Part shown: positions 1 through 64,000 of the stretch, piece after piece
Layout: every line of letters starts with the position of its first letter
How positions within the stretch are numbered: position 1 is the first letter of the stretch
NCBI RefSeq assembly: GCF_009676705.1
Contig: NZ_CP046046.1
Location: forward strand, 744,001 to 808,000
DNA: 64,000 nucleotides
Reading direction: 5' to 3'
Source: Spiribacter sp. 2438
GTDB lineage: Bacteria; Pseudomonadota; Gammaproteobacteria; Nitrococcales; Nitrococcaceae
The notes under the pieces: generated by a model
Seen by the model: only the letters and a program-made list of their open reading frames with translations
What the model was told of the DNA's origin: nothing
Database searches by the model: none
Position numbers and translations under genes: made by a program

Positions 1-477
1 GAAATCCCTGCGTCGACTCACCGAGCCGCTGCAGAGTCAACCTCTGAGTATGATACCTCTTGGCGGCTATTGTCTCATGAAGAAGCGACAACTATTTGCG
101 ATAAGCTAATTGAGGTCGCGGACTCTTTGAATTACACAATAACGAGAACTGGAGCAACGATTCTCTCTAAGATCGGGGGTAAAAAAGCTATATTTGAGAA
201 AATGGAAATTTTTGAGCCTGTTATCGAGGGTGTCACAGCGTCGGAGCAGCGGCACGGGGAAGACCGTGATTTCAGTTACGATATTCAATATGAGATCGAT
301 GATTCCGGCTTGGTGTCAGAAGTGACGAAGAACATTGGCATTACTGGCGGCCATCGTATGCTTACCGTATGTGCTGACATGAGACAGGTAATGGACAGCA
401 AAGCGTTTCAGCGTTCGGTTACCGTTGAGGAACTGTCGGGAGGGCTATCTGAAATCAATAAATATAATACTGCCTAA
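1..477 (+). CDS. hypothetical protein, 5' end cut by window edge
   Basis: The reading frame is open from base 1 to a TAA at 475-477, so the gene probably begins outside the window. An in-frame TTG at 70 is the only start-like codon of note and has no convincing ribosome binding site. The visible part (about 158 residues) is soluble-looking, with no signal peptide or membrane segment, and is rich in Glu, Ser, Thr and Ile. I recognise no domain. Base composition is clearly more AT-rich than the rest of the window, and an insertion-sequence remnant and a tRNA gene lie downstream, so acquired DNA is likely. Function unknown. Confidence 0.6.
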   Translation, partial: EIPASTHRAAAESTSEYDTSWRLLSHEEATTICDKLIEVADSLNYTITRTGATILSKIGGKKAIFEKMEIFEPVIEGVTASEQRHGEDRDFSYDIQYEIDDSGLVSEVTKNIGITGGHRMLTVCADMRQVMDSKAFQRSVTVEELSGGLSEINKYNTA

Positions 478-550
478 CCGTCGGATATTTGAATATGCCT
501 CTCAAATTCCCGTTGTCAAATTCCTGATCAAGGTAAAAAGGAGATTCATT

Positions 551-700
551 ATGGCGACATATACGTTTATCGGTGCGGTAAGGCTCCCCGGTGGGGGAAG
601 GCAGGATGTAGAAGTCCAAGCGGGAGGTGCTTTGCAAGCTAGGAAACTCCTAGAAATGCAATATGGGAAATCAAATGTCATCGGCATCCGTCCCAAATAA
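551..700 (+). CDS. small orphan protein, 49 residues
   Basis: The frame is open further upstream, but the ATG at 551 has a strong AGGAG (539-543) seven bases before it, so I take the short form. The protein starts MATYTFIGAVRLPGG and ends YGKSNVIGIRPK. It looks like a single compact beta-beta-alpha-beta unit: two strands, an Ala-rich helix (AGGALQARKLLEMQYG) and a final strand. From memory, similar 45-60 residue proteins of unknown function occur on plasmids and integrative elements; I cannot confirm this. It lies between the truncated gene at the window start and an IS3 remnant, in AT-rich DNA, which fits cargo of a mobile region. Confidence 0.6.
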   Translation: MATYTFIGAVRLPGGGRQDVEVQAGGALQARKLLEMQYGKSNVIGIRPK

Positions 701-801
701 GAAATTTGTTGTGGCGCCCTCCAGATCTGCACAGGTTAAAGTGCGGATTTCAGGAGGGCATTATGAGCGGCGAAGTACCCGGCAAACGCTAGACAAAGAA
801 G
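701..801. other. gap with no recognisable gene
   Basis: Between the small orphan gene and the IS3 remnant I see only short overlapping open frames with no ribosome binding sites and no recognisable protein. This is probably decayed DNA. Confidence 0.4.
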
Positions 802-938
802 TGATCTTGCCCAGTAACAGTGGACACTCGATTAAGTCGCTATCCGGGCTTCGAACGCATCGGGGCTGATGTATCCGAGGGCAGAATGGCGACGGGTTCG
901 GGGTACTCCACTCCGATGTACTGGAAAAGGGCTTGGGG
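802..938 (-). pseudogene. IS3-family transposase (OrfB) C-terminal remnant with terminal inverted repeat
   Basis: Read on the minus strand, 936-903 gives PQALFQYIGVEY. One base is then missing, and 900-832 gives RTRRHSALGYISPDAFEARI followed by a short end and TAA (834-832). This is the hallmark C-terminus of IS3-family OrfB integrases (FxYIExFYNRxRRHSALGYxSP). The lost base falls exactly where the Asn codon of FYNR should be, so the reading frame is broken. Just beyond the stop, 802-826 (ending TGTCCACTGTTACTGG when read toward the gene) resembles the outer end of such elements. No matching second end or upstream catalytic DDE region was seen, so this is a fragment and not a working transposase. 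Confidence 0.85.
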
Positions 939-940
939 CT

Positions 941-1154
941 TGGCGCAGGGCACCGGGGGTGGATCAGGGCCACCCCAGGGAGGCTCTCGACCTTCTGGCT
1001 TTTGGGAGAAGCTGGCACATCCATGGCACATTCAATGCACAGAGGCGCTTATGACTGGTTAAGTTCATCCCCGGTCGAGATTGCCTTGAACCCATCTTCA
1101 GGTTCCTTGCTATGTCCTGATTTAATCGCAAAAACAGCAACTTAACATACCCCT
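941..1154. other. gap with no recognisable gene
   Basis: The stretch from the IS remnant to the tRNA-Val promoter holds several small open frames on both strands that look like shadows or debris. None has a ribosome binding site or a family I can name. It may be the interior boundary of the acquired segment. Confidence 0.4.
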
Positions 1155-1183
1155 TTGGCAACGCCCCCCAATCCCGCTATACT
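1155..1183 (+). promoter_or_regulatory. sigma70 promoter of tRNA-Val
   Basis: TTGGCA at 1155-1160 and TATACT at 1178-1183 are separated by 17 bases and end 15 bases before the tRNA-Val gene. This is close to the consensus of a strong housekeeping promoter. It probably also feeds thrS. Confidence 0.75.
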
Positions 1184-1198
1184 CCGCTCCCTGACGAC

Positions 1199-1275
1199 AG
1201 GCGCGTAGCTCAGCTGGTTAGAGCACCACCTTGACATGGTGGGGGTCGGTGGTTCGAGTCCACTCGCGCCTACCA
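1199..1275 (+). tRNA. tRNA-Val(GAC)
   Basis: This 77-base gene folds as a cloverleaf. The acceptor stem AGGCGCG pairs with CGCGCCT, followed by discriminator A and an encoded CCA. The anticodon stem CCACC/GGTGG holds loop TTGACAT, so the anticodon is GAC (valine). The T loop GGTTCGAGTCC is standard. AT-rich accessory DNA with an IS remnant abuts its 5' side, and thrS follows after 60 bases. Confidence 0.97.
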
Positions 1276-1335
1276 CATTCATTCCCGACAACAGCATGTG
1301 GCCTTTGGTATGGGTCACCACTGTGGAGCCGCTTC

Positions 1336-3261
1336 ATGCCCCAGATCACCCTCCCGGACGGCAGTCAGCGCGACTATGCCGGCCTCGTCTCCGTGCTCGA
1401 CATCGCCCAGGACATCGGCCCCGGTCTTGCCAAGGCGACCCTGGCGGGCCGGGTCAATGGCACGCTGGTGGACGCCTGCGACCTCATCGAAGACGACGCC
1501 GAGCTCCAGATCATCACCCCCAGGGACCCGGAGGGCGTCGACATCATCCGTCACTCCTGCTGCCACCTGCTGGGCCAGGCGGTCAAGCAGCTGTATCCCG
1601 AAGCACAGATGGCCATCGGGCCGGTGATTGAGGACGGCTTTTACTACGACATCCGCTACGACGCCGGCTTCCATCCCGAGGATCTGGAGCGCATCGAAAA
1701 GCGCATGGCGGAGCTGATTGATCAGGAATACGACGTCATAAAACGGGTGACGCCGCGGTTCGAGGTCATGCAGCTGTTCCGGGAGCGGGGCGAGAACTAC
1801 AAGGTCGAACTGGTGGAAAACCTGGCCGATGTGGAGTCCATGGCGCTCTATCATCACCAGGAATACGTGGACATGTGCCTCGGGCCCCACGTGCCCAACA
1901 CCCGCTTCCTCAAGGCGTTCAAGCTCACCAAGCTGGCCGGCGCCTACTGGCGGGGGGATGCCCGCAACGAAATGCTTCAGCGCATTTACGGCACGGCGTT
2001 TGCCGACCGCAAGGCGCTAAAGGCCTACATGAAGTTCCTGGAGGAGGCGCAAAAGCGGGATCACCGCCGCATCGCCGGCAGTCAGGATCTCTTCCATATC
2101 CAGGATGAAGCCCCGGGCATGGTGTTCTGGCACCCCAACGGCTGGCGGATCTACACCGAACTGCAGGATTACCTCCGCGGCCGCCTGTCCGCCCACGGCT
2201 ACCAGGAGATCCGCACTCCGGAGCTGGTGGATCGCAGCCTCTGGGAGCGCTCCGGGCACTGGGAGAAGTTCCGCGAGGACATGTTCACCACCCAGTCCGA
2301 GCACCGGGACTACGCGGTCAAGCCCATGAACTGCCCCTGTCACGTGCAGGTGTACAACCAGGGGCTGAAGAGCTATCGCGATCTGCCCCTGCGGCTCTCG
2401 GAGTTCGGCAACTGCCATCGCAACGAGCCCTCGGGCACGCTGCACGGGCTGATGCGGGTGCGCAATTTCGTCCAGGACGACGCCCACATCTTCTGCACCG
2501 AGGAGCAGCTGCAGGCGGAGGTCTCGGATTTTCTGGATCTGGCCTTCAGTGTTTACCAGGATTTCGGGTTTGATGACGTGCAGGTGGCGTTGTCCACCCG
2601 GCCCGCCAACCGGGTGGGCGAGGATGCCCTCTGGGATCGTGCCGAAGCGGCGCTGGAGCACGCGCTGGATGACAAGCAGATGAACTGGACCCTCAACCCG
2701 GGGGAGGGCGCCTTCTATGGGCCCAAGATCGAGTTGGCCATGCGCGACTGCCTCAACCGGGTCTGGCAGTGCGGCACCATGCAGGTGGATTTCTCCATGC
2801 CCGGCCGGCTGGGCGCGGAATACGTGACCCAGGACGGTGACCGGGCGGTGCCGGTGATGCTGCATCGGGCCATCTTCGGCTCCTTCGAGCGGTTCATTGG
2901 CGTGCTCACCGAGCACTATGGCGGTGACTGGCCGGTGTGGCTGGCACCGGTCCAGGTGCAGGTGATGAATATCACCGATCGCCAGGCCGAGTACGCCCGA
3001 GAAGTCCGGCAGCGGCTGGTGGCGGCGAGCTATCGGGCCGAGTGTGACTTGAGGAACGAGAAGATCGGCTTTAAGATTCGCGAGCATACGATCAGGCGAG
3101 TGCCCTACATGATCGTGGTGGGTGATCAGGAACGCGAGTCGGGGCAGGTCGCCGTGCGAACTCGAACCGGCGAAGATCTGGGGGCCATGCCTCTGGACGC
3201 GTTCATGGAACGGATCGAAGCCGAACGCGGTCGGTTGGGCAGAACCCTAGTGGAGGATTGA
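1336..3261 (+). CDS. thrS: threonine--tRNA ligase
   Basis: Class II synthetase that charges tRNA-Thr in the cytoplasm. The 641-residue length matches the family. Domains in order: TGS (about 1-60), the editing domain with HSCCH-type motif (about 72-220), the catalytic core (about 240-535) and the anticodon-binding domain (about 540-641). Zinc ligands are visible at Cys333 (MNCPCH) and His384 (DDAH), as in E. coli ThrRS. The start is ATG 1336 (MPQITLPDG), preceded by GTGGAG; the open frame runs back into the tRNA but has no homology there. It is followed directly by infC, whose ribosome binding site lies inside the last thrS codons, so the two are translationally close. Confidence 0.98.
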
Positions 3262-3265
3262 AGAC

Positions 3266-3826
3266 ATCGCTATACGCAGAAAGCCGGGCGCGCGTCGGCA
3301 ACAGCCCGGAGCCGGCGAAAACCGGCGGGTCAATGAAGACATTCAGGTACCCAATGTTCGTCTGATCGACGAAAACGGAGAGCAGGTGGGCATCGTACCC
3401 ACCGATGAAGCGATACAGCGCGCCGAGGGCGTGTCCCTGGATCTGGTGGAGCTCGATCCCAACGCCGACCCGCCAGTTTGCCGGGTCATGGATTTCGGCA
3501 AGTGGAAGTTCGAGCAGTCCAAAAAGCAGCAGGCCGCCAAGAAAAAGCAGAAGCAGATTCAGGTCAAGGAAGTGAAATTCCGGCCGGGCACCGATGTCGG
3601 CGATTACGACGTCAAGCTCCGCAACCTGAAGCGGTTCCTCGAGGAAGGCGATAAGGTCAAGGTGACCCTGCGCTTTCGGGGCCGGGAAATGGCCCACCAG
3701 GAACTCGGGCTGGAGTTGCTGGAGCGGGTCGAGAAAGACCTCGAAAACGAGGCCACCGTCGACCAGCGGCCGAAAATGGAAGGCCGCCTGATGGTGATGA
3801 CCATGTCTCCCCGCAAGGGGAAATAA
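3266..3826 (+). CDS. infC: translation initiation factor IF-3, AUC start codon
   Basis: IF-3 binds the 30S subunit and proofreads the start codon. It shows the N-terminal domain (RRVNEDI...[11 protein letters not shown]), a Lys-rich linker ([11 protein letters not shown]) and the C-terminal domain ([17 protein letters not shown]). No ATG precedes the conserved N-domain; the first ATG (3386) would delete it. I choose ATC at 3266, giving 186 residues, because GGAGG (3252-3256) lies nine bases upstream. ATT at 3257 touches that sequence and is too close. A rare AUU/AUC start is the known basis of IF-3 autoregulation in E. coli, so the same feedback is likely here. It lies in the thrS-infC-rpmI-rplT operon. 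Confidence 0.95.
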
Positions 3827-3828
3827 AG

Positions 3829-3875
3829 CGGGACCCGCGGGTCCCGTTGGGGCGAGCTCCCGGCACCGCCGGGAG
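3829..3875 (+). promoter_or_regulatory. two hairpins in the infC-rpmI gap (possible L20 control or attenuation site)
   Basis: 3829-3846 is a stem of eight pairs (CGGGACCC/GGGTCCCG, loop GC). 3857-3875 is a second eight-pair stem (CTCCCGGC/GCCGGGAG, loop ACC), followed by a T-rich but broken run. They lie directly before rpmI. In E. coli this gap carries the L20-binding translational repressor structure; a similar role or partial termination is inferred. Confidence 0.5.
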
Positions 3876-3905
3876 TTCTTGTTTGTGGTAACGGAGAAAC
3901 GGTTC

Positions 3906-4103
3906 ATGCCGAAGATCAAGACGAACCGTGGCGCCGCCAAGCGCTTCCGCAAGACGGCCAGTGGCCGGTTCAAGCGGGCGCACGCTTTCCACAATCACAT
4001 CCTCACCAAGAAGGATGCGAAGCGGAAAGCCAAGCTGCGTGCCACCACGCTGGTATCGGAGCAGGACACGCCGGCCATCCGGCGGCTGCTGCCATACGTT
4101 TAA
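3906..4103 (+). CDS. rpmI: 50S ribosomal protein L35
   Basis: Small basic large-subunit protein of 65 residues, the family's normal size. The start [14 protein letters not shown] and the [14 protein letters not shown] core are diagnostic. ATG 3906 is chosen over an in-frame upstream start because it matches the universal N-terminus and has GGAGA at 3893-3897. It sits between infC and rplT in the standard order, behind two hairpins that may couple its expression to the L20 level. Confidence 0.98.
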
Positions 4104-4131
4104 TATTTACTGAACAAAGAGGATTCTGAAG

Positions 4132-4488
4132 ATGGCCAGAGTAAAGCGTGGCGTCATTGCGCGCCGCCGCCACAAGAAGGTCCTCGGGAAGGCGAAGGGT
4201 TACTACGGCGCACGTCGCAAGACGTTCAAGGTAGCCAACCAGGCGGTCATCAAGGCCGGCCAGTACGCCTACCGGGATCGCCGGGTTCGCAAGCGCGAGT
4301 TCCGCTCGCTGTGGATCCAGCGCATTAACGCCGCCGCCCGACTCAACGGGCTGTCCTACAGCCGCCTGCTGAACGGCCTCAAGCAGGCCGAGATCGAAAT
4401 CGATCGCAAGGTGCTGGCGGACATGGCGGTGCATGACAGCGCCGGCTTCAGCGCGCTGGCCGAGCGCGCCAAGGCGGCACTTGCCTAG
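4132..4488 (+). CDS. rplT: 50S ribosomal protein L20
   Basis: A 118-residue basic protein needed for early 50S assembly, and in E. coli the autogenous repressor of rpmI-rplT. The sequence [18 protein letters not shown] and the [12 protein letters not shown] segment are classic. It starts 28 bases after rpmI with an AGAGGA ribosome binding site and is followed by a strong intrinsic terminator, so the thrS-to-rplT operon ends here. Confidence 0.98.
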
Positions 4489-4516
4489 GCAGCCGGACCC
4501 GGCTGCCGGCAGTCCG

Positions 4517-4545
4517 GGGGAAGGCTCAGGTCTTCCCCTTTTTTT
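4517..4545 (+). terminator. rho-independent terminator after rplT
   Basis: GGGGAAG (4517-4523) pairs with CTTCCCC (4532-4538) around an eight-base loop and is followed by seven T residues (4539-4545). A GC-rich hairpin also lies just upstream at the rplT stop (around 4488-4507). Confidence 0.9.
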
Positions 4546-4562
4546 GTCTCTCGACGGGATGA

Positions 4563-5585
<1,023 letters not shown>

Positions 5586-5593
5586 GAGCGGGC

Positions 5594-7972
5594 ATGAGAA
5601 TCAGCAAGCAGTGGCTCAGTGAATGGGTGGCGGTGCCCGATGACACGGCGGACCTGGCCGAGCGCCTGACCATGGCGGGACTCGAAGTGGACGCGGTGGA
5701 GCCGGCGGCTCCGGCCTTCAGCGATGTGGTGGTCGGCGAGGTGACCGCCTGCGAGCCCCATCCCGATGCGGACCGGCTCAAAGTCTGTCAGGTGAACGAT
5801 GGCAGTGGTGAGCCGCTGACCGTGGTGTGTGGAGCGCCCAACGCCGCGGTGGGTCTCAAGGCTCCCTTCGCCCGGGTAGGCGGGCGCCTGCCGGGGGATT
5901 TCAAGATCAAGGCGGCCAAGCTCCGGGGGGTGAAATCCCACGGCATGCTCTGCTCGGGCAAGGAGCTGGAGTTTTCCGAGGACAGCGCCGGCCTGATGAC
6001 GCTGCCGGCGGATGCGCCGGTGGGCATGGATTTTCGGGAGTGGCTGGCCCTGGATGACGAGGTCATCGAGGTGGAGCTGACCCCCAATCGCAGTGATTGC
6101 CTGAGCATGGCCGGCGTTGCTCGCGAAGTCGGGGTGCTGACCGGTGCCGACGTCCTCCAGCCTTCCCCCCCACGGGTTGCCGCCAGTGTGGAGTCCACGC
6201 TGCCGGTGACACTGAGCGCGCCGCAGGCCTGCCCGCGGTACTGCGGGCAGGTGGTCAAGGACGTCAACGTCAAGGCGGCCACGCCGATCTGGATGCAGGA
6301 GCGCCTGCGGCGGGCGGGTATCCGGCCCCTGGGGATTGTGGTGGACATCACCAACTACGTGATGATTGAACTCGGCCAGCCCATGCACGCCTTTGATCTC
6401 AATACCCTGGCTGGCGGGATTGACGTGCGCCTGGCCCGGGCCGGCGAGACCCTCAAGCTACTCAATGATGAGCAGGTGACCCTTGATGAAGCCACCCTGG
6501 TGATCGCCGACCACCAGAAGCCGGTGGCGCTGGCCGGGGTGATGGGCGGTGCCGAATCCGCCGTGGGGGACGAAACCCGGGATATTTTTCTGGAAAGCGC
6601 GTTTTTCCAGCCCGCTGCGATGGCCGGGCGCGCCCGGCATTACGGCCTGCACACCGACGCCTCCCATCGCTTCGAGCGGGGCGTGGACCCGCAGCTCGCC
6701 CCCGTGGCGCTGCAGCGGGCCCTGTCCCTGCTCCTGCAATGGGCGGGCGGTGAGCCCGGGCCGGGCATTGATGCTCTGGACGAATCGGCCATGCCGGCGC
6801 CATCCACCGTGCGGTTTCGCCCGGAGCGGGCCAACGCGGTGCTCGGCACCCAGATCAGCGAGGACGAAATGCACGACACCCTGACTCGGCTGGGCATGGC
6901 GCCCCAGCAGGTGGAGGGGGCCTGGCAGATCCAGTCGCCCAGCTGGCGCTTCGATATCGCCCGCGAGGTGGATCTCATCGAGGAGGTTGCCCGGGTGCAT
7001 GGCTATAACCGCTTGCCGCTGCGTCGCACCGCCGCACCCGCTCGCATCCCGCCGGAGTCCGAATCCCGGGTGCGGATCGATCGCCAGCGGATGTTGCTGG
7101 TGGATCGGGGTTACCAGGAAGCCATCACCTATAGTTTTGTGTCCGCCGAGCTGCAGACCTGGCTGGATCCGGACGCCACGCCGTTGGCGCTGGCGAACCC
7201 GTTGTCCAGCGATCTTTCCGTCATGCGGACCTCGCTGTGGCCGGGTCTGGTGAAGGCGGTGCAGCACAACCGCAATCGCCAGCAGCGCCGGGTTCGCCTG
7301 TTCGAGTCCGGCCTGCGTTTCCGCGGCAGCCTGGAGGCGCTGGAACAGGAGCCGGTGATCGCCGGGGTCATCACCGGCCCGGTACACGAAGCCGCCTGGA
7401 CCGACAGCGAGCGCCCGGTGGACTTCTACGATCTGAAGGGCGATGTGGAGGCGTTACTGGAGCTGGCGGCGCCCGGCGGGGAATTTCGGTTTGTCAGTGC
7501 CCCCCATCCGGCCCTTCACCCAGGGCAGTCGGCCCGCATCGAGCGCGGCGGGGAGCCCATGGGCTGGCTCGGCGCGTTACACCCCCAGGTCTTGATGAAT
7601 CTTGATCTGGATGGCCCGGTTTACGTGTTCGAGCTTCGCCAGAGCGCTTTTGATCACCGAGCGGTACCCACCTTTCAGCCCATTTCGCGTTTTCCGGCCA
7701 TTCGGCGGGACCTTGCCATCGTGGTGCCGGAGGCGGTTACGGCGCAGGCGGCCCTGGACTGCATTCGCGAGGCCGCGGGGGAAACCCTGCAGAACGTCAG
7801 TCTCTTCGATGTCTATCGCGGCCCCGGGGTCAGTGACGGATTCAAAAGTCTGGCCATGGGATTGATTCTGCAGGGGTATTCCCGCACTCTTACCGACCAC
7901 GAGGTGGACGCCATTGTGGCACGGGCCGTGGAGCGGTTGGCGGAAACACTGGGCGCGGAATTGCGGGAGTAG
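5594..7972 (+). CDS. pheT: phenylalanine--tRNA ligase beta subunit
   Basis: Structural and editing subunit of PheRS, 792 residues as usual. Domains in order: tRNA-binding OB fold (about 40-150, with [12 protein letters not shown]), B3/B4 editing region (about 210-390), B5 (about 400-475), the core, and the C-terminal ferredoxin-fold anticodon-binding domain (about 697-790, starting near [12 protein letters not shown]). It lies between pheS and ihfA, in the order known from E. coli. Confidence 0.98.
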
Positions 7973-7979
7973 GGGGCGC

Positions 7980-8279
7980 ATGGCACTCACCAAGGCAGAC
8001 ATGGCGGAACGGCTGTTCGAGGAAGTCGGGCTGAACAAGCGCGAAGCCAAAGAACTGGTGGATCATTTTTTTGAAGAAATTCGCGCCGCCCTCGAGAGCG
8101 GCACGCCGGTGAAGCTGTCCGGTTTCGGCAATTTCGACCTGCGGGATAAAAACGAGCGACCGGGGCGCAACCCGAAGACCGGCGAAGAGATACCGATCTC
8201 GGCGCGTCGGGTGGTGACTTTCCGGCCGGGGCAGAAACTCAAGGCGAGGGTCGAGGCGTATGCTGGACGCGAGCAGTAA
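7980..8279 (+). CDS. ihfA: integration host factor alpha subunit
   Basis: DNA-bending nucleoid protein that pairs with IhfB. The 99-residue length is typical. [15 protein letters not shown] is the usual start, and the beta-arm region FGNFDLRDK...[10 protein letters not shown] carries the intercalating Pro of the [10 protein letters not shown] motif. ATG 7980 follows GGAG and a G-rich run overlapping the pheT stop; the longer open frame from 7914 overlaps pheT and is not conserved. The downstream merR gene overlaps its end by 20 bases. Confidence 0.97.
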
Positions 8280-8616
8280 CGACGAACTCCCCGCCATTCC
8301 GGCAAAGCGCTATTTCACCATCGGCGAGGTGGCCGAACTGTGCTCGGTGAAGCCCCATGTGCTGCGCTACTGGGAACAGGAGTTCAATCAGCTCAATCCC
8401 GTCAAGCGCCGCGGCAACCGTCGTTACTACCAGCGCCAGGACGTATTGCTGATCCGTCAGATTCGGGCACTGCTCTACCAGCAGGGCTTTACCATTGGCG
8501 GTGCACGCCAGCAGCTCTCCGGTGACCATGCCCGCGATGACGCCACCCAGCGCCAGCAGGTGATCCGGCAGATCCGCAGTGAGCTTGAGGATATCCTTGT
8601 CGCGCTCAGGCGCTGA
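8260..8616 (+). CDS. MerR-family transcriptional regulator next to ihfA
   Basis: 118 residues. An N-terminal winged helix-turn-helix of the MerR type ([20 protein letters not shown]...WEQEF) is followed by a dimerisation helix. There is no Cys-rich metal-binding C-terminus, so it is not a classical metal sensor. This gene sits directly after ihfA in very many gammaproteobacteria, but its ligand and targets are not known to me. It overlaps ihfA by 20 bases, so the two are translated together. Confidence 0.9.
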
Positions 8617-8623
8617 TTCTGCG

Positions 8624-8653
8624 TTGGCGGTGGCGGAGCGTGTGATGTATATT
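8624..8653 (+). promoter_or_regulatory. possible promoter of tRNA-Pro
   Basis: TTGGCG (8624-8629) and TATATT (8648-8653) are 18 bases apart and end 13 bases before the tRNA. A moderate match to sigma70. Confidence 0.45.
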
Positions 8654-8666
8654 TCCGTCTTCCGAA

Positions 8667-8743
<77 letters not shown>

Positions 8744-8763
8744 ATCATTACAATTTGTTCATT

Positions 8764-8859
8764 TGTCGCCAGGGGAGTCCCGCCGAATTCACGGGGCTGA
8801 GAGGGCAGAGTCCGACCCTGGAACCTGATCCGGTTCACACCGGCGGAGGAAGCGCGACA
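8764..8859 (+). promoter_or_regulatory. TPP riboswitch (THI element)
   Basis: The conserved TPP-aptamer blocks are all present: AGGGGAGTCC (8771-8780), GGCTGAGAGG (8795-8804), GACCCTGGAACCTGATC (8814-8830) and the 3' block GGCGGAGGAAG (8842-8852). The closing stem pairs TGTCGC (8764-8769) with GCGACA (8854-8859), whose last base is the A of the downstream ATG. The 3' block itself contains the GGAGGA ribosome binding site (8845-8850). TPP binding is therefore expected to block translation initiation directly. Confidence 0.95.
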
Positions 8860-10247
8860 TGCCCTACCTGACGTCTGCCGTGCTCGGCGCGGCGCTTCTT
8901 TTTTTTGCGTACCTGGGTCTCCGGGCCCGGCGGGCTGATGGCCTGCTGGACGACTACGTCACCGCACGCAACTCCCAAGGCGCCCAGGCCATCGGACTGT
9001 CATTCCTGGCCTCCGGCATGGGAGCCTGGATCCTGTTTGCGCCGCCGGAAATCGGTGCCCTGGCCGGGCCCGTGGCGCTGGCTGGCTATGCCATCGGCTC
9101 CGCACTGCCCTTCATTGTGCTTGGGCTCTATGGCCCGGCGATCCGGCGCCATCTGCCGCGGGGGCGCAGCATTGGCGAATTCGCCGAGTCCTGCTACGGC
9201 ACCGGTGTGCGCCGCTGGGTGTCCGTCGTCTCGGTGGCCTACATGGCGATTTTTCTGGCGGCGGAACTGACCGCCATCGGTGCCATCGCCGCGCTGCTCT
9301 CCGACGTCCCGCCGCCGCTGGTGGTCCTCGGCGTGGCGGTGGTCACGCTGGTCTACACCACCCTGGGCGGGTTGCGGGCAAGCCTCGCCACCGACCGCTG
9401 GCAGGCCTGGTTACTGCTGGCGCTGCTGATCCTGGTGGGCGGCGTGGCCTGGTGGCAGCTGCCGCCCCTGCCGGCCGAGGCGGTCATGCCCTCCATTCCC
9501 ACCAGCAGCGCACTATCGGTGGCACTCACCCTGGTCATTGCCGTCACCGCCGCCAATCTCTTTCATCAGGGCTACTGGCAGCGGGTATGGGCCGCAGAAG
9601 ATGATCGAGCTCTGGGTCGCGGTGCCTTGCTTGGCGGCGCCAGCACCCTGGTGGTGGTGATGGCCCTTGGCGGACTCGGCATGCTGGCCGTCATGCACGC
9701 GCTGCCTCTCGGTGAACCGCCGATGCCATTCTTCGCATTGCTCTCCGCCGCGCCGGCCTGGCTGACGCTGCCGGCCCTGGTGCTGGCGGTGACGCTGGTG
9801 GCCTCCAGCGTTGATACGTTGCAGAACGCCATCGCCTCGATGGCGGTGGCGAGTTCCGGTCGCCAGGGGTTCTCGGTACGGACGGCACGGCTGGTCACCA
9901 TTGGACTGATGGTGCCGGTGGTCTGGGTGGCGCTGCAGGGGTTCTCCGTGCTTCGGCTGTTCCTAATTGCCGATCTGCTGTGTGCCGCCATTCTGCTGCC
10001 GGTGCTGCTGGGTCTGTGGCGGCGCATGTCGCCGCTGGCGGCGGTGGCCGGTGGGGTGGCGGGACTGCTCGGTGCCATCGTGCCGGGTTGGATCAGCTCG
10101 GGCAGTTTCTCGGCGGGTGTTCTGGCGGCCACCTTTCCCGACAGCATCCCGACCCTCCCGCCGTTCCTGGGGGCACTGCTGGCCTCCACGCTGGTGAGTC
10201 TGCTGATTGCCTGGCTTCGTCCGGGGGCGCGTTTCACGGCGTCATGA
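8859..10247 (+). CDS. sodium:solute symporter family protein, predicted thiamine or thiamine-precursor importer
   Basis: 462-residue integral membrane protein with about 12-13 hydrophobic segments from residue 1 to the end. Segments such as FLASGMGAWILFAPPEIGAL resemble the sodium/solute symporter (SSS) family. Family membership alone does not name the substrate. The ATG sits at the last base of a TPP riboswitch, so expression should fall when thiamine pyrophosphate is plentiful. That points to uptake of thiamine or of a pyrimidine or thiazole precursor. Riboswitch-linked SSS carriers of this kind have been predicted as thiamine transporters by comparative genomics (the ThiV type, from memory). 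The fold is clear; the substrate is inferred. Confidence 0.85.
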   Translation: MPYLTSAVLGAALLFFAYLGLRARRADGLLDDYVTARNSQGAQAIGLSFLASGMGAWILFAPPEIGALAGPVALAGYAIGSALPFIVLGLYGPAIRRHLPRGRSIGEFAESCYGTGVRRWVSVVSVAYMAIFLAAELTAIGAIAALLSDVPPPLVVLGVAVVTLVYTTLGGLRASLATDRWQAWLLLALLILVGGVAWWQLPPLPAEAVMPSIPTSSALSVALTLVIAVTAANLFHQGYWQRVWAAEDDRALGRGALLGGASTLVVVMALGGLGMLAVMHALPLGEPPMPFFALLSAAPAWLTLPALVLAVTLVASSVDTLQNAIASMAVASSGRQGFSVRTARLVTIGLMVPVVWVALQGFSVLRLFLIADLLCAAILLPVLLGLWRRMSPLAAVAGGVAGLLGAIVPGWISSGSFSAGVLAATFPDSIPTLPPFLGALLASTLVSLLIAWLRPGARFTAS

Positions 10248-10439
10248 TGCCGCCGTGAGGGCAAAGTCTGGCGTTGGGCCGAGGCGTGTGACCGGTAGAC
10301 TGCTGTGGGATCGGAACGCCGTGGCCAGAGATCAGCAAATACCCGACATGCCGGTGGGCCGACTCCGGGGTTGGGTGTCAGTCCGCGCCGCTTAATGGCA
10401 TGCTCGCGCCTTGCCATTCTTTCTCAGCCGGGTGAGCCA

Positions 10440-11216
10440 ATGATTTCCACCTCGCATCGTTGCGTTTTCGTCCACATCCCGAAGACCGCCGGGCAGAGCA
10501 TTGAACAGGTATTCCTTGATGCGCTGGGTTTGGGCTGGCAAAGCCGCGGTGCCCTGCTGCTGCGGCGCAATCGCAATCCCGCACTGGGACCGCCCAGGCT
10601 CGCCCACCTGCTGGCCCGGGACTACGTTCGGCTGGGCTATCTGTCATCCGAGGAATTCGCCCAATATTTCCGTTTTGCCTTTGTCCGCAACCCCTGGGAC
10701 CGGGTAGTCTCCTTCTACAAGTACATTGGCCGTCCCGGTGAGTGCAGTTTCCGTGAGTTTGTTCTGGATCGGCTGCCCGGGCGTCTGTGGGACAGGATGC
10801 ACTGGTTTGTCCGACCCCAAGTGGATTATCTATTCGATGAGGGTCATAAGTTGGTGGACTTTGTGGGTCGATTCGAGTCGCTGGATTCGGATTTCTCGGT
10901 GGTGGCTGAGCGGCTGGGGCTCCCTGATGACCGCCTGCCAATGATCAATCGGTCCGAGGGCCGCCGCGGCATGCTGACGGCGATATCCCGGCAGTGGTTA
11001 ACCGCGCTCTCGCCCGCCAGCGCCGCGTTCGGCAATTTCTCCGGCCGGCCATTGAGTCAACATCGGCGTTGGGCAGACTATTACGACGACCAGACCTGGC
11101 AGCGGGTCGCAGAGCTCTACGCCGACGACATCAATCAACTGGGTTACACGACCAGCGATGCGACCAACCCGGGAATCGGCTCAAGCATGCCATCCGGAGA
11201 GATCGCGACGCACTAG
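10440..11216 (+). CDS. sulfotransferase family protein (Sulfotransfer_2-like)
   Basis: A 258-residue PAPS-dependent carbohydrate sulfotransferase-like protein. The 5'-phosphosulfate-binding loop is HIPKTAGQS (residues 12-20) and the 3'-phosphate motif is FVRNPWDRVVSFY (81-93). Both are intact. ATG 10440 is chosen because GGTGAG precedes it and homology begins right after. No signal peptide or membrane helix, so it should act in the cytoplasm on a nucleotide-, lipid- or glycan-linked acceptor. It is followed by a converging second sulfotransferase whose end overlaps by 36 bases, and it opens a polysaccharide gene cluster. Confidence 0.85.
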   Translation: MISTSHRCVFVHIPKTAGQSIEQVFLDALGLGWQSRGALLLRRNRNPALGPPRLAHLLARDYVRLGYLSSEEFAQYFRFAFVRNPWDRVVSFYKYIGRPGECSFREFVLDRLPGRLWDRMHWFVRPQVDYLFDEGHKLVDFVGRFESLDSDFSVVAERLGLPDDRLPMINRSEGRRGMLTAISRQWLTALSPASAAFGNFSGRPLSQHRRWADYYDDQTWQRVAELYADDINQLGYTTSDATNPGIGSSMPSGEIATH

Positions 11217-12059
11217 TCCCTCGAGTTTGGCGATATCGGCGGCGAAGTAGTCGGCCAGTTCATCCTTTAGCGCCGGGGGTAGCGGCGGGCGATCACCGGT
11301 GGCGGTGTTCAGCCGCCGCATCGCCTTGGCCAGGCCCCAGTCTCGCGGCAGACACAGAGCATCCCGCAGCATCGATGTCCGGCGAATAAGCTGCGAGAGC
11401 AGCACGGATTTGGTCCGGGGTGCCGAATTGACCACGGGGAAGGCCTGGCGTCCGTCATCGTCCACTCCCAGAAACTCCAGGCACTGGCGATAAACCACGG
11501 CCGGGTTCCCGCGCAGATCGTCCACCAGCAGCGTCAGCACCCGATCGGCGCTGACCTGGTTATAAAGGCGCTCGAGTTGTTGCCCCAGCTGGCAGTACGG
11601 CCCATAGAGCAATCGATCCGGGTCTCGCCGAGCGGTGGCCGGTACACCGCGGCCTTCCCGCCGTCCCGCTTGCAGCGCCCAGGCTTTGGCAAAGGACCGC
11701 TCGGTCTCCCAGCCCTGGCGCAGGCACTCGTCATGCAGCGCGGGTGCCATCTCAACAGGGTTTCTCAGCGACACAATGAACCGGGCCTCGGGCTGATAGG
11801 CCAGGATATTGCCAACAGCCACCGGCGAATACAGATAGTGGGTCGATCCCTCGCCCACCGCCCGATGCTGTGGCCCGGCATTGGCAAAAAGCGCCTCATA
11901 GTCGGCCTGGGTGGCGGTGCCGACAATGCCCTCGGTATTAAAATAATGGGGCTCTTTGCGAGGACTGAAATAGATGGCGGGGTGCTGGGACAGCCATTCG
12001 GCCAAGGCAGTGGTCGCCGCCTTGGGCGCGCCAATGATGAAAAAGTCCGGCTTGCGAAT
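11181..12059 (-). CDS. sulfotransferase family protein (Sulfotransfer_1-like), no AUG/GUG/UUG start before the PAPS loop
   Basis: The PAPS-binding N-terminus RKPDFFIIGAPKAATTAL is encoded upstream of the first usual start codon (TTG at 12005). Between this segment and an in-frame TGA there is no ATG, GTG or TTG. The only initiation-like signal is GGAGG (12069-12065) five bases before ATT at 12059, giving a 292-residue protein. The 3'-phosphate motif is FIVSLRNPVEMAP. Either AUU starts translation, or a frameshift has cut it from an ATG near 12102 in another frame. It is predicted to be cytoplasmic and to sulfate a surface glycan. It lies divergent from the GT4 gene. Confidence 0.75.
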   Translation of the reverse strand: MRKPDFFIIGAPKAATTALAEWLSQHPAIYFSPRKEPHYFNTEGIVGTATQADYEALFANAGPQHRAVGEGSTHYLYSPVAVGNILAYQPEARFIVSLRNPVEMAPALHDECLRQGWETERSFAKAWALQAGRREGRGVPATARRDPDRLLYGPYCQLGQQLERLYNQVSADRVLTLLVDDLRGNPAVVYRQCLEFLGVDDDGRQAFPVVNSAPRTKSVLLSQLIRRTSMLRDALCLPRDWGLAKAMRRLNTATGDRPPLPPALKDELADYFAADIAKLEGLVRRDLSGWHA

Positions 12060-12137
12060 CGTTACCTCCCAGCGATTGCCGCCTGTCCAGGCTTTCGGTC
12101 ATGGTTTTCCCAATCTCGATCAGGCAGGGTACCGCTG

Positions 12138-13265
12138 ATGTCTGGCCGCGTCATCGACAACCTGGAAGCTGTCAGCCCGCGGCGTGTGGTGCACGCGCTG
12201 CGCACCCTGGACCCGGCCGGTGGCGGTGTGGTGACTTATGTCCAGCATCTACGCCGCAGTCTGGCGGAACGCTCGGTAGAGCTCCATTGCGAAGCGGTTT
12301 TTCCCTCCAGCCGCCACTGGCGGGTGCTCGCACTCCGATGGCCCTGGCTATTCCGGGCCCGTATTCGGGCCCGGTTGGACGGGGCGGACTTGCTGCATGT
12401 GCACGGTGTCTTTGGCTGGCACGTGTTGTTGGGTGTCATGGCGGCGAGACGTGCGAAGTGCCCCTATGTCGTGACGTTGCACGGCCACCTCCACCCTGAT
12501 GCGCTGCGCGAGCGGCGACTGGCCAAATGGCTTTGTTTGAGCCTTTTCGGGCGCCGCGTACTGGAAGACGCCGCTGCGGTCACTGTGACCGCCGAGGAAG
12601 AGGCCCATTGCCTGCGCCTCCATGCCCCCGCTGCCCATGTCGCTGAGGTACTGCCCGGTCTGGATGTACCCGCCAGTGAGCCGCCGCCACCCGAACGACC
12701 CATTGCGGACACGTCGTGTCTGCGTCTGCTCTACCTGGGGCGCCTTCACCCGCACAAGGGAGTTCACCGGTTGGTCCAGGCGCTGGCAGCCCTGAGTCGC
12801 CGGGGCGTGTCGGTGCACCTCACGGTGGCCGGATCCGGATTGCGGCACTACCGCTGGTGGCTCCATCGCCTGGTTGCATGGCACGGGCTGGGTTCACGGG
12901 TGATGTTCATGGGCCATGTGGATGCGGATGAGCGGGCCGCCCTCTGGAACACAGCAGACGCCTTGGCGCTGCCATCACGCTCCGAGAATTTCGGATTTGC
13001 CGTGGCTGAGGCGATGGCCATGGGGCGGCCGGTGATTGTGAGCAAAAACGTCGGACTGGCCTCGCTGGTATCCGCAAAAGAGTCTGGGCTGGTGGTTGAC
13101 GCGAGAGACTCTGTGGCATTGCAGGCAGCGTTCATGGCACTCGCCGACCCCGAGCGCCGCCAGCGTTATGGGCGCAATGCCTATCAGGCGGCTCGTCAGG
13201 CGCTGTCACTGCAGACCATGGGAGACGCTCACTGGCAGCTCTACGAGCGCAGTGGCGCGCCGTAG
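12138..13265 (+). CDS. glycosyltransferase family 4 protein
   Basis: 375 residues with two Rossmann-like halves (GT-B fold). The N-terminal half has LDPAGGGVVTYVQHL and LLHVHGVFGWHV. The C-terminal half has the GT4 nucleotide-sugar site: YLGRLHPHKGVHRLVQAL and the E-x7-E motif in SENFGFAVAEAMAMGRPV. A retaining enzyme using an NDP-sugar donor at the inner membrane face is expected. ATG 12138 follows AGGCAGGG; the longer frame back to 11577 only mirrors the sulfotransferase on the other strand. Its last 25 bases overlap the converging flippase gene. Confidence 0.9.
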   Translation: MSGRVIDNLEAVSPRRVVHALRTLDPAGGGVVTYVQHLRRSLAERSVELHCEAVFPSSRHWRVLALRWPWLFRARIRARLDGADLLHVHGVFGWHVLLGVMAARRAKCPYVVTLHGHLHPDALRERRLAKWLCLSLFGRRVLEDAAAVTVTAEEEAHCLRLHAPAAHVAEVLPGLDVPASEPPPPERPIADTSCLRLLYLGRLHPHKGVHRLVQALAALSRRGVSVHLTVAGSGLRHYRWWLHRLVAWHGLGSRVMFMGHVDADERAALWNTADALALPSRSENFGFAVAEAMAMGRPVIVSKNVGLASLVSAKESGLVVDARDSVALQAAFMALADPERRQRYGRNAYQAARQALSLQTMGDAHWQLYERSGAP

Positions 13266-14527
13266 GCGGTGCTGTCGATGCCGAGCTCCCGGCGCACTGT
13301 TCTCCATAGCAGAATATTCCAGAGCGCCAGCGTGATGGCGGTGGCCGAGGCCGCCCCCTGGCTGCCGAAGGGCGGGATCAGCGCAAAGTTCAAGCCGATA
13401 TTGAGAGTCAGGGCGATGGCCAGAGCGCGGACCACCAGGCGTTCACGCCCAGTCATGTTCAACAGGAACACCACGGAACCAAACCCGGCATTGAAGAGCT
13501 GGCCAACGGCCAGGATCAGGATGATGTCGATGGCGGCGGTGTAATCCGTGCCGAACGCGAGCCGGATCACCGGTTCGCCCGCCGTGATCAACGCCGCCGC
13601 CGCCAGCACGGTGAGGACAAGAATGATTCGGGCCGTATTGGTGACAAGGCGTTGCAGTTGTCTCGTTTCACCCAGGGCGTGCAGGCGCGCGAACTGTGGC
13701 GCGGCCACCAGGTTGACCGCATGCAGCCCCAGGGCGACGAAGGCCGCGGTCTGCACCGCCACTCGATAAATCCCCACCTCGGCGTCATCCACAAAAAGCC
13801 CGAGAATGATTAGATCGGTTTGCTGGTGCATTACAAACGTTCCGGACACCATCGCGAGCGGGATCACGCTGCCCAACCAGGCTCGCCCCCGGGTCTGGCC
13901 GGCGGCACGGGTGATCTCCGCGGGGCACTGTCGGGCGAGCATCGTCAGTCCGATACCGAGAGCCACCGCAGCGGCCAGTGCGTGCAGTGCCATGGCCAGA
14001 TCGGCGCTGAACGCATCCCCTAAAAACCCGGCAGCGATGGCACACAGCGCCAGCGCAACGCCGTAGCGGACGATAAAGTCCGGGACCTGGCCCTGAAGGG
14101 TGTGACTGAGTCCCCGAAGCGCCGCCCCGGTCAGATTGGTCAGCGCCATCAACGCGCCCATGACCACCGCCCACATCAGCGTGCTGGATGGATCGCTGTC
14201 GAGTCGCCCCGAGAGCATCAGCCCGATCAAAAGAGCGAGCCCGGCGGTGGCCAGGGAGGCCCCCACGGCCATCCGCATGGTCCACTGCCACAGACCGCGA
14301 ATCACACCCCATTCACTTTTGGCTCGTGCGGCCGCTGTCTCGCGAACCACCAGCATCGGCAGCCCCAGCGCCACCGGCACGAACAGTAGCCAGACCAGCG
14401 CGTAAATATAGGCATAAAGACCGTAACCGGCGGGCCCCAGGGACCGAGCCAGCAGCACGGTCAGGCCGAGGACCAGCGCGGCGCTGGTCAGCTTCAGCAG
14501 AACGCTGCCCACACTGGCTTTTAACAT
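13241..14527 (-). CDS. Wzx-type polysaccharide flippase (oligosaccharide flippase family)
   Basis: 428 residues with about 12 hydrophobic segments along the whole length. The start LKLTSAALVLGLTVLLARSL and the LGPAGYGLYAYIYAL segment are typical of lipid-linked oligosaccharide flippases of the MOP superfamily (RfbX/Wzx). It would move undecaprenyl-linked repeat units across the inner membrane. With a GT4 enzyme and two sulfotransferases next door, it supports a surface or secreted glycan pathway. No Wzy polymerase is evident nearby. Confidence 0.85.
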   Translation of the reverse strand: MLKASVGSVLLKLTSAALVLGLTVLLARSLGPAGYGLYAYIYALVWLLFVPVALGLPMLVVRETAAARAKSEWGVIRGLWQWTMRMAVGASLATAGLALLIGLMLSGRLDSDPSSTLMWAVVMGALMALTNLTGAALRGLSHTLQGQVPDFIVRYGVALALCAIAAGFLGDAFSADLAMALHALAAAVALGIGLTMLARQCPAEITRAAGQTRGRAWLGSVIPLAMVSGTFVMHQQTDLIILGLFVDDAEVGIYRVAVQTAAFVALGLHAVNLVAAPQFARLHALGETRQLQRLVTNTARIILVLTVLAAAALITAGEPVIRLAFGTDYTAAIDIILILAVGQLFNAGFGSVVFLLNMTGRERLVVRALAIALTLNIGLNFALIPPFGSQGAASATAITLALWNILLWRTVRRELGIDSTAYGAPLRS

Positions 14528-14568
14528 CGGCGCGCCAGCGATGAGTGACCAGAATGCTCGCCCATCCG

Positions 14569-15729
14569 CTAGCCCGACCCGCCGCGGGGGTCGAACGGAG
14601 GCAATATAAACAGCACACGGTCCTCAAGTAACCGCCAGCGGTTGCGATAGGGCAATGCGCCGCCCTCGAACGCTACGGCAAGGTGCTGCTGGTCCCAGGT
14701 GACCCCTTCTGAGCCGGGCGGCATGGAGACCACCGCCTCGCGGGTGGGCAGATTCAGCGCCTGGACTACCATTTCGGAGCCATCCGGCAGTGGCACCGCG
14801 GGGCCCACCAGTTGGTCTGCCAAGGGAGAAAACGGGAGTTTGTGCTGGGCAAGGGCACTTCGCCGGGGGCCGTAGGAAGTGCTGATCACCACCCGCCGGT
14901 CATCCAGAAAAGCCATGCCTTGAACGAGATTACGATGGTGAAGTGCGGCATCGGGTCGGTGGACCTCATAGTGAGTCCCCCCAAAGGCCACCGAATAAGT
15001 GGATTGATTCACGGGCCGCAGAGTCTCCGGGTCAATCTGATAGGCCGCCGTCCAACCGCGGGTATCCCATTCCGGCGCAAGGTAGTGACCTGGCAGTGGA
15101 TTGCCGCGGCGCGAGCGCTGGAAATTGCCAATCCACAGGGTGCTCTGGTGCGCCGTAATGAAATCCCCACTGGCATCGACGCCGATGGGCTCCTGGTTAT
15201 GGGGGGCCATCGAGATCACTGAATCATCGGCATGGCGGAGTTGCTCGAGGCTGAACCGGAAGACCACAAAGTTATCCGGAATCCACAATTTGCCGTGAAG
15301 CTCGGCAATGCCGCCGGCATGCAGCCGCATGGGACGACCATCCGGCATTTTCAGCAGCGCCAAGCGTTTCGCGCTGCCGTCCTCGGCATTCATCAGATAG
15401 ATGGCGGAGCGTTTCTTGACGCAGCGCCGGAGCAGGTTTTGAAATCTCGGCGTGAATCGCTCGCAGAAGTATCCCGACAGGACCATCTCGCCGTCATCCA
15501 GGCGATCAACACCCTGGGGCACGAAGTTTCGGTGCAAGCCGGGAATGACATGTCCGCCGACCAGCAGTGACGCCAGCCCCGGGAACTCGTCAGTCAGTTG
15601 GGAGTCTCCGAGGTTGCCGAAGGAGGGCGCTTGCAGACGGTCCTTGCCGATGGCGCTTGGCGCCGGCAGGACAACAAGGCAGGTACAGATCAACGCAATC
15701 ACCGACCTGATGAAGGCTTTCACAACCAT
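14569..15729 (-). CDS. exported protein of unknown function
   Basis: 386 residues. The N-terminus (residues 1-28) is a good signal peptide: basic start, hydrophobic SVIALICTCLVVLPAPSA, then a small-residue cleavage region. The body has short repeated strand-turn patterns with Gly, Asp and Trp-rich turns (LWIPDNFVVFRF, TLWIGNFQRSR), which suggest a beta-propeller, but I recognise no named family. Three Cys (about residues 88-104) could form disulfides in the periplasm. It lies between the flippase and the sulfatase-like gene on the same strand with a gap of only 6 bases to the latter, so a role in the same glycan pathway is likely. Confidence 0.75.
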   Translation of the reverse strand: MVVKAFIRSVIALICTCLVVLPAPSAIGKDRLQAPSFGNLGDSQLTDEFPGLASLLVGGHVIPGLHRNFVPQGVDRLDDGEMVLSGYFCERFTPRFQNLLRRCVKKRSAIYLMNAEDGSAKRLALLKMPDGRPMRLHAGGIAELHGKLWIPDNFVVFRFSLEQLRHADDSVISMAPHNQEPIGVDASGDFITAHQSTLWIGNFQRSRRGNPLPGHYLAPEWDTRGWTAAYQIDPETLRPVNQSTYSVAFGGTHYEVHRPDAALHHRNLVQGMAFLDDRRVVISTSYGPRRSALAQHKLPFSPLADQLVGPAVPLPDGSEMVVQALNLPTREAVVSMPPGSEGVTWDQQHLAVAFEGGALPYRNRWRLLEDRVLFILPPFDPRGGSG

Positions 15730-15735
15730 GTCCGC

Positions 15736-17529
15736 CTAGCGAGTTTCCCGCAGTGCGCGGATTTCGTCGGTGCGCTGGATCACGGCGACCCGGTCCCGCA
15801 GCGGCATAAATGGTGGGTGCTCACTCGGTTTTAGCGTGCCGAAAAGACGGGATGGCTGAAACTCGAAGCTGGTGCAGCTGAGCGCTGCCTCGTTACACCC
15901 GATGGCTTTGCCATCACTGCGGATGAAGTGAACCCGCTTGGCGTAGGTGTCCCCCACAATCAGGTGGCGCCGGTTTTGTGCATCCGGGTTCAAGAGACTG
16001 CGCCCGATCATTTTCTCCCCCGGCGCACCCCCAGTGAGATCCAGCACCGTCTTCGGCAGGTCAATGGCACTGGTCAGGCTATCCCGATCTCTCCACCGCA
16101 GTTCCGAGGAAGTGCGGTCCGCCGGTCGGATGGCAATCACACCGAAGTTGCCATCCAGTGGGGCCGGTTCGGAGGCCTGGCGGACGATGCCGTCGGATTC
16201 GTCAGACGTGACGATGACCGTGGTGGTCTCCAACAGGCCCTGATGATCAAGCTTGCGTATAAACGCCGTCAACGCCTTCCCCATTAACGTGAACGCCTCC
16301 TGGCGACGTTCCATTCGCTCTTTGGGACGTTGTGCCGAGGCGGCCCGGGCTGAATCGACCTGCTTGGGGCTGTTGAGGTAGGGGTGATGGGTGCCCACGT
16401 TGAGCAGGGTCGCGAACCACGGCTGCTCCTGATTATCCAGTCGCTGCAACTCTGGCAGGGCGGCATCGAAAAAACGCTGATCATTAGCCCCCCAGCCCGA
16501 CTGCCGGGTGTCCTCGGGGTCTTCCGGCGCACCCAGCTCGCCAACGGTTCGCTGGAAGCCCGCCATCGGCATGAACTGATCCTTTTCCATGAATTCGAGG
16601 TCCGCCGCCTGCAGATAAGCGGTTTTATAGCCGGCTTTGTTCAAGCGGTGGGGGAGGCAATCGAATTCCCCCTCGAGAGTGGGTGACTCGCGCATCTCTG
16701 ATCGCAGGAGCCGCATCCTGGGATGATCGGCGCAGAGCAGTGCATAGCTGCCACGATCGGTCTGGCGCTGTGGCGCCAGCGTGTTTCGGTAGATCCGAAA
16801 GCCACGCTCATCGAGCACCGATTCAAGTTCGGCCAGTTGGACCGCGGGCTCGATGCCGTGATGCCTTGCAACGCCAGGAAAGTAACCTCCAGAGAGTCCC
16901 TCGATCATCACCAGAAGCACATTCTGCTGCGCGCCTGGCGGGTGGGAAGCCCGCGGACTGGCCTCGTAGAATTTTTCTTCCTGAGGGCTTGCCTCATCCT
17001 GTTCGAGTGGCAGCGATCGTCTCACCACCAGAGGTGGGACCTGGCCCAGGGAGCCAACCACCACGTTGTTGGACGGCGTGGTCAGTGTCGGCATGGTCAG
17101 CATTTGCATGACGAACACGCCGGCCAGGACGCCCAGTGTTCGTTCGAGTGGCGGGTTGTTGTTGCCCTTCAATAGCCACAGAAGGGGGCTGCTGATGATG
17201 GCGAAAACCGCGAACCAGAGGATACTCAGCCCGTTAACCGAGGAGCCAACAAAGCCCGGGTCAGTCAGATGTCCTAAATGGCCGATCCGGAAATAGGTGC
17301 CATGAGTCACCAGATGCTCGGCACCCGCCGCATAGCCGGTGGCGATTAAGGCCACCGCGCCGGCACGCAGGAAAAGGCCCGGAAGTAGCGGTGTAATGGC
17401 GTATAAAAACGCGGCGGTGAGCAGGTCCGCCCAGAGTGCCGTAATCGGTGGGGGATGGATGCCGGTGACGATCAGGAGCACCGATCGCAGTGCCAACACC
17501 ACCAATAGTATGCCAAGAAACCGCCGCAT
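15736..17529 (-). CDS. membrane-anchored sulfatase-fold phosphotransferase (LtaS/phosphoglycerol transferase-like)
   Basis: 597 residues. About four to five membrane segments (1-150) are followed by a periplasmic alkaline-phosphatase/sulfatase domain (about 200-560). Metal-site elements are visible: Glu210 in MIEGLSGGYF, a candidate nucleophile Thr257 in RQTDRGSY, His381-His382 in GTHHPY and Asp443 in VTSDESDG. No C-x-P-x-R formylglycine motif is present, so it should not be a true sulfatase. It resembles LtaS, OpgB and EptA-like enzymes that transfer phosphoglycerol or phosphoethanolamine to surface polymers. The glycan-cluster setting suggests decoration of the exported polysaccharide. Confidence 0.8.
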   Translation of the reverse strand: MRRFLGILLVVLALRSVLLIVTGIHPPPITALWADLLTAAFLYAITPLLPGLFLRAGAVALIATGYAAGAEHLVTHGTYFRIGHLGHLTDPGFVGSSVNGLSILWFAVFAIISSPLLWLLKGNNNPPLERTLGVLAGVFVMQMLTMPTLTTPSNNVVVGSLGQVPPLVVRRSLPLEQDEASPQEEKFYEASPRASHPPGAQQNVLLVMIEGLSGGYFPGVARHHGIEPAVQLAELESVLDERGFRIYRNTLAPQRQTDRGSYALLCADHPRMRLLRSEMRESPTLEGEFDCLPHRLNKAGYKTAYLQAADLEFMEKDQFMPMAGFQRTVGELGAPEDPEDTRQSGWGANDQRFFDAALPELQRLDNQEQPWFATLLNVGTHHPYLNSPKQVDSARAASAQRPKERMERRQEAFTLMGKALTAFIRKLDHQGLLETTTVIVTSDESDGIVRQASEPAPLDGNFGVIAIRPADRTSSELRWRDRDSLTSAIDLPKTVLDLTGGAPGEKMIGRSLLNPDAQNRRHLIVGDTYAKRVHFIRSDGKAIGCNEAALSCTSFEFQPSRLFGTLKPSEHPPFMPLRDRVAVIQRTDEIRALRETR

Positions 17530-17627
17530 ATCAGAAGTTTCGCACGAGTGCCACGTGTCAGACCAAGTCAGTATTTACTGACCAGCAGCCACGGTCTGGG
17601 TTTCCTTCTCAGCCAATGACCGCATTT

Positions 17628-18569
17628 TCAGGATATCGGAGCCAGCCAGCTGATCAGAAGCGAGATGGTCACCACTGCCGCAGCGGTAGAAACAAAGATG
17701 GCCGTCGAAACCTGTTGCGGGCGTTGATCGTAGCGCTGTGCCAGTAGGTAGACATTGGCGGCAATGGGCAACGCGGCTTGCAGTATGGCTACGGCGGCCC
17801 AAACCGGTGGCAGATCAAAAACCCAAAGGGCCAATCCCGCGACCAGGGTCGGGTGGATGACCAGCTTGATAGAAACCAGGTAGCTGGTTTCCAGAGCACC
17901 CTCTCGCATCGGTCGGGAAGCCAGTGTGGCGCCGAGTGCGAAGAGCGCACAGGGTCCCGCTGCGTCTGCAAGGAGTCCGCCGTAAGCGAGAATGGGCGTT
18001 GGCATCGGGGTTTGTAGAAAATTCAGTGACACCCCCACGAACGAAGCGGTGACGATAGGGTTGCGAACCACTCCGCCGAGAAGACGGAGGAAGAATCTGA
18101 AGTTGCGGCGTCCGCGATCCAGATCAGCCTCAACGAGGGCTGTTGCCAGTCCCAGCATGACGATGCTGTCAACCATGACAATGAGGACTGCCGGAAGGGC
18201 CGCTGCGCTGCCGTAAAGCAGGATTATCAGCGGTAGGCCGATGAAGCCGACGTTTGAAAAAGTGGCTCCGAGCGATTGTATGGCCGCATCAGCGAGACGT
18301 AGGCCGAACAGTCGGCGCGCAAGCAACAGTACCGCAAAAAAAAGGGCGAAGCTGGGCAAATAGTAGCTTGCTAATAGCCCAAAGACGGCACCGTCTGGGG
18401 TTGGCGATTCGTAGGTTGTGACCAGCAACAGCGCCGGCAGGGCAAAATAAAACACGAAGGTGTTCAGCCCACCCACGGTTTTCTCGCCCAGCAGTCCGCT
18501 CCGCGCCGCGAAGTATCCCGTGAAGATCAGCGCGAAAAACGGCAACGCAATGTTGACGACTGACTGCAT
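17628..18569 (-). CDS. AEC-family (auxin efflux carrier-like) transporter
   Basis: 313 residues with about ten membrane segments. The start NIALPFFALIFTGYFAARSG and the NVGFIGLPLIILLYG segment are typical of the AEC family, which includes malonate carriers and other organic-acid transporters. The substrate cannot be set from sequence. It is transcribed away from the antiporter gene across a 209-base gap that should hold both promoters. Confidence 0.85.
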   Translation of the reverse strand: MQSVVNIALPFFALIFTGYFAARSGLLGEKTVGGLNTFVFYFALPALLLVTTYESPTPDGAVFGLLASYYLPSFALFFAVLLLARRLFGLRLADAAIQSLGATFSNVGFIGLPLIILLYGSAAALPAVLIVMVDSIVMLGLATALVEADLDRGRRNFRFFLRLLGGVVRNPIVTASFVGVSLNFLQTPMPTPILAYGGLLADAAGPCALFALGATLASRPMREGALETSYLVSIKLVIHPTLVAGLALWVFDLPPVWAAVAILQAALPIAANVYLLAQRYDQRPQQVSTAIFVSTAAAVVTISLLISWLAPIS

Positions 18570-18778
18570 GCTGCCCCAAGTGTGTAAACCGGCGATTCAG
18601 TCCTGGCGGGGTGAGGGATATACGGTTTCCAGCCCCATTGAGGTTGAATTCCGATGATGCCCTATGGGGCCCGAGGCCGCCATCCACCACTTCCACGATC
18701 ACGGAATAGCCGGACGCGGGTGCTATCCTTTAGGTAGAACCCGAATAAAGGAGTCCGGGTGAGCGGACGCAATTCCCG

Positions 18779-20503
18779 ATGATTGACTGGCTGGCGCCCC
18801 TGGTACTGATCGGGGCGGCTCTGGTGCTGTTCTCCATCCTGACCAGCGTGCTCGCTTTTCGGTTCGGGGCGCCGCTGCTGCTGGTGTTCCTGCTCATTGG
18901 CCTGGTGGCCGGTGAGGACGGGCTCGGTCTCGCCTACGACGACCAGGCCAGCGCTTTTCTTATCGGCAGTATCGCGCTGACGGTTATTCTGTTTGACGCG
19001 GGTTTCGGTACACGCCTGGCCGCGTTTCGGCGGGTGGCCGCGCCCGCGCTGACCCTGGCAACCACGGGAGTGGTTTTGACCACGGGGCTGGTTGGGGTTG
19101 CTGCGCATTGGCTATTTGACCTGCCCTGGCCTCAGGCGTTGCTGTTGGGTGCGGTCATCAGTTCCACCGATGCCGCGGCGGTTTTCTTTCTGCTGCGCGC
19201 CGGCGGTATCACGTTGCGGAGCCGGGTTCGGGGCACCCTGGGGGTGGAATCCGGCTCCAACGATCCCATTGCCATCTTTCTGACGGTGACGTTGGTGGAA
19301 CTGGTGCTCCACCCGGCCGGGCTGGAGGCGTTCACCGGGGCACTGGCCGTCGGATTCGGCCTACAGATGGGCCTGGGCATCGCCCTGGGACTGCTCGGGG
19401 GGTATGTGCTTAACCGGCTGATGAACGCCATTGAGCTGGAGACTGGACTCTACCCGGTGTTTGTACTGGTGGGAGCGCTGCTGGTGTTCGGCGCCACCAC
19501 CCAGCTGGGGGGCAGCGGCTTTGTGGCGGCTTATGTGGCGGGCCTGGTGGCGGGCAACCGTCAGGTGCCTCATTTGGCCACCCTGCGACGGTTTCAGGAC
19601 GGGATGACCTGGCTCGCGCAGATCCTCATGTTCCTGGTGCTGGGGCTGCTGGCAACCCCCTCCGAGTTTCCCGCCATTGCCCTGCAGGCGATTGGGCTTG
19701 GCTTGTTTCTGATGTTCGTGGCCCGACCGCTGGCCGTCGCTGTCTGCCTGCTGCCTTTTCGATTTTCGTTGCGGGAGGTCGCATTCATTGCCTGGGTGGG
19801 CCTGCGCGGGGCGGTATCCATCCTGCTGGCGATTCTGCCGTTCCTCGCGGGTTTGGAGAATTCGCAGCTGTTCTTCAACACCGCTTTTATGATGGTGCTG
19901 GCCTCGCTGCTGGTGCAGGGCTGGACCATCAAGCCGGTGGCTCGCTGGCTGGGGATGGTGGTCCCGCAACGCCTGGGTCCCGTGGAGAAGATTGAGCTGG
20001 AACTGCCGGGAACGGCTCACCACGAGTTGGTGGTCTATCACGTCACGCCGGGCAGCCCGGTGGTGCGGGGGGCCCGACTGCCCCGCTGGGCCCGGCCGGC
20101 GCTGGTGTTACGGGACGGGCACTCCATGCACTTTCGCAAGGCCGGCCGCCTGCAGCCCGATGACTATCTGTATATCTTCATGTCGCCGCAGTATGCCTCG
20201 GCGCTGGATCATCTGTTCGCACCGCCGGCCCGGGAGGCCGCCGACCGGCGACTCGGCGCCGGTGACTTCGCCATTGACCCCACCGCACCGATGCGCACCC
20301 TGGTTGATGCCTATGCCGCCGAGGTGAAACCCGAGGTGGCCGGTTTGACCGTGGGCGAGTACCTCAAGCAGCAATTCCCGCGCCCGGAACCTGGGGATCG
20401 CGTTCGGCTGGGCTACATCGAGCTCATCATCCGAGCCTGTGATGCCCAGGAACGGATCAGCGAGGTCGGTCTGCGAGTGCTCGATCGACCGTCGTCCCCC
20501 TGA
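18779..20503 (+). CDS. nhaP2: potassium/proton antiporter, NhaP2/CvrA type
   Basis: 574 residues. About 12-13 membrane segments of the CPA1 exchanger family (1-395) include VISSTDAAAVFFLLR and LGVESGSNDPIAI, where the buried acidic residues lie. They are followed by a cytoplasmic TrkA-C domain (about 405-480) and a C-terminal CorC/HlyC-like domain (about 490-570). The architecture matches NhaP2 (CvrA), which exports K+ in exchange for H+. It fits a halophilic or osmotically stressed lifestyle. The start is ATG 18779; the ribosome binding site is weak, with an AAGGAG about 25 bases upstream. Confidence 0.88.
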   Translation: MIDWLAPLVLIGAALVLFSILTSVLAFRFGAPLLLVFLLIGLVAGEDGLGLAYDDQASAFLIGSIALTVILFDAGFGTRLAAFRRVAAPALTLATTGVVLTTGLVGVAAHWLFDLPWPQALLLGAVISSTDAAAVFFLLRAGGITLRSRVRGTLGVESGSNDPIAIFLTVTLVELVLHPAGLEAFTGALAVGFGLQMGLGIALGLLGGYVLNRLMNAIELETGLYPVFVLVGALLVFGATTQLGGSGFVAAYVAGLVAGNRQVPHLATLRRFQDGMTWLAQILMFLVLGLLATPSEFPAIALQAIGLGLFLMFVARPLAVAVCLLPFRFSLREVAFIAWVGLRGAVSILLAILPFLAGLENSQLFFNTAFMMVLASLLVQGWTIKPVARWLGMVVPQRLGPVEKIELELPGTAHHELVVYHVTPGSPVVRGARLPRWARPALVLRDGHSMHFRKAGRLQPDDYLYIFMSPQYASALDHLFAPPAREAADRRLGAGDFAIDPTAPMRTLVDAYAAEVKPEVAGLTVGEYLKQQFPRPEPGDRVRLGYIELIIRACDAQERISEVGLRVLDRPSSP

Positions 20504-20520
20504 TCCGCCACACTACGGCC

Positions 20521-21417
20521 ATGCCAGTTCCCGCCGTCCACCACCCGGACTACACCTTTGCGCTGCCCCCACGGCACCCGTTTCCCATGGAAAAATTCCG
20601 GGTCCTGCGGGAACAGTTGCAGGCCTTCGACGACGACCTGGCCTGGCACTCGCCGGATCCGATCGCGGTTGAGCAGCTTGCCGGCATTCACACCCGGAGT
20701 TATCTGGATTCCCTGCTGGGCGGAACGCTGGACCGGGCCGCCCAGCGTCGTAGCGGCTTTGAGTGGTCCGATGCGCTGGTCCGGCGGGTGCGCCTGGAAA
20801 CCGGTGGCACGCTGCTCGCCGCGCGGCTCGCCCTTGAGCACGGCCTCGCCCTGAACGCCGCCGGTGGCACTCACCATGCCCACGCCGACTTTGCCAGCGG
20901 CTATTGCCTGTTGAATGACCTGGCGGTGGCGGTACGGGTACTGCTCGACGAAGGGGCGGTGTCGCGGGTGCTGGTGCTGGATCTGGATGTTCATCAGGGG
21001 GATGGCACAGCGCGCTTGCTGGCGGACGAGCCCCGGGCCTTCACCTGCTCTTTTCATGCCGCCAGCAATTTCCCGGGCCGGAAGGCCAATAGCGACCTGG
21101 ATGTCCCGCTGGCGAAAGGCATGGAAGACGAGGCCTATCTGGCGGAGCTGGAGCGACGTTTGCCGGCCCTGTTGGAGGCTCTGCAACCGGATCTGGTGAT
21201 CTATGACGCCGGCGTGGATGTGCATGCGGATGACCGGTTGGGGCATCTGTCGATCAGTGACCAGGGCCTGCTGCGACGCGATCAGCGGGTCATCCAGCGG
21301 GTGCGGAGTCGGGGCGTGCCGCTGGCGGGGGTGATTGGGGGCGGCTATGACCGGGATACTGAGGCGCTGGCGGCTCGCCATGCGTTACTTTTTCGTGCCG
21401 CTATAATGTGTGGATAG
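20521..21417 (+). CDS. histone deacetylase-like family protein
   Basis: 298 residues of the arginase/deacetylase fold. Active-site elements are intact: GGTHHAHADFASGYC (charge-relay His118-His119), DLDVHQGDGT with zinc ligands Asp156 and His158, and a third ligand in YDAGVDVHADDRLG. The family includes acetylpolyamine amidohydrolase and acetoin-utilisation proteins, so the substrate in bacteria is open; small acetylated amines are the usual guess. It starts 18 bases after the antiporter stop, so the two may be cotranscribed. Confidence 0.85.
   Translation: MPVPAVHHPDYTFALPPRHPFPMEKFRVLREQLQAFDDDLAWHSPDPIAVEQLAGIHTRSYLDSLLGGTLDRAAQRRSGFEWSDALVRRVRLETGGTLLAARLALEHGLALNAAGGTHHAHADFASGYCLLNDLAVAVRVLLDEGAVSRVLVLDLDVHQGDGTARLLADEPRAFTCSFHAASNFPGRKANSDLDVPLAKGMEDEAYLAELERRLPALLEALQPDLVIYDAGVDVHADDRLGHLSISDQGLLRRDQRVIQRVRSRGVPLAGVIGGGYDRDTEALAARHALLFRAAIMCG
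21402..21407 (+). promoter_or_regulatory. consensus -10 element before the PagL-like gene
   Basis: A perfect TATAAT lies inside the end of the deacetylase-like gene, 26 bases before the ATG at 21434. I see no good -35 at the right distance, so the promoter may be activator-dependent. Confidence 0.4.
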
Positions 21418-21433
21418 CAACCAGGCCGAGGCC

Positions 21434-22006
21434 ATGAAAAATAAAAATACCGCTCGGGGGCGGCGGCTCGCAGGCATCTGTTTGGCGGTGCTGGGTTTTG
21501 CCAGTCTGTCCCACGGCGTATCCAAGGGCGCCGAGCCTTCGCTGGAGCCGCCCCTGGTCCGGGAGGCGGGCCTGCGTGGCGGCAACGGTCACGGCTTCGA
21601 CAGCTTTGAGCTTTATTATCGGCAGTCATCGCCATGGCTTGATCGGCACGTGGTGGACCCCTGGTTGCCCCAGGCCGTCCGTGCCCGCTGGGACCTGACC
21701 GTGGGCCGCTGGCGGGGGAGTGATGGTGACAGTGCCTTCGTGGCCTTCGGCCCGGCCCTTGAAGCGTTTCCGGTGGGCGACCTGCGGCTGAGTCTGGGGC
21801 TCCAACCCACACTGCTGTCCGATTATGAGGCCGGGGACCGGGATCTGGGCGGGCCTTTCCAGTTCACCAGCCACGCCAGCCTGGCCTGGGCGCCGCAGCG
21901 GGCCCTGGTGCTGGGCATACGTGTACAACACACTTCCAATGCCCGGCTTTACAGCAGCAACCCGGGAGCGGACATCGTCTCCATTGAGGTCGGCTACGGG
22001 TTCTGA
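21434..22006 (+). CDS. PagL-like lipid A 3-O-deacylase (acyloxyacyl hydrolase family)
   Basis: 190 residues: a signal peptide (about 1-33, RLAGICLAVLGFASLSHG) followed by a small beta-barrel ending in an aromatic residue (GYGF), as outer-membrane proteins do. The C-terminal part QHTSNARLYSSNPGAD carries His166 and Ser168, and an acid (Asp180) 12 residues later. This spacing matches the His126-Ser128-Glu140 triad known for Pseudomonas PagL, with Asp in place of Glu. The enzyme would trim an acyl chain from lipid A in the outer membrane. ATG 21434 is preferred over 21410 because it starts the signal peptide. Confidence 0.75.
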   Translation: MKNKNTARGRRLAGICLAVLGFASLSHGVSKGAEPSLEPPLVREAGLRGGNGHGFDSFELYYRQSSPWLDRHVVDPWLPQAVRARWDLTVGRWRGSDGDSAFVAFGPALEAFPVGDLRLSLGLQPTLLSDYEAGDRDLGGPFQFTSHASLAWAPQRALVLGIRVQHTSNARLYSSNPGADIVSIEVGYGF

Positions 22007-22048
22007 TCGCTCTCGATCATCCAGCCCGCCCGGTGGCATCATGGGGGT

Positions 22049-22792
22049 ATGAACAGCATGGTTAAGCCCAAGCGTCGGGTCGGTATTCTTCTCTGCGATG
22101 ACCTTCACGAAGAACTGCAGACCCGCTGGTCGAGTTACCTGGCCCTGTTTGAAGAGCTGATTGACGATGAACCCGCCGATCTAACGGCGGTGGGCTATCG
22201 CGTGCATGCCGATGAGTGGCCGGCGGGTCCGGAGGCGGCTGATGCCTGGCTGATTACCGGGAGCCGCGCCAGCGTCCACGAAGATCCCGGCTGGATTGCC
22301 CCCCTGCAGGCATTGGTCCGGCAGATCGAGGCGGCCGCCCAGCCCCTGGTTGGCGTGTGTTTCGGCCATCAGTTGATTCATGCGGCGCTCGGCGGGCGCA
22401 CCGGACGATCCGGGCATGGCTGGCATCTGGGGAGCTATCCCGTGTCGTGTGAGGTGCCGTTCGCGGATCGGAATTCCGGCGAGCCGCTGCGCTTGATGTC
22501 GGTGCACCAGGATCAGGTCTTGGAGCCGGCGCCGGGGTTTCAGCGTCTCGCCAGTGGCGCCGAAGTGCCCTGGTATGCCGGCTACCGGGATCGGGTGTTT
22601 ACCATCCAGGGCCATCCGGAGTTTGATCGCGAATTCTTTCAGGCCCTGATGCAGCGGGTGCGTGAGAAAGCCGGAGACGACGCGGTGGAAGAAGCCCTGG
22701 CCGGACTGCCCGCCCAGGATGACACCCCGGCGGTCAGGCGATTCATGCGCGACTGGTTGCGCGGTCATCACGCCCCCGGCCTGCCGGTCTGA
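22049..22792 (+). CDS. class I glutamine amidotransferase-like protein
   Basis: 247 residues with the GATase fold. The nucleophile elbow is VGVCFGHQLI (Cys104) and the His-Glu pair is QGHPEF (His189, Glu191), so the triad is complete. It is a stand-alone amidotransferase-like hydrolase of the GMP-synthase-like type; such proteins have been tied to gamma-glutamyl breakdown, but the partner or substrate here is unknown. The gene ends eight bases before the RsmF-like methyltransferase, which suggests cotranscription. Confidence 0.85.
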   Translation: MNSMVKPKRRVGILLCDDLHEELQTRWSSYLALFEELIDDEPADLTAVGYRVHADEWPAGPEAADAWLITGSRASVHEDPGWIAPLQALVRQIEAAAQPLVGVCFGHQLIHAALGGRTGRSGHGWHLGSYPVSCEVPFADRNSGEPLRLMSVHQDQVLEPAPGFQRLASGAEVPWYAGYRDRVFTIQGHPEFDREFFQALMQRVREKAGDDAVEEALAGLPAQDDTPAVRRFMRDWLRGHHAPGLPV

Positions 22793-22800
22793 CATCCCGG

Positions 22801-24246
22801 GTGGCATCGGATTTTTCCCCGGGGCTGGGGCGTTATCTGTCGGCGGCGCCGGATGCTCAGTCATTTCGCGAGGCCATGGCGGAGCCATTGCCCACCGGGA
22901 TATGGGCCCATCCCCATCGATTGTCCCGCCACGCCCTACAGGAGCTGCTGGCAGCCGCGGGTCTTGACGCGCAAACGCTCCCCTGGGATCCACTGGGCCT
23001 GAGGCTCGACGCCGACAGCGACGTGGCGCGCCATTGGGGCTATTTCGCCGGTTTATTCCAGATCCAGGAAGAGGCGGCGCGGCTGCCGGTGGCGCTGCTT
23101 GATCCGCACCCGGGGGAGCGGGTGCTGGACCTGTGTGCCGCCCCGGGGAACAAGACCGCGCAGATCGCCCTGGCCATGGACAATCAGGGCCTGGTGGTGG
23201 CCAACGACCTCCAGAGCCGGCGTCTGCCGCCGCTTCGGCAGACCGTGCGGCGCCTGGGCTTGCTGAATGTTCTAACGGTGCGGGGCGCCGGCGAGGCACT
23301 GCCGCTGCAAACCGGCCCGTTTGATCGGGTGCTGGTGGATGCGCCCTGTAGCGGTGAAGGCACCTGGCGGCGGTTGTCGGCGGAGCGGCGGGTCCGGGCA
23401 GCGGCGGAGACCCCGGCCCGTGAGCCTCTGGCGCAGCGTCAGCTGCGGTTGCTGGAGCGGGCGGTGCGCCTTTGCCGGCCAGGCGGACGGATTGTCTACT
23501 CCACCTGCACATTTGCGCCGGAAGAAAACGAAGCGGTGGTGGATGCGCTGCTCACCCGGGCCGACGGGGCGGTCGCCGTTGAGACGGCCCGGGTCCCCGG
23601 TCTCGCTGTTCAGCCGGGTTTCACTCACTGGGAAGGCCAATCCTATGATCCCCAGGTGGCGAAGTGTCTGAGGCTTTGGCCGGGGATGACGGACACCGGC
23701 GGATTCTTTGTCGCGGTGCTAAAAAAGGCGGGCCGTCAGCCCGCGGATTACGGCGGCAACCGGGCAGAGGCGGGCAGTCACGGCCTCAACCATCCGGCCA
23801 CCGGGGTTTTGCAGACCCGCTTTGGCATCGATGACACCCACCTGGCCGGCCTCGTGATCAGTGGCGATGGCAGCCGCTACCTGCACTATGCCAGCGGTGA
23901 ACAGCCATGGAATGGGCGCCCGATTCCGGACGCGCATGGACTGGCCGTGGCGGGGCTTCAGATGAGGCCGGTCAAGCCGACCACGGCGCTGGCGTTGTGG
24001 CTTGGCACGCGGGCCACGCGCAATCGGATTGCCCTGGGTGCCGAGGCAGCGGCGGCTTATCTTCAGCGCCGGCCGGTTGCCGCCGGCGGGTTCCAGCCGG
24101 CCACCGAGCTGGATGGCCCGGGGTGGGTGGTCGTGACCCATGCCGGCCATCCCCTCGGGGTGGCCCGCCTGACCCGTTCGGGTGAACTCGAGAGCCTGTT
24201 CCCGAAGGCCTGGGTACGGGATCAGTCGCTGGGGTTGCCAGTCTGA
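22801..24246 (+). CDS. rsmF: rRNA (cytosine-5)-methyltransferase, RsmF/NSUN family
   Basis: 481 residues. The SAM-binding motif is DLCAAPGNKT (110-119). The two catalytic Cys are in DAPCSGEG (Cys183) and YSTCTF (Cys236), as in m5C RNA methyltransferases. A C-terminal PUA-like region (about 330-481) matches the architecture of RsmF (YebU), which modifies 16S rRNA. RsmF is the likeliest assignment but other NSUN-type targets are possible. The start is GTG 22801. Its last 25 bases overlap the converging hexR gene. Confidence 0.85.
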   Translation: MASDFSPGLGRYLSAAPDAQSFREAMAEPLPTGIWAHPHRLSRHALQELLAAAGLDAQTLPWDPLGLRLDADSDVARHWGYFAGLFQIQEEAARLPVALLDPHPGERVLDLCAAPGNKTAQIALAMDNQGLVVANDLQSRRLPPLRQTVRRLGLLNVLTVRGAGEALPLQTGPFDRVLVDAPCSGEGTWRRLSAERRVRAAAETPAREPLAQRQLRLLERAVRLCRPGGRIVYSTCTFAPEENEAVVDALLTRADGAVAVETARVPGLAVQPGFTHWEGQSYDPQVAKCLRLWPGMTDTGGFFVAVLKKAGRQPADYGGNRAEAGSHGLNHPATGVLQTRFGIDDTHLAGLVISGDGSRYLHYASGEQPWNGRPIPDAHGLAVAGLQMRPVKPTTALALWLGTRATRNRIALGAEAAAAYLQRRPVAAGGFQPATELDGPGWVVVTHAGHPLGVARLTRSGELESLFPKAWVRDQSLGLPV

Positions 24247-25109
24247 CGGTGGCTGTCCAGTGAGGCCTTGATTTGCGCCAGCTGGCGGCGGGTGGCGGCC
24301 CCGCCCCGCAGGGCCACGCCCACGGCCAGGACATCCAGGAGCGCCAGATGGGCGAGCCGGGAGAGCATGGGGGCGTAGATATCGATGTCTTCATTGACGT
24401 CGGCGTGCAGACACAACCGCGCCTGGGCAGCCAGCGGCGTCCCCGGCGCCGTAATGGCGATCACCGGCACGCCGCGGCGGGTGGCGGTGGCCACACTGCT
24501 TAACAGATCCTGACTGCGCCCGGTGTGCGAGATCGCGATAATCACGGCATCCGGCGGTATCACGGTTGCCGAGATCGCATGGTTGTGCGGGTCGGTGTAG
24601 GCCGCCACGGGCATGCCCAGTCGGAAGAACTTGTGGCGGGCGTCCTCTGCCACGGCGCCGGAGGCACCGTGGCCGTAGAGCTCGATTCGACTGGCCTGGG
24701 CCAGCCAGTCGATGGCGTGCTCCAGCGTGTTGTGATCCAGGTGATTACGGGTCTGGATCAGCGCGGCGATCTGTCGGTCCATCACCTTGGCCGCCAGCGC
24801 TTCCAGCGGCTCGTCGCCGGTGTCACCCAGTGGCCCTGTTGGGCGATGATCAGTGGCGAGACTTCGCGCCAGCGCCAGTTTGAATGCCTGAATGCCCTTG
24901 TGCCCGAGCCGCTGACAGAAACGCACCACCGTGGGCTCACTGACACCGGACTGGGCCGAGAGGCGCGCCACGGACTGATCAATGACGGTGTGTGGTTGGG
25001 CCAGAATCCGGTCCGCCACCTTCTGCTCCGAGGGGGGCAGCGAGGGCCGGATCTGTTCGATACGGGTGAGCAGTGCCGTGCTGGATTCCGTGACGGGCAT
25101 TGGGGTCAT
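24222..25109 (-). CDS. hexR: RpiR-family transcriptional regulator HexR
   Basis: 295 residues: an N-terminal RpiR helix-turn-helix (about 15-85, SVARLSAQSGVSEPTVVRFC) and a C-terminal SIS sugar-phosphate domain (about 125-260). HexR binds 2-keto-3-deoxy-6-phosphogluconate and controls central carbon genes. Here it is the last gene of zwf-pgl-glk-hexR and overlaps glk by four bases, with edd-eda divergent upstream. Regulation of this very locus is therefore expected. Two matching operator candidates lie between zwf and edd. Confidence 0.92.
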   Translation of the reverse strand: MTPMPVTESSTALLTRIEQIRPSLPPSEQKVADRILAQPHTVIDQSVARLSAQSGVSEPTVVRFCQRLGHKGIQAFKLALARSLATDHRPTGPLGDTGDEPLEALAAKVMDRQIAALIQTRNHLDHNTLEHAIDWLAQASRIELYGHGASGAVAEDARHKFFRLGMPVAAYTDPHNHAISATVIPPDAVIIAISHTGRSQDLLSSVATATRRGVPVIAITAPGTPLAAQARLCLHADVNEDIDIYAPMLSRLAHLALLDVLAVGVALRGGAATRRQLAQIKASLDSHRQTGNPSD

Positions 25110-26080
25110 GATCGTCCTTGCAAGTATCGGCTCAGCCCCAGGAGCGCCGGCTGCGGGTGGGTGATGCGGTAGACCGGGATGGCCGCCAGCCAGTCCCGGA
25201 AACGCCCCTTGGCCTGAAACCGGGCCTGGAAGGCCGTGGCCGAGAACCGCTCACCCAGGGCCGGGATGAGTCCGCCTCCCAGATAGACACCGCCTCGGGC
25301 ACCGGTGGCCAGCGCCAGATCGCCGGCGGCACTGGCAATGGCGTTCAGCAACAGATCCACGGCTTCTTCAGCCACCGGGTCACCGGCCTCGGCCGCATCG
25401 GCAATCTGTCGGGCGTCCAGCGGGGCCGAATGGTCGCCGTCCAGCTGCCTCAGGGCCCCGTGAATCGCCTCGAGTCCGGTGCCTGACGCCATCCGCTCCG
25501 CGCTGCAGTGGCCAAAGCGTGCCTGAATGGCCAGCACCACTTCGGCTTCGCGGGCGCCGGCGGGGCCAAAGCTGATGTGCCCACCCTCGGTGGGGAAGAC
25601 CTGCCAGTCATCACGAGTGGGGACCAGCAGCGCGCTGCCCAGCCCCGTGCCCGGACCCAGTGCCAGGCTGGGTGCCGTGCGGTGATGAGCACTGCCGGAC
25701 TGGATCGGCGCCAGATGACAGGCACCCAGCGCGGGAATGGCCCAGGCCTGGGCTTCCCAGTCGTTAATCACCTCCAGCCGGGAGAGGCCCAGCGCCTGCC
25801 GAGTGGCCTCCACCGAGAAGGCCCAGCCGGCGTTCAACAGGCAAATTTCATCCCCCTGAACCGGTCCTGCCACCGCACAGGCCATGATGGCGGGGCGCGG
25901 GCCCGGATGGGCTTCCAGGGCCGCTTCGGTCAGGGTGCTCAAGTCCTGAAATGACCGGGTCGGCAGGGTGATTAGCGGTTGAGGTGCCAGGCTGTCCGGG
26001 TCCACCAGGCCAAAGCGGGCGTTGGTCCCGCCGATATCCGCAATGAGCTGCGGAGTGGGCTCAGGGCGACCAATAGACAC
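25106..26080 (-). CDS. glk: glucokinase
   Basis: 324 residues of the bacterial hexokinase-type ROK-unlike glucokinase family. ATP and sugar motifs are IADIGGTNARFGLV near the N-terminus, LGPGTGLGSALL in the middle and ATGARGGVYLGGGL near the C-terminus. It phosphorylates glucose to glucose-6-phosphate, the substrate of the adjacent Zwf. It overlaps pgl by 20 bases and hexR by four, so the operon is tightly coupled. The encoded set gives a complete route from free glucose to KDPG. Confidence 0.95.
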   Translation of the reverse strand: MSIGRPEPTPQLIADIGGTNARFGLVDPDSLAPQPLITLPTRSFQDLSTLTEAALEAHPGPRPAIMACAVAGPVQGDEICLLNAGWAFSVEATRQALGLSRLEVINDWEAQAWAIPALGACHLAPIQSGSAHHRTAPSLALGPGTGLGSALLVPTRDDWQVFPTEGGHISFGPAGAREAEVVLAIQARFGHCSAERMASGTGLEAIHGALRQLDGDHSAPLDARQIADAAEAGDPVAEEAVDLLLNAIASAAGDLALATGARGGVYLGGGLIPALGERFSATAFQARFQAKGRFRDWLAAIPVYRITHPQPALLGLSRYLQGRS

Positions 26081-26774
26081 GGACGGGTACCTGGCGCTGA
26101 TTTAACAGGGCGTAGACGGGATACTGATGCGGGTCGGCACTGGCCACCGCGGCTTCCAGCGTGGCCCACTTGTCCTCGCCGCTGATGTGCAGGGCCATCC
26201 ACCGGCTCTGCAGCAGTGTCGAGAAGGTGAGGGTCAACCGCCGCACCGGCTCGGCGGGTGCCCTGGCGGTGGCACAACGCGCCTCGTTTCGCGGATCCAG
26301 CATGCGCGCCAGATTCGGATCGTCCGGGAATAGCGAGGCGATGTGGCCATCCGCCCCCATGCCCAGAATGACCGCATCAAAGGGTCGCGGCAGCATGCCA
26401 AGGGCCGCGCCGCAGGCCGCCTCGTCGGCGCGATCATCCACCGATTCCCGATGAATGGGGCAGAAGTGCGCCGCGGCGGCGCGATCCTGCAGCAAATGGG
26501 TCTGGACCAGCCGGGCATTGCTGGCCTCATCGGTCACGGGCACCCGGCGCTCATCGGTCAGGCTGATGTAGACCTGGTCCCAGGGCAGTGTGCGGGTGCG
26601 CAGCGCCTCGAAAACAGCAACGGGGGTTCGCCCGCCAGGCACCAGCAGACTGGCCCGCCCCCGGGCTCTGACCGCGAAGTCAATCACCTCGCTGACCCGG
26701 CTTGCCAGCTCGCTGGCCGCCCGCGCTCCGCTCGGGAATCGCTGAGCACTCTCGAGAACCTCACGTGCCGCCAT
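26061..26774 (-). CDS. pgl: 6-phosphogluconolactonase
   Basis: 237 residues of the DevB/Pgl type. Conserved segments are LLVPGGRTPVAVFEAL, the SLTDERRVP loop and ILGMGADGHIASLFP. It hydrolyses 6-phosphogluconolactone made by Zwf. I choose ATG 26774, whose A is the last base of the zwf TGA (TGATG overlap), over the upstream start at 26792, since zwf and pgl are then coupled. Confidence 0.95.
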   Translation of the reverse strand: MAAREVLESAQRFPSGARAASELASRVSEVIDFAVRARGRASLLVPGGRTPVAVFEALRTRTLPWDQVYISLTDERRVPVTDEASNARLVQTHLLQDRAAAAHFCPIHRESVDDRADEAACGAALGMLPRPFDAVILGMGADGHIASLFPDDPNLARMLDPRNEARCATARAPAEPVRRLTLTFSTLLQSRWMALHISGEDKWATLEAAVASADPHQYPVYALLNQRQVPVRVYWSP

Positions 26775-28237
26775 CAGGACTCCTCGTGCCAACTGGCGTC
26801 TTCCCGGCCCAGCAGGGCGCTGGAGGCGGCGGGCCCCCAGGTGCCGGCAACATAGGGCTTGGGCGGATCGGCGGCTTCATCCCAGGCCTGAAGGATCGGT
26901 TCGATCCAGTTCCAGGCGGCATAGAGCTCATCGCGCCGCATGAACAGCGTCAGGCGGCCCCGCAGCACGTCCATGAGCAGCCGCTCATAGGCGTCCGCCT
27001 GGTGCTGCTGAAAGGCTTCGGCAAAGTCCAGGTTCAGGGAGACCGGGCGCAGTTCCATGCGATCACCGGGGCTCTTGGCCATCATGTGCATCCGCACGCC
27101 CTCATCGGGTTGCAGCTTGATCACCAGCCGGTTGGGTTGGCCGGCGCCATAGACCACGTGAAAGATGGAGTGGGGGACATCCCGAAAATTGATGATGATC
27201 TCCGCCGCCCGATCCTGCAGCCGCTTGCCGGTGCGCAGATAAAAGGGCACACCGGCCCAGCGCCAGTTGGACAGCTCGGTGCGCAGGGCGACAAAGGTCT
27301 CGGTGCGGCTGTCCGGCGCAACGCCATCCTCCTGCAGATAGCCCGGCACGGGTTGTCCGGCAATCGCCCCGGCCCGGTACTGACCTCGCACCGTGTTGCG
27401 CATGGCATCCTTGCCTTCCAGGCGGGTCAGCGCGCGCAGCACCTTGAGCTTTTCATCCCGCACCGCGCCGGCCTCCAGGCTGGTGGGGGGTTCCATGGCA
27501 ATAATGCACAGCAGCTGAAGCAGGTGATTCTGGACCATGTCCCGCAGGGCGCCGGTGCGGTCATAAAAACCCGCTCGGCCATCCACACCCACTTGCTCTG
27601 CCACACTGATCTGGACGTCCCGAACCCAGTCACGGCGCCACAGCGGCTCGAAGAGCATGTTGCCGAACCGCAGCGCCATGAGGTTCTGGACTGTTTCCTT
27701 GCCCAGGTAGTGGTCGATTCGGTAGATCGCCTCCTCCGGAAAGATCGCGCCGATCCGCTCGCTGATCGCCTGGGCGGACGCGAGGTCGTGGCCCAGCGGT
27801 TTCTCCAGGACCACACGGGAGCGGGCGGACACCAGCTGATGGGCGGCCAGATGCTCGCAAATGGCAACAAAATGTCCGGGCGCTACCGCAAGGTAAAAAA
27901 CCCGAACCCGGTCCTCGCGGTCTGCCAGGCAGTCCGCGAGATCCTGAAAGCCCCGGGGGGCTTCGGCATCCACGGAGATGAAGACCAGCCGCTGGACAAA
28001 GCCAGCCCACCCCTCGGCGGTGAACTCCTCAGGCGTGAGCCGCTCGACGAGGCTAGCCTCGGCGCGGCTGAGAAATTCCTCCGCACTCATCTGGCTGCGG
28101 GCGGTGGCAATGATGCGTCCGTCCGGCCCCAGCTGGCCGCTGCGGTGGCGCCGATAAAGCGCGGGCAGTAACTTGCGCATGGACAGGTCGCCGGTGGCGC
28201 CGAAAAGAATCAGGTCAAATGGCTCGACGGTTTCCAA
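26774..28237 (-). CDS. zwf: glucose-6-phosphate 1-dehydrogenase, UUG start
   Basis: 487 residues, the family's usual length. The NADP-binding motif is [17 protein letters not shown] and the catalytic segment is RIDHYLGKE. It oxidises glucose-6-phosphate to the lactone, feeding Pgl and then Edd. The start is TTG 28237: GGGAGG lies just upstream and the family N-terminus ([14 protein letters not shown]) begins within a few residues. An upstream ATG (28336) would add 33 residues without homology and would cover the control region. First gene of zwf-pgl-glk-hexR. Confidence 0.95.
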
Positions 28238-28265
28238 ATCGCCTCCCGGGACAATGACAGCGAGC

Positions 28266-28280
28266 TGTAGGAATCTTTCA
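28266..28280 (+). promoter_or_regulatory. candidate HexR operator 1 (zwf side)
   Basis: TGTAGGAATCTTTCA lies inside a 21-base imperfect palindrome (28263-28283, AGCTG/CAGCT outer arms), 29 bases upstream of the zwf start. It fits the recalled HexR consensus TGTARTNNNNTTACA-like pattern only partly, but it shares GTAGNAANNTTTCA with a second site 74 bases away. The regulator assignment is inferred from hexR being in the operon. Confidence 0.55.
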
Positions 28281-28339
28281 GCTAGCTTATCGATTTCACC
28301 CTTAAAAAGGGAGCATTCCCTGGGATGGATCGGCATTTG

Positions 28340-28354
28340 CGTAGTAAAGTTTCA
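28340..28354 (+). promoter_or_regulatory. candidate HexR operator 2 (edd side)
   Basis: CGTAGTAAAGTTTCA repeats the core GTAGNAANNTTTCA of the zwf-proximal site in the same orientation and lies 35 bases before the edd ATG, where a repressor could cover the edd promoter. Confidence 0.55.
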
Positions 28355-28389
28355 GCGAATCAGGCATCCAGAGGCATCAAGAGGTTTTC

Positions 28390-30267
28390 ATGGTCCAGAT
28401 TAATTCGGTAGTGGAGCGGGTGACGGAGGCCATTCGGTCACGCAGTGATGGTCTGCGCAGTGACTACCTGCAGCGGCTCGATTGGGCCGTGGCGGACGGG
28501 CCCATGCGGACTGCCCTGTCCTGTACCAATCTGGCCCACGCCTTTGCGGCTTCGCCGGACAGTGACAAAGCGCGCCTCAAGGGTCTGCAGAAACCCAATG
28601 TGGGCATCGTGTCCGCCTACAACGACATGCTCTCGGCGCACCAGCCCCTGGAGCGTTTACCGGCGCTTCTCAAGCAGGCGGTCCGTGAAGCCGGCGGCAC
28701 CGCTCAGTTTGCCGGCGGCGTGCCCGCCATGTGCGATGGGGTTACCCAGGGGCAGCCGGGGATGGAGCTGTCGCTGTTCAGTCGTGATGTCATTGCCATG
28801 GCCACCGGGGTGGCGCTTTCCCACAACACCTTTGATGCCGGGCTCTGTCTGGGGGTTTGCGACAAGATCGTCCCCGGGCTGTTAATCGGCGCGCTGCACT
28901 TCGGTCATCTGCCGTTCATTTTCGTGCCCGCTGGGCCCATGACCACCGGCATCCCCAATGATGAGAAAGCGCGCATTCGCGGCCTTTACGCCGAGGGCAA
29001 AGTGGGCCGGGAGGCGCTGCTCGAGTCCGAAGCCCAGTCCTATCATGGCCCTGGGACCTGCACTTTCTATGGCACGGCGAACAGCAACCAGATGCTCATG
29101 GAGGTGATGGGCCTGCACCTGCCCGGTGCGGCGTTCGTGAACCCCAACACCCCGTTGAGGGACGCGCTGACCATCGCCGCGGGTCACCGGGTCATGGAGA
29201 TCCTGGCGGACCGCGAGGCCTTCGCGCCGGTGGGCCGAGTGATCGATGAGCGGGCCATCGTTAACGGCATTGTCGGATTGTTGGCCACCGGCGGGTCCAC
29301 CAATCACACCATTCATCTGATCGCCATCGCCCGCGCCGCCGGGCTTCGACTCACCTGGGATGACTTCGATGCCCTGTCGTCGGTGGTACCGCTGCTCACC
29401 CGCATTTATCCCAATGGCTCGGCGGACGTGAACCACTTTCATGCCGCCGGCGGCATGGGGTTCCTGGTTCGCGAGCTGCTGGATGCCGGGCTGCTGCATG
29501 ACGAGGTCTTGACCGTGGCCGGCCGCGGCCTGAGGGCATACAGCGAAGAGCCCGCGCTGGCCGATGGCGGCGTGCGCTGGCAGCCCGCTCCCGCCACGGC
29601 GGGGGACGACAGTGTGATTCGCCCGGTGGACGCCCCGTTTGCCAGCGACGGCGGGCTGCGGGTGCTGGATGGCAATCTCGGCCGTGCCGTGATCAAGGTC
29701 TCGGCGGTCAAGCCCGAGCATCGGGTGGTGGAGGCGCCGGCGCGGGTGTTCAGCGATCAGCAGGCGGTGCTGGCCGCCTTCCGGGCCGGTGAGCTGGAAG
29801 GCGACTTTGTCTGCGTGGTCCGTGGTCAGGGTCCTCGGGCCAATGGCATGCCCGAGTTGCACAAGCTCACCCCGGAGCTGGGCGTTCTGCAGGGGCGGGG
29901 CCAGCAGGTGGCGCTGGTGACCGACGGCCGGATGTCCGGGGCGTCTGGCAAAGTCCCGGCGGCGATTCATGTCACGCCGGAGTGGGTGGCAGGCGGGCCC
30001 ATCGGCCGCATTCGCGAGGGCGATGTCATTCGCCTGGATGCCGAGCGCGGCGAGTTGCAGGCGCAGGTCCCCGAGGAGGAATGGTCGCGTCGGGAATCCA
30101 TCGGGGGTGTCTCCGAGCCCCAGCACGGCATGGGCCGGGAGATGTTCGCCAACTTCCGGGCGGTTGCCAGCGGCGCCGAGACCGGAGCGATCACCTTCAT
30201 GCCCGGCGTGGCCACCGCGGCAACCGCGGGTGAGGCGATTTCCAGCCACGGGGGCGCGAAGCCATGA
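28390..30267 (+). CDS. edd: phosphogluconate dehydratase
   Basis: 625 residues of the IlvD/Edd family, close to the E. coli Edd length. It converts 6-phosphogluconate to KDPG with an iron-sulfur cluster. Cluster Cys candidates lie in [20 protein letters not shown] and [18 protein letters not shown] 28390 follows AGAGG and gives the normal N-terminus. Divergent from zwf across a 152-base control region, and overlapping eda by four bases (ATGA), so both steps of the pathway are made together. Its cluster links it to the SUF operon just downstream. Confidence 0.96.
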
Positions 30268-30998
30268 CGGGTCAACTGTCCATGGGTTTTGTTCTGGGCC
30301 GGGCGCCGGTGATTCCGGTGCTGGCCATCGAGGAACCGGACCATGCGGTGCCCCTGGCGGAAGCGCTGGTGGCCGGCGGTCTACCGGTGCTGGAGGTCAC
30401 GCTGCGCACCCCCGTCGCGTTGGAAGCGGTGGAGGCCATTGCCCGGCAGGTGCCGGACGCGCTGCTGGGGGTGGGGACGTTTACCCAGGCGGACCAGGCG
30501 CGATCCGCCGCCGATGCCGGCGCCCGATTTCTGGTCAGCCCCGGATTCACGGATCGCCTCGCGGTAGCCGCCGACGCCGCCGATCTGCCCTTGTTGCCAG
30601 GGGTGGCAACGCCGTCCGAGCTCATGAGCGCCGCGGAGGCTGAGATCACGCATCTGAAATTTTTTCCGGCGGAGGTGAACGGGGGCATTGCCGCCGTGAA
30701 AGCCCTGGGCGGGCCTTTTCCCGCGGCGCGCTTCTGTCCCACCGGCGGAATCAGCCCCCGGAATTACCTGGACTATCTGCAGCTTCCCAATGTGCTGTGC
30801 GTTGGCGGGACCTGGCTGGCGCCGCCGGATGCCGTTGCCGCAGGCGACTGGGCAAGAATCAGTGCCCTGGCGGCGGGCGCCTCCGGGCGGCGGGTGCCCG
30901 GGGAGAGCCGGCACTCGGAACCCGGTGCCGCCAGCGCTGACTGGTATTCCGTGGCCGGCGAGGAAGACCCCGGTAGCGCCGACGAAGACCTTCGCTGA
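30264..30998 (+). CDS. eda: KDPG aldolase (2-keto-3-deoxy-6-phosphogluconate aldolase)
   Basis: 244 residues. The Schiff-base Lys132 is in [13 protein letters not shown], with Glu44 and Arg48 in LEVTLRTP, all as in Eda. It splits KDPG into pyruvate and glyceraldehyde-3-phosphate. The protein is about 30-35 residues longer than the usual 205-215: an extra Gly/Ser/Glu-rich tail after about residue 208 ends in SADEDLR and looks disordered. It overlaps edd by ATGA. The sequence downstream is AT-rich and contains the suf promoter. Confidence 0.95.
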
Positions 30999-30999
30999 A

Positions 31000-31046
31000 A
31001 TTTTCTAGTTTAAAATGTACCAAAGCGGTCCTGTTTCCGGTATGAT
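31000..31046 (+). promoter_or_regulatory. suf operon promoter region with inverted repeat
   Basis: TATGAT (31041-31046) is a good -10, nine bases before the ATG region, but the -35 position (31018-31023, TACCAA) is poor. Just upstream lies an AT-rich inverted repeat, ATTTT-N7-AAAAT (31000-31016). A weak -35 with an adjacent dyad fits control by the Rrf2-type regulator encoded first in the operon. The site is a candidate only. Confidence 0.5.
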
Positions 31047-31054
31047 CTCCAACC

Positions 31055-31522
31055 ATGATCAGGTTGAACCGGGAAACAGACTACGGTGTAGGCATCCTGG
31101 CGCTCATGGCGCGGGAGCCGGAGGCGCGGTTTAACGCGGCTTCACTGGCGGCCTCACGGGGCTTGCCGCAGCCGGTGGTCAGCAAGATCCTCAAGCACCT
31201 CGCCCGTCGGGGGATTCTGGTTTCCTATCGCGGCGCCAAAGGCGGCTATGGCCTGGCTCGCCGTCCCGAGGATATCTCGGTTGCCGAGATCATCACCGTA
31301 CTGGAAGGGCCGATTGCCCTGACCGACTGCATCGAAGAGGGCCAGTCGGCCTGTCAGTACGGCGAAAACTGCCATGTGAGTGGCGTCTGGCACCAAATCA
31401 ATGATGCGGTGCTCAAGGCGCTCTCCGAGATCAGTCTGGCCGAAATGACCCACGCCAACCCGGCGGAGTCCATCGGTCAGTCCCACACCCTGGAGTTTAC
31501 CGGAGTGCGTTATGTCCGCTAG
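31055..31522 (+). CDS. Rrf2-family SUF operon regulator (SufR/IscR-like)
   Basis: 155 residues: a winged helix-turn-helix (about 1-70, with [16 protein letters not shown]) and a cluster-binding region with Cys92, Cys100 and Cys106, the spacing of IscR-type [2Fe-2S] ligands. It is expected to sense iron-sulfur status and control the operon it starts. The gene overlaps sufB by 11 bases. It belongs to the type annotated as SUF system FeS assembly regulator and not to the ISC-linked IscR, since no iscSUA genes follow. Confidence 0.92.
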
Positions 31523-32960
31523 CACCGAGACCATCGAGCGTTTTACCAACAAGGGTTATGAAGCCGGTTTCGTCACCGATATCGAGCAGGATACGGTGGA
31601 GCCGGGTCTTAACGAAGATGTCATTCGTTTCATCTCGGCCAAGAAGAACGAGCCGGAGTGGATGCTCGAGTGGCGGCTGGAGGCCTACCGGAACTGGCTG
31701 ACAATGCCGGAGCCGGACTGGCAGTACGTCCACTACGACCCGATCGACTTCCAGGCGATTTCCTATTTCTCCGCACCGAAGTCGGATGCGGATCGCCCGG
31801 AGAGCCTTGATGACATCGATCCGGAGATCAAGGCCACCTACGACAAGCTGGGCATTCCGCTCCACGAGCAGGAAATGCTGGCCGGGGTGGCGGTGGACGC
31901 GGTGTTCGACTCTGTATCGGTGGCCACCTCCTATAAGGACAAACTGGCCGAGCAGGGCATCATCTTCTGTTCCATGTCCGAAGCCATTGAGAATCACCCG
32001 GAGCTGGTGAAGAAGTACCTGGGCACGGTGATCCCGCGCAACGACAACTTCTTTGCGGCGCTGAACTCGGCGGTCTTTACCGACGGCTCATTCGTCTACA
32101 TCCCCAAGGGCGTTCGCTGCCCCATGGAGCTGTCCACCTACTTCCGGATCAATGCCGCGAACACGGGTCAGTTCGAGCGGACGCTGATCATCGCCGAGGA
32201 CAGCAGTTATGTCTCGTACCTCGAGGGATGCACGGCGCCCATGCGGGACGAGAATCAGCTGCACGCCGCCGTGGTGGAGCTGGTGGCGCTGGACAACGCC
32301 GAAATCAAGTATTCCACGGTTCAGAACTGGTACCCGGGGAATGCCGAAGGCAAGGGCGGCATTTACAACTTCGTGACCAAGCGGGGAGTCTGCGAGGGAG
32401 ATAACTCCAAAATCTCCTGGACCCAGGTGGAGACCGGCTCGGCGATCACCTGGAAATACCCGAGCGTGGTGATGCGCGGTGACAACTCCGTGGGCGAGTT
32501 CTACAGCGTGGCCGTGACGCGGCTTCGGCAGCAGGCGGATACCGGCACCAAGATGATTCATCTGGGCAAGAATACCCGCAGCACCATCGTCTCCAAGGGC
32601 ATTTCCGCTCAGGAGGGTCAGCAGGTGTACCGGGGCCTGGTGCGGATTGCTCCCACCGCGTCCAATGCGCGCAACTACTCCCAGTGCGACTCCATGCTGA
32701 TGGGCTCGGAGTGTGGTGCACACACGTTCCCCTACCTGGACGTGAACAACACCACCGCCCAGCTGGAGCATGAGGCCACCACCTCAAAAATTGGTGAGGA
32801 CCAGATCCTCTATTGCCTCTCCCGCGGTATTGCCGAGGAAGACGCGGTCTCGTTGATCGTCAACGGCTTCTGCAAGGAAGTCTTCCGGGAGCTGCCCATG
32901 GAGTTTGCCGTGGAGGCGCAGAAGCTGCTGGAGATCACTCTGGAGGATTCCGTCGGCTGA
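31512..32960 (+). CDS. sufB: Fe-S cluster scaffold SufB
   Basis: 482 residues of the SufBD beta-helix family, with the SufB-specific N-terminus and the C-terminal SRGI(A)[13 protein letters not shown] region. It forms the SufBC2D scaffold on which clusters are built from SufS-derived sulfur. The segment [18 protein letters not shown] holds a conserved Cys. It overlaps the upstream regulator. A 95-base gap containing a stable hairpin separates it from sufC. Confidence 0.97.
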
Positions 32961-32993
32961 TCATCGCCGACCGGTTCCCGCGGACCAACGAGC

Positions 32994-33016
32994 CGGAGCG
33001 GGTGTAGCCCGCTCCG
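32994..33016 (+). repeat. hairpin between sufB and sufC
   Basis: CGGAGCGGG (32994-33002) pairs perfectly with CCCGCTCCG (33008-33016) around a five-base loop. An A/T-rich stretch follows, but not a clean T run. It may be a partial terminator or an mRNA-processing/stability element setting SufB:SufC ratios. Confidence 0.6.
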
Positions 33017-33055
33017 TGAAAAGAATTTTTGAAAAAACCAATTCAGGAGTCAGAC

Positions 33056-33811
33056 ATGGCACTGCTGGAAATCCGCAATCTCCACGTCAATGTGGAGGGC
33101 AATGAGATCCTCAAAGGGTTGGATCTCACCATCGAGCCGGGCAAGGTTCACGCCATCATGGGTCCCAACGGTGGCGGCAAGAGCACGCTGGCGAAAGCGC
33201 TGGTGGGCGATGAAGCCTACGAAATCACCGAGGGCGAAGTGCTGTTCAATGGCCAGGACCTGCTCGAGATGGATCCCGAGGAGCGGGCCCGCGAGGGCGT
33301 GTTCCTGGGGTTTCAGTACCCGGTGGAGATTCCCGGGGTGTCCAACACCTATTTTCTGAAAGCCGCGGTGAACGCCATCCGCAAGCACCACGGCCATGAC
33401 GAAATTGACGCCATGGAGTTTCTGGAGCTGGTGCGCGAGCGCGCCCGGCGGGTCAAGCTTGACGAAGGCCTGCTGCAGCGCCCGGTGAACGAGGGATTCT
33501 CCGGCGGTGAGAAAAAGCGCAACGAAATCTTCCACATGTCGGTGCTGGAGCCGAAGATCGGTATTCTCGACGAGACCGACTCCGGCCTCGACATCGATGC
33601 TTTGAGAACCGTCTCGGATGGTGTCAACGCCATGCGCAGCGATGACCGCTCCTTTCTGGTGATCACCCATTACCAGCGGCTGCTGCAGTACATCGTGCCG
33701 GACGTGGTGCATGTCCTCATGAATGGTCGGATCGTCAAGACCGGTGGCAAAGAGCTGGCCCATGAGCTCGAGAGCCAGGGTTACGAAGGCTTTGAGGAAA
33801 ACGCGGCCTGA
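33056..33811 (+). CDS. sufC: Fe-S assembly ATPase SufC
   Basis: 251-residue ABC-type ATPase. Walker A is MGPNGGGKST, the signature is FSGGEKKRNEI and Walker B with the catalytic acid is IGILDETDSGLD, as in SufC. It has no membrane partner and drives SufBC2D. ATG 33056 has CAGGAG upstream and matches the family start (MALLEIRNLHV); the frame extending to 33029 is not used. Confidence 0.97.
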   Translation: MALLEIRNLHVNVEGNEILKGLDLTIEPGKVHAIMGPNGGGKSTLAKALVGDEAYEITEGEVLFNGQDLLEMDPEERAREGVFLGFQYPVEIPGVSNTYFLKAAVNAIRKHHGHDEIDAMEFLELVRERARRVKLDEGLLQRPVNEGFSGGEKKRNEIFHMSVLEPKIGILDETDSGLDIDALRTVSDGVNAMRSDDRSFLVITHYQRLLQYIVPDVVHVLMNGRIVKTGGKELAHELESQGYEGFEENAA

Positions 33812-33832
33812 GGCCCGGGAGGAATCGGACCA

Positions 33833-35161
33833 ATGCAAGCGGTTGCGAGAGAAAAGAGCACCTATCTGGAAGGCTTCGAGTCGGCACCGGCCGCCTCGGC
33901 GCGCTGGCTGGCGGATCTGAACCGGCGCGGGATTGATGCGTTTGAAGCCCGTGGCTTCCCCGGTCCCCGTGAAGAGGCCTGGCGAAAGACCAACCTGCGC
34001 CCGGTCACGGAGCACCATTTCCCGGTGGCCGAGGGGCAGGGCACCGCGCCGGCCGAGCTGATCGAGCGGCTGGGTGACCTGGGCGAGTGCCATCGGCTGG
34101 TGTTTGTGGATGGCCAGTTCTCATCGGCCCTCTCCGATCTGGAGGGGCTGGCAGCGGGCCTCACCGTGGCGCCGTTCAGTGAATATGGAGACAGCGCCCC
34201 GACCCATCTCACCGACCGGCTCGCCAGTCGGGCCGACATCCACTGGCATCCGTTCGCGGCGCTGAACACCGCCTTTTTCGCCGACGGGGCGTATGTGCAT
34301 GTGGCCGCCGGCTCGCTCATCGAGAAGCCGTTGGCGATCACCCACATCACCACCCCCGAGGCGGACGGCCGGGCCATCTATCCGCGGGTCCTGGTGGACG
34401 CCGAAGATGGTTCGGAGGTCCGCGTTGTCGAGCGGTTCATCGGCGATGCGCAAACCGGTGCCATGGTTTGCCCGGTCAGTGAGCTGTTTGCCGGGGAGCG
34501 CACCATCCTCGACTACAGCCGCTTGCAGGAAGACGGGATCGCCACCATCAACATTGGCACGGTCAATTTGACGGCCCAGGCCGAGGCCTCCCTGCGGGGC
34601 GCATTCGTGGGTGATGGGGGGCGGCTGGCCCGCCTCGATCTGATCGCCGACCTGGAAGGCGAGCATGGCGAAATCGACTGCAACGGCATCTATCTCACCG
34701 AGGGCCGGCAGTTCACCGATTTCCATAACTGGTTCAACCATCGGGTGCCCAACTGCTATAGCCGGCAGCGCTTCAAGGGGATTCTCCAGGGACGCTCCGA
34801 GACCATTTTTGATGGCCTGGTGAAGGTGTTCGAGGGGGCCCAGAAGACCGATGCCGTGCAGGAAAACCGCAACCTGGTGCTGGGCAAGCGGTCGCTGGCC
34901 CACTCCAATCCGCGGCTCGAGATCTACGCGGATGACGTGAAGTGCACCCACGGTTCAACGGTGGGCGAACTCGATCAGGAAGCGTATTTCTACCTGCGCA
35001 CCCGGGGTATCGATGCGGCCGGGGCGCAGGGCATGTTGACCCTGGCCTTCGCCGGCGAGATCGTGGACATGTTCCGGGTGAGCGGGGTTCGAGACCACGT
35101 CCGCAAAGTCCTCATGCGCCGGCTTGGCGTCGAGGATGACGATATTGGAGATATCCTTTGA
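33833..35161 (+). CDS. sufD: Fe-S cluster assembly protein SufD
   Basis: 442 residues of the SufBD family with the SufD-type N-terminal helical part (FPGPREEAWRKTNLRP) and a long beta-helix. It pairs with SufB in the SufBC2D scaffold and is needed for iron entry. GGAGG precedes ATG 33833. Its TGA overlaps the TTG start of sufS. Confidence 0.96.
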   Translation: MQAVAREKSTYLEGFESAPAASARWLADLNRRGIDAFEARGFPGPREEAWRKTNLRPVTEHHFPVAEGQGTAPAELIERLGDLGECHRLVFVDGQFSSALSDLEGLAAGLTVAPFSEYGDSAPTHLTDRLASRADIHWHPFAALNTAFFADGAYVHVAAGSLIEKPLAITHITTPEADGRAIYPRVLVDAEDGSEVRVVERFIGDAQTGAMVCPVSELFAGERTILDYSRLQEDGIATINIGTVNLTAQAEASLRGAFVGDGGRLARLDLIADLEGEHGEIDCNGIYLTEGRQFTDFHNWFNHRVPNCYSRQRFKGILQGRSETIFDGLVKVFEGAQKTDAVQENRNLVLGKRSLAHSNPRLEIYADDVKCTHGSTVGELDQEAYFYLRTRGIDAAGAQGMLTLAFAGEIVDMFRVSGVRDHVRKVLMRRLGVEDDDIGDIL

Positions 35162-36414
35162 GAGTGAGCGTCGAGCCAGATCCGGTGAACGCCGAGCCGC
35201 TGGACGTCCAGCAGCTGCGGGGTGACTTCCCCGTGCTCCAGCAGCCGATGAACGGCCATCGGCTAGCTTTTCTGGACAGCGCGGCGAGCGCCCAGAAGCC
35301 CCAGGCGGTGATCGACGCTGAGCGAGGGTGCTACGAGCGTTACTACGCCAACATCCATCGCGGCGTTTACCAGCTCTCCCAGCAGTCCACTCAGGCCTAC
35401 GAGGGCGTGCGGGAAATCGTCCGGCAGTTCCTCAACGCCGATAGCGAACGCGAGGTGGTGTTCGTTCGGGGCGCCACCGAGGCGATCAACCTGGTGGCTC
35501 AGTCCTTTGTGCGGCCGATGTTGGGGCCTGGGGACGAGGTTCTAATCACCGGCATGGAGCACCATGCCAATATCGTCCCGTGGCAGATGATCACCGAGGT
35601 CACCGGCGCGCGGCTGGTGGTGGCCCCGGTGCTCGATGACGGCCAACTGGACATGGACGCCCTGCGGGAGCGCATCAGCGATCGCACCCGCTTTATCAGC
35701 GTTGTCCATGTATCCAACACCCTGGGAACCATCAACCCGGTGGAAGCCATCACCGCCCTGGCCCGGGAGCGGGGCATCCCGGTGCTGGTGGATGGCGCCC
35801 AGTCAGCGCCGCACATGACCGTCGACATGCAGGCGCTGGGTGCGGACTTCTACTGCTTTTCCGCCCACAAGACCTATGGGCCCAGCGGCGCCGGGGTGCT
35901 GTGGGGTCGTCTGGAGCACCTTGAGGCCATGCCGCCCTACCAGGGCGGCGGTGACATGATCCGCACCGTCACCTTCGAGAAAACCGAATACGCCGAGCCG
36001 CCCCAGCGCTTCGAGGCGGGCACGCCGAATATCGCCGGGGTTATCGCTCTGGGCGCGGGCCTTGAGTACATGATGGGCATTGGGCGGAACCGCATCCTCG
36101 ACCACGAAGTGGGATTGCTGGAGTACGCCAACGAGGCGATCAAGGAAATCAACGGGTTGCGGGTGATCGGCACGGCACCGGACAAGGCCGGCGTTATCTC
36201 GTTCGTGATGGACCATGCCCATCCCCACGACATCGGCACCATCCTGGACATGGAAGGCGTGGCGGTGCGGGCGGGCCATCACTGCACCCAGCCGTTGATG
36301 CAGCGATTCGGGGTGCCGGCCACCGTGCGCGCTTCCTTCGGCCTGTACAACGACCGAGCCGATGTGGACCAGCTGGTGGCGGGTCTGCGAAAGGTCAACG
36401 AGCTCTTCGGTTAG
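35158..36414 (+). CDS. sufS: cysteine desulfurase SufS
   Basis: 418 residues, type II (SufS/CsdA) PLP enzyme. The PLP Lys is in FSAHKTYGPSG and the catalytic Cys is in RAGHHCTQPLM near the C-terminus. It removes sulfur from cysteine for cluster assembly. The start is TTG 35158, overlapping sufD; a GTG at 35164 is also possible. In systems with SufU instead of SufE, SufU accepts the persulfide, which fits the next gene. Confidence 0.96.
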   Translation: MRVSVEPDPVNAEPLDVQQLRGDFPVLQQPMNGHRLAFLDSAASAQKPQAVIDAERGCYERYYANIHRGVYQLSQQSTQAYEGVREIVRQFLNADSEREVVFVRGATEAINLVAQSFVRPMLGPGDEVLITGMEHHANIVPWQMITEVTGARLVVAPVLDDGQLDMDALRERISDRTRFISVVHVSNTLGTINPVEAITALARERGIPVLVDGAQSAPHMTVDMQALGADFYCFSAHKTYGPSGAGVLWGRLEHLEAMPPYQGGGDMIRTVTFEKTEYAEPPQRFEAGTPNIAGVIALGAGLEYMMGIGRNRILDHEVGLLEYANEAIKEINGLRVIGTAPDKAGVISFVMDHAHPHDIGTILDMEGVAVRAGHHCTQPLMQRFGVPATVRASFGLYNDRADVDQLVAGLRKVNELFG

Positions 36415-36416
36415 CC

Positions 36417-36863
36417 ATGTCAGATCTGCGGGCCCTGTACCAGGAGGTCATCCTGGATCACAACAAGCACCCGCGGAATTTCCGGGCGGTGGATCCGCAT
36501 AGCCACGGCGCCGATGGCCACAATCCGTTATGCGGTGACAGCCTGAGACTCGAACTGCGGGTGGACGACAACGGGATGATTCAGGACATCGGTTTCCAAG
36601 GCACGGGTTGCGCCATATCCATGGCCTCGGCGTCCATTCTGACCGAGTGCCTGCGCGGCAAAACCGTTGAGGAAGCCCGGACACTGTTTGATCGGTTCCA
36701 CCGACTGGTCACTGAGGAGGCCACCGATTCCGATCCGGATTTGGGCAAGCTGGCAGTTCTCGCCGGCGTCAGGGACTATCCGATGCGGGTGAAATGCGCG
36801 ACGCTGCCCTGGCACACCCTGCAGGCGGCACTCCAGAATCAGCCTGAGGTCTCGACGGAATAG
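36417..36863 (+). CDS. sufU: SufU-type sulfur acceptor / scaffold
   Basis: 148 residues of the IscU-like family. Metal ligands Cys39, Asp41 (LCGDS), Cys65 (TGCAIS) and Cys127 (VKCATL) are present. The 18-20 residue insertion between Cys65 and Cys127 typical of SufU is also present, so I prefer SufU over IscU. It carries sulfur from SufS to SufBCD with Zn at its site. It starts two bases after sufS, in a gammaproteobacterial operon that lacks sufE. Confidence 0.93.
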   Translation: MSDLRALYQEVILDHNKHPRNFRAVDPHSHGADGHNPLCGDSLRLELRVDDNGMIQDIGFQGTGCAISMASASILTECLRGKTVEEARTLFDRFHRLVTEEATDSDPDLGKLAVLAGVRDYPMRVKCATLPWHTLQAALQNQPEVSTE

Positions 36864-36865
36864 CC

Positions 36866-37189
36866 ATGGCAGAAACCGCTGATCCCGCCGCACTCCGGGC
36901 CGGCATCGTGGAGGCGCTGAAAAAGGTCTATGACCCGGAGCTTCCGGTGGATGTGTACGAACTCGGCCTCATTTACGAAATCGACGTGGACGAAGAAGGG
37001 TTCGTGGATGTCCTGATGACCCTGACGTCACCCGCCTGTCCGGTGGCCGGCCAGATGCCCATCATGGTCAAGGCCGCCGTTGAAGACGTCATCGGTGTCC
37101 AGGCGGCGGAGGTGGAGCTCACCTGGGATCCGCCCTGGACCCAGGACCGCATGTCAGAGCGCGCCCGCCTGGAACTCGGTTTCATGTAA
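36866..37189 (+). CDS. sufT: SufT / MIP18-family Fe-S assembly factor
   Basis: 107 residues of the DUF59 family. Conserved parts are [19 protein letters not shown] and [11 protein letters not shown], with the reactive Cys. SufT helps cluster maturation or transfer. It is the last gene of the operon, two bases after sufU, and its last 36 bases overlap the converging cpaF-like gene. Confidence 0.93.
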
Positions 37190-38833
37190 TCGGGCGTCCG
37201 TCGGCGCCTGAAAAAGACCGAGGTCCGCGCCACCGCCGTCGTGGCTGTCCTGCTGGATGAAGGACGGGATCAGCCCGGTGGGAGCATGGTGACCGGCGAC
37301 CCGACTCCCCCTTCCGCCGGCCGCGTGGTAGACGAATAGATCATTGAGCAGTATCCGCTCGCCCTCCATGCCATCCACCTCGGTGATCTTCGTGATGCGG
37401 CGGGCGCCATCGCCGAACCGAGTCAGCTGCACGATGATGTCCACCGCGGAACTGATCTGCTCCCGGATGGCCCGGACCGGCAGGTCGAAGCCCGCCATCA
37501 TAGTCATGACCTCCAGCCTGGCGACCGCATCCCGCGGTGAATTGGCATGGGCGGTGGTAAGTGAACCGTCATGACCGGTGTTCATGGCCTGCAGCATGTC
37601 CAGGGCCTCGCCGCCCCGGCACTCACCCACCAGAATGCGGTCCGGTCGCATCCGCAGGGCGTTTCTGACCAGGTCCCGAATGGTGATTTCGCCACTGCCC
37701 TCGATGTTGGCGGGACGGGATTCCAGAGCGACCACATGATCCTGCTGGAGCCGGAGTTCTGCCGAATCCTCGATGGTGACAATGCGCTCACCTTCAGCGA
37801 TAAAACCCGACAGCGCGTTGAGCACTGTGGTTTTGCCGGTCCCGGTCCCGCCAGCAATGATGATGTTGCGACGCTGTTCGATGCAGATCTGCAGAAATTG
37901 CGCCATGGAATCACTCAACGCGCCGGCTTTCACCAGGTCCTTGAGTGTCAGATGCCGCTCGGGAAATCGGCGGATGGTCAATGTTGCTCCCCCGAGTGCC
38001 AGGGGCGGAATAATCGCATTCACCCGGGAACCATCCGGCAGGCGGCCGTCCACCAGCGGTGACCCCTCGTCCAGACGGCGCCCCAGTGGCGAGACGATGC
38101 GATCGAGAATCCCGAACAGCGAAGCCGACGAGCTGAAGCGCAGGGGCGTCAGCTCCAGTCGCCCATGACGCTCCACGTAAATCCTGTCCGGTCCGTTCAC
38201 CATGATTTCGCTGACGTCGTTATCGGCCAGCAAGGGCTCGATGGGGCCGAGCCCGACCGTCTCGGCCACCACCGCCTGCACGGCTTCCTCGGCGGCGATG
38301 TTCGGCGGCAGCTCAAGCGCGCCCTCATTGAGCAGCGCCCAGGCGGTCGCCTGAGCCTCCTCACGGAGGCGCTCCGTTGAAAGCGTTTCCAGCACATCCC
38401 GTTGATAGAGATCCAGGCGCTGACTGATTGCCTCCTGGAATTGCCGGGCCAGTGCCGGTCCGATCACGGGGCCCGCGGGTGCCTCCGGTTCGTCGGCAAT
38501 GGCTGCCTCCTCCACCAGCGCGGAGGGGTCCACCGGATCGGACGCGGGCCGTTGCAGTACCACATCGGCGAGCTCCACCGGGTCGCCGGGGGCCAGGGGG
38601 CCGACTTCCCGGACCGGCTCGCCGTCGTGGAGGAGGGGGTGGCGGGCGCTCAGGGCACGCAGCCAGAGCCCCTGGGCGTCGTAGCGAATCTCGGCGTGCC
38701 GGCGCGCCATCTGCGATGGCCGGATCGGGATGTCGCAGTAGCGACTGCGGCCAACCACCTGCCGGCTGTCCGGCGGCACGGTCTGCTCGAATTGGCCGGA
38801 TTGGGTGGTGATGGATAGCGTCAGCGGCGTCAT
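37154..38833 (-). CDS. Tad pilus assembly ATPase CpaF/TadA with N-terminal FHA-like domain
   Basis: 559 residues. An FHA-like domain (about 20-95) has Gly28-Arg29 (VVGRSRYCD) and Arg45-His46 (ARRHAEI), but the usual phosphothreonine-contacting Ser is Ala43 and the Asn of the NG turn is Asp70. A linker (100-125) leads to a CpaF ATPase (about 130-505) with Walker [10 protein letters not shown] (328-336), Walker [16 protein letters not shown] and the HAN motif [10 protein letters not shown]. About 50 further residues form a Gly/His-rich tail. It powers Tad pilus extrusion. Last gene of the operon, its ATG overlapping the secretin stop (TAATG). Confidence 0.95.
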
Positions 38834-40179
38834 TACGGCGGTAACTCCAGGGGCAATGGTTGATGACCGGCGTCCGGGGTGAATGGCTCGATTTCAGCGG
38901 TTTCCCGAACCCCGGAGGGTGTGGGTTCTGCGGGTGAGGGCGTGGCGACCGATACCGGCGCCGGCGGCGCTTCTTCCTGAAGATAGGGCGTGATCACCAC
39001 CACCAGTTCGGTTTCATCGCTCTGGAAGCGCCGGGACCGGAATAGCTCACCGATAACGGGCAGATCGCCGAGGCCGGGGACCTGACTAACCGCCTCGGAC
39101 TGCCGACCGTCGATGAGACCGGCAATGAGCATGGCTTCACCGCTGGGGCCACGCATTTCGGTGTTGGCCTGACGGACCGAGAAGCCGGGGATGCCCATGA
39201 CGGTGACGGATTCGTCCACATCGCTGATTTCCACTTCCACCCGGGTGCGGATCTGGTTGTCAGCCATCACGGCCGGTTCCACCCGCAGCAGGATGCCGTA
39301 GTCCCTGAAAGACACCGTGGTCGCGCCGTCGTCGCCCTGGATCGGAATGGGGACTTCTCCACCGGCCTGAAACTGGGCGCTGGAGCCACTCAGTGTCGAA
39401 AGCATGGGCTCGGCAATCACCCGCGCCTCGCCGGACTCGCCCAGCAGGTCGATCATGGCGTTGAGGTTGAGGCCGACCCCGAGATAACTGTTGGCCTGGC
39501 CGATATCCAGCGGCAACTGGTCCGCCGGGAGGAAGCCACCGAAATCGCCGCGGAAGACGTTGTTGGTCCGCAGATCCGAGGCCCAGGCGAAGCTGACGGC
39601 GGGAGACCGGGGACTCCAGTCGACGCCGATCTGCTCAAGCTTCGAGCGACTGAGCTCGACAAAACGGGCCTCCAGCCGAACGGTTTTCGGCGGGGGGGCA
39701 TCAAAGTCCGCGGAAAAGTTGCGAATGTCCGGATAAAGGGTCAAAAGGCGTTGCAGCCGGGCGGCATCCTGGGGCGACTCCGGTGTTCCGGTCAGGATCA
39801 GGTGGTCCTCGACAGCGTTCATGGTGACCCCGTCGATCAGGCTGACCAGATGCTGCACGGTGGCCTTGTCGGTGCCGGCGCCGGGGGCATGGACATGAAT
39901 CGGGTAGACACTTCGCTGTCCATTGCCATGCCAGATCACCAGATCCGTGTGCCCCGGCGAGCGACCGAATATCAGCACTTCGCTGCGGGCCTCAATCACC
40001 TCCACGGCCGCCACCTCGCCGCTGGCGATCGCCACTCGCTCGATATCATCTGCCTCGACGATGTGCGAGCGCCCCACCGGGACCTCCACCACACCGGCGG
40101 ACTGCACCGGCAGGATTCCCGCCATGAAGAACAACAGCAGACCCAGTATCCGGCCTCTGACCCGGCCGTGTTCTCTCAT
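38833..40179 (-). CDS. Tad pilus secretin CpaC/RcpA
   Basis: 448 residues: a signal peptide (about 1-28, [19 protein letters not shown]), an N-terminal pilus-secretin domain with [20 protein letters not shown], a BON-like middle part and a C-terminal secretin domain (about 210-400) with [14 protein letters not shown], the classic secretin end motif. It forms the outer-membrane channel for the pilus. A Pro/Glu/Thr-rich tail follows. It overlaps cpaB by four bases. Confidence 0.93.
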
Positions 40180-40964
40180 CGTCGACCTCCAATGATCACC
40201 TCCACACCGGGGGTTCGGTCGGCATCGGCGCGGTCCTCGCTGAAAATCGACCTAGCGTCCACCAAAAACGGATCGATCGGGCCATGGTCGTCGGTGCCAC
40301 GCAGTGCCACGTGAATTTCTCCCATGGTTTGAGCCTGGGTGATCCTGGCGGCGTTCTCGGGGGAGACCGCGACGGTAATATCCCGGTAGGAGGCACTGCC
40401 GAATCCGCCGTGGGGGTCGTTGCCGCCCAGGTCATCGCCGATGGCAATAATCGGCACATCCGAGAGCAGCGGCGCGGTCTGGCGCTCTCCCTCAGTCCGC
40501 CATGTGATCATCAAATCCACCCGATCCGCCGGGTTGAGCAGGGTGTTGAGGGTGGATGCCCCGGACAGCGGCAGGGTGATCGCGCGGTCACCCGGGGTGA
40601 TCAGCTCCGCCAGTCGGGTTGTCTGGTCATGCTCGAGATGACTGGGTAGCAACGGCTCTCCCGGTTCCACCGGCGCCCGAAGCAGCGCTCCTGCGTAGTC
40701 CGGCCACTGATCCTCGGTGATCGCGGCGGCATGCAGGTAGTTGACCGGCACCTCGCGCAGCGCCACGCGCTGGGCAGCCAGTCGGTCCCCCTGCATCAGG
40801 GGCTGATTGGCCACCAGAACCGGCCGGGCCTGGTGATCGGCGCGCAGGGAGGATTCGATGGCGGCGGTCTGCTCGGCCAGGTGCCGGTCGGCGAGAAAGG
40901 TTCCCGCCCCGCCGGCCATCAATGCCCCCGCCCCCAGGAGGAGTCCGCGAACAATCGGGTTCAT
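40176..40964 (-). CDS. Tad pilus assembly protein CpaB/RcpC
   Basis: 262 residues with an N-terminal membrane anchor (about 5-25) and a SAF domain (about 50-115: VLVANQPLMQGDRL ... PVEPGEPLLPSHL), then the RcpC domain with GDRAITLPLSGASTLNTLL and LNPADRVDLMITW. CpaB is a periplasmic partner of the secretin. AGGGGAT lies before the ATG. It sits in the usual CpaB-CpaC-CpaF order. Confidence 0.92.
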   Translation of the reverse strand: MNPIVRGLLLGAGALMAGGAGTFLADRHLAEQTAAIESSLRADHQARPVLVANQPLMQGDRLAAQRVALREVPVNYLHAAAITEDQWPDYAGALLRAPVEPGEPLLPSHLEHDQTTRLAELITPGDRAITLPLSGASTLNTLLNPADRVDLMITWRTEGERQTAPLLSDVPIIAIGDDLGGNDPHGGFGSASYRDITVAVSPENAARITQAQTMGEIHVALRGTDDHGPIDPFLVDARSIFSEDRADADRTPGVEVIIGGRR

Positions 40965-40979
40965 CTCACACCGATCCCC

Positions 40980-41108
40980 TTAGAGAGGCAGCGAAAAGGT
41001 CCACAGCAGACGTTCTTCGCGAAGGGAAAGCATCGCGATCACGGCGTCCGCGCCCTGCCAGACGACCACCAGTCCGGCGGCGATCGCCAGATACTCTGCG
41101 GTGCTCAT
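40980..41108 (-). CDS. small membrane protein in the Tad operon, 42 residues
   Basis: ATG 41108 to TAA 40980 encodes 42 residues starting MSTAEYLAIAAGLVVVWQGA, with one hydrophobic segment (about 6-27) followed by a charged turn (SLREER) and a hydrophobic tail. AAGGGGAT lies seven bases before the ATG, like the ribosome binding site of the next gene. It fits exactly between the exported protein and cpaB (gaps of 12 and 15 bases) in an operon with no other free space, which supports it as real. Unknown function. Confidence 0.65.
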   Translation of the reverse strand: MSTAEYLAIAAGLVVVWQGADAVIAMLSLREERLLWTFSLPL

Positions 41109-41120
41109 GGATTGATCCCC

Positions 41121-41870
41121 TTACTGGCCGGGCAGAAAAAGAATATGGGCCTGACTGCCCTGAGCTTCATGAGCCACCGCGACATAAAGGCGTGGGTCAC
41201 CCGGCTGGCCCTCAAATAACCGGGTTTTCATGGGTCGATCCGGCGAAGGCAGATCGGACGGGACGGGGCGGGACTCATAGCCCTGCATCTGCAGCCAGTC
41301 CGTGATACGGGCAAGGGCGACGGCGGGGGGGCGTTGCGAGATCAGGGATATCGTGCGCGCTTCCTCGTGACGAAGATCCTGAATGGGTTCGAGTCCGGGG
41401 ATGCGGACTTCCGGAGCGATGGCTGGCTCAGTTCCCGCGGGCGGCATCTGGATCTCCGAGAGTTGAACGGCACTGCCACGGCCACTGGAAAAAGCCGTCA
41501 CCTGGACGCTTCGTTCCAGCGATCTGAGTGACAGCTGCCTTTGACCGGATTCGGGCTGCCATTCATCCAGCACCCCGCTTCGATCCGACCAGAGGTTGCG
41601 GTAATGGCTTATTACGTCTCGGGGTGCCAGCTCGGTCTCGTAGGCCTGAAAGCAGATCTCCAGGCCATTGAATTCGGCCACTTCGGTGTCCATCACCAGT
41701 GCCGCGTCGGACGGCCGGTGATTGCCGGCCGTTAGCACCGTGCAGGCATCGGATGCATTGGCGCTGGACGGCAGGGACAGTCCCACCAACAGCACCAGGC
41801 CGGCAATCAGTGGTGACGAAACCCGATCAGTGAACGACGGATGGCGGTACAAAGTCGGTGCCTGCGGCAT
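41121..41870 (-). CDS. exported protein of unknown function in the Tad operon
   Basis: 249 residues with a long signal peptide (about 1-40: ...SPLIAGLVLLVGLSLPSSANAS). The mature part has two alpha-beta stretches (about 45-140 and 165-249) that resemble each other loosely in strand pattern (AVQLSEIQMP; LYVAVAHEAQG). Two Cys (in DACTVL and LEICFQAYE) could bridge. I recognise no family. ATG 41870 follows GGGAGGGAAG; the longer frame to 42212 overlaps TadE without homology. It overlaps the TadE-like gene by 44 bases. A periplasmic role in pilus assembly is inferred from position alone. Confidence 0.75.
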   Translation of the reverse strand: MPQAPTLYRHPSFTDRVSSPLIAGLVLLVGLSLPSSANASDACTVLTAGNHRPSDAALVMDTEVAEFNGLEICFQAYETELAPRDVISHYRNLWSDRSGVLDEWQPESGQRQLSLRSLERSVQVTAFSSGRGSAVQLSEIQMPPAGTEPAIAPEVRIPGLEPIQDLRHEEARTISLISQRPPAVALARITDWLQMQGYESRPVPSDLPSPDRPMKTRLFEGQPGDPRLYVAVAHEAQGSQAHILFLPGQ

Positions 41871-42621
41871 ATCTTCCCTCCCTGAAGACTGGAAAACGTC
41901 CGATGAATCGAGCCGGCCGGGTGAAGACATCCACCGGCCGGCTTGCAACAATCCGGTTGGCCCGGCGCTGGTATTCGCGGTTGGATCGGGCTGCCCACGT
42001 TCCGGTGAGCAGCGCTGCTGAAGCGGTGATTTGCGGGGCGGAGTCACCCGTGTCCGTGTCCCGGGGCGCCTCCTCGAGGGAAAGCGTGACGCTCTGTTCG
42101 TGAACGATGAGCGGCGAGTCCGCCAACCCCAGCATGTCCGAGGACAGTCCGGCCAGCCCCACGCCCGTGGGCATGAATCGGCCCTGTGCCAGTAGGGCAG
42201 CACCTGGTCCATCGTCGCTCAGGCCGCCCGTCTCTTCATGGCCTGGATAACGCGCCTGAATGCCTGCTGCCTCGGTGTCAGTCACCAGCGGCCTCCGGCC
42301 GCCCTCTCGCAGAGCATTACGGCTGTAGCCGTCCTGCTCGATGGTCTCGACGGGCACCACCGGTGCGCGAACATCACCATGGATCCGGTCGCGCAGCTCC
42401 GTGACGACGCTGCTCCTGACCGGTTGTCCTGGCGGAGTTGTAAGGCCCTCCCAGACTGCATAGCGCGCGCCCAGAGTGGTGTCCCGCTGGATCTCGGCGA
42501 GCCGGCCGAGGTGGTCGACGGCCCAGAATGCCGGGATCAGTACCAGCAGGCCCAGGATCACTTCGGTGAATGCACTGCCGCACTGGCAGGCGCACCGGCG
42601 TTGGTTCCTCGGCCGGGTCAC
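41827..42621 (-). CDS. TadE-like pseudopilin-domain protein
   Basis: 264 residues. The N-terminal GSAFTEVILGLLVLIPAFWAV is a TadE-type signal-anchor with the Glu of prepilin-like segments, followed by a large periplasmic domain. TadE-like minor pilins help initiate Flp pili. The body is much longer than classical TadE (about 150-200) and has no motif I can name. It overlaps its upstream neighbour by four bases. Confidence 0.75.
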   Translation of the reverse strand: MTRPRNQRRCACQCGSAFTEVILGLLVLIPAFWAVDHLGRLAEIQRDTTLGARYAVWEGLTTPPGQPVRSSVVTELRDRIHGDVRAPVVPVETIEQDGYSRNALREGGRRPLVTDTEAAGIQARYPGHEETGGLSDDGPGAALLAQGRFMPTGVGLAGLSSDMLGLADSPLIVHEQSVTLSLEEAPRDTDTGDSAPQITASAALLTGTWAARSNREYQRRANRIVASRPVDVFTRPARFIGRFPVFREGRYAAGTDFVPPSVVH

Positions 42622-43847
42622 AGCGACAACTCCGCCGCATTCACCAGTCGCGCCTGCCAGTACGGATTGAAAAGACTGGCAAGGTCACTCTGACGCGGGC
42701 ATTGACGAGCGCCGCGGCAGGCCTCCGGCAGCTGGTAGCGCACCTCGGCGGTGCTGAGATGATGATGATTATCCCGGCCGTCAGTCTCCGCCGGAGACCC
42801 CGTGCTGACCAGCGCCGGAATACGGAAAGCGCGGTTTTCCCGAATGCCCTCCGAAAGCCGTTGATAACGCCGAATTCCGCGGTAACCCCCCGCGAGTTCC
42901 CGGGCGTCGGCCTGGCCGCTCGCCAGGGTGCGCCAGCTCCCCCAGCGCAGCTTCGTCACGTTGTACTCCCCATACTGCAGCCGGTCGGCTGACCGCCAGC
43001 CCCCGGCGGATGGGTTGTCGGCCCGGTTGGTGGGCCCCTGCTTTCGAAACCGGATCAGCAGCGGAATGCGGCTCGACCAGGTTCGACCGCCGGTGCCGAA
43101 GCGGGGAGACCCGGTGCTTTCCCGGCCCCGAATCCAGCGGGAAAGATCCGAGTCATGGTCAATGGTCTCGCTCAGAATTCGGGAGAAGTAGCGGTCGTCA
43201 CGGCCGGGCCGATCACCGGTGACGTGGCGCGCCATGTTCACGGCCCATCCGCCGAGCAGCCCCTGCGCGGCCTGCCGGTAGGGTGAGGGGATTCGATTCA
43301 GGTGACTCATGCGATTGACGTCGAGTTCGGAGCCATACCCGGTGGCGACTTCCCGCATGATGGTGTTGAGGTGCCAGGGCATGATTTCCCGGCGCAGGTC
43401 CAGCTGGGCGGTGGCATACAGCGCATTCAGCCCATCAAGGCCGCGAATCATGACGCCGCTGGTGGTGGCGGCCAGTATCCGCGCCCGGCGGGCCACTTCA
43501 CGGCCCTGAGCCACCGCGGTGCCCACGCCGGGCAAGTACCGGGCGAGCCGGGCAATTCGGTCGATGGCGCTGTCGGCGTAGCGGAGCCAGCTGATGTAGG
43601 CCACCAGATGTCCCACGGCGATGTGATTGGCCACCATGGCGCGGTTGCTGTAAGCCAGCAGGTTCATGCGCCGCGCCGTCCACACCGCCGCGCTGTAGGC
43701 GGCCCCATCAGCGGCGTTGACCACAACCGTTGACTGATGAACCGCCTGACTCATTCGGTGGGTCGCCAACAGAGTCACAACCGTGATCAGGATCACTGCC
43801 AGCAGGACCGGCAGGACCTGTCCCCGATCATCCCTAGTTCTGGGCAT
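42618..43847 (-). CDS. TadG-like pilus assembly protein
   Basis: 409 residues. An N-terminal membrane segment (GQVLPVLLAVILITVVTLL) is followed by VVVNAADGAAYSAA and RRMNLLAYSNRAMVANHIAV, a pattern I associate with large TadG/TadE-like proteins of Tad loci. The rest is periplasmic and basic. ATG 43847 (MPRTRDDRGQ) is preferred because the longer frame would cover the pilin gene. It overlaps the pilin end by 14 bases. Confidence 0.75.
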   Translation of the reverse strand: MPRTRDDRGQVLPVLLAVILITVVTLLATHRMSQAVHQSTVVVNAADGAAYSAAVWTARRMNLLAYSNRAMVANHIAVGHLVAYISWLRYADSAIDRIARLARYLPGVGTAVAQGREVARRARILAATTSGVMIRGLDGLNALYATAQLDLRREIMPWHLNTIMREVATGYGSELDVNRMSHLNRIPSPYRQAAQGLLGGWAVNMARHVTGDRPGRDDRYFSRILSETIDHDSDLSRWIRGRESTGSPRFGTGGRTWSSRIPLLIRFRKQGPTNRADNPSAGGWRSADRLQYGEYNVTKLRWGSWRTLASGQADARELAGGYRGIRRYQRLSEGIRENRAFRIPALVSTGSPAETDGRDNHHHLSTAEVRYQLPEACRGARQCPRQSDLASLFNPYWQARLVNAAELSL

Positions 43848-44100
43848 CGAAGTTTTGCAGCGTGGTCTGCTGAGAGGCGCGGCTGGCGGCCCGGTCCGAG
43901 TCACTCTCGGCGCGCTGGATCTGCTCGCTGCCGTCCTGACCGGCCATTTCCCGAGCCATGGCCGCCGCCTGGTTAGCGATGGTATCGCCAAATGCCGAGA
44001 AGATGCCGATGCCGGCGACGGCGATCAAAGCGGTGATGATGATGTACTCGGACATGCCCTGCCCGAGCTGGCGGTTCCGGAGCCGGGATTCTGCTGCCAT
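43834..44100 (-). CDS. Flp-type (class IVb) prepilin
   Basis: 88 residues. The leader MAAESRLRNRQLG ends at Gly13, and QGMSEY follows, giving a perfect G/XXXXEY processing site with Glu+5 and Tyr+6. The hydrophobic stem IIITALIAVAGIGIFSAFG comes next. The predicted mature pilin is 75 residues with a Gln/Ser/Ala-rich hydrophilic tail. A strong AGGAGG precedes the ATG, fitting high expression. It is likely the major pilus subunit, though no second candidate was seen for comparison. The prepilin peptidase needed for cleavage is not encoded in this window. Confidence 0.88.
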   Translation of the reverse strand: MAAESRLRNRQLGQGMSEYIIITALIAVAGIGIFSAFGDTIANQAAAMAREMAGQDGSEQIQRAESDSDRAASRASQQTTLQNFDAQN

Positions 44101-44173
44101 GGATGACCTCCTTTGCCTGTGTGGGGGATGAGGCTATCGGCGGGGTTCCAACGCCACCAGTACCGTCAGTCCA

Positions 44174-46063
44174 TTAGCGGATCATTCCTGCCGAGCGGCA
44201 GTGTTCATCGGGACTAGCGGCCCGCAGCCAGTGGATCATCGGGGAGTCGGGATCGACGGAGTGGAATCCGCCAGTGAACGGATCGAAGCGCACCGCATGG
44301 CCGGCCGCTTCCTTGCGCACGGCCAACAGCCGATCGTCCTGCCGCAGCAAGCCATACGCGGGCGCAGCCACCGGCCCTCGGCCATCCGCGATGACCCCCG
44401 CGGTTTCGCAGAGCCAGCGAAGGCTGCCAGTGCGACCCTCGGGCACATCCCGCCAGTGTGCGGGTACGCCGAATTGCCGTGCGACCAGCGCTAAGGCACC
44501 CGCGTCCGGGTTCGAGGCCGAGGTGACCGCCTGGTAAGTGAATCCGGACGTGAGCCAACCCGGGGTTGAGGTGCGATCCGGCGGGCCCAGGAACAGCAGC
44601 GGCAGGCTCAAAAAGACGGCCAGCCCCGCCATCCGGTTGCCGGTATGGCCGCTGATGGCAGACGGGTGGCACCGAAGGGCACCCCATAGTGTTGCCAGCA
44701 CCCCAATCGCGGCGACCACCGTAATGAACGACCGGTGTTCCGGGTGGTGGCTGTCCACCGCCATTGTCACCAGGCGAAACGGCATCGGCTCCGGATTGCT
44801 GGCGGCCTCCAGGCGCCCATCCGGCCGCAGTAGGTCACCCGGCCGGCCGTTCTCGGCCACCACCACCGGAATGTTGGCATTGGCGGCTTGCAGGTGGGTG
44901 GCCCAGCGATGGATGGTCGCCAGTCGGGGTCCCGCCGCCAGGGCCGTGCCGCTGAGGTTAACGATCAACTGCGCCTCAGCCTGCCGGATCCGCTGGACGG
45001 TCCCCTGGCGCAGTGTATCGGAGCAGATCAGGATCGCGACGCGGACGCCGTCAATGTCGACCAGCGGCGGTTCGCCCGTCGAGGGCGTTAAATAATCCTC
45101 GGCGAACGGCAGTGGGCGTACCTTTTCGACGCGTTGAGTGGATCCGTCACTGGAGCGTGCGATGCCGACACTGCCGAGCTGTCCCGGGCTCCTGTAGATA
45201 TAGCCGTGAAGGATTTCCAGGGGTTGGCGCTGCGGTGATTCAGCCTCGGGGCGCTCTGGCCACTCCGCCACCGGCGGCTGACGGTAGCCGGGTGTCGCCG
45301 ACTCCGGCCAGACAATCCAGTCCGCCCCCGCCGCCTTCGCCTGATCCCGCCCGTGGGCCTGTCGCTGGAGGATGTCCTCGAGGACACCGTCGGCGGCCAC
45401 CCAGTCGCGCTCCAGCCCACTCAGGTGGGTTTCCATGAGGGCAATCCGGATGGATGGGGAGGCATCGGTGCTGGCGGGCGCGGGCGTGGCACCGTCGTGG
45501 GCACCGGCCAATACCATCAACGGCAAACAACCACTGGCAAGGCCGCTGGATGCCACCGAGCGAAGACCCCGACCGTTCAGGATATGCCTGAGGGCGAGGG
45601 CGGTGCTGGCCTGGAGGAGGCCCAACACCAAATCCGAGCCGAGCAGGCCGAGGATGTTGACGATCCGGACCACGCCGGGCACTGGCGTCGCCGGCAGGGT
45701 CAGGGAAACCGGCGACCCGGCATACCGCAGCCCATGCAGCATCAGGACCAGGACGACGATGGCCGACAAGATGCGGAGGCCGCTGCTGCGCCCGGATCCG
45801 TCCGCGGCGAGGCAGGCGGCGGTCATGAACGGGGCCACGGTAACCAGCAGCAGGGCGGCGATGGTCAATGGCGCTTCGGTGAGCGCGACGGCACTGACGT
45901 AGAACACCGGGGCCAGGGTCAAAGGCAGGGTGTGGAGCAGACGAGGGGTCAGGGGACCGGCCAGCCCCATGACCCAGGGGACAAGCCAGAACAGTCCGGC
46001 GAGGCTCAGTTCCAGCGGCGGCAGGGCGAGAATCGCCAGCAGACCGGCGAGGAGTCCATGCAC
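44174..46063 (-). CDS. Lnt-like membrane nitrilase with degenerate C39-like tail, within the Tad operon
   Basis: 629 residues. Six or so membrane segments (1-190) precede a carbon-nitrogen hydrolase domain (about 205-440) with a complete triad: Glu254 (VWPESATPGY), Lys314 (VEKVRPLPFAEDY) and Cys347 (ILICSDT). This is the layout of apolipoprotein N-acyltransferase (Lnt). Two more membrane segments (445-495) follow. The C-terminal 110 residues (LALVARQFGVPAH ... YGLLRQDDRLLAV ... VRFDPFTGG) look like a C39-peptidase-like domain, but the Cys position is Ala/Gly (NPDAGALAL), so it should be inactive. GTG start. I know of no described Tad component like this; acylation of a pilus-system lipoprotein is a guess. 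Confidence 0.8.
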   Translation of the reverse strand: MHGLLAGLLAILALPPLELSLAGLFWLVPWVMGLAGPLTPRLLHTLPLTLAPVFYVSAVALTEAPLTIAALLLVTVAPFMTAACLAADGSGRSSGLRILSAIVVLVLMLHGLRYAGSPVSLTLPATPVPGVVRIVNILGLLGSDLVLGLLQASTALALRHILNGRGLRSVASSGLASGCLPLMVLAGAHDGATPAPASTDASPSIRIALMETHLSGLERDWVAADGVLEDILQRQAHGRDQAKAAGADWIVWPESATPGYRQPPVAEWPERPEAESPQRQPLEILHGYIYRSPGQLGSVGIARSSDGSTQRVEKVRPLPFAEDYLTPSTGEPPLVDIDGVRVAILICSDTLRQGTVQRIRQAEAQLIVNLSGTALAAGPRLATIHRWATHLQAANANIPVVVAENGRPGDLLRPDGRLEAASNPEPMPFRLVTMAVDSHHPEHRSFITVVAAIGVLATLWGALRCHPSAISGHTGNRMAGLAVFLSLPLLFLGPPDRTSTPGWLTSGFTYQAVTSASNPDAGALALVARQFGVPAHWRDVPEGRTGSLRWLCETAGVIADGRGPVAAPAYGLLRQDDRLLAVRKEAAGHAVRFDPFTGGFHSVDPDSPMIHWLRAASPDEHCRSAGMIR

Positions 46064-46068
46064 GCGGG

Positions 46069-46542
46069 TCAGGGCGCCGCGGCGTGGTCCTCGCCCAGCT
46101 CATGAAGGGCACGGCGAATCTCCACCAGGGTCGGTCGCTGGGCACTCACGGGGGCCAGTCGCTGGTGCTCCAGCAGCAGTTGCCGGGCGGCCTCAAGATG
46201 GACGATGGCGAGGTTGTGGATCGCCAGGACATGCCCTCGATCCCGCTCGCGGACGGCTTCGAAGGCATGTCGGGCGTCTTCAAGGCGTCGCTGCTGGTAG
46301 GCAATAACGCCAAGCTGGAAGTGCGGTGAAATCAGATCGGGTGCCTCGTTGATCAGGGCCCGGTAAAGACGTTCGGCCTCGGCGAGATCTCCACGTCCCA
46401 TGGCCCGGTCAGCGGCTTCAAGATCCTCGATGACCGCATCGGTGCGTGCATTGCCACCGGTGGAGTGACCGTTGGTGGCGCAGCCCGTCAAACTCAGGCA
46501 AAGAATCAGCAGCAGCGGTATCAAACGGGATCGGCGTGTCAT
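46069..46542 (-). CDS. TPR lipoprotein, TadD-like
   Basis: 157 residues. A lipoprotein signal peptide ends in the lipobox LTGC (Cys21), then two to three tetratricopeptide repeats (about 40-125: AAD RAMGRGDLAEAERLYRAL is the first). This matches TadD, the outer-membrane lipoprotein that helps secretin assembly. Being a lipoprotein beside an Lnt-like acyltransferase is notable. It overlaps the DUF192 gene by four bases and ends five bases before the Lnt-like gene. Confidence 0.85.
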   Translation of the reverse strand: MTRRSRLIPLLLILCLSLTGCATNGHSTGGNARTDAVIEDLEAADRAMGRGDLAEAERLYRALINEAPDLISPHFQLGVIAYQQRRLEDARHAFEAVRERDRGHVLAIHNLAIVHLEAARQLLLEHQRLAPVSAQRPTLVEIRRALHELGEDHAAAP

Positions 46543-46910
46543 GGTGGTGTCATCGCCTCCTGTAGCTGCTCACCGGCGGTCGGGCACCAGACCGGCGCGG
46601 GGTTCATCTCCAGGCAGTGGCCGGCTCCCCGGGGTGCTCTGATGACGCGCCCGGGGGGTATCGCCGGATGAATGGCGAGGACCCGCCAATCGGCGGCCAG
46701 ATAAACCAGGGTCAGCGGGTAGCGCATCCCGATGGTGTGAACGCTGCCCGCCGGGGAGAGCATTAATGCCTCGTTGGCTTCCGGGGGGTGTTTCGTGCCC
46801 AGCAGCCCCACCAGCCGGTCTTGAAAAGACCGGGCGCGGTAAACCTTGAGCGACCGGCCGGGCTCCCGGGTGCTCACCAGTGTCAATCGCTTAAGCCGGC
46901 GCCAGCTCAC
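46539..46910 (-). CDS. DUF192 family protein in the Tad operon
   Basis: 123 residues covering one DUF192 domain: RARSFQDRLVGLLG, the GSVHTIGMRYPLTLVYLA core and APRGAGHCLEMNPA. The family is a small beta-barrel of unknown function, usually exported, but here I see no signal peptide. Its position between tadC and the TadD-like gene with four-base overlaps on both sides shows that it belongs to the operon. Confidence 0.85.
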   Translation of the reverse strand: MSWRRLKRLTLVSTREPGRSLKVYRARSFQDRLVGLLGTKHPPEANEALMLSPAGSVHTIGMRYPLTLVYLAADWRVLAIHPAIPPGRVIRAPRGAGHCLEMNPAPVWCPTAGEQLQEAMTPP

Positions 46911-47797
46911 GGCAGACCCCCGAGGTTCAGGAATTGCAGGGCGATCGGGAAGCCGATGATGAGAAACGTCACCGGGAACAGCAGGGTGACCAGTGGCAGC
47001 AGCATGCGCACCGGCGCTTCGTTGGCCCGCTTTTCCGCCGCGGCAAAGCGCTCCCGGCGGCGTTGGCGCGCTTGTTCACCGAGCACATCGCTAATGGCCG
47101 CGCCGGTCTCGTCGGCCTGGATCAGAGCGGCCACAAAACTTTTCACCGCCGCCAGGTCGGTGCGGTTGGCAAGCCCTTCCAGTGCCTGATGGCGACTGGA
47201 GCCGGTGCGGATCTCCCGGCCGAGTCGCTGGCACTCCTGGCGCAATGGCCCCGGGGGCAAAAAGCGGATGGCCTGATTGAGTGCCGCGCTGAAGCCCAGA
47301 CCGGCCCGTATGGACAGGGTGAGTAGCTCGAGCAGGGCGGGAAACTCGCGGGCAACAATCTGCTGACGGCGCCGGGCCTGCTCGTGCAGCCAGAGCTTGG
47401 GGTAAACAACCCCCAGCAGGATGGCTGACAGGACGAGGGCTCCGGCCTGACTGCCAGCCATATTGAGGCCGTGTGCCGCTCCCAGGCCCGGAACCACCGC
47501 GGCCAGGGCCAGCAGCGCCTGCAGGGCCTGCAGTTCGGCGGGCAGAATCGCATAGCCGACGCCGGCACGGTCGAGTGCTTTTTGCAGCGCGGCGGCGCGG
47601 TGGGGGGTAACGGCGCGGTAACCGGCGAGGGTTCGGGCGATGGGGAGCAACCAGCGGAACAATGCCGGGGCGGGATCCCGCCAGGTATCCCGACTTTGCC
47701 AGTGGCCGGGGCGGAGCAGGTCCGCCAGACTCAGCGCGAGCAGCGCCGCGCTGAAGCCGAGCAGTCCCGCAATGGCCGTTGCGCCGATTTCAGACAT
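46907..47797 (-). CDS. Tad inner-membrane platform protein TadC
   Basis: 296 residues of the type II secretion F (GspF) family: membrane segments near residues 1-25, 95-135 and the C-terminal end, flanking a cytoplasmic helical domain with FPALLELLTLSIRAGLGFS and FVAALIQADETGAAISDVL. TadB and TadC form the platform on which CpaF acts. It overlaps tadB by eight bases. Confidence 0.92.
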   Translation of the reverse strand: MSEIGATAIAGLLGFSAALLALSLADLLRPGHWQSRDTWRDPAPALFRWLLPIARTLAGYRAVTPHRAAALQKALDRAGVGYAILPAELQALQALLALAAVVPGLGAAHGLNMAGSQAGALVLSAILLGVVYPKLWLHEQARRRQQIVAREFPALLELLTLSIRAGLGFSAALNQAIRFLPPGPLRQECQRLGREIRTGSSRHQALEGLANRTDLAAVKSFVAALIQADETGAAISDVLGEQARQRRRERFAAAEKRANEAPVRMLLPLVTLLFPVTFLIIGFPIALQFLNLGGLP

Positions 47798-48650
47798 CGA
47801 TTCGGACGATGCGACGGATCCAGAGGGTTGCGACCCCGGTCATCACGCCAATCACTCCCAGAAGCGCCTGACCGGCCAGGGTCGTGAAAAGCTGACTCAT
47901 GAGGGCCGGTTGCTGGAGATACAGCATGGCGCCGATGCCCACCGGCAGCAGCGCCATCACCCGGCCCTGCATGCGACCCATCGACGTTAGCGCCTGTACC
48001 CGATCCTCCACCGCGGCGCGCTCCCGCAGGGTCGCCCCCAGGCTGTCGAGAATGCTGGCCAGGTCACCACCAACCTGGCGGGTGATCAGAATGGCGCTTC
48101 GAAAAAGCGCGATCTCCTCGGTGGGAATGCGACGGTGAAGATCATCGAGTATCGGTTCCAGATCTTCGCCCAGGCGCTGACGCTGAATAATGAGGGCAAA
48201 CTCCTCCGCCAGTGGACGCGGTTGCCGCTGTGAAACCAGTTCGAAACCGCGGCCCAGATTGCTGCCGGCCCGCAGTGAGGCGGCCAGCGCCTGCAGGGCA
48301 TCCGGCAGCTGACGGATCAGGGTGCGCTGGCGCCGGGTGCGAATGAACCCCACCAGTAGACGCGGCGCGGCGAGACTGGCGAGTCCGAGACTCACCGCTA
48401 CGGGCCAGGGCAGAAGTGGCAGGGTGACGATAAGGACCAGACCCGCACTGACGAAGGCCGCCATGACCAGTCGGGAAGTCGGCATGTTGATGAACTGGGC
48501 CCGCAGCTGACCGCCCACCTCGTCGTTCATGTGGCGCTGGTAGCCCTGAATCGCCGCCGGACCCAAAACGGCGAGCGCCGCCACCCCCAGGCTGGAGGCC
48601 GCGAACGCGGCAATCGCAATAAATGGTGATTGACTGAGCATGAACTCCAT
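47790..48650 (-). CDS. Tad inner-membrane platform protein TadB
   Basis: 286 residues, also of the GspF family: an N-terminal membrane segment, paired segments at about 65-100 and C-terminal ones, with the cytoplasmic domain LPDALQALAASLRAGSNL and the SAILITRQVGGDLASILD repeat. First gene of the 13-gene operon on this strand. gshA lies 68 bases upstream on the same strand, so read-through is possible; I see no clear terminator between them. Confidence 0.92.
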   Translation of the reverse strand: MEFMLSQSPFIAIAAFAASSLGVAALAVLGPAAIQGYQRHMNDEVGGQLRAQFINMPTSRLVMAAFVSAGLVLIVTLPLLPWPVAVSLGLASLAAPRLLVGFIRTRRQRTLIRQLPDALQALAASLRAGSNLGRGFELVSQRQPRPLAEEFALIIQRQRLGEDLEPILDDLHRRIPTEEIALFRSAILITRQVGGDLASILDSLGATLRERAAVEDRVQALTSMGRMQGRVMALLPVGIGAMLYLQQPALMSQLFTTLAGQALLGVIGVMTGVATLWIRRIVRIDV

Positions 48651-48718
48651 CCCTGTGATGGCAAGCCACGACGTCCCTGTCGCGGCGCTATTCAGTCAAC
48701 CGCTCTGGCGAGGTCCAA

Positions 48719-50305
48719 TCAACTACCGCACGTCGGCTTCTGGGCGAAGTAGGCCGCCAGAAATGCCTCGAAGGGGGGTTGGTCCGTGGCTTCCAGCCGA
48801 GCCTGCTCCGCTAGGGACTCGGCGGCTTCTTCGGCCAGCGTTGCGGCCATGGTCGGCTCCAGCGGCTGGTCACGAAGGGTTTCGGCATGATCGGCAGAGA
48901 CCCGCAGACCAAACTCCACGAACTCCTCGTGGTTGCGGTCCATGACCTCCAGCACCCGGGCTGAGGGCGTCAGTGACGCATCGTCGATGCGCTCCCGGTA
49001 CCGGGAGAGAATATGGCGGTAGTGGTGCTGATCGTGCACTTCATCCAGCAGCTCGGCCGGCCCGGCCATGCCGTCGAAGATCTCCCGCGCCCAGTCCCTG
49101 AGACCGACCCGCTCGCCGTCGGCGCGATGGAGTTTCAGCTCGGGATCCCGGCCAGCGCGGGCCACCAGGCCCTGATTGGCGTTAATGCGGCTCTGCTCGG
49201 CGGCGTCGATGGCTGGGCTATCCGAGAGCAGACAGAAAAGCAGGAGTATTTCCAGGAAATCCGTCTGATCATGGGTGATACCAATCGGAGAGAACGGATC
49301 CAGGTCGAGGGCCCGGATCTCGACGTATTCCACCCCGGCGCGGCGCAGTGCGCAGGTGGGTTGTTCACCGGAGCGGGCAGCCGCTTTGGGCCGCACGAAA
49401 CTGTAGTACTCATTTTCGATCTGGAGGACGTTGGTGTTGAGCTGACGCCACTCGCCGGCGACCTGGGTGCCGATGCGAGCGTACTCCGGATCCGGTGTCT
49501 CTATGGCATGCCGAAGGCTGCTCACGTAGGAGTCCAGATCGTTGTAGCTGATGTTGAGCGCGGCCTGGGCGTTGTTTTTGTAGCCAATGTCACTCATGCG
49601 CAGTGACGTGCCGTAGGGGGTGTAAAAGGTTCGTGGCGAGAAGCTCTCAAAGTCCAGATTCTGCCCGCCGGTGAAGGATTTGCAGATGGCCGGGGAGGCT
49701 CCCATGAGGAAAGGCACCAACCATCCGTATCGCTGAAAATTGCGGATCAGTCGAAAATAGAAATCCGAGCGAAAGGCGGCAAATTCGCGACGGTCATTTT
49801 CGCTGGCCTGAACCGCCCGCAGGAACGGCTCACTGAACGAATAATTGAAATGAATGCCGGCGATGGCCTGCATGGCACGCCCATAACGCCAGTCCAGACC
49901 GCGTCGATAGACATGTTTCATCTGGCCGATGTTGGAGTGGCCATAGTCGGCAATCGGGATGCTGGCGTCGCCATCGGTCAGGCACGGCATGCTGGTCGCC
50001 CAGAGGATTTCGTCGTCGATCACCCGGGCGGTGTACTGATGCAGCGCGTGCAGACGGGCGAGGGCATCTTCGCTGTCCTGGAATGCCGGCGTGACGAATT
50101 CCAGCAGCGCTTCGGAATAGTCCGTGGTGATCTGTGGATGGCAAAGCGCGGATCCCAGGCCCCGGGGATGGGGACGCTGGGATACGCGGGCATCCGGGGT
50201 GACGCGCAGACTTTCTTTTTCCAGTCCCTTGAAGCTGCCGCGAAGCAGGCCCCGCTGTCCGCCGGCCTGCACCCCACGCACCCGATTATCGACGCTCGCG
50301 TTCAT
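48719..50305 (-). CDS. gshA: glutamate--cysteine ligase
   Basis: 528 residues of the proteobacterial type 1 GshA. Conserved parts are GLEKESLRV near the N-terminus (ATP/Mg site), ITTDYSEALLEFVTP, and the AGIHFNYSF and RYGWLVPFLMGASPA segments. It makes gamma-glutamylcysteine, the first step to glutathione. The ATG is at 50305. Confidence 0.96.
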   Translation of the reverse strand: MNASVDNRVRGVQAGGQRGLLRGSFKGLEKESLRVTPDARVSQRPHPRGLGSALCHPQITTDYSEALLEFVTPAFQDSEDALARLHALHQYTARVIDDEILWATSMPCLTDGDASIPIADYGHSNIGQMKHVYRRGLDWRYGRAMQAIAGIHFNYSFSEPFLRAVQASENDRREFAAFRSDFYFRLIRNFQRYGWLVPFLMGASPAICKSFTGGQNLDFESFSPRTFYTPYGTSLRMSDIGYKNNAQAALNISYNDLDSYVSSLRHAIETPDPEYARIGTQVAGEWRQLNTNVLQIENEYYSFVRPKAAARSGEQPTCALRRAGVEYVEIRALDLDPFSPIGITHDQTDFLEILLLFCLLSDSPAIDAAEQSRINANQGLVARAGRDPELKLHRADGERVGLRDWAREIFDGMAGPAELLDEVHDQHHYRHILSRYRERIDDASLTPSARVLEVMDRNHEEFVEFGLRVSADHAETLRDQPLEPTMAATLAEEAAESLAEQARLEATDQPPFEAFLAAYFAQKPTCGS

Positions 50306-50356
50306 GTCTCTCCGATGCGGTTCGGTCAGAAAGCGCAGATTGTGCCCGTCGCGCCC

Positions 50357-50371
50357 GGCATTTGAAATGCC
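50357..50371. repeat. perfect palindrome GGCATTTGAAATGCC in the gshA-phaB gap
   Basis: A 15-base perfect dyad (seven-base arms, one-base centre) lies between the divergent gshA and phaB genes, 51 bases from the gshA start and 86 bases before phaB. No T run follows, so it looks more like an operator than a terminator. Confidence 0.5.
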
Positions 50372-50457
50372 AATGCTGCATTGCGTCTGGTCACCGCCCC
50401 GTGGGGGTCGGTATGGTCAGGATGACGGAGAGAAGCATTTTAAAAAGGAGGCATCCC

Positions 50458-51180
50458 ATGGCGAGAGTAGCACTGATCACCGGCGGCACCCGGGGCATTG
50501 GCGCAGCGATTGCACAGGCTCTGGTCCAGTCGGGACACAAGGCGGTGGTGACTTACCAGGGCAATGACGAGAAGGCCGCGGCATTCACCGACGAAACCGG
50601 CATTCCGGCTCGCAAGTGGGATGTGGGCGATTTTGATGCCTGCCAGACGGGTATCGCCGAGGTCGAGGAATCCATCGGGCCGGTGGACGTGTTGGTCAAC
50701 AATGCTGGCATTACCCGGGATGGCACATTGCACAAAATGACGGCCGAGGACTGGGACGCCGTGATCCGCACCAATCTGACCTCAGCATTCAACATGACCC
50801 GTGCCGTGATTAATGGCATGCGTGACCGGGGCTTCGGCCGGATCATTCAAATCAGCTCCATCAACGGCCAGAAAGGGCAGATGGGCCAGGCCAACTACGC
50901 CGCGGCCAAGGCCGGCATCATCGGGTTCACCAAGTCCATCGCCCAGGAAAATGCCCGCAAGGGCATCACCGCCAATGTGGTAGCGCCGGGTTACATCGGG
51001 ACGGAAATGGTGCAGGCGGTCCCGGAGAAGGTGCTGGAGCAGATTGTCTCCCAGATCCCGGTGAATCGCCTGGGTGAAGCCGAGGAAATCGGCCGCGCGG
51101 TGGATTATCTCGCCAGTGACGCCGCCGCTTTTGTGACCGGCTCCACCATCAGCATCAATGGCGGCCAGTGCATGGTCTGA
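50458..51180 (+). CDS. phaB: acetoacetyl-CoA reductase
   Basis: 240-residue short-chain dehydrogenase. The NADP site is TGGTRGIG, and the catalytic Ser and Tyr-x-x-x-Lys are in SSINGQKGQMGQANYAAAKA. Segments such as NNAGITRDGTLHKM and NGGQCMV are typical of PhaB, which reduces acetoacetyl-CoA to (R)-3-hydroxybutyryl-CoA for polyhydroxybutyrate. FabG is the main alternative, but the fit is better for PhaB. AAGGAGG before ATG 50458 is strong. No phaC, phaA or phasin gene is nearby. Confidence 0.88.
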   Translation: MARVALITGGTRGIGAAIAQALVQSGHKAVVTYQGNDEKAAAFTDETGIPARKWDVGDFDACQTGIAEVEESIGPVDVLVNNAGITRDGTLHKMTAEDWDAVIRTNLTSAFNMTRAVINGMRDRGFGRIIQISSINGQKGQMGQANYAAAKAGIIGFTKSIAQENARKGITANVVAPGYIGTEMVQAVPEKVLEQIVSQIPVNRLGEAEEIGRAVDYLASDAAAFVTGSTISINGGQCMV

Positions 51181-51189
51181 ACGGCGGGG

Positions 51190-51486
51190 TCAGTGGCCGC
51201 TGTCGAATAGCCGTCCACCCTGCTCGTCGATCAGCCGCTGGGCTTTGTGGGTGGTCATTTCAGCGGCCACCTCGCGGCTGCCGTAGACATCGGCCCGCAC
51301 AAACGGCACGGCCTCCTCGCCATCCCCGGTGGTGCGGACAATTCGGCCGCTCACTCGCCATCCACCGGCGTCCTCAATGGGCGCTGCGATGATTTGATAC
51401 CCCTGATAAGTGGTTTCGCTGACCGGCTCCGGCGGGGTGTCGGTGTCCGTCCCACCAAGCATTTTCCTCAAGAATCGTATTACCAT
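51190..51486 (-). CDS. HlyU-family protein
   Basis: 98 residues matching the HlyU family pattern: a short N-terminal segment (VIRFLRKMLGG), then YQGYQIIAAPIEDAGGWRVSGR and FVRADVYGSREVAAEMTTHKAQRLIDEQG. Vibrio HlyU is an activator with a winged helix, but this family (PF10115-type) is small and its role in other species is not known. It converges on phaB with a nine-base gap, and diverges from the methyltransferase gene. Confidence 0.8.
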   Translation of the reverse strand: MVIRFLRKMLGGTDTDTPPEPVSETTYQGYQIIAAPIEDAGGWRVSGRIVRTTGDGEEAVPFVRADVYGSREVAAEMTTHKAQRLIDEQGGRLFDSGH

Positions 51487-51538
51487 GGCGCCACTTTGCC
51501 GGCTGGCGGCCGGACGTTCAACGTTACCTGGAGGGATA

Positions 51539-52111
51539 ATGGGCGAGTTATCGGAACGGGCACGATTTTTTCAGGGGTTTGTGCGCCGGCCGAAAGAGGT
51601 CGGATCAGTCATCCCCAGCTCCCGCTGTATGGAAGCGAGAATTGTCCGGCTGGTGGATCCTGCCTCCACCCGGGTGATGGTAGAGCTTGGCCCCGGCACC
51701 GGGGGGACCACTCGCGCGGTGCTCAAGGCCATGCCCGGCGACGGGCGATTGCTGGCCATCGATACCAGTGAGGAATTCGTCACCGGGCTGGCAGGTCTGG
51801 GTGATCCCCGGCTGATTGCGCAGCAGGGCACCGCGGCGGATATGGAGGGCTTTCTGGAACAGCATGGCCTGCCCGCGCCCGAGGCCATTTTTTCCGGCAT
51901 TCCTTTCTCCACTATGCCGCGGGAAGTGGGTGTGAAGATTCTGGAGGATGCCTGGCGCCTGCTGGCACCGGGTGGCCGGTTCATGGCCTATCAGTTCCGC
52001 GATGAGGTCTATCGGCTGGCACGCACGATCATGGGGGAACCCGCCCGGGAGCGGGAGTGGGTGAACATCCCGCCGATGTACTGTTTCCGCTGGGACAAAC
52101 CCGAGGCCTGA
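51539..52111 (+). CDS. SAM-dependent methyltransferase, phospholipid N-methyltransferase (PmtA)-like
   Basis: 190 residues. The N-terminus FFQGFVRRPKEVGSVIPSSR and the SAM motif VMVELGPGTGGTTRAV resemble PmtA-type phosphatidylethanolamine methyltransferases and KsgA-like enzymes. The FSGIPFSTMPREV segment occupies the usual catalytic motif IV. The likely substrate is phosphatidylethanolamine, but this is inferred. ATG 51539 follows GGAGGG. Its stop is four bases from the converging MFS gene. Confidence 0.75.
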   Translation: MGELSERARFFQGFVRRPKEVGSVIPSSRCMEARIVRLVDPASTRVMVELGPGTGGTTRAVLKAMPGDGRLLAIDTSEEFVTGLAGLGDPRLIAQQGTAADMEGFLEQHGLPAPEAIFSGIPFSTMPREVGVKILEDAWRLLAPGGRFMAYQFRDEVYRLARTIMGEPAREREWVNIPPMYCFRWDKPEA

Positions 52112-52114
52112 GCG

Positions 52115-53284
52115 CTAACGGGGCAGGGGTGGCAGCCCCCGAGCCAGGGGCACCACCAGGGCGCTGTACACCAGAATCGGGACGATCGCGGCGCCGGGTG
52201 CACCGGTGATGTCCGCCACCAGGCCACCCCCCAGGGGCACCGCAAAATTAATGATCGCACCGATGCCGAACATCCCGGCCGCCAGCGCCGCGGTCTCGGT
52301 CCCGCGGGCGTACAGAGGTGGCAGCCCGGCCATCAGTATCAGCATCATCCCCGCGGCGAGCCCGGCCGGGAACAGCATGGCCAGGCCAGGATAGCCCGGG
52401 ACCAGCACGAACAGCGTCAGCGAAGTAATCCCCAGCAGCATCAGCAGAATCAGTGGAGCGGAGCGACCGGTCCAAAAGCGCGCCAGCCGAAACATCAGCA
52501 ATGAAGCCAGCAGCTGGGTGCCATTCAGCAGGATCAATCCCAGTGCCAGCAGATCCGATTCGCCTCGGGCCCCGAGCACGCTGCCCAGATAGGCATTGCT
52601 GCCAAAAAATAGCGCCCCGCTGGCACCCAGCAGGGCACCGAGACGCCAGACCAGCGGCTTGCGCCATTCCGGCATCCACCGGCCGCTGTCATCCCGGTCT
52701 CGGGCGGGTGAGCGGGAGAACAGCAGCAGGGCAAGCGCAGGCAATAGGGCCGGCATGGACCAGAGCAGTATCGCCAACCGCCAATTGCCATCGGCCAGCG
52801 GAAGCATGAGCGGGATGGTCAGGGTCGAACCCAGCACCTCGCCCACCAGCATGCCGTTCATGTAGACGGCAGTCCCCAGCGCGATACGGGTTGGCCACCA
52901 TTGGGTGATCAGCGTCGGCAGCGCCGGCTGGATGGCTGCGATGGCGAACCCCATGGCGGCGGTCGCGATGAAAAGCGTCACCGTCTCGCCGGCGCCCCGC
53001 ATGGCCGATGTCAGCGCCACCAGGCAAAGAGCGATAATCAGGGTGTTGCGGGCACCGATGCGACTGATCAGAAAGGACGCACCAATGCCCGCCACCGCCA
53101 GCATCAGAATGGGCAGGGTGGTGAGCGAGCCGGTGAGCGCTTCCCCGAGGCCCAGGTCCTCGGCGATGACAGGCGCCAGCGGCGGTGCCACCATGACGGT
53201 CAGTCGGAGGTAGAGCCCGGCGCCCCAGAGCAGGAGAATGATGACTGGCGTCGAAGGGGCGGCCTGGCCGTGGCCTGACGTCAT
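52115..53284 (-). CDS. MFS transporter, CynX/NimT type
   Basis: 389 residues with 12 membrane segments. The signature parts LGLGEALTGSLTTLPILML and IGARNTLIIALCLVALTSA resemble the cyanate/nitroimidazole carrier branch of the major facilitator superfamily. The substrate is unknown. ATG 53284 (MTSGHGQAAP) starts before the first membrane segment; the longer frame to 53752 covers another gene and lacks homology. Confidence 0.82.
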   Translation of the reverse strand: MTSGHGQAAPSTPVIILLLWGAGLYLRLTVMVAPPLAPVIAEDLGLGEALTGSLTTLPILMLAVAGIGASFLISRIGARNTLIIALCLVALTSAMRGAGETVTLFIATAAMGFAIAAIQPALPTLITQWWPTRIALGTAVYMNGMLVGEVLGSTLTIPLMLPLADGNWRLAILLWSMPALLPALALLLFSRSPARDRDDSGRWMPEWRKPLVWRLGALLGASGALFFGSNAYLGSVLGARGESDLLALGLILLNGTQLLASLLMFRLARFWTGRSAPLILLMLLGITSLTLFVLVPGYPGLAMLFPAGLAAGMMLILMAGLPPLYARGTETAALAAGMFGIGAIINFAVPLGGGLVADITGAPGAAIVPILVYSALVVPLARGLPPLPR

Positions 53285-53340
53285 GCAGCAGATGCTCCGG
53301 TGCCGTGGGACGGACACCTTAACACCCGGGAGATCCGAGA

Positions 53341-53580
53341 ATGCGCACGGTCCGTGATCAACAGGGCAACCCGTGGAGCGTGGATGTGATGGCCGGCTCC
53401 TACGGAGCCTGTTATCTGATCTTTGCCTGCGAGGGGGCTGGAGAAGTCCGCAAGGCGCCGGTGGACGCCGAGTCCCACCTGGAATCCGCCCGCCAGCTGG
53501 AATCCATGAGTGACGACGCGCTGCAGGAAGCGCTGGCGTATTCCACGGACCTTGATGAGGCCAACGAGCTTGGCTTCTGA
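53341..53580 (+). CDS. hypothetical protein, 79 residues
   Basis: A small soluble acidic protein: two beta-like stretches with Gly and Cys (GSYGACYLIFACEG) and a C-terminal helix with many Glu, Asp and Leu. No known domain recognised. It starts 56 bases from the divergent MFS gene and overlaps or abuts the DUF2249 gene that follows, so the two are likely cotranscribed. GAGA-like ribosome binding site (GGGAGATCCGAGA) precedes the ATG. Confidence 0.65.
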   Translation: MRTVRDQQGNPWSVDVMAGSYGACYLIFACEGAGEVRKAPVDAESHLESARQLESMSDDALQEALAYSTDLDEANELGF

Positions 53581-53863
53581 GGGTTGGAGCCCGACGGCCT
53601 ATGCCGGTGGGGTGGTGGATCTGCGACTGTTCCAGCCACGACTGCGGCTGGGGCTGGTGGATCAGACCCTCACCGCCCTGAAAGCCGATGAAGATGTCCT
53701 GCTGGTGTTTCACGAGCCGCCGGATCGACTGCTCGGCTATCTCCATCAGCAATACGGCGCTCGCCTGGTGATCCAGCCCGTGGACGAGGGCCCGGAGGTC
53801 TGGAGCCTGCGGGTTCGGGTGGTCAGTCCGCCGGAGGGCGATTCATCCGGGCCAAATCGTTAG
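53570..53863 (+). CDS. DUF2249-like protein
   Basis: About 97 residues if TTG 53570 is the start; GTG 53612 or 53615 are alternatives. The recognisable core is VVDLRLFQPRLRLGLVDQT, then DEDVLLVFHEPPDRLLGYL and VWSLRVRV, the pattern of DUF2249, a TusA-like fold often found near respiratory and nitrogen-oxide genes. It has no visible Cys for sulfur relay. Its function is unknown. The 3' end overlaps the converging epd gene by 41 bases. Confidence 0.65.
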   Translation: MASEGWSPTAYAGGVVDLRLFQPRLRLGLVDQTLTALKADEDVLLVFHEPPDRLLGYLHQQYGARLVIQPVDEGPEVWSLRVRVVSPPEGDSSGPNR

Positions 53864-54854
53864 CCAGGTCAACCATCCGGTTGGCAAAACCCCACTCATT
53901 ATCAAACCAGCAGATGAGTTTGATCAGGTGACCGTCGATCACTCGGGTCTGGGTGAGATCCACCACCCCGGAGTGGGGGTCTTTGGAAAAGTCCACCGAA
54001 CTCACCGGGTCCTCACAAACCCCGATGAGTCCCCGCCAGCGCTGCTCGCTGGCCTTGATCAGTGCCTGATTGATGGCATCCGTCGAAGTCGCTCGCTCGC
54101 TGACCAGGGTGAGGTCCATGGCCGAGACCGTGGTGGTGGGCAGGCGCATGTGCAGGCAGTCGATTCGGCCTGCGAGAGCCGGCATCAGGCGCTCCACGCC
54201 ACGCCCGAGGGCGGTGTCGATGGGCATGAATGCATTCAGTGCCGAGCGGGTGCGGCGCAGCTCGTTACCTTGCAGGGTGTCTCCCACCGGCTGGTCGTTC
54301 ATGGCCGCGTGTAGCGTGGTGGTGGCACCACGCACCACTCCGACCGCTTGATCGACGATGGACAGCAACGGAATCAGGCAGTTAGTGGTGCAGGAACCGG
54401 CCGAGAGCAGGCGGTTCCCGGGCTCGATGGACGAATCATTGAAGCCCCTCACCGCGGTCAGGTCCAGGTCCGGCGTGCCGGGCTGGGAGAACAGCACACG
54501 ATGGGCGCCCGCGTTCAGGTGCGCTTCGCCGGCGGCCCGGTCGGCGGCAAGCCCGGTGCAGTCCAGTACCAGATCGACGCCAAGGCCGCCCCAGTCCGCC
54601 GCCGCTGGATCAAGGCCGGGCAGCAACCGGATGCGATGTCCGCCCACCTGCAGGTGATGCTCCTGGACGGACACCGGTTCCCGGAGGCGTCCGTAGTTGC
54701 TGTCATAGCGGGTGAGCAGTGCGATGGCTTCGGGGTCGGCGGGCTCATTGATGACCGTCACGGTCCATTCGCTGGTGTCCGCTCGCTCGAGCCAGGCCCT
54801 CAGAACACTGCGACCGATACGACCGAATCCGCTAATCGCAACCTGCTGGGTCAT
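53823..54854 (-). CDS. epd: erythrose-4-phosphate dehydrogenase (Epd/GapA family)
   Basis: 343 residues of the GAPDH fold. The catalytic Cys155 is in AGSCTTNCLIP. Epd-like features are VINEPAD (residues 35-40) in place of the GAPDH N-D pattern, AAMNDQPVGD and the SVDFSKDPHSGVVD segment. Epd makes 4-phosphoerythronate for vitamin B6 synthesis. A true GAPDH cannot be fully excluded. No pgk or fba follows, unlike in E. coli. Confidence 0.82.
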   Translation of the reverse strand: MTQQVAISGFGRIGRSVLRAWLERADTSEWTVTVINEPADPEAIALLTRYDSNYGRLREPVSVQEHHLQVGGHRIRLLPGLDPAAADWGGLGVDLVLDCTGLAADRAAGEAHLNAGAHRVLFSQPGTPDLDLTAVRGFNDSSIEPGNRLLSAGSCTTNCLIPLLSIVDQAVGVVRGATTTLHAAMNDQPVGDTLQGNELRRTRSALNAFMPIDTALGRGVERLMPALAGRIDCLHMRLPTTTVSAMDLTLVSERATSTDAINQALIKASEQRWRGLIGVCEDPVSSVDFSKDPHSGVVDLTQTRVIDGHLIKLICWFDNEWGFANRMVDLANDLARMNRPPAD

Positions 54855-54927
54855 TCCGACTCCTGAGCGTGACCAAAGCCGCTATGGCATCATGCGCGGC
54901 ACGCAGAGTAACGCCGCTGGCACCGCG

Positions 54928-55683
54928 ATGACAGAGCTTGAGCACAGTCACCACCCGGAGGCCATTCGCCGACGCCTGGACGACGGACGCCGCCCCAGTT
55001 ATCTGCGGGATGCACTGCTCGGTGGCATCGACGGATGCGTCACCACTTTCGCCGTGGTGGCCAGTGTGGCCGGGGCGGGTCTGCCCGGGATCGTCGCCTT
55101 CGGTCTCGGCCTCGCCAGCCTCATCGCCGATGGATTCAGCATGGGTGTCAGCAACTACCAGGGGGTCAAGAGCGACCGCGACGCCCTGGAGCAGACACGG
55201 CGGGTCGAAAATCGCCATATCCGGGAAACACCGGATGGCGAACGCGAAGAAATCCGCCAGATCTTTGCCCGCAAGGGCTTTGAAGGCGAGGTCCTCGAGC
55301 AGATCGTGGACACCATCACCGGCGACGAATCCCTTTGGGTCGAGACCATGCTGCGTGAGGAGCATGGGCTGGATCTGCAGGGGTCCGAGCCACTGCGGGC
55401 AGCCCTCTGGACGTTCGGTGCGTTCGTTCTGGTGGGCGCCGTGCCCCTGCTGCCCTTCATGCTGCCCGCGATGGGCCTGGATGTGGCGTTTGCGGTGAGC
55501 GCGACCCTCACCGCCCTGACGTTTTTTGGCATCGGCTTTGCCAAAGGTATGGTGTTGGGCGAAGGCCGTTGGCGCGCCGGGCTGGAAACGCTGCTGATGG
55601 GCGGCGGCGCGGCGGTCATCGCCTACCTGGTCGGCGGCATATTTGAGCCGATGATGGCCGATGTTGGCCTGGTGGTGCATTGA
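54928..55683 (+). CDS. VIT1/CCC1-family membrane protein
   Basis: 251 residues with an N-terminal ELEHSHHPEAIRRRL segment, two membrane segments around GIVAFGLGLASLIADGFSMG, a helical cytoplasmic metal-binding domain (residues about 75-150, rich in Glu) and three further membrane segments. This is the layout of the VIT family (iron/manganese transport). Metal specificity is unknown. ATG 54928 is preferred as family homology begins there; ATG at 54892 is possible. Confidence 0.82.
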   Translation: MTELEHSHHPEAIRRRLDDGRRPSYLRDALLGGIDGCVTTFAVVASVAGAGLPGIVAFGLGLASLIADGFSMGVSNYQGVKSDRDALEQTRRVENRHIRETPDGEREEIRQIFARKGFEGEVLEQIVDTITGDESLWVETMLREEHGLDLQGSEPLRAALWTFGAFVLVGAVPLLPFMLPAMGLDVAFAVSATLTALTFFGIGFAKGMVLGEGRWRAGLETLLMGGGAAVIAYLVGGIFEPMMADVGLVVH

Positions 55684-55720
55684 GCCGGGCCATTCAACCC
55701 AGCGGAGTGAGGAGAAAAAG

Positions 55721-56188
55721 ATGGCGAACAAACCTTCGATCATTCTGGCACCGGTGGACGGATCCGAGGGGTCCGGGGCATCGGCGGCCTACGCAGCGGA
55801 CCTGGCGGCAGCGCTCAAGGTGCCGTTGCGGCTGCTGTACGCATTTCCCAAGGATCCCGTGGACATGTTCGGCGTGCCCACGGAGGCACCGACGCCGAAG
55901 CAGCTCGAATATTTCTCGCCGGATGCGTTTGCCCGGCTTCGCGATGAAAGCGCCCGCGAGGCGTTCGATCGCGCCCGCAAGGTGATGGGTGAGACCGAAG
56001 CCGAGGTGGAAGAAACGGTGGTGCCGGGCAGTCCGGCCGAGGCCATCATTGAGCATGCCGATGAGGCCGGTGACCCCCTGATCGTCATCGGCAGTCGTGG
56101 GCTGTCCGGTCTGCGGGAAATGATGCTGGGGAGCGTCAGCCATCGGGTGTTGCATCACGCCAACTGCCCGGTGACCGTGGTCCGCTAG
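55721..56188 (+). CDS. universal stress protein (UspA family)
   Basis: 155 residues, single Usp domain. ILAPVDGSEGS at the N-terminus and the ATP-binding G-2X-G-9X-G(S/T) motif in IGSRGLSGLREMMLGSVS are intact, so it probably binds ATP. GAGGAG precedes ATG 55721. It starts 37 bases after the VIT-family gene and ends seven bases before pncC. Confidence 0.92.
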   Translation: MANKPSIILAPVDGSEGSGASAAYAADLAAALKVPLRLLYAFPKDPVDMFGVPTEAPTPKQLEYFSPDAFARLRDESAREAFDRARKVMGETEAEVEETVVPGSPAEAIIEHADEAGDPLIVIGSRGLSGLREMMLGSVSHRVLHHANCPVTVVR

Positions 56189-56195
56189 GTCATTC

Positions 56196-56690
56196 ATGTC
56201 GCCACCCACCGACGTGGCCCTGGACGCGGCCGCCAACCGACTGGCGTCGACGTTGCTGGATCAGCAGCTCAAGCTGGTCTGCGCGGAGTCCTGCAGCGGC
56301 GGCTGGGTGGCGAAAGTCTGTACGGACCGGGCCGGCAGCTCCGGCTGGTTTGCTCACGGGCTGGTGGCCTACAGCAACCGGGCCAAGACCGACCTGCTGG
56401 GCGTTCAGCCCGACGTGATCGAGCAACACGGCGCGGTTAGTGCGGAAACCGCGCAGGCCATGGCAGCGGGCGCCCGGGGCGACGTCCCGGGCCGGGTGGC
56501 GCTGGCGGTGACTGGCATCGCCGGGCCCGCCGGCGCCACCCGGGATAAGCCCGTCGGGCTGGTCTGGTTCGGTTGGGCGCTGGCCAGTGGCCAGGTGGCC
56601 GTGGAGGCGGCCCGTTTCCCAGGGGATCGGGATGCCGTGCGACGCGCCAGCGTGTTGATGGCCCTCGATGGACTGACCCGGCGGCTCTGA
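56196..56690 (+). CDS. pncC: nicotinamide-nucleotide amidohydrolase (CinA C-terminal domain)
   Basis: 164 residues, the stand-alone CinA C-terminal type: [14 protein letters not shown] at the N-terminus and [11 protein letters not shown] with the GxxGP loop. PncC deamidates NMN to NaMN, recycling a by-product of DNA ligase. Placement just before recA is the usual gammaproteobacterial arrangement. Confidence 0.93.
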
Positions 56691-56739
56691 GACGGCCGGC
56701 ACCGCAGCGCCGCCTGCCGGGGTGGGCGGTTCACCGGGA

Positions 56740-56766
56740 CTGTGGGATAATTCAAGCCTTTATAGT
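56740..56766 (+). promoter_or_regulatory. recA promoter region with degenerate LexA-like site
   Basis: A -10 (TATAGT, 56761-56766) lies 24 bases before the recA ATG. CTG-N10-CAA at 56740-56755 overlaps the place where a -35 would be. A LexA box is CTG-N10-CAG, so one base differs at the far end. I found no other match in the gap from 56691 to 56790. It is either a weak LexA site or not one at all. Confidence 0.4.
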
Positions 56767-56790
56767 TGCGGTCCAAACCGAGGGTTAAGC

Positions 56791-57834
56791 ATGGACGAAG
56801 ATCGGAAAAAGGCGCTGGGCGCGGCGCTCGGGCAGATCGAGAAGCAGTTCGGCAAAGGCGCCGTCATGCGCATGGGTGACGCCCGAGCCGTGGGCAATGT
56901 GCCGGTCATCTCCACCGGCTCACTCACCCTGGACGTGGCACTCGGCATCGGTGGCATTCCCCGCGGTCGGGTGATCGAGATTTACGGCCCGGAGTCCTCC
57001 GGCAAGACCACGCTCACCCTGCAGGCCATTGCCCAGGCTCAGCGGGCCGGCGGCACCGCGGCTTTCGTGGACGCCGAACATGCCCTGGATCCGGAATACG
57101 CCGGCAAACTGGGGGTGGATGTGGACGAGCTGCTGGTGTCCCAGCCCGATACCGGCGAGCAGGCGCTGGAGATCGCCGACATGCTGGTCCGCTCCAGCGC
57201 GGTGGATATCGTGGTTGTGGACTCGGTGGCGGCGCTTACGCCCAAGGCCGAGATCGAGGGCGAAATGGGGGATTCTCACGTCGGGCTGCAGGCCCGTCTG
57301 ATGTCCCAGGCGCTTCGCAAGCTCACTGCCAACATCAAGCGCTCCAACACCACGGTCGTCTTCATCAACCAGATCCGCATGAAGATCGGGGTGATGTTTG
57401 GCAGTCCGGAGACCACCACCGGCGGTAACGCGCTCAAATTCTACTCCTCGGTACGAATGGACATCCGCCGGCTGGGGGCGATCAAGCGCGGTGATGAAGT
57501 GATTGGCAACGAGACCCGGGTCAAGGTGGTCAAGAACAAAATGGCGCCGCCTTTCCGCCAGGCCGAGTTCGAGATTCTCTACGGCGAAGGGATTTCCCGC
57601 GAGGGCGAGCTCATTGATCTGGGTGTCAAACACGGCCTGGTGGACAAGTCCGGTGCCTGGTACAGCTACAACGGCGACCGGATCGGGCAGGGCAAGGACA
57701 ATGTCCGTAACCACCTCAAGCAGCATCCGGAAATCGCCGAAGAAATCGATCGCGCGCTCCGGGCCCAACTGCTGCGACAGCCGGCGGGGCGGGATGATGC
57801 CGAGGCGGCGGCAGAGGATCAGGCCAACGGCTGA
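56791..57834 (+). CDS. recA: recombinase RecA
   Basis: 347 residues. Walker A is GPESSGKTT, Walker B is VVVDSVAAL, and the L1/L2 loops and [12 protein letters not shown] segment are all normal. It forms filaments for homologous recombination and SOS induction. ATG 56791 starts [17 protein letters not shown]; the frame from 56722 is an upstream extension. Followed after five bases by recX. Confidence 0.98.
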
Positions 57835-57839
57835 TCGGC

Positions 57840-58324
57840 ATGACGGTTTCCGATGACGAGCACGCGGCGCGTGAGCAGTCCATTCGGCTGCTCGCGCGCC
57901 GCGAGCACTCAATCAGGGAGCTCGCCCAGAAGCTCCGTCGCAAGGGCTGGGACGCGGGGGTTATCGATCCGGTGATCGCTGAACTGCTGCAGGAAGGTCT
58001 GCTGAGCGAGCAGCGGTTCACGGAACAGTTCGTGCGCAACCGGCTTGAGTCGGGCTACGGCCCTCTGCGGATTCGGGCTGACTTGATGGAAAGGGGTATC
58101 GGCCCGGATCTGGCTACAATGCATCTGGATCTGCCCGAGGAAGAATGGACTGCGCGCTGTGCTTCGGCCTGGCGGCGACGCTTCGGAACCGCACCGGTGA
58201 ATCAACGGGATCGAGCCAAGCAGTCCCGATTCCTTGCCGGTCGCGGTTTTAGTGGCACCCAGGTGCGGCGTGTGCTGGCGGCAGCCGGTGACGACGGTGA
58301 CATGACCTTTGAAAGCGAGTGGGA

Positions 58325-58328
<4 letters not shown>
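57840..58328 (+). CDS. recX: regulatory protein RecX
   Basis: 162 residues with the three-helix RecX repeats, starting [16 protein letters not shown]. RecX binds RecA filaments and limits their activity. It follows recA by five bases and overlaps alaS by ATGA. Confidence 0.95.
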
Positions 58329-60931
<2,603 letters not shown>

Positions 60932-60951
60932 AAGCATCATTTGAGAAACCC

Positions 60952-62229
60952 ATGTCATTGATTGTGCAGAAATATGGCGGGTCGTCCGTGGGCGACATCG
61001 AGCGCATGGAAAATGTGGCCCGCAAAGCGATTGCCTCCCGGGACGCCGGCCACCAGGTGGTCGTGGTGGTTTCCGCCATGAAAGGGGAAACCGATCGCCT
61101 CACCGACCTGGCGCATCGGGCCAGCCACACGGCGGACCCGCGACCTCGGGAGCTGGATCTGCTGTTGTCCACCGGCGAGACCGTGAGCATTTCGCTGTTA
61201 ACCATGGTGTTAGAGCGCATGGGTGCCCCGGCCCGCTGCTACACCGGCGCCCAGGTCCGCATTCTTACCGACAGCGCGTTCAGCAAGGCGCGGATCCAGG
61301 ACATTGATGCAGAAATCATCCGCGAGGATCTGAGCGCGGGCCGAATCGTCATCGTCGCGGGTTTTCAGGGGGTCGATGAAAACGGCTCGATCACTACGCT
61401 TGGCCGGGGCGGTTCGGACACCACCGCGGTGGCCCTCGCCGCCGCCCTGGAGGCGGATGAGTGCCAGATTTACACCGATGTAGACGGGGTTTACACCACC
61501 GATCCCCGGGTGGTTCCCACGGCCCGGCGTCTGGAAAAGGTGACCTTCGAAGAGATGCTCGAGCTGGCCAGTCTCGGCTCGAAGGTGCTGCAGATCCGCG
61601 CGGTTGAGTTTGCAGGCAAATACCAGGTGCCGTTGCGGGTGCTGTCGTCCTTCGAGGAGGGGCCGGGGACTTTGATTACGATGGAAGGAGACAACATGTC
61701 ACAGGGCAGTATGGAAGAGCCATTGATTGCGGGCATCGCCTTCAATCGCGACGAGGCCAAGCTCACCATGATCGGAGTGCCGGATACCCCCGGCATCGCG
61801 GCACGTATTCTGGGGCCCATTGCCGAGGCCAATATTGAAGTGGACATGATCGTCCAGAACATCAGTAATGATGGCCTGACGGACTTCACGTTCACCGTGA
61901 ACAAGAGCGAATATCAGCGCGGGCTGGATACGCTTCGGGAGCTCGCCGGCGACCTGGGCGCCCGGGAAGTCTACGGCGACACCAGCATCGTCAAGCTGTC
62001 GCTGGTGGGTGTCGGCATGCGCTCCCACGCCGGCGTCGCGAGCAAGATGTTTGACGCGCTCGCCGCCGAGGGCATCAACATCCAGATGATTTCCACCTCG
62101 GAGATCAAGATCTCCGTGGTGGTGGACGAAAAGTATCTCGAGCTGGGTACCCGGGCGCTGCACCGGGCGTTCGATCTGGATGACCGGAGTGGTCAGACGG
62201 TCAGCGTCGAGGGCGAGTCAGCCGGCTAA
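60952..62229 (+). CDS. lysC: aspartate kinase
   Basis: 425 residues. The kinase domain (1-240) has VQKYGGSSVG and GFQGVDENGSITTLGRGGSD. Two ACT regulatory domains (about 265-420) are of the LysC alpha2-beta2 type. It phosphorylates aspartate for lysine, methionine and threonine synthesis. An internal ribosome binding site and ATG (61696) could give a separate beta subunit. The gene starts 20 bases after alaS and is followed by csrA. Confidence 0.96.
   Translation: MSLIVQKYGGSSVGDIERMENVARKAIASRDAGHQVVVVVSAMKGETDRLTDLAHRASHTADPRPRELDLLLSTGETVSISLLTMVLERMGAPARCYTGAQVRILTDSAFSKARIQDIDAEIIREDLSAGRIVIVAGFQGVDENGSITTLGRGGSDTTAVALAAALEADECQIYTDVDGVYTTDPRVVPTARRLEKVTFEEMLELASLGSKVLQIRAVEFAGKYQVPLRVLSSFEEGPGTLITMEGDNMSQGSMEEPLIAGIAFNRDEAKLTMIGVPDTPGIAARILGPIAEANIEVDMIVQNISNDGLTDFTFTVNKSEYQRGLDTLRELAGDLGAREVYGDTSIVKLSLVGVGMRSHAGVASKMFDALAAEGINIQMISTSEIKISVVVDEKYLELGTRALHRAFDLDDRSGQTVSVEGESAG
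61683..61698 (+). promoter_or_regulatory. internal start of the lysC beta subunit
   Basis: GGAAGGAG (61683-61690) lies five bases before ATG 61696, in frame with lysC. The product would be the ACT-domain half (MSQGSMEEPLIAG onward, 177 residues). In Bacillus and some other aspartate kinases an alpha/beta pair arises exactly this way, so an in-frame start here is plausible. Confidence 0.65.
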
Positions 62230-62255
62230 CGGCAACATTTTTTCGGATCGCATTA

Positions 62256-62284
62256 GAGACACGTCTTAGCAACATCGCTATAAT
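62256..62284 (+). promoter_or_regulatory. csrA promoter
   Basis: GAGACA (62256-62261) and a perfect TATAAT (62279-62284) are 17 bases apart, 140 bases upstream of csrA. The long leader between them and the ATG leaves room for post-transcriptional control. Confidence 0.7.
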
Positions 62285-62423
62285 TCGTCGATAACACGGC
62301 GGCATAAAGCAATAAAACTGGATCGTCTTGATGGTGCAGTCGCATTCCTTCACCTGCTGTGGATATTTATCGGGTCGCTCATAGTCTCAGGGGTGAGAGC
62401 GGCGGAAAAAGAGGAGACAAGGG

Positions 62424-62621
62424 ATGTTGATACTGACCCGGCGGGTCGGAGAAACCCTTATGATCGGCGACGATGTTGCCGTGACAGTCCTTGGCGTCAA
62501 AGGCAACCAAGTCCGCATTGGCGTCAAGGCACCGAGGGATGTCTCGGTCCATCGCGAAGAGATTTACGAACGCATTCGGGAGGAGCAGGACACCCCAGGT
62601 GATGGAACCACTGGACGCTAG
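62424..62621 (+). CDS. csrA: carbon storage regulator CsrA
   Basis: 65 residues. [16 protein letters not shown] and [19 protein letters not shown] are diagnostic of CsrA, a dimeric RNA-binding protein that controls translation. GAGGAGA precedes ATG 62424. The C-terminal tail ([13 protein letters not shown]) is typical in being variable. The tRNA-Ser gene follows after 57 bases. Confidence 0.97.
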
Positions 62622-62636
62622 ACCCGGTCGAACCCG

Positions 62637-62665
62637 TTTACGTAGTGCCCTGACTACCGTATCCT
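62637..62665 (+). promoter_or_regulatory. tRNA-Ser promoter
   Basis: TTTACG (62637-62642) and TATCCT (62660-62665) are 17 bases apart and end 13 bases before the tRNA. Confidence 0.6.
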
Positions 62666-62678
62666 TCGGCTCTCAAAT

Positions 62679-62770
62679 GGAGAGGTGGCCGAGTGGCTGA
62701 AGGCGCTCCCCTGCTAAGGGAGTAAGGGCTTAAACGCCCTTCGTGGGTTCGAATCCCACCCTCTCCGCCA
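62679..62770 (+). tRNA. tRNA-Ser(GCT)
   Basis: A 92-base class II tRNA with a long variable arm. The acceptor GGAGAGG pairs with CCTCTCC, then GCCA. Anticodon stem CTCCC/GGGAG holds CTGCTAA, so the anticodon is GCT. The variable arm AGGGCTTAAACGCCCT forms a clear stem. It follows csrA, as in many gammaproteobacteria. Confidence 0.97.
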
Positions 62771-62783
62771 GCTATGAAAATCA

Positions 62784-62806
62784 GGGGCCATTCGGCCCCT
62801 TTTTTT
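62784..62806 (+). terminator. rho-independent terminator after tRNA-Ser
   Basis: GGGGCC (62784-62789), four-base loop, GGCCCC (62794-62799), then seven T (62800-62806). It ends the csrA/tRNA-Ser transcription unit. Confidence 0.92.
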
Positions 62807-62950
62807 ATCGATACGGCTGCCAGGGCCCGATGCCGGTCCATATCCTTCGTCTGGGGTTATGGCCGATATTCCCTAATAAACGGGCTTTTTTGCGCCATCC
62901 TATATCGTGATTCAAAAACGCCACCTGGCATTAAGTGCTCCGGAGATCTG

Positions 62951-64000
62951 ATGGCACGGCGTCCCGGCGGGCGCCGCCGGTTCCGCCCCTCGCGCGCACC
63001 CCTAAGAATTCTGGTCTGCGCGATTGGAATCGCCGTCATCACACTGACGACGGGTGACCTGAATCAATTCCCCCCGGTCCAGTCGTCCGCGGCATCACCG
63101 CCGTCTTCCAGTGTGGTGCTGGCTCGGGGTGAGCCGACAGCGCCGTCCAGCATGCAACGGGCTCCGTTCGAGCAGGGTCCGTGGTTTGATGTTGACGATG
63201 TCCTGGCGCGATATCAGACCGCGATCGGAGTCAGTGGGGCGCTGGTGGTCATGGTTGTGGCGCTGCTCGTGGCACTGGTGATCTTTTATCGACGACAGAC
63301 GGTGCTTCAGGACTGGTTAAGCCGCCACGAGCAACGGTGGCTGAATCAGTTTCGGGATTTCTGCGAGAACGTGCCGGGGATGCTGTTTCAGTATCGGCAG
63401 GGTCCGGATGGGGCCGTTTCCTTCCCGTTCGCGTCCCCTCGCATTGTGGAAACTCACGGCTGCAGCGCTGAGGAGGTCGCCGAGGACGCATCGGTCATGT
63501 TCGACTTGATCGAGCCGGCGGACCGCTTGGAGCTCTCTGACGCCCTTGAAACATCGCGGCAGGGTCTCACCCCCTTCGATGCAAGCTATCGGGTGAATCA
63601 CCCGGTTTATGGGCGTCGTTGGATGCGGGGTCGAGCTACGCCTTCGAAGGATGATGACGGCGGCGTGACATGGCATGGCTATGTTCAGGACGTCACCGAT
63701 CTTAAAGCCTTTGAGGCCCAGCGCCAGCTTGCGGCCAGCGCGTTCGAAACGGTTCAGGAGGGTATCCTGATCAGCGACGAGAGGCACCGGATCATCAAGG
63801 TCAATCGCGCCTGTACCCAATTGCTGGGCTATGAGGCAGCGGAAATCCTCGGCAAGCCGGCGAGCCTGATCATGTTCGAGACGGATCGGGAGGAATTGGC
63901 CCCCCGCCTGATCCAGGAGCTCGACCAACGGAGCGGCGCCTGGAAAGGCCAAATCCGTTGTCGCACCAAAAACGGGGGAACCCTCCCCGTAGAGCTGTCG
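62951..64000 (+). CDS. PAS-domain membrane sensor protein, 3' end cut by window edge
   Basis: The frame from ATG 62951 is open to the window end (350 codons). An Arg-rich start and a first membrane segment (about 19-35) are followed by a periplasmic stretch of about 55 residues, a second membrane segment (about 95-113, ALVVMVVALLVALVIFY), then two PAS domains: about 127-260, ending in GYVQDVTDLKAFEA, and about 265-350, starting AASAFETVQEGILISD. The sequence stops inside the second PAS, so the output domain (histidine kinase or GGDEF/EAL) is not visible. GGAGA lies just before the ATG. Confidence 0.88.
   Translation, partial: MARRPGGRRRFRPSRAPLRILVCAIGIAVITLTTGDLNQFPPVQSSAASPPSSSVVLARGEPTAPSSMQRAPFEQGPWFDVDDVLARYQTAIGVSGALVVMVVALLVALVIFYRRQTVLQDWLSRHEQRWLNQFRDFCENVPGMLFQYRQGPDGAVSFPFASPRIVETHGCSAEEVAEDASVMFDLIEPADRLELSDALETSRQGLTPFDASYRVNHPVYGRRWMRGRATPSKDDDGGVTWHGYVQDVTDLKAFEAQRQLAASAFETVQEGILISDERHRIIKVNRACTQLLGYEAAEILGKPASLIMFETDREELAPRLIQELDQRSGAWKGQIRCRTKNGGTLPVELS

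Follow-up and report, generated by a model that had tools for sequence, protein, structure and literature searches.

The window, a stretch of 64,000 nucleotides from Spiribacter sp. 2438, contains a Tad/Flp locus set (TadA ATPase, TadB and TadC, CpaB, secretin and Flp prepilin), all on the minus strand. In operon order, it starts with TadB-like (47790..48650) and TadC-like (46907..47797) proteins, both T2SSF by Pfam, followed by a DUF192 protein (46539..46910, Pfam) and a TPR lipoprotein with lipobox LTGC, a TadD/PilW-like pilotin candidate. The next gene (44174..46063) codes for an Lnt-like membrane nitrilase with a C-terminal C39-like domain, hereafter Lnt-C39, and is the subject of this report. 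Downstream lie a Flp-type prepilin with cleavage motif RQLG/QGMSEYIII (cleaved at the slash), a TadG-like protein (42618..43847), a TadE-like pseudopilin resembling TadE-like proteins of related loci (41827..42621), a conserved secreted protein of uncertain start (41121..41801), CpaB/RcpC (40176..40964, Pfam and NCBIfam), the CpaC/RcpA secretin (38833..40179, Pfam) and a TadA/CpaF ATPase with an N-terminal FHA domain (37154..38833, NCBIfam). An earlier note on this DNA had placed the Lnt-like gene in a pilus operon, after a lipoprotein and before the prepilin. This position was confirmed (TPR lipoprotein at 46069-46542, prepilin at 43834-44100) and the linkage was found conserved across unrelated Gammaproteobacteria. 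The secreted family between TadE and CpaB, also seen at L038:4785-5501, is conserved and had no Pfam match, while the DUF192 protein is constant in these Tad operons, including locus L173, which lacks Lnt-C39.

Lnt-C39 comprises 629 residues and begins with a GTG codon located 5 bp beyond the stop codon of the TPR lipoprotein gene; the plus-strand reading frame is closed over the same interval. An N-terminal membrane region with at least six TM helices (residues 1-200, 45464..46063, from hydropathy and a homolog model) is followed by a periplasmic nitrilase domain (residues 205-430, 44774..45451, from Pfam and the E. coli Lnt alignment), a TM hairpin (residues ~441-500, 44564..44743, from hydropathy, models and the Lnt alignment) and a tail (residues 510-629, 44177..44536). 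The CN_hydrolase family was matched at 3.1e-9 in Pfam. Against the NCBIfam lnt model (TIGR00546), the protein scored 52 bits, below the equivalog cut-off of 132.9, which several relatives outside the genus exceeded (135-165 bits).

The complete Glu254/Lys314/Cys347 triad announced in the note was correctly numbered. Alignment to E. coli Lnt further disclosed the fourth catalytic glutamate, Glu254, Lys314, Glu322 and Cys347 corresponding to E267, K335, E343 and C387, respectively, with Glu254 in a WPES and Cys347 in an ICSD context. The roles of the triad and of the fourth Glu were defined in E. coli Lnt (PMC5500890). All four residues were kept across the aligned Lnt-C39 proteins, with Lys absent from one only. 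The Lnt-like membrane layout, likewise proposed beforehand, agreed with hydropathy and with the model of relative L116 (pTM 0.81), which matched the fold of E. coli Lnt (8b0k, Z 33.1, 444 residues) over residues 1-462. The tail of this model consisted of helices followed by a beta sheet (pLDDT 66-86), and a structure search with its full length returned Lnt and nitrilases only, which filled the list ahead of the tail. The model of the window protein itself was poorer (pTM 0.62, tail pLDDT 43-77).

After the nitrilase domain, the relatives displayed two TM helices separated by a positively charged loop where Lnt has one, and the hairpin is therefore predicted to return the tail to the periplasm. 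Among the nine same-genus proteins, mean identity was 36% for the tail and 39% for the nitrilase domain; being conserved about as well as the latter, the tail is not random read-through. Cys552 and Cys622 were retained in all nine.

That this tail is C39-like and devoid of the catalytic Cys, as the note had it, was borne out through the tails of relatives, the direct match of the window tail to C39 being weak. Alone, the latter had no Pfam match at E<=10. Peptidase_C39 was matched in 6 of the 19 Lnt-C39 proteins, all six from outside the genus (best 1.1e-7), and one relative passed the curated Peptidase_C39 cut-off in the genome scan. With hhalign, relatives' tails aligned to 24 C39 domains at E=1.4e-16 and the nine same-genus tails aligned to those of the relatives at E=9e-6, compared with E=0.2-0.8 for column-shuffled control alignments; the direct alignment of same-genus tails with C39 was weak (E=0.0067, probability 5.7%). 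Among PDB sequences, a profile of the relatives' tails found the C39 domains of ComA and PCAT1 (E 0.005-0.02), while phmmer with one relative's tail gave no match in the same set. In NCBIfam, the relatives' tails best matched two type I exporters, LssB and HlyB, in their N-terminal regions. Catalytic Cys and His were found in none of the 19 tails; the Asp was retained in part. A tail that is not C39-like and resembles the family by chance would suit the missing Pfam match and weak direct score of the window protein, but appears very improbable given the above-cut-off match outside the genus, the distance between the relatives' score and the shuffled controls, and the nature of the PDB matches. 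By sequence comparison, the tail is thus a degenerate C39-like domain, recognised via relatives outside the genus. It recalls the C39-like domain (CLD) of the RTX-toxin exporters HlyB and LssB, which belongs to the C39 family and has also lost the catalytic Cys. Yet, the CLD is a cytosolic domain at the N-terminus of an ABC transporter, whereas the Lnt-C39 tail is C-terminal on an Lnt-like protein, predicted periplasmic, additionally devoid of the His and shortened in the window genus. In HlyB, this dead domain tethers unfolded cargo (PMC8277102).

Lnt-C39 resembles Lnt (TIGR00546; E. coli b0657) in its membrane region, periplasmic nitrilase domain, triad and fourth Glu. It differs by its extra TM helix and C39-like domain, its Tad-locus coding and the presence of a canonical Lnt alongside. 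Several residues also set it apart. Throughout the Lnt-C39 family, Trp237 was absent and a lid segment of ~19 residues (E. coli about 344-362, including Arg352) was deleted, together with a further deletion in the TM3-TM4 region. Ser-Asp took the place of Tyr388-Glu389 of E. coli Lnt in the window genus and in Thiodiazotropha. W237, Y388, E389 and R352 with the lid are needed by E. coli Lnt (PMC5500890, PMC3850990), and the altered parts line or guard its substrate cavity (PMC5500890). Since Trp237 and the lid segment are missing, the acceptor of Lnt-C39 probably differs from that of Lnt, and acyl-enzyme chemistry may have been kept while the acceptor changed. With Trp237, Tyr388, Arg352 and the lid all lacking, Lnt-C39 may not behave like an ordinary Lnt, and the loss of Tyr388 with Asp for Glu389 could even give the window protein a different chemistry.

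A canonical Lnt (325 bits) was present elsewhere in the window genome, a single 1.9 Mb contig, ruling out Lnt-C39 as the only Lnt of the organism. Every well-assembled carrier examined likewise had one (309-350 bits), from which we conclude that the Lnt-C39 copy is specialised. In a tree from which two suspect long-branch rows were left out, a single branch with 100/100 support split the Lnt-C39 family from canonical Lnts. Lnt2 paralogues of Streptomyces and mycobacteria are comparable as second Lnt homologues with some essential residues changed, but they were not described as C39 fusions or pilus-locus genes (PMC3850990). Another Lnt/nitrilase-like membrane protein, TraB, belongs to a transfer system, Agrobacterium-type conjugation; the match of Lnt-C39 to the TraB profile (PRK13825) was very weak and non-significant (E=0.13). 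We know of no C39-like tail in TraB. No published description was found of an Lnt fused to C39 or tied to a Tad pilus.

In an even sample of Gammaproteobacteria, the fusion occurred in 12 of 369 genomes, each time within a Tad locus. Using the TadG-like profile of these loci as a clade marker (14 genomes at >=316 bits, the next score being 149), carriers amounted to 12 of the 14 TadG-clade genomes versus 0 of the 355 others (Fisher 8e-21, ignoring kinship), and the association was maintained across seven families. No Lnt-C39 gene was found in the more distant Tad loci G309 and G401, and, among ~400 genomes of Pseudomonadota, only ordinary Lnts were recorded outside Gammaproteobacteria. Carriers included Candidatus Thiodiazotropha, whose locus shares the gene order of the window. 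One same-genus genome, G010 (L121), is a MAG of an uncultured Ectothiorhodospiraceae bacterium.

Outside the genus and Thiodiazotropha, the locus was organised differently. A Ser/Thr kinase gene followed the fusion in every locus where the contig reaches (e.g. L038:11084-11974, L040:7529-8314, L039:9981-10793), the fusion gene was divergent from the pilin gene in most loci and, where a locus was read far enough, a gene for an FHA-TPR protein preceded that of the TPR lipoprotein. As a whole, these loci resemble Tad/Flp (type IVc) and the FHA-bearing Kil system of Myxococcus (PMC8460266) in their TadA-FHA, TadB, TadC, CpaB, CpaC, Flp prepilin, TadE/G-like proteins and TPR lipoprotein. They are distinguished by the addition of Lnt-C39, DUF192 and, outside the genus, the Ser/Thr kinase and FHA-TPR protein; the Kil paper mentions neither acyltransferase nor kinase (PMC8460266).

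Across the whole genus, and in Thiodiazotropha as well, the TPR lipoprotein gene adjoined that of the fusion. It was also present in nearly all other carrier genomes, and wherever the carrier locus was complete: it was not found in carriers G199, whose locus is cut by a contig end, and G259, whose assembly is fragmented. Every TPR lipoprotein sequence inspected had the lipobox Cys. Within the genus, the fusion was lost in 3 of 14 genomes. In these (G004, G007 and G011), it was cleanly missing between TPR lipoprotein and pilin (L196:8982-9771, L197:4634-5423, L198:10313-11195), while the operon was kept and the TPR lipobox and pilin were unchanged; one or two loss events fit. The Lnt-C39 gene is accessory to the pilus operon, since these three genomes lost it and retained pilin and lipoprotein. 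In G326 and G308, the fusion-less clade members outside the genus, no TPR lipoprotein was found, and strict co-loss of the two genes holds there; as a general rule it was rejected, because G011, G007 and G004 have the lipoprotein but no fusion. Covariation points to no Lnt-C39 substrate.

These observations suggest, rather than prove, a lipid modification of some part of this Tad pilus machine. Our tentative preference, held with somewhat less than even confidence, goes to Lnt-C39 as an Lnt paralogue dedicated to the Tad pilus, acting on a non-bulk acceptor, with the C39-like domain docking a candidate substrate. Its acceptor would be other than the bulk of lipoproteins because the usual acceptor gate (Trp237 and the lid with Arg352) is gone. 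By analogy with HlyB, the periplasmic C39-like domain might dock or chaperone a specific substrate. The first candidate would be the TPR pilotin lipoprotein encoded directly upstream, a putative substrate or partner, and the second the mature N-terminus of pilin or pseudopilin. Such a modification would be useful, yet dispensable for persistence of the operon.

Other functions have to be weighed. Instead of transferring acyl groups, Lnt-C39 could act in the membrane as a nitrilase-superfamily hydrolase or amidase, for instance as a lipid deacylase or as an amidase of peptides or N-terminal glutamine, since the nitrilase triad is common to hydrolases and Trp237, Tyr388 and lid of Lnt are missing. 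We consider this unlikely: the TM domain is Lnt-like, relatives outside the genus score above the lnt cut-off, and the fourth Glu (E343), called Lnt-specific within the nitrilase superfamily (PMC5500890), is kept.

It is just as doubtful that the protein is a helper or scaffold performing no important chemistry, a paralogue being lost in the manner of Streptomyces Lnt2 or BCG_2279c. Such Lnt2 precedents exist (PMC3850990), and the same-genus losses and rapid evolution (within-genus identity of 30-35%) are what would be anticipated. Yet, the catalytic residues were retained over very large divergence, the remaining operon genes are fast-evolving too, and the association holds in all seven families.

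Slightly less plausible still is an acylation of the N-terminus that prepilin peptidase generates on pilin or on TadE/TadG pseudopilins, giving a lipidated pilus whose pilin would be recognised by the C39-like domain. In the window and Thiodiazotropha, the pilin gene comes immediately after that of Lnt-C39, though the two are divergent elsewhere, and QGMSEY, the N-terminus of mature pilin, shows strong conservation. However, the same N-terminus occurred in genomes without the Lnt-C39 gene, we found no Tad pilin known to be acylated and, as textbooks have it, canonical Lnt acts on diacylglyceryl-cysteine rather than on Gln.

The pilus-dedicated paralogue that we favour may be extended to a broader and clearly more speculative scheme, which we regard as rather unlikely in its entirety: one branch of Tad pili would be lipid-modified by its own acyltransferase, with a rebuilt Lnt gate and a dead-peptidase domain selecting pilotin, pseudopilin or pilin, kinase/FHA genes adjoining in many lineages. 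The usual view of Lnt is that of a general housekeeping enzyme. If the scheme were true, Lnt-C39 would be a protein acyltransferase dedicated to a type IV filament, apparently the first as far as we found in the literature, and lipid modification of Tad components would be directly testable by mass spectrometry. In these genomes, a gene called Lnt by homology may not encode the housekeeping enzyme.

Two further observations concern the surroundings of the fusion. The kinase, TadA-FHA and FHA-TPR protein together suggest phospho-signalling in this Tad branch; the kinase/FHA link was rejected as an essential one, as the window genome had no kinase over the cut-off and the Thiodiazotropha locus was devoid of kinase. 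Finally, downstream of the TPR lipoprotein, G096 encodes a TadE-like protein that carries a HINT domain of the pretoxin type in its interior (L081:5311-7503).
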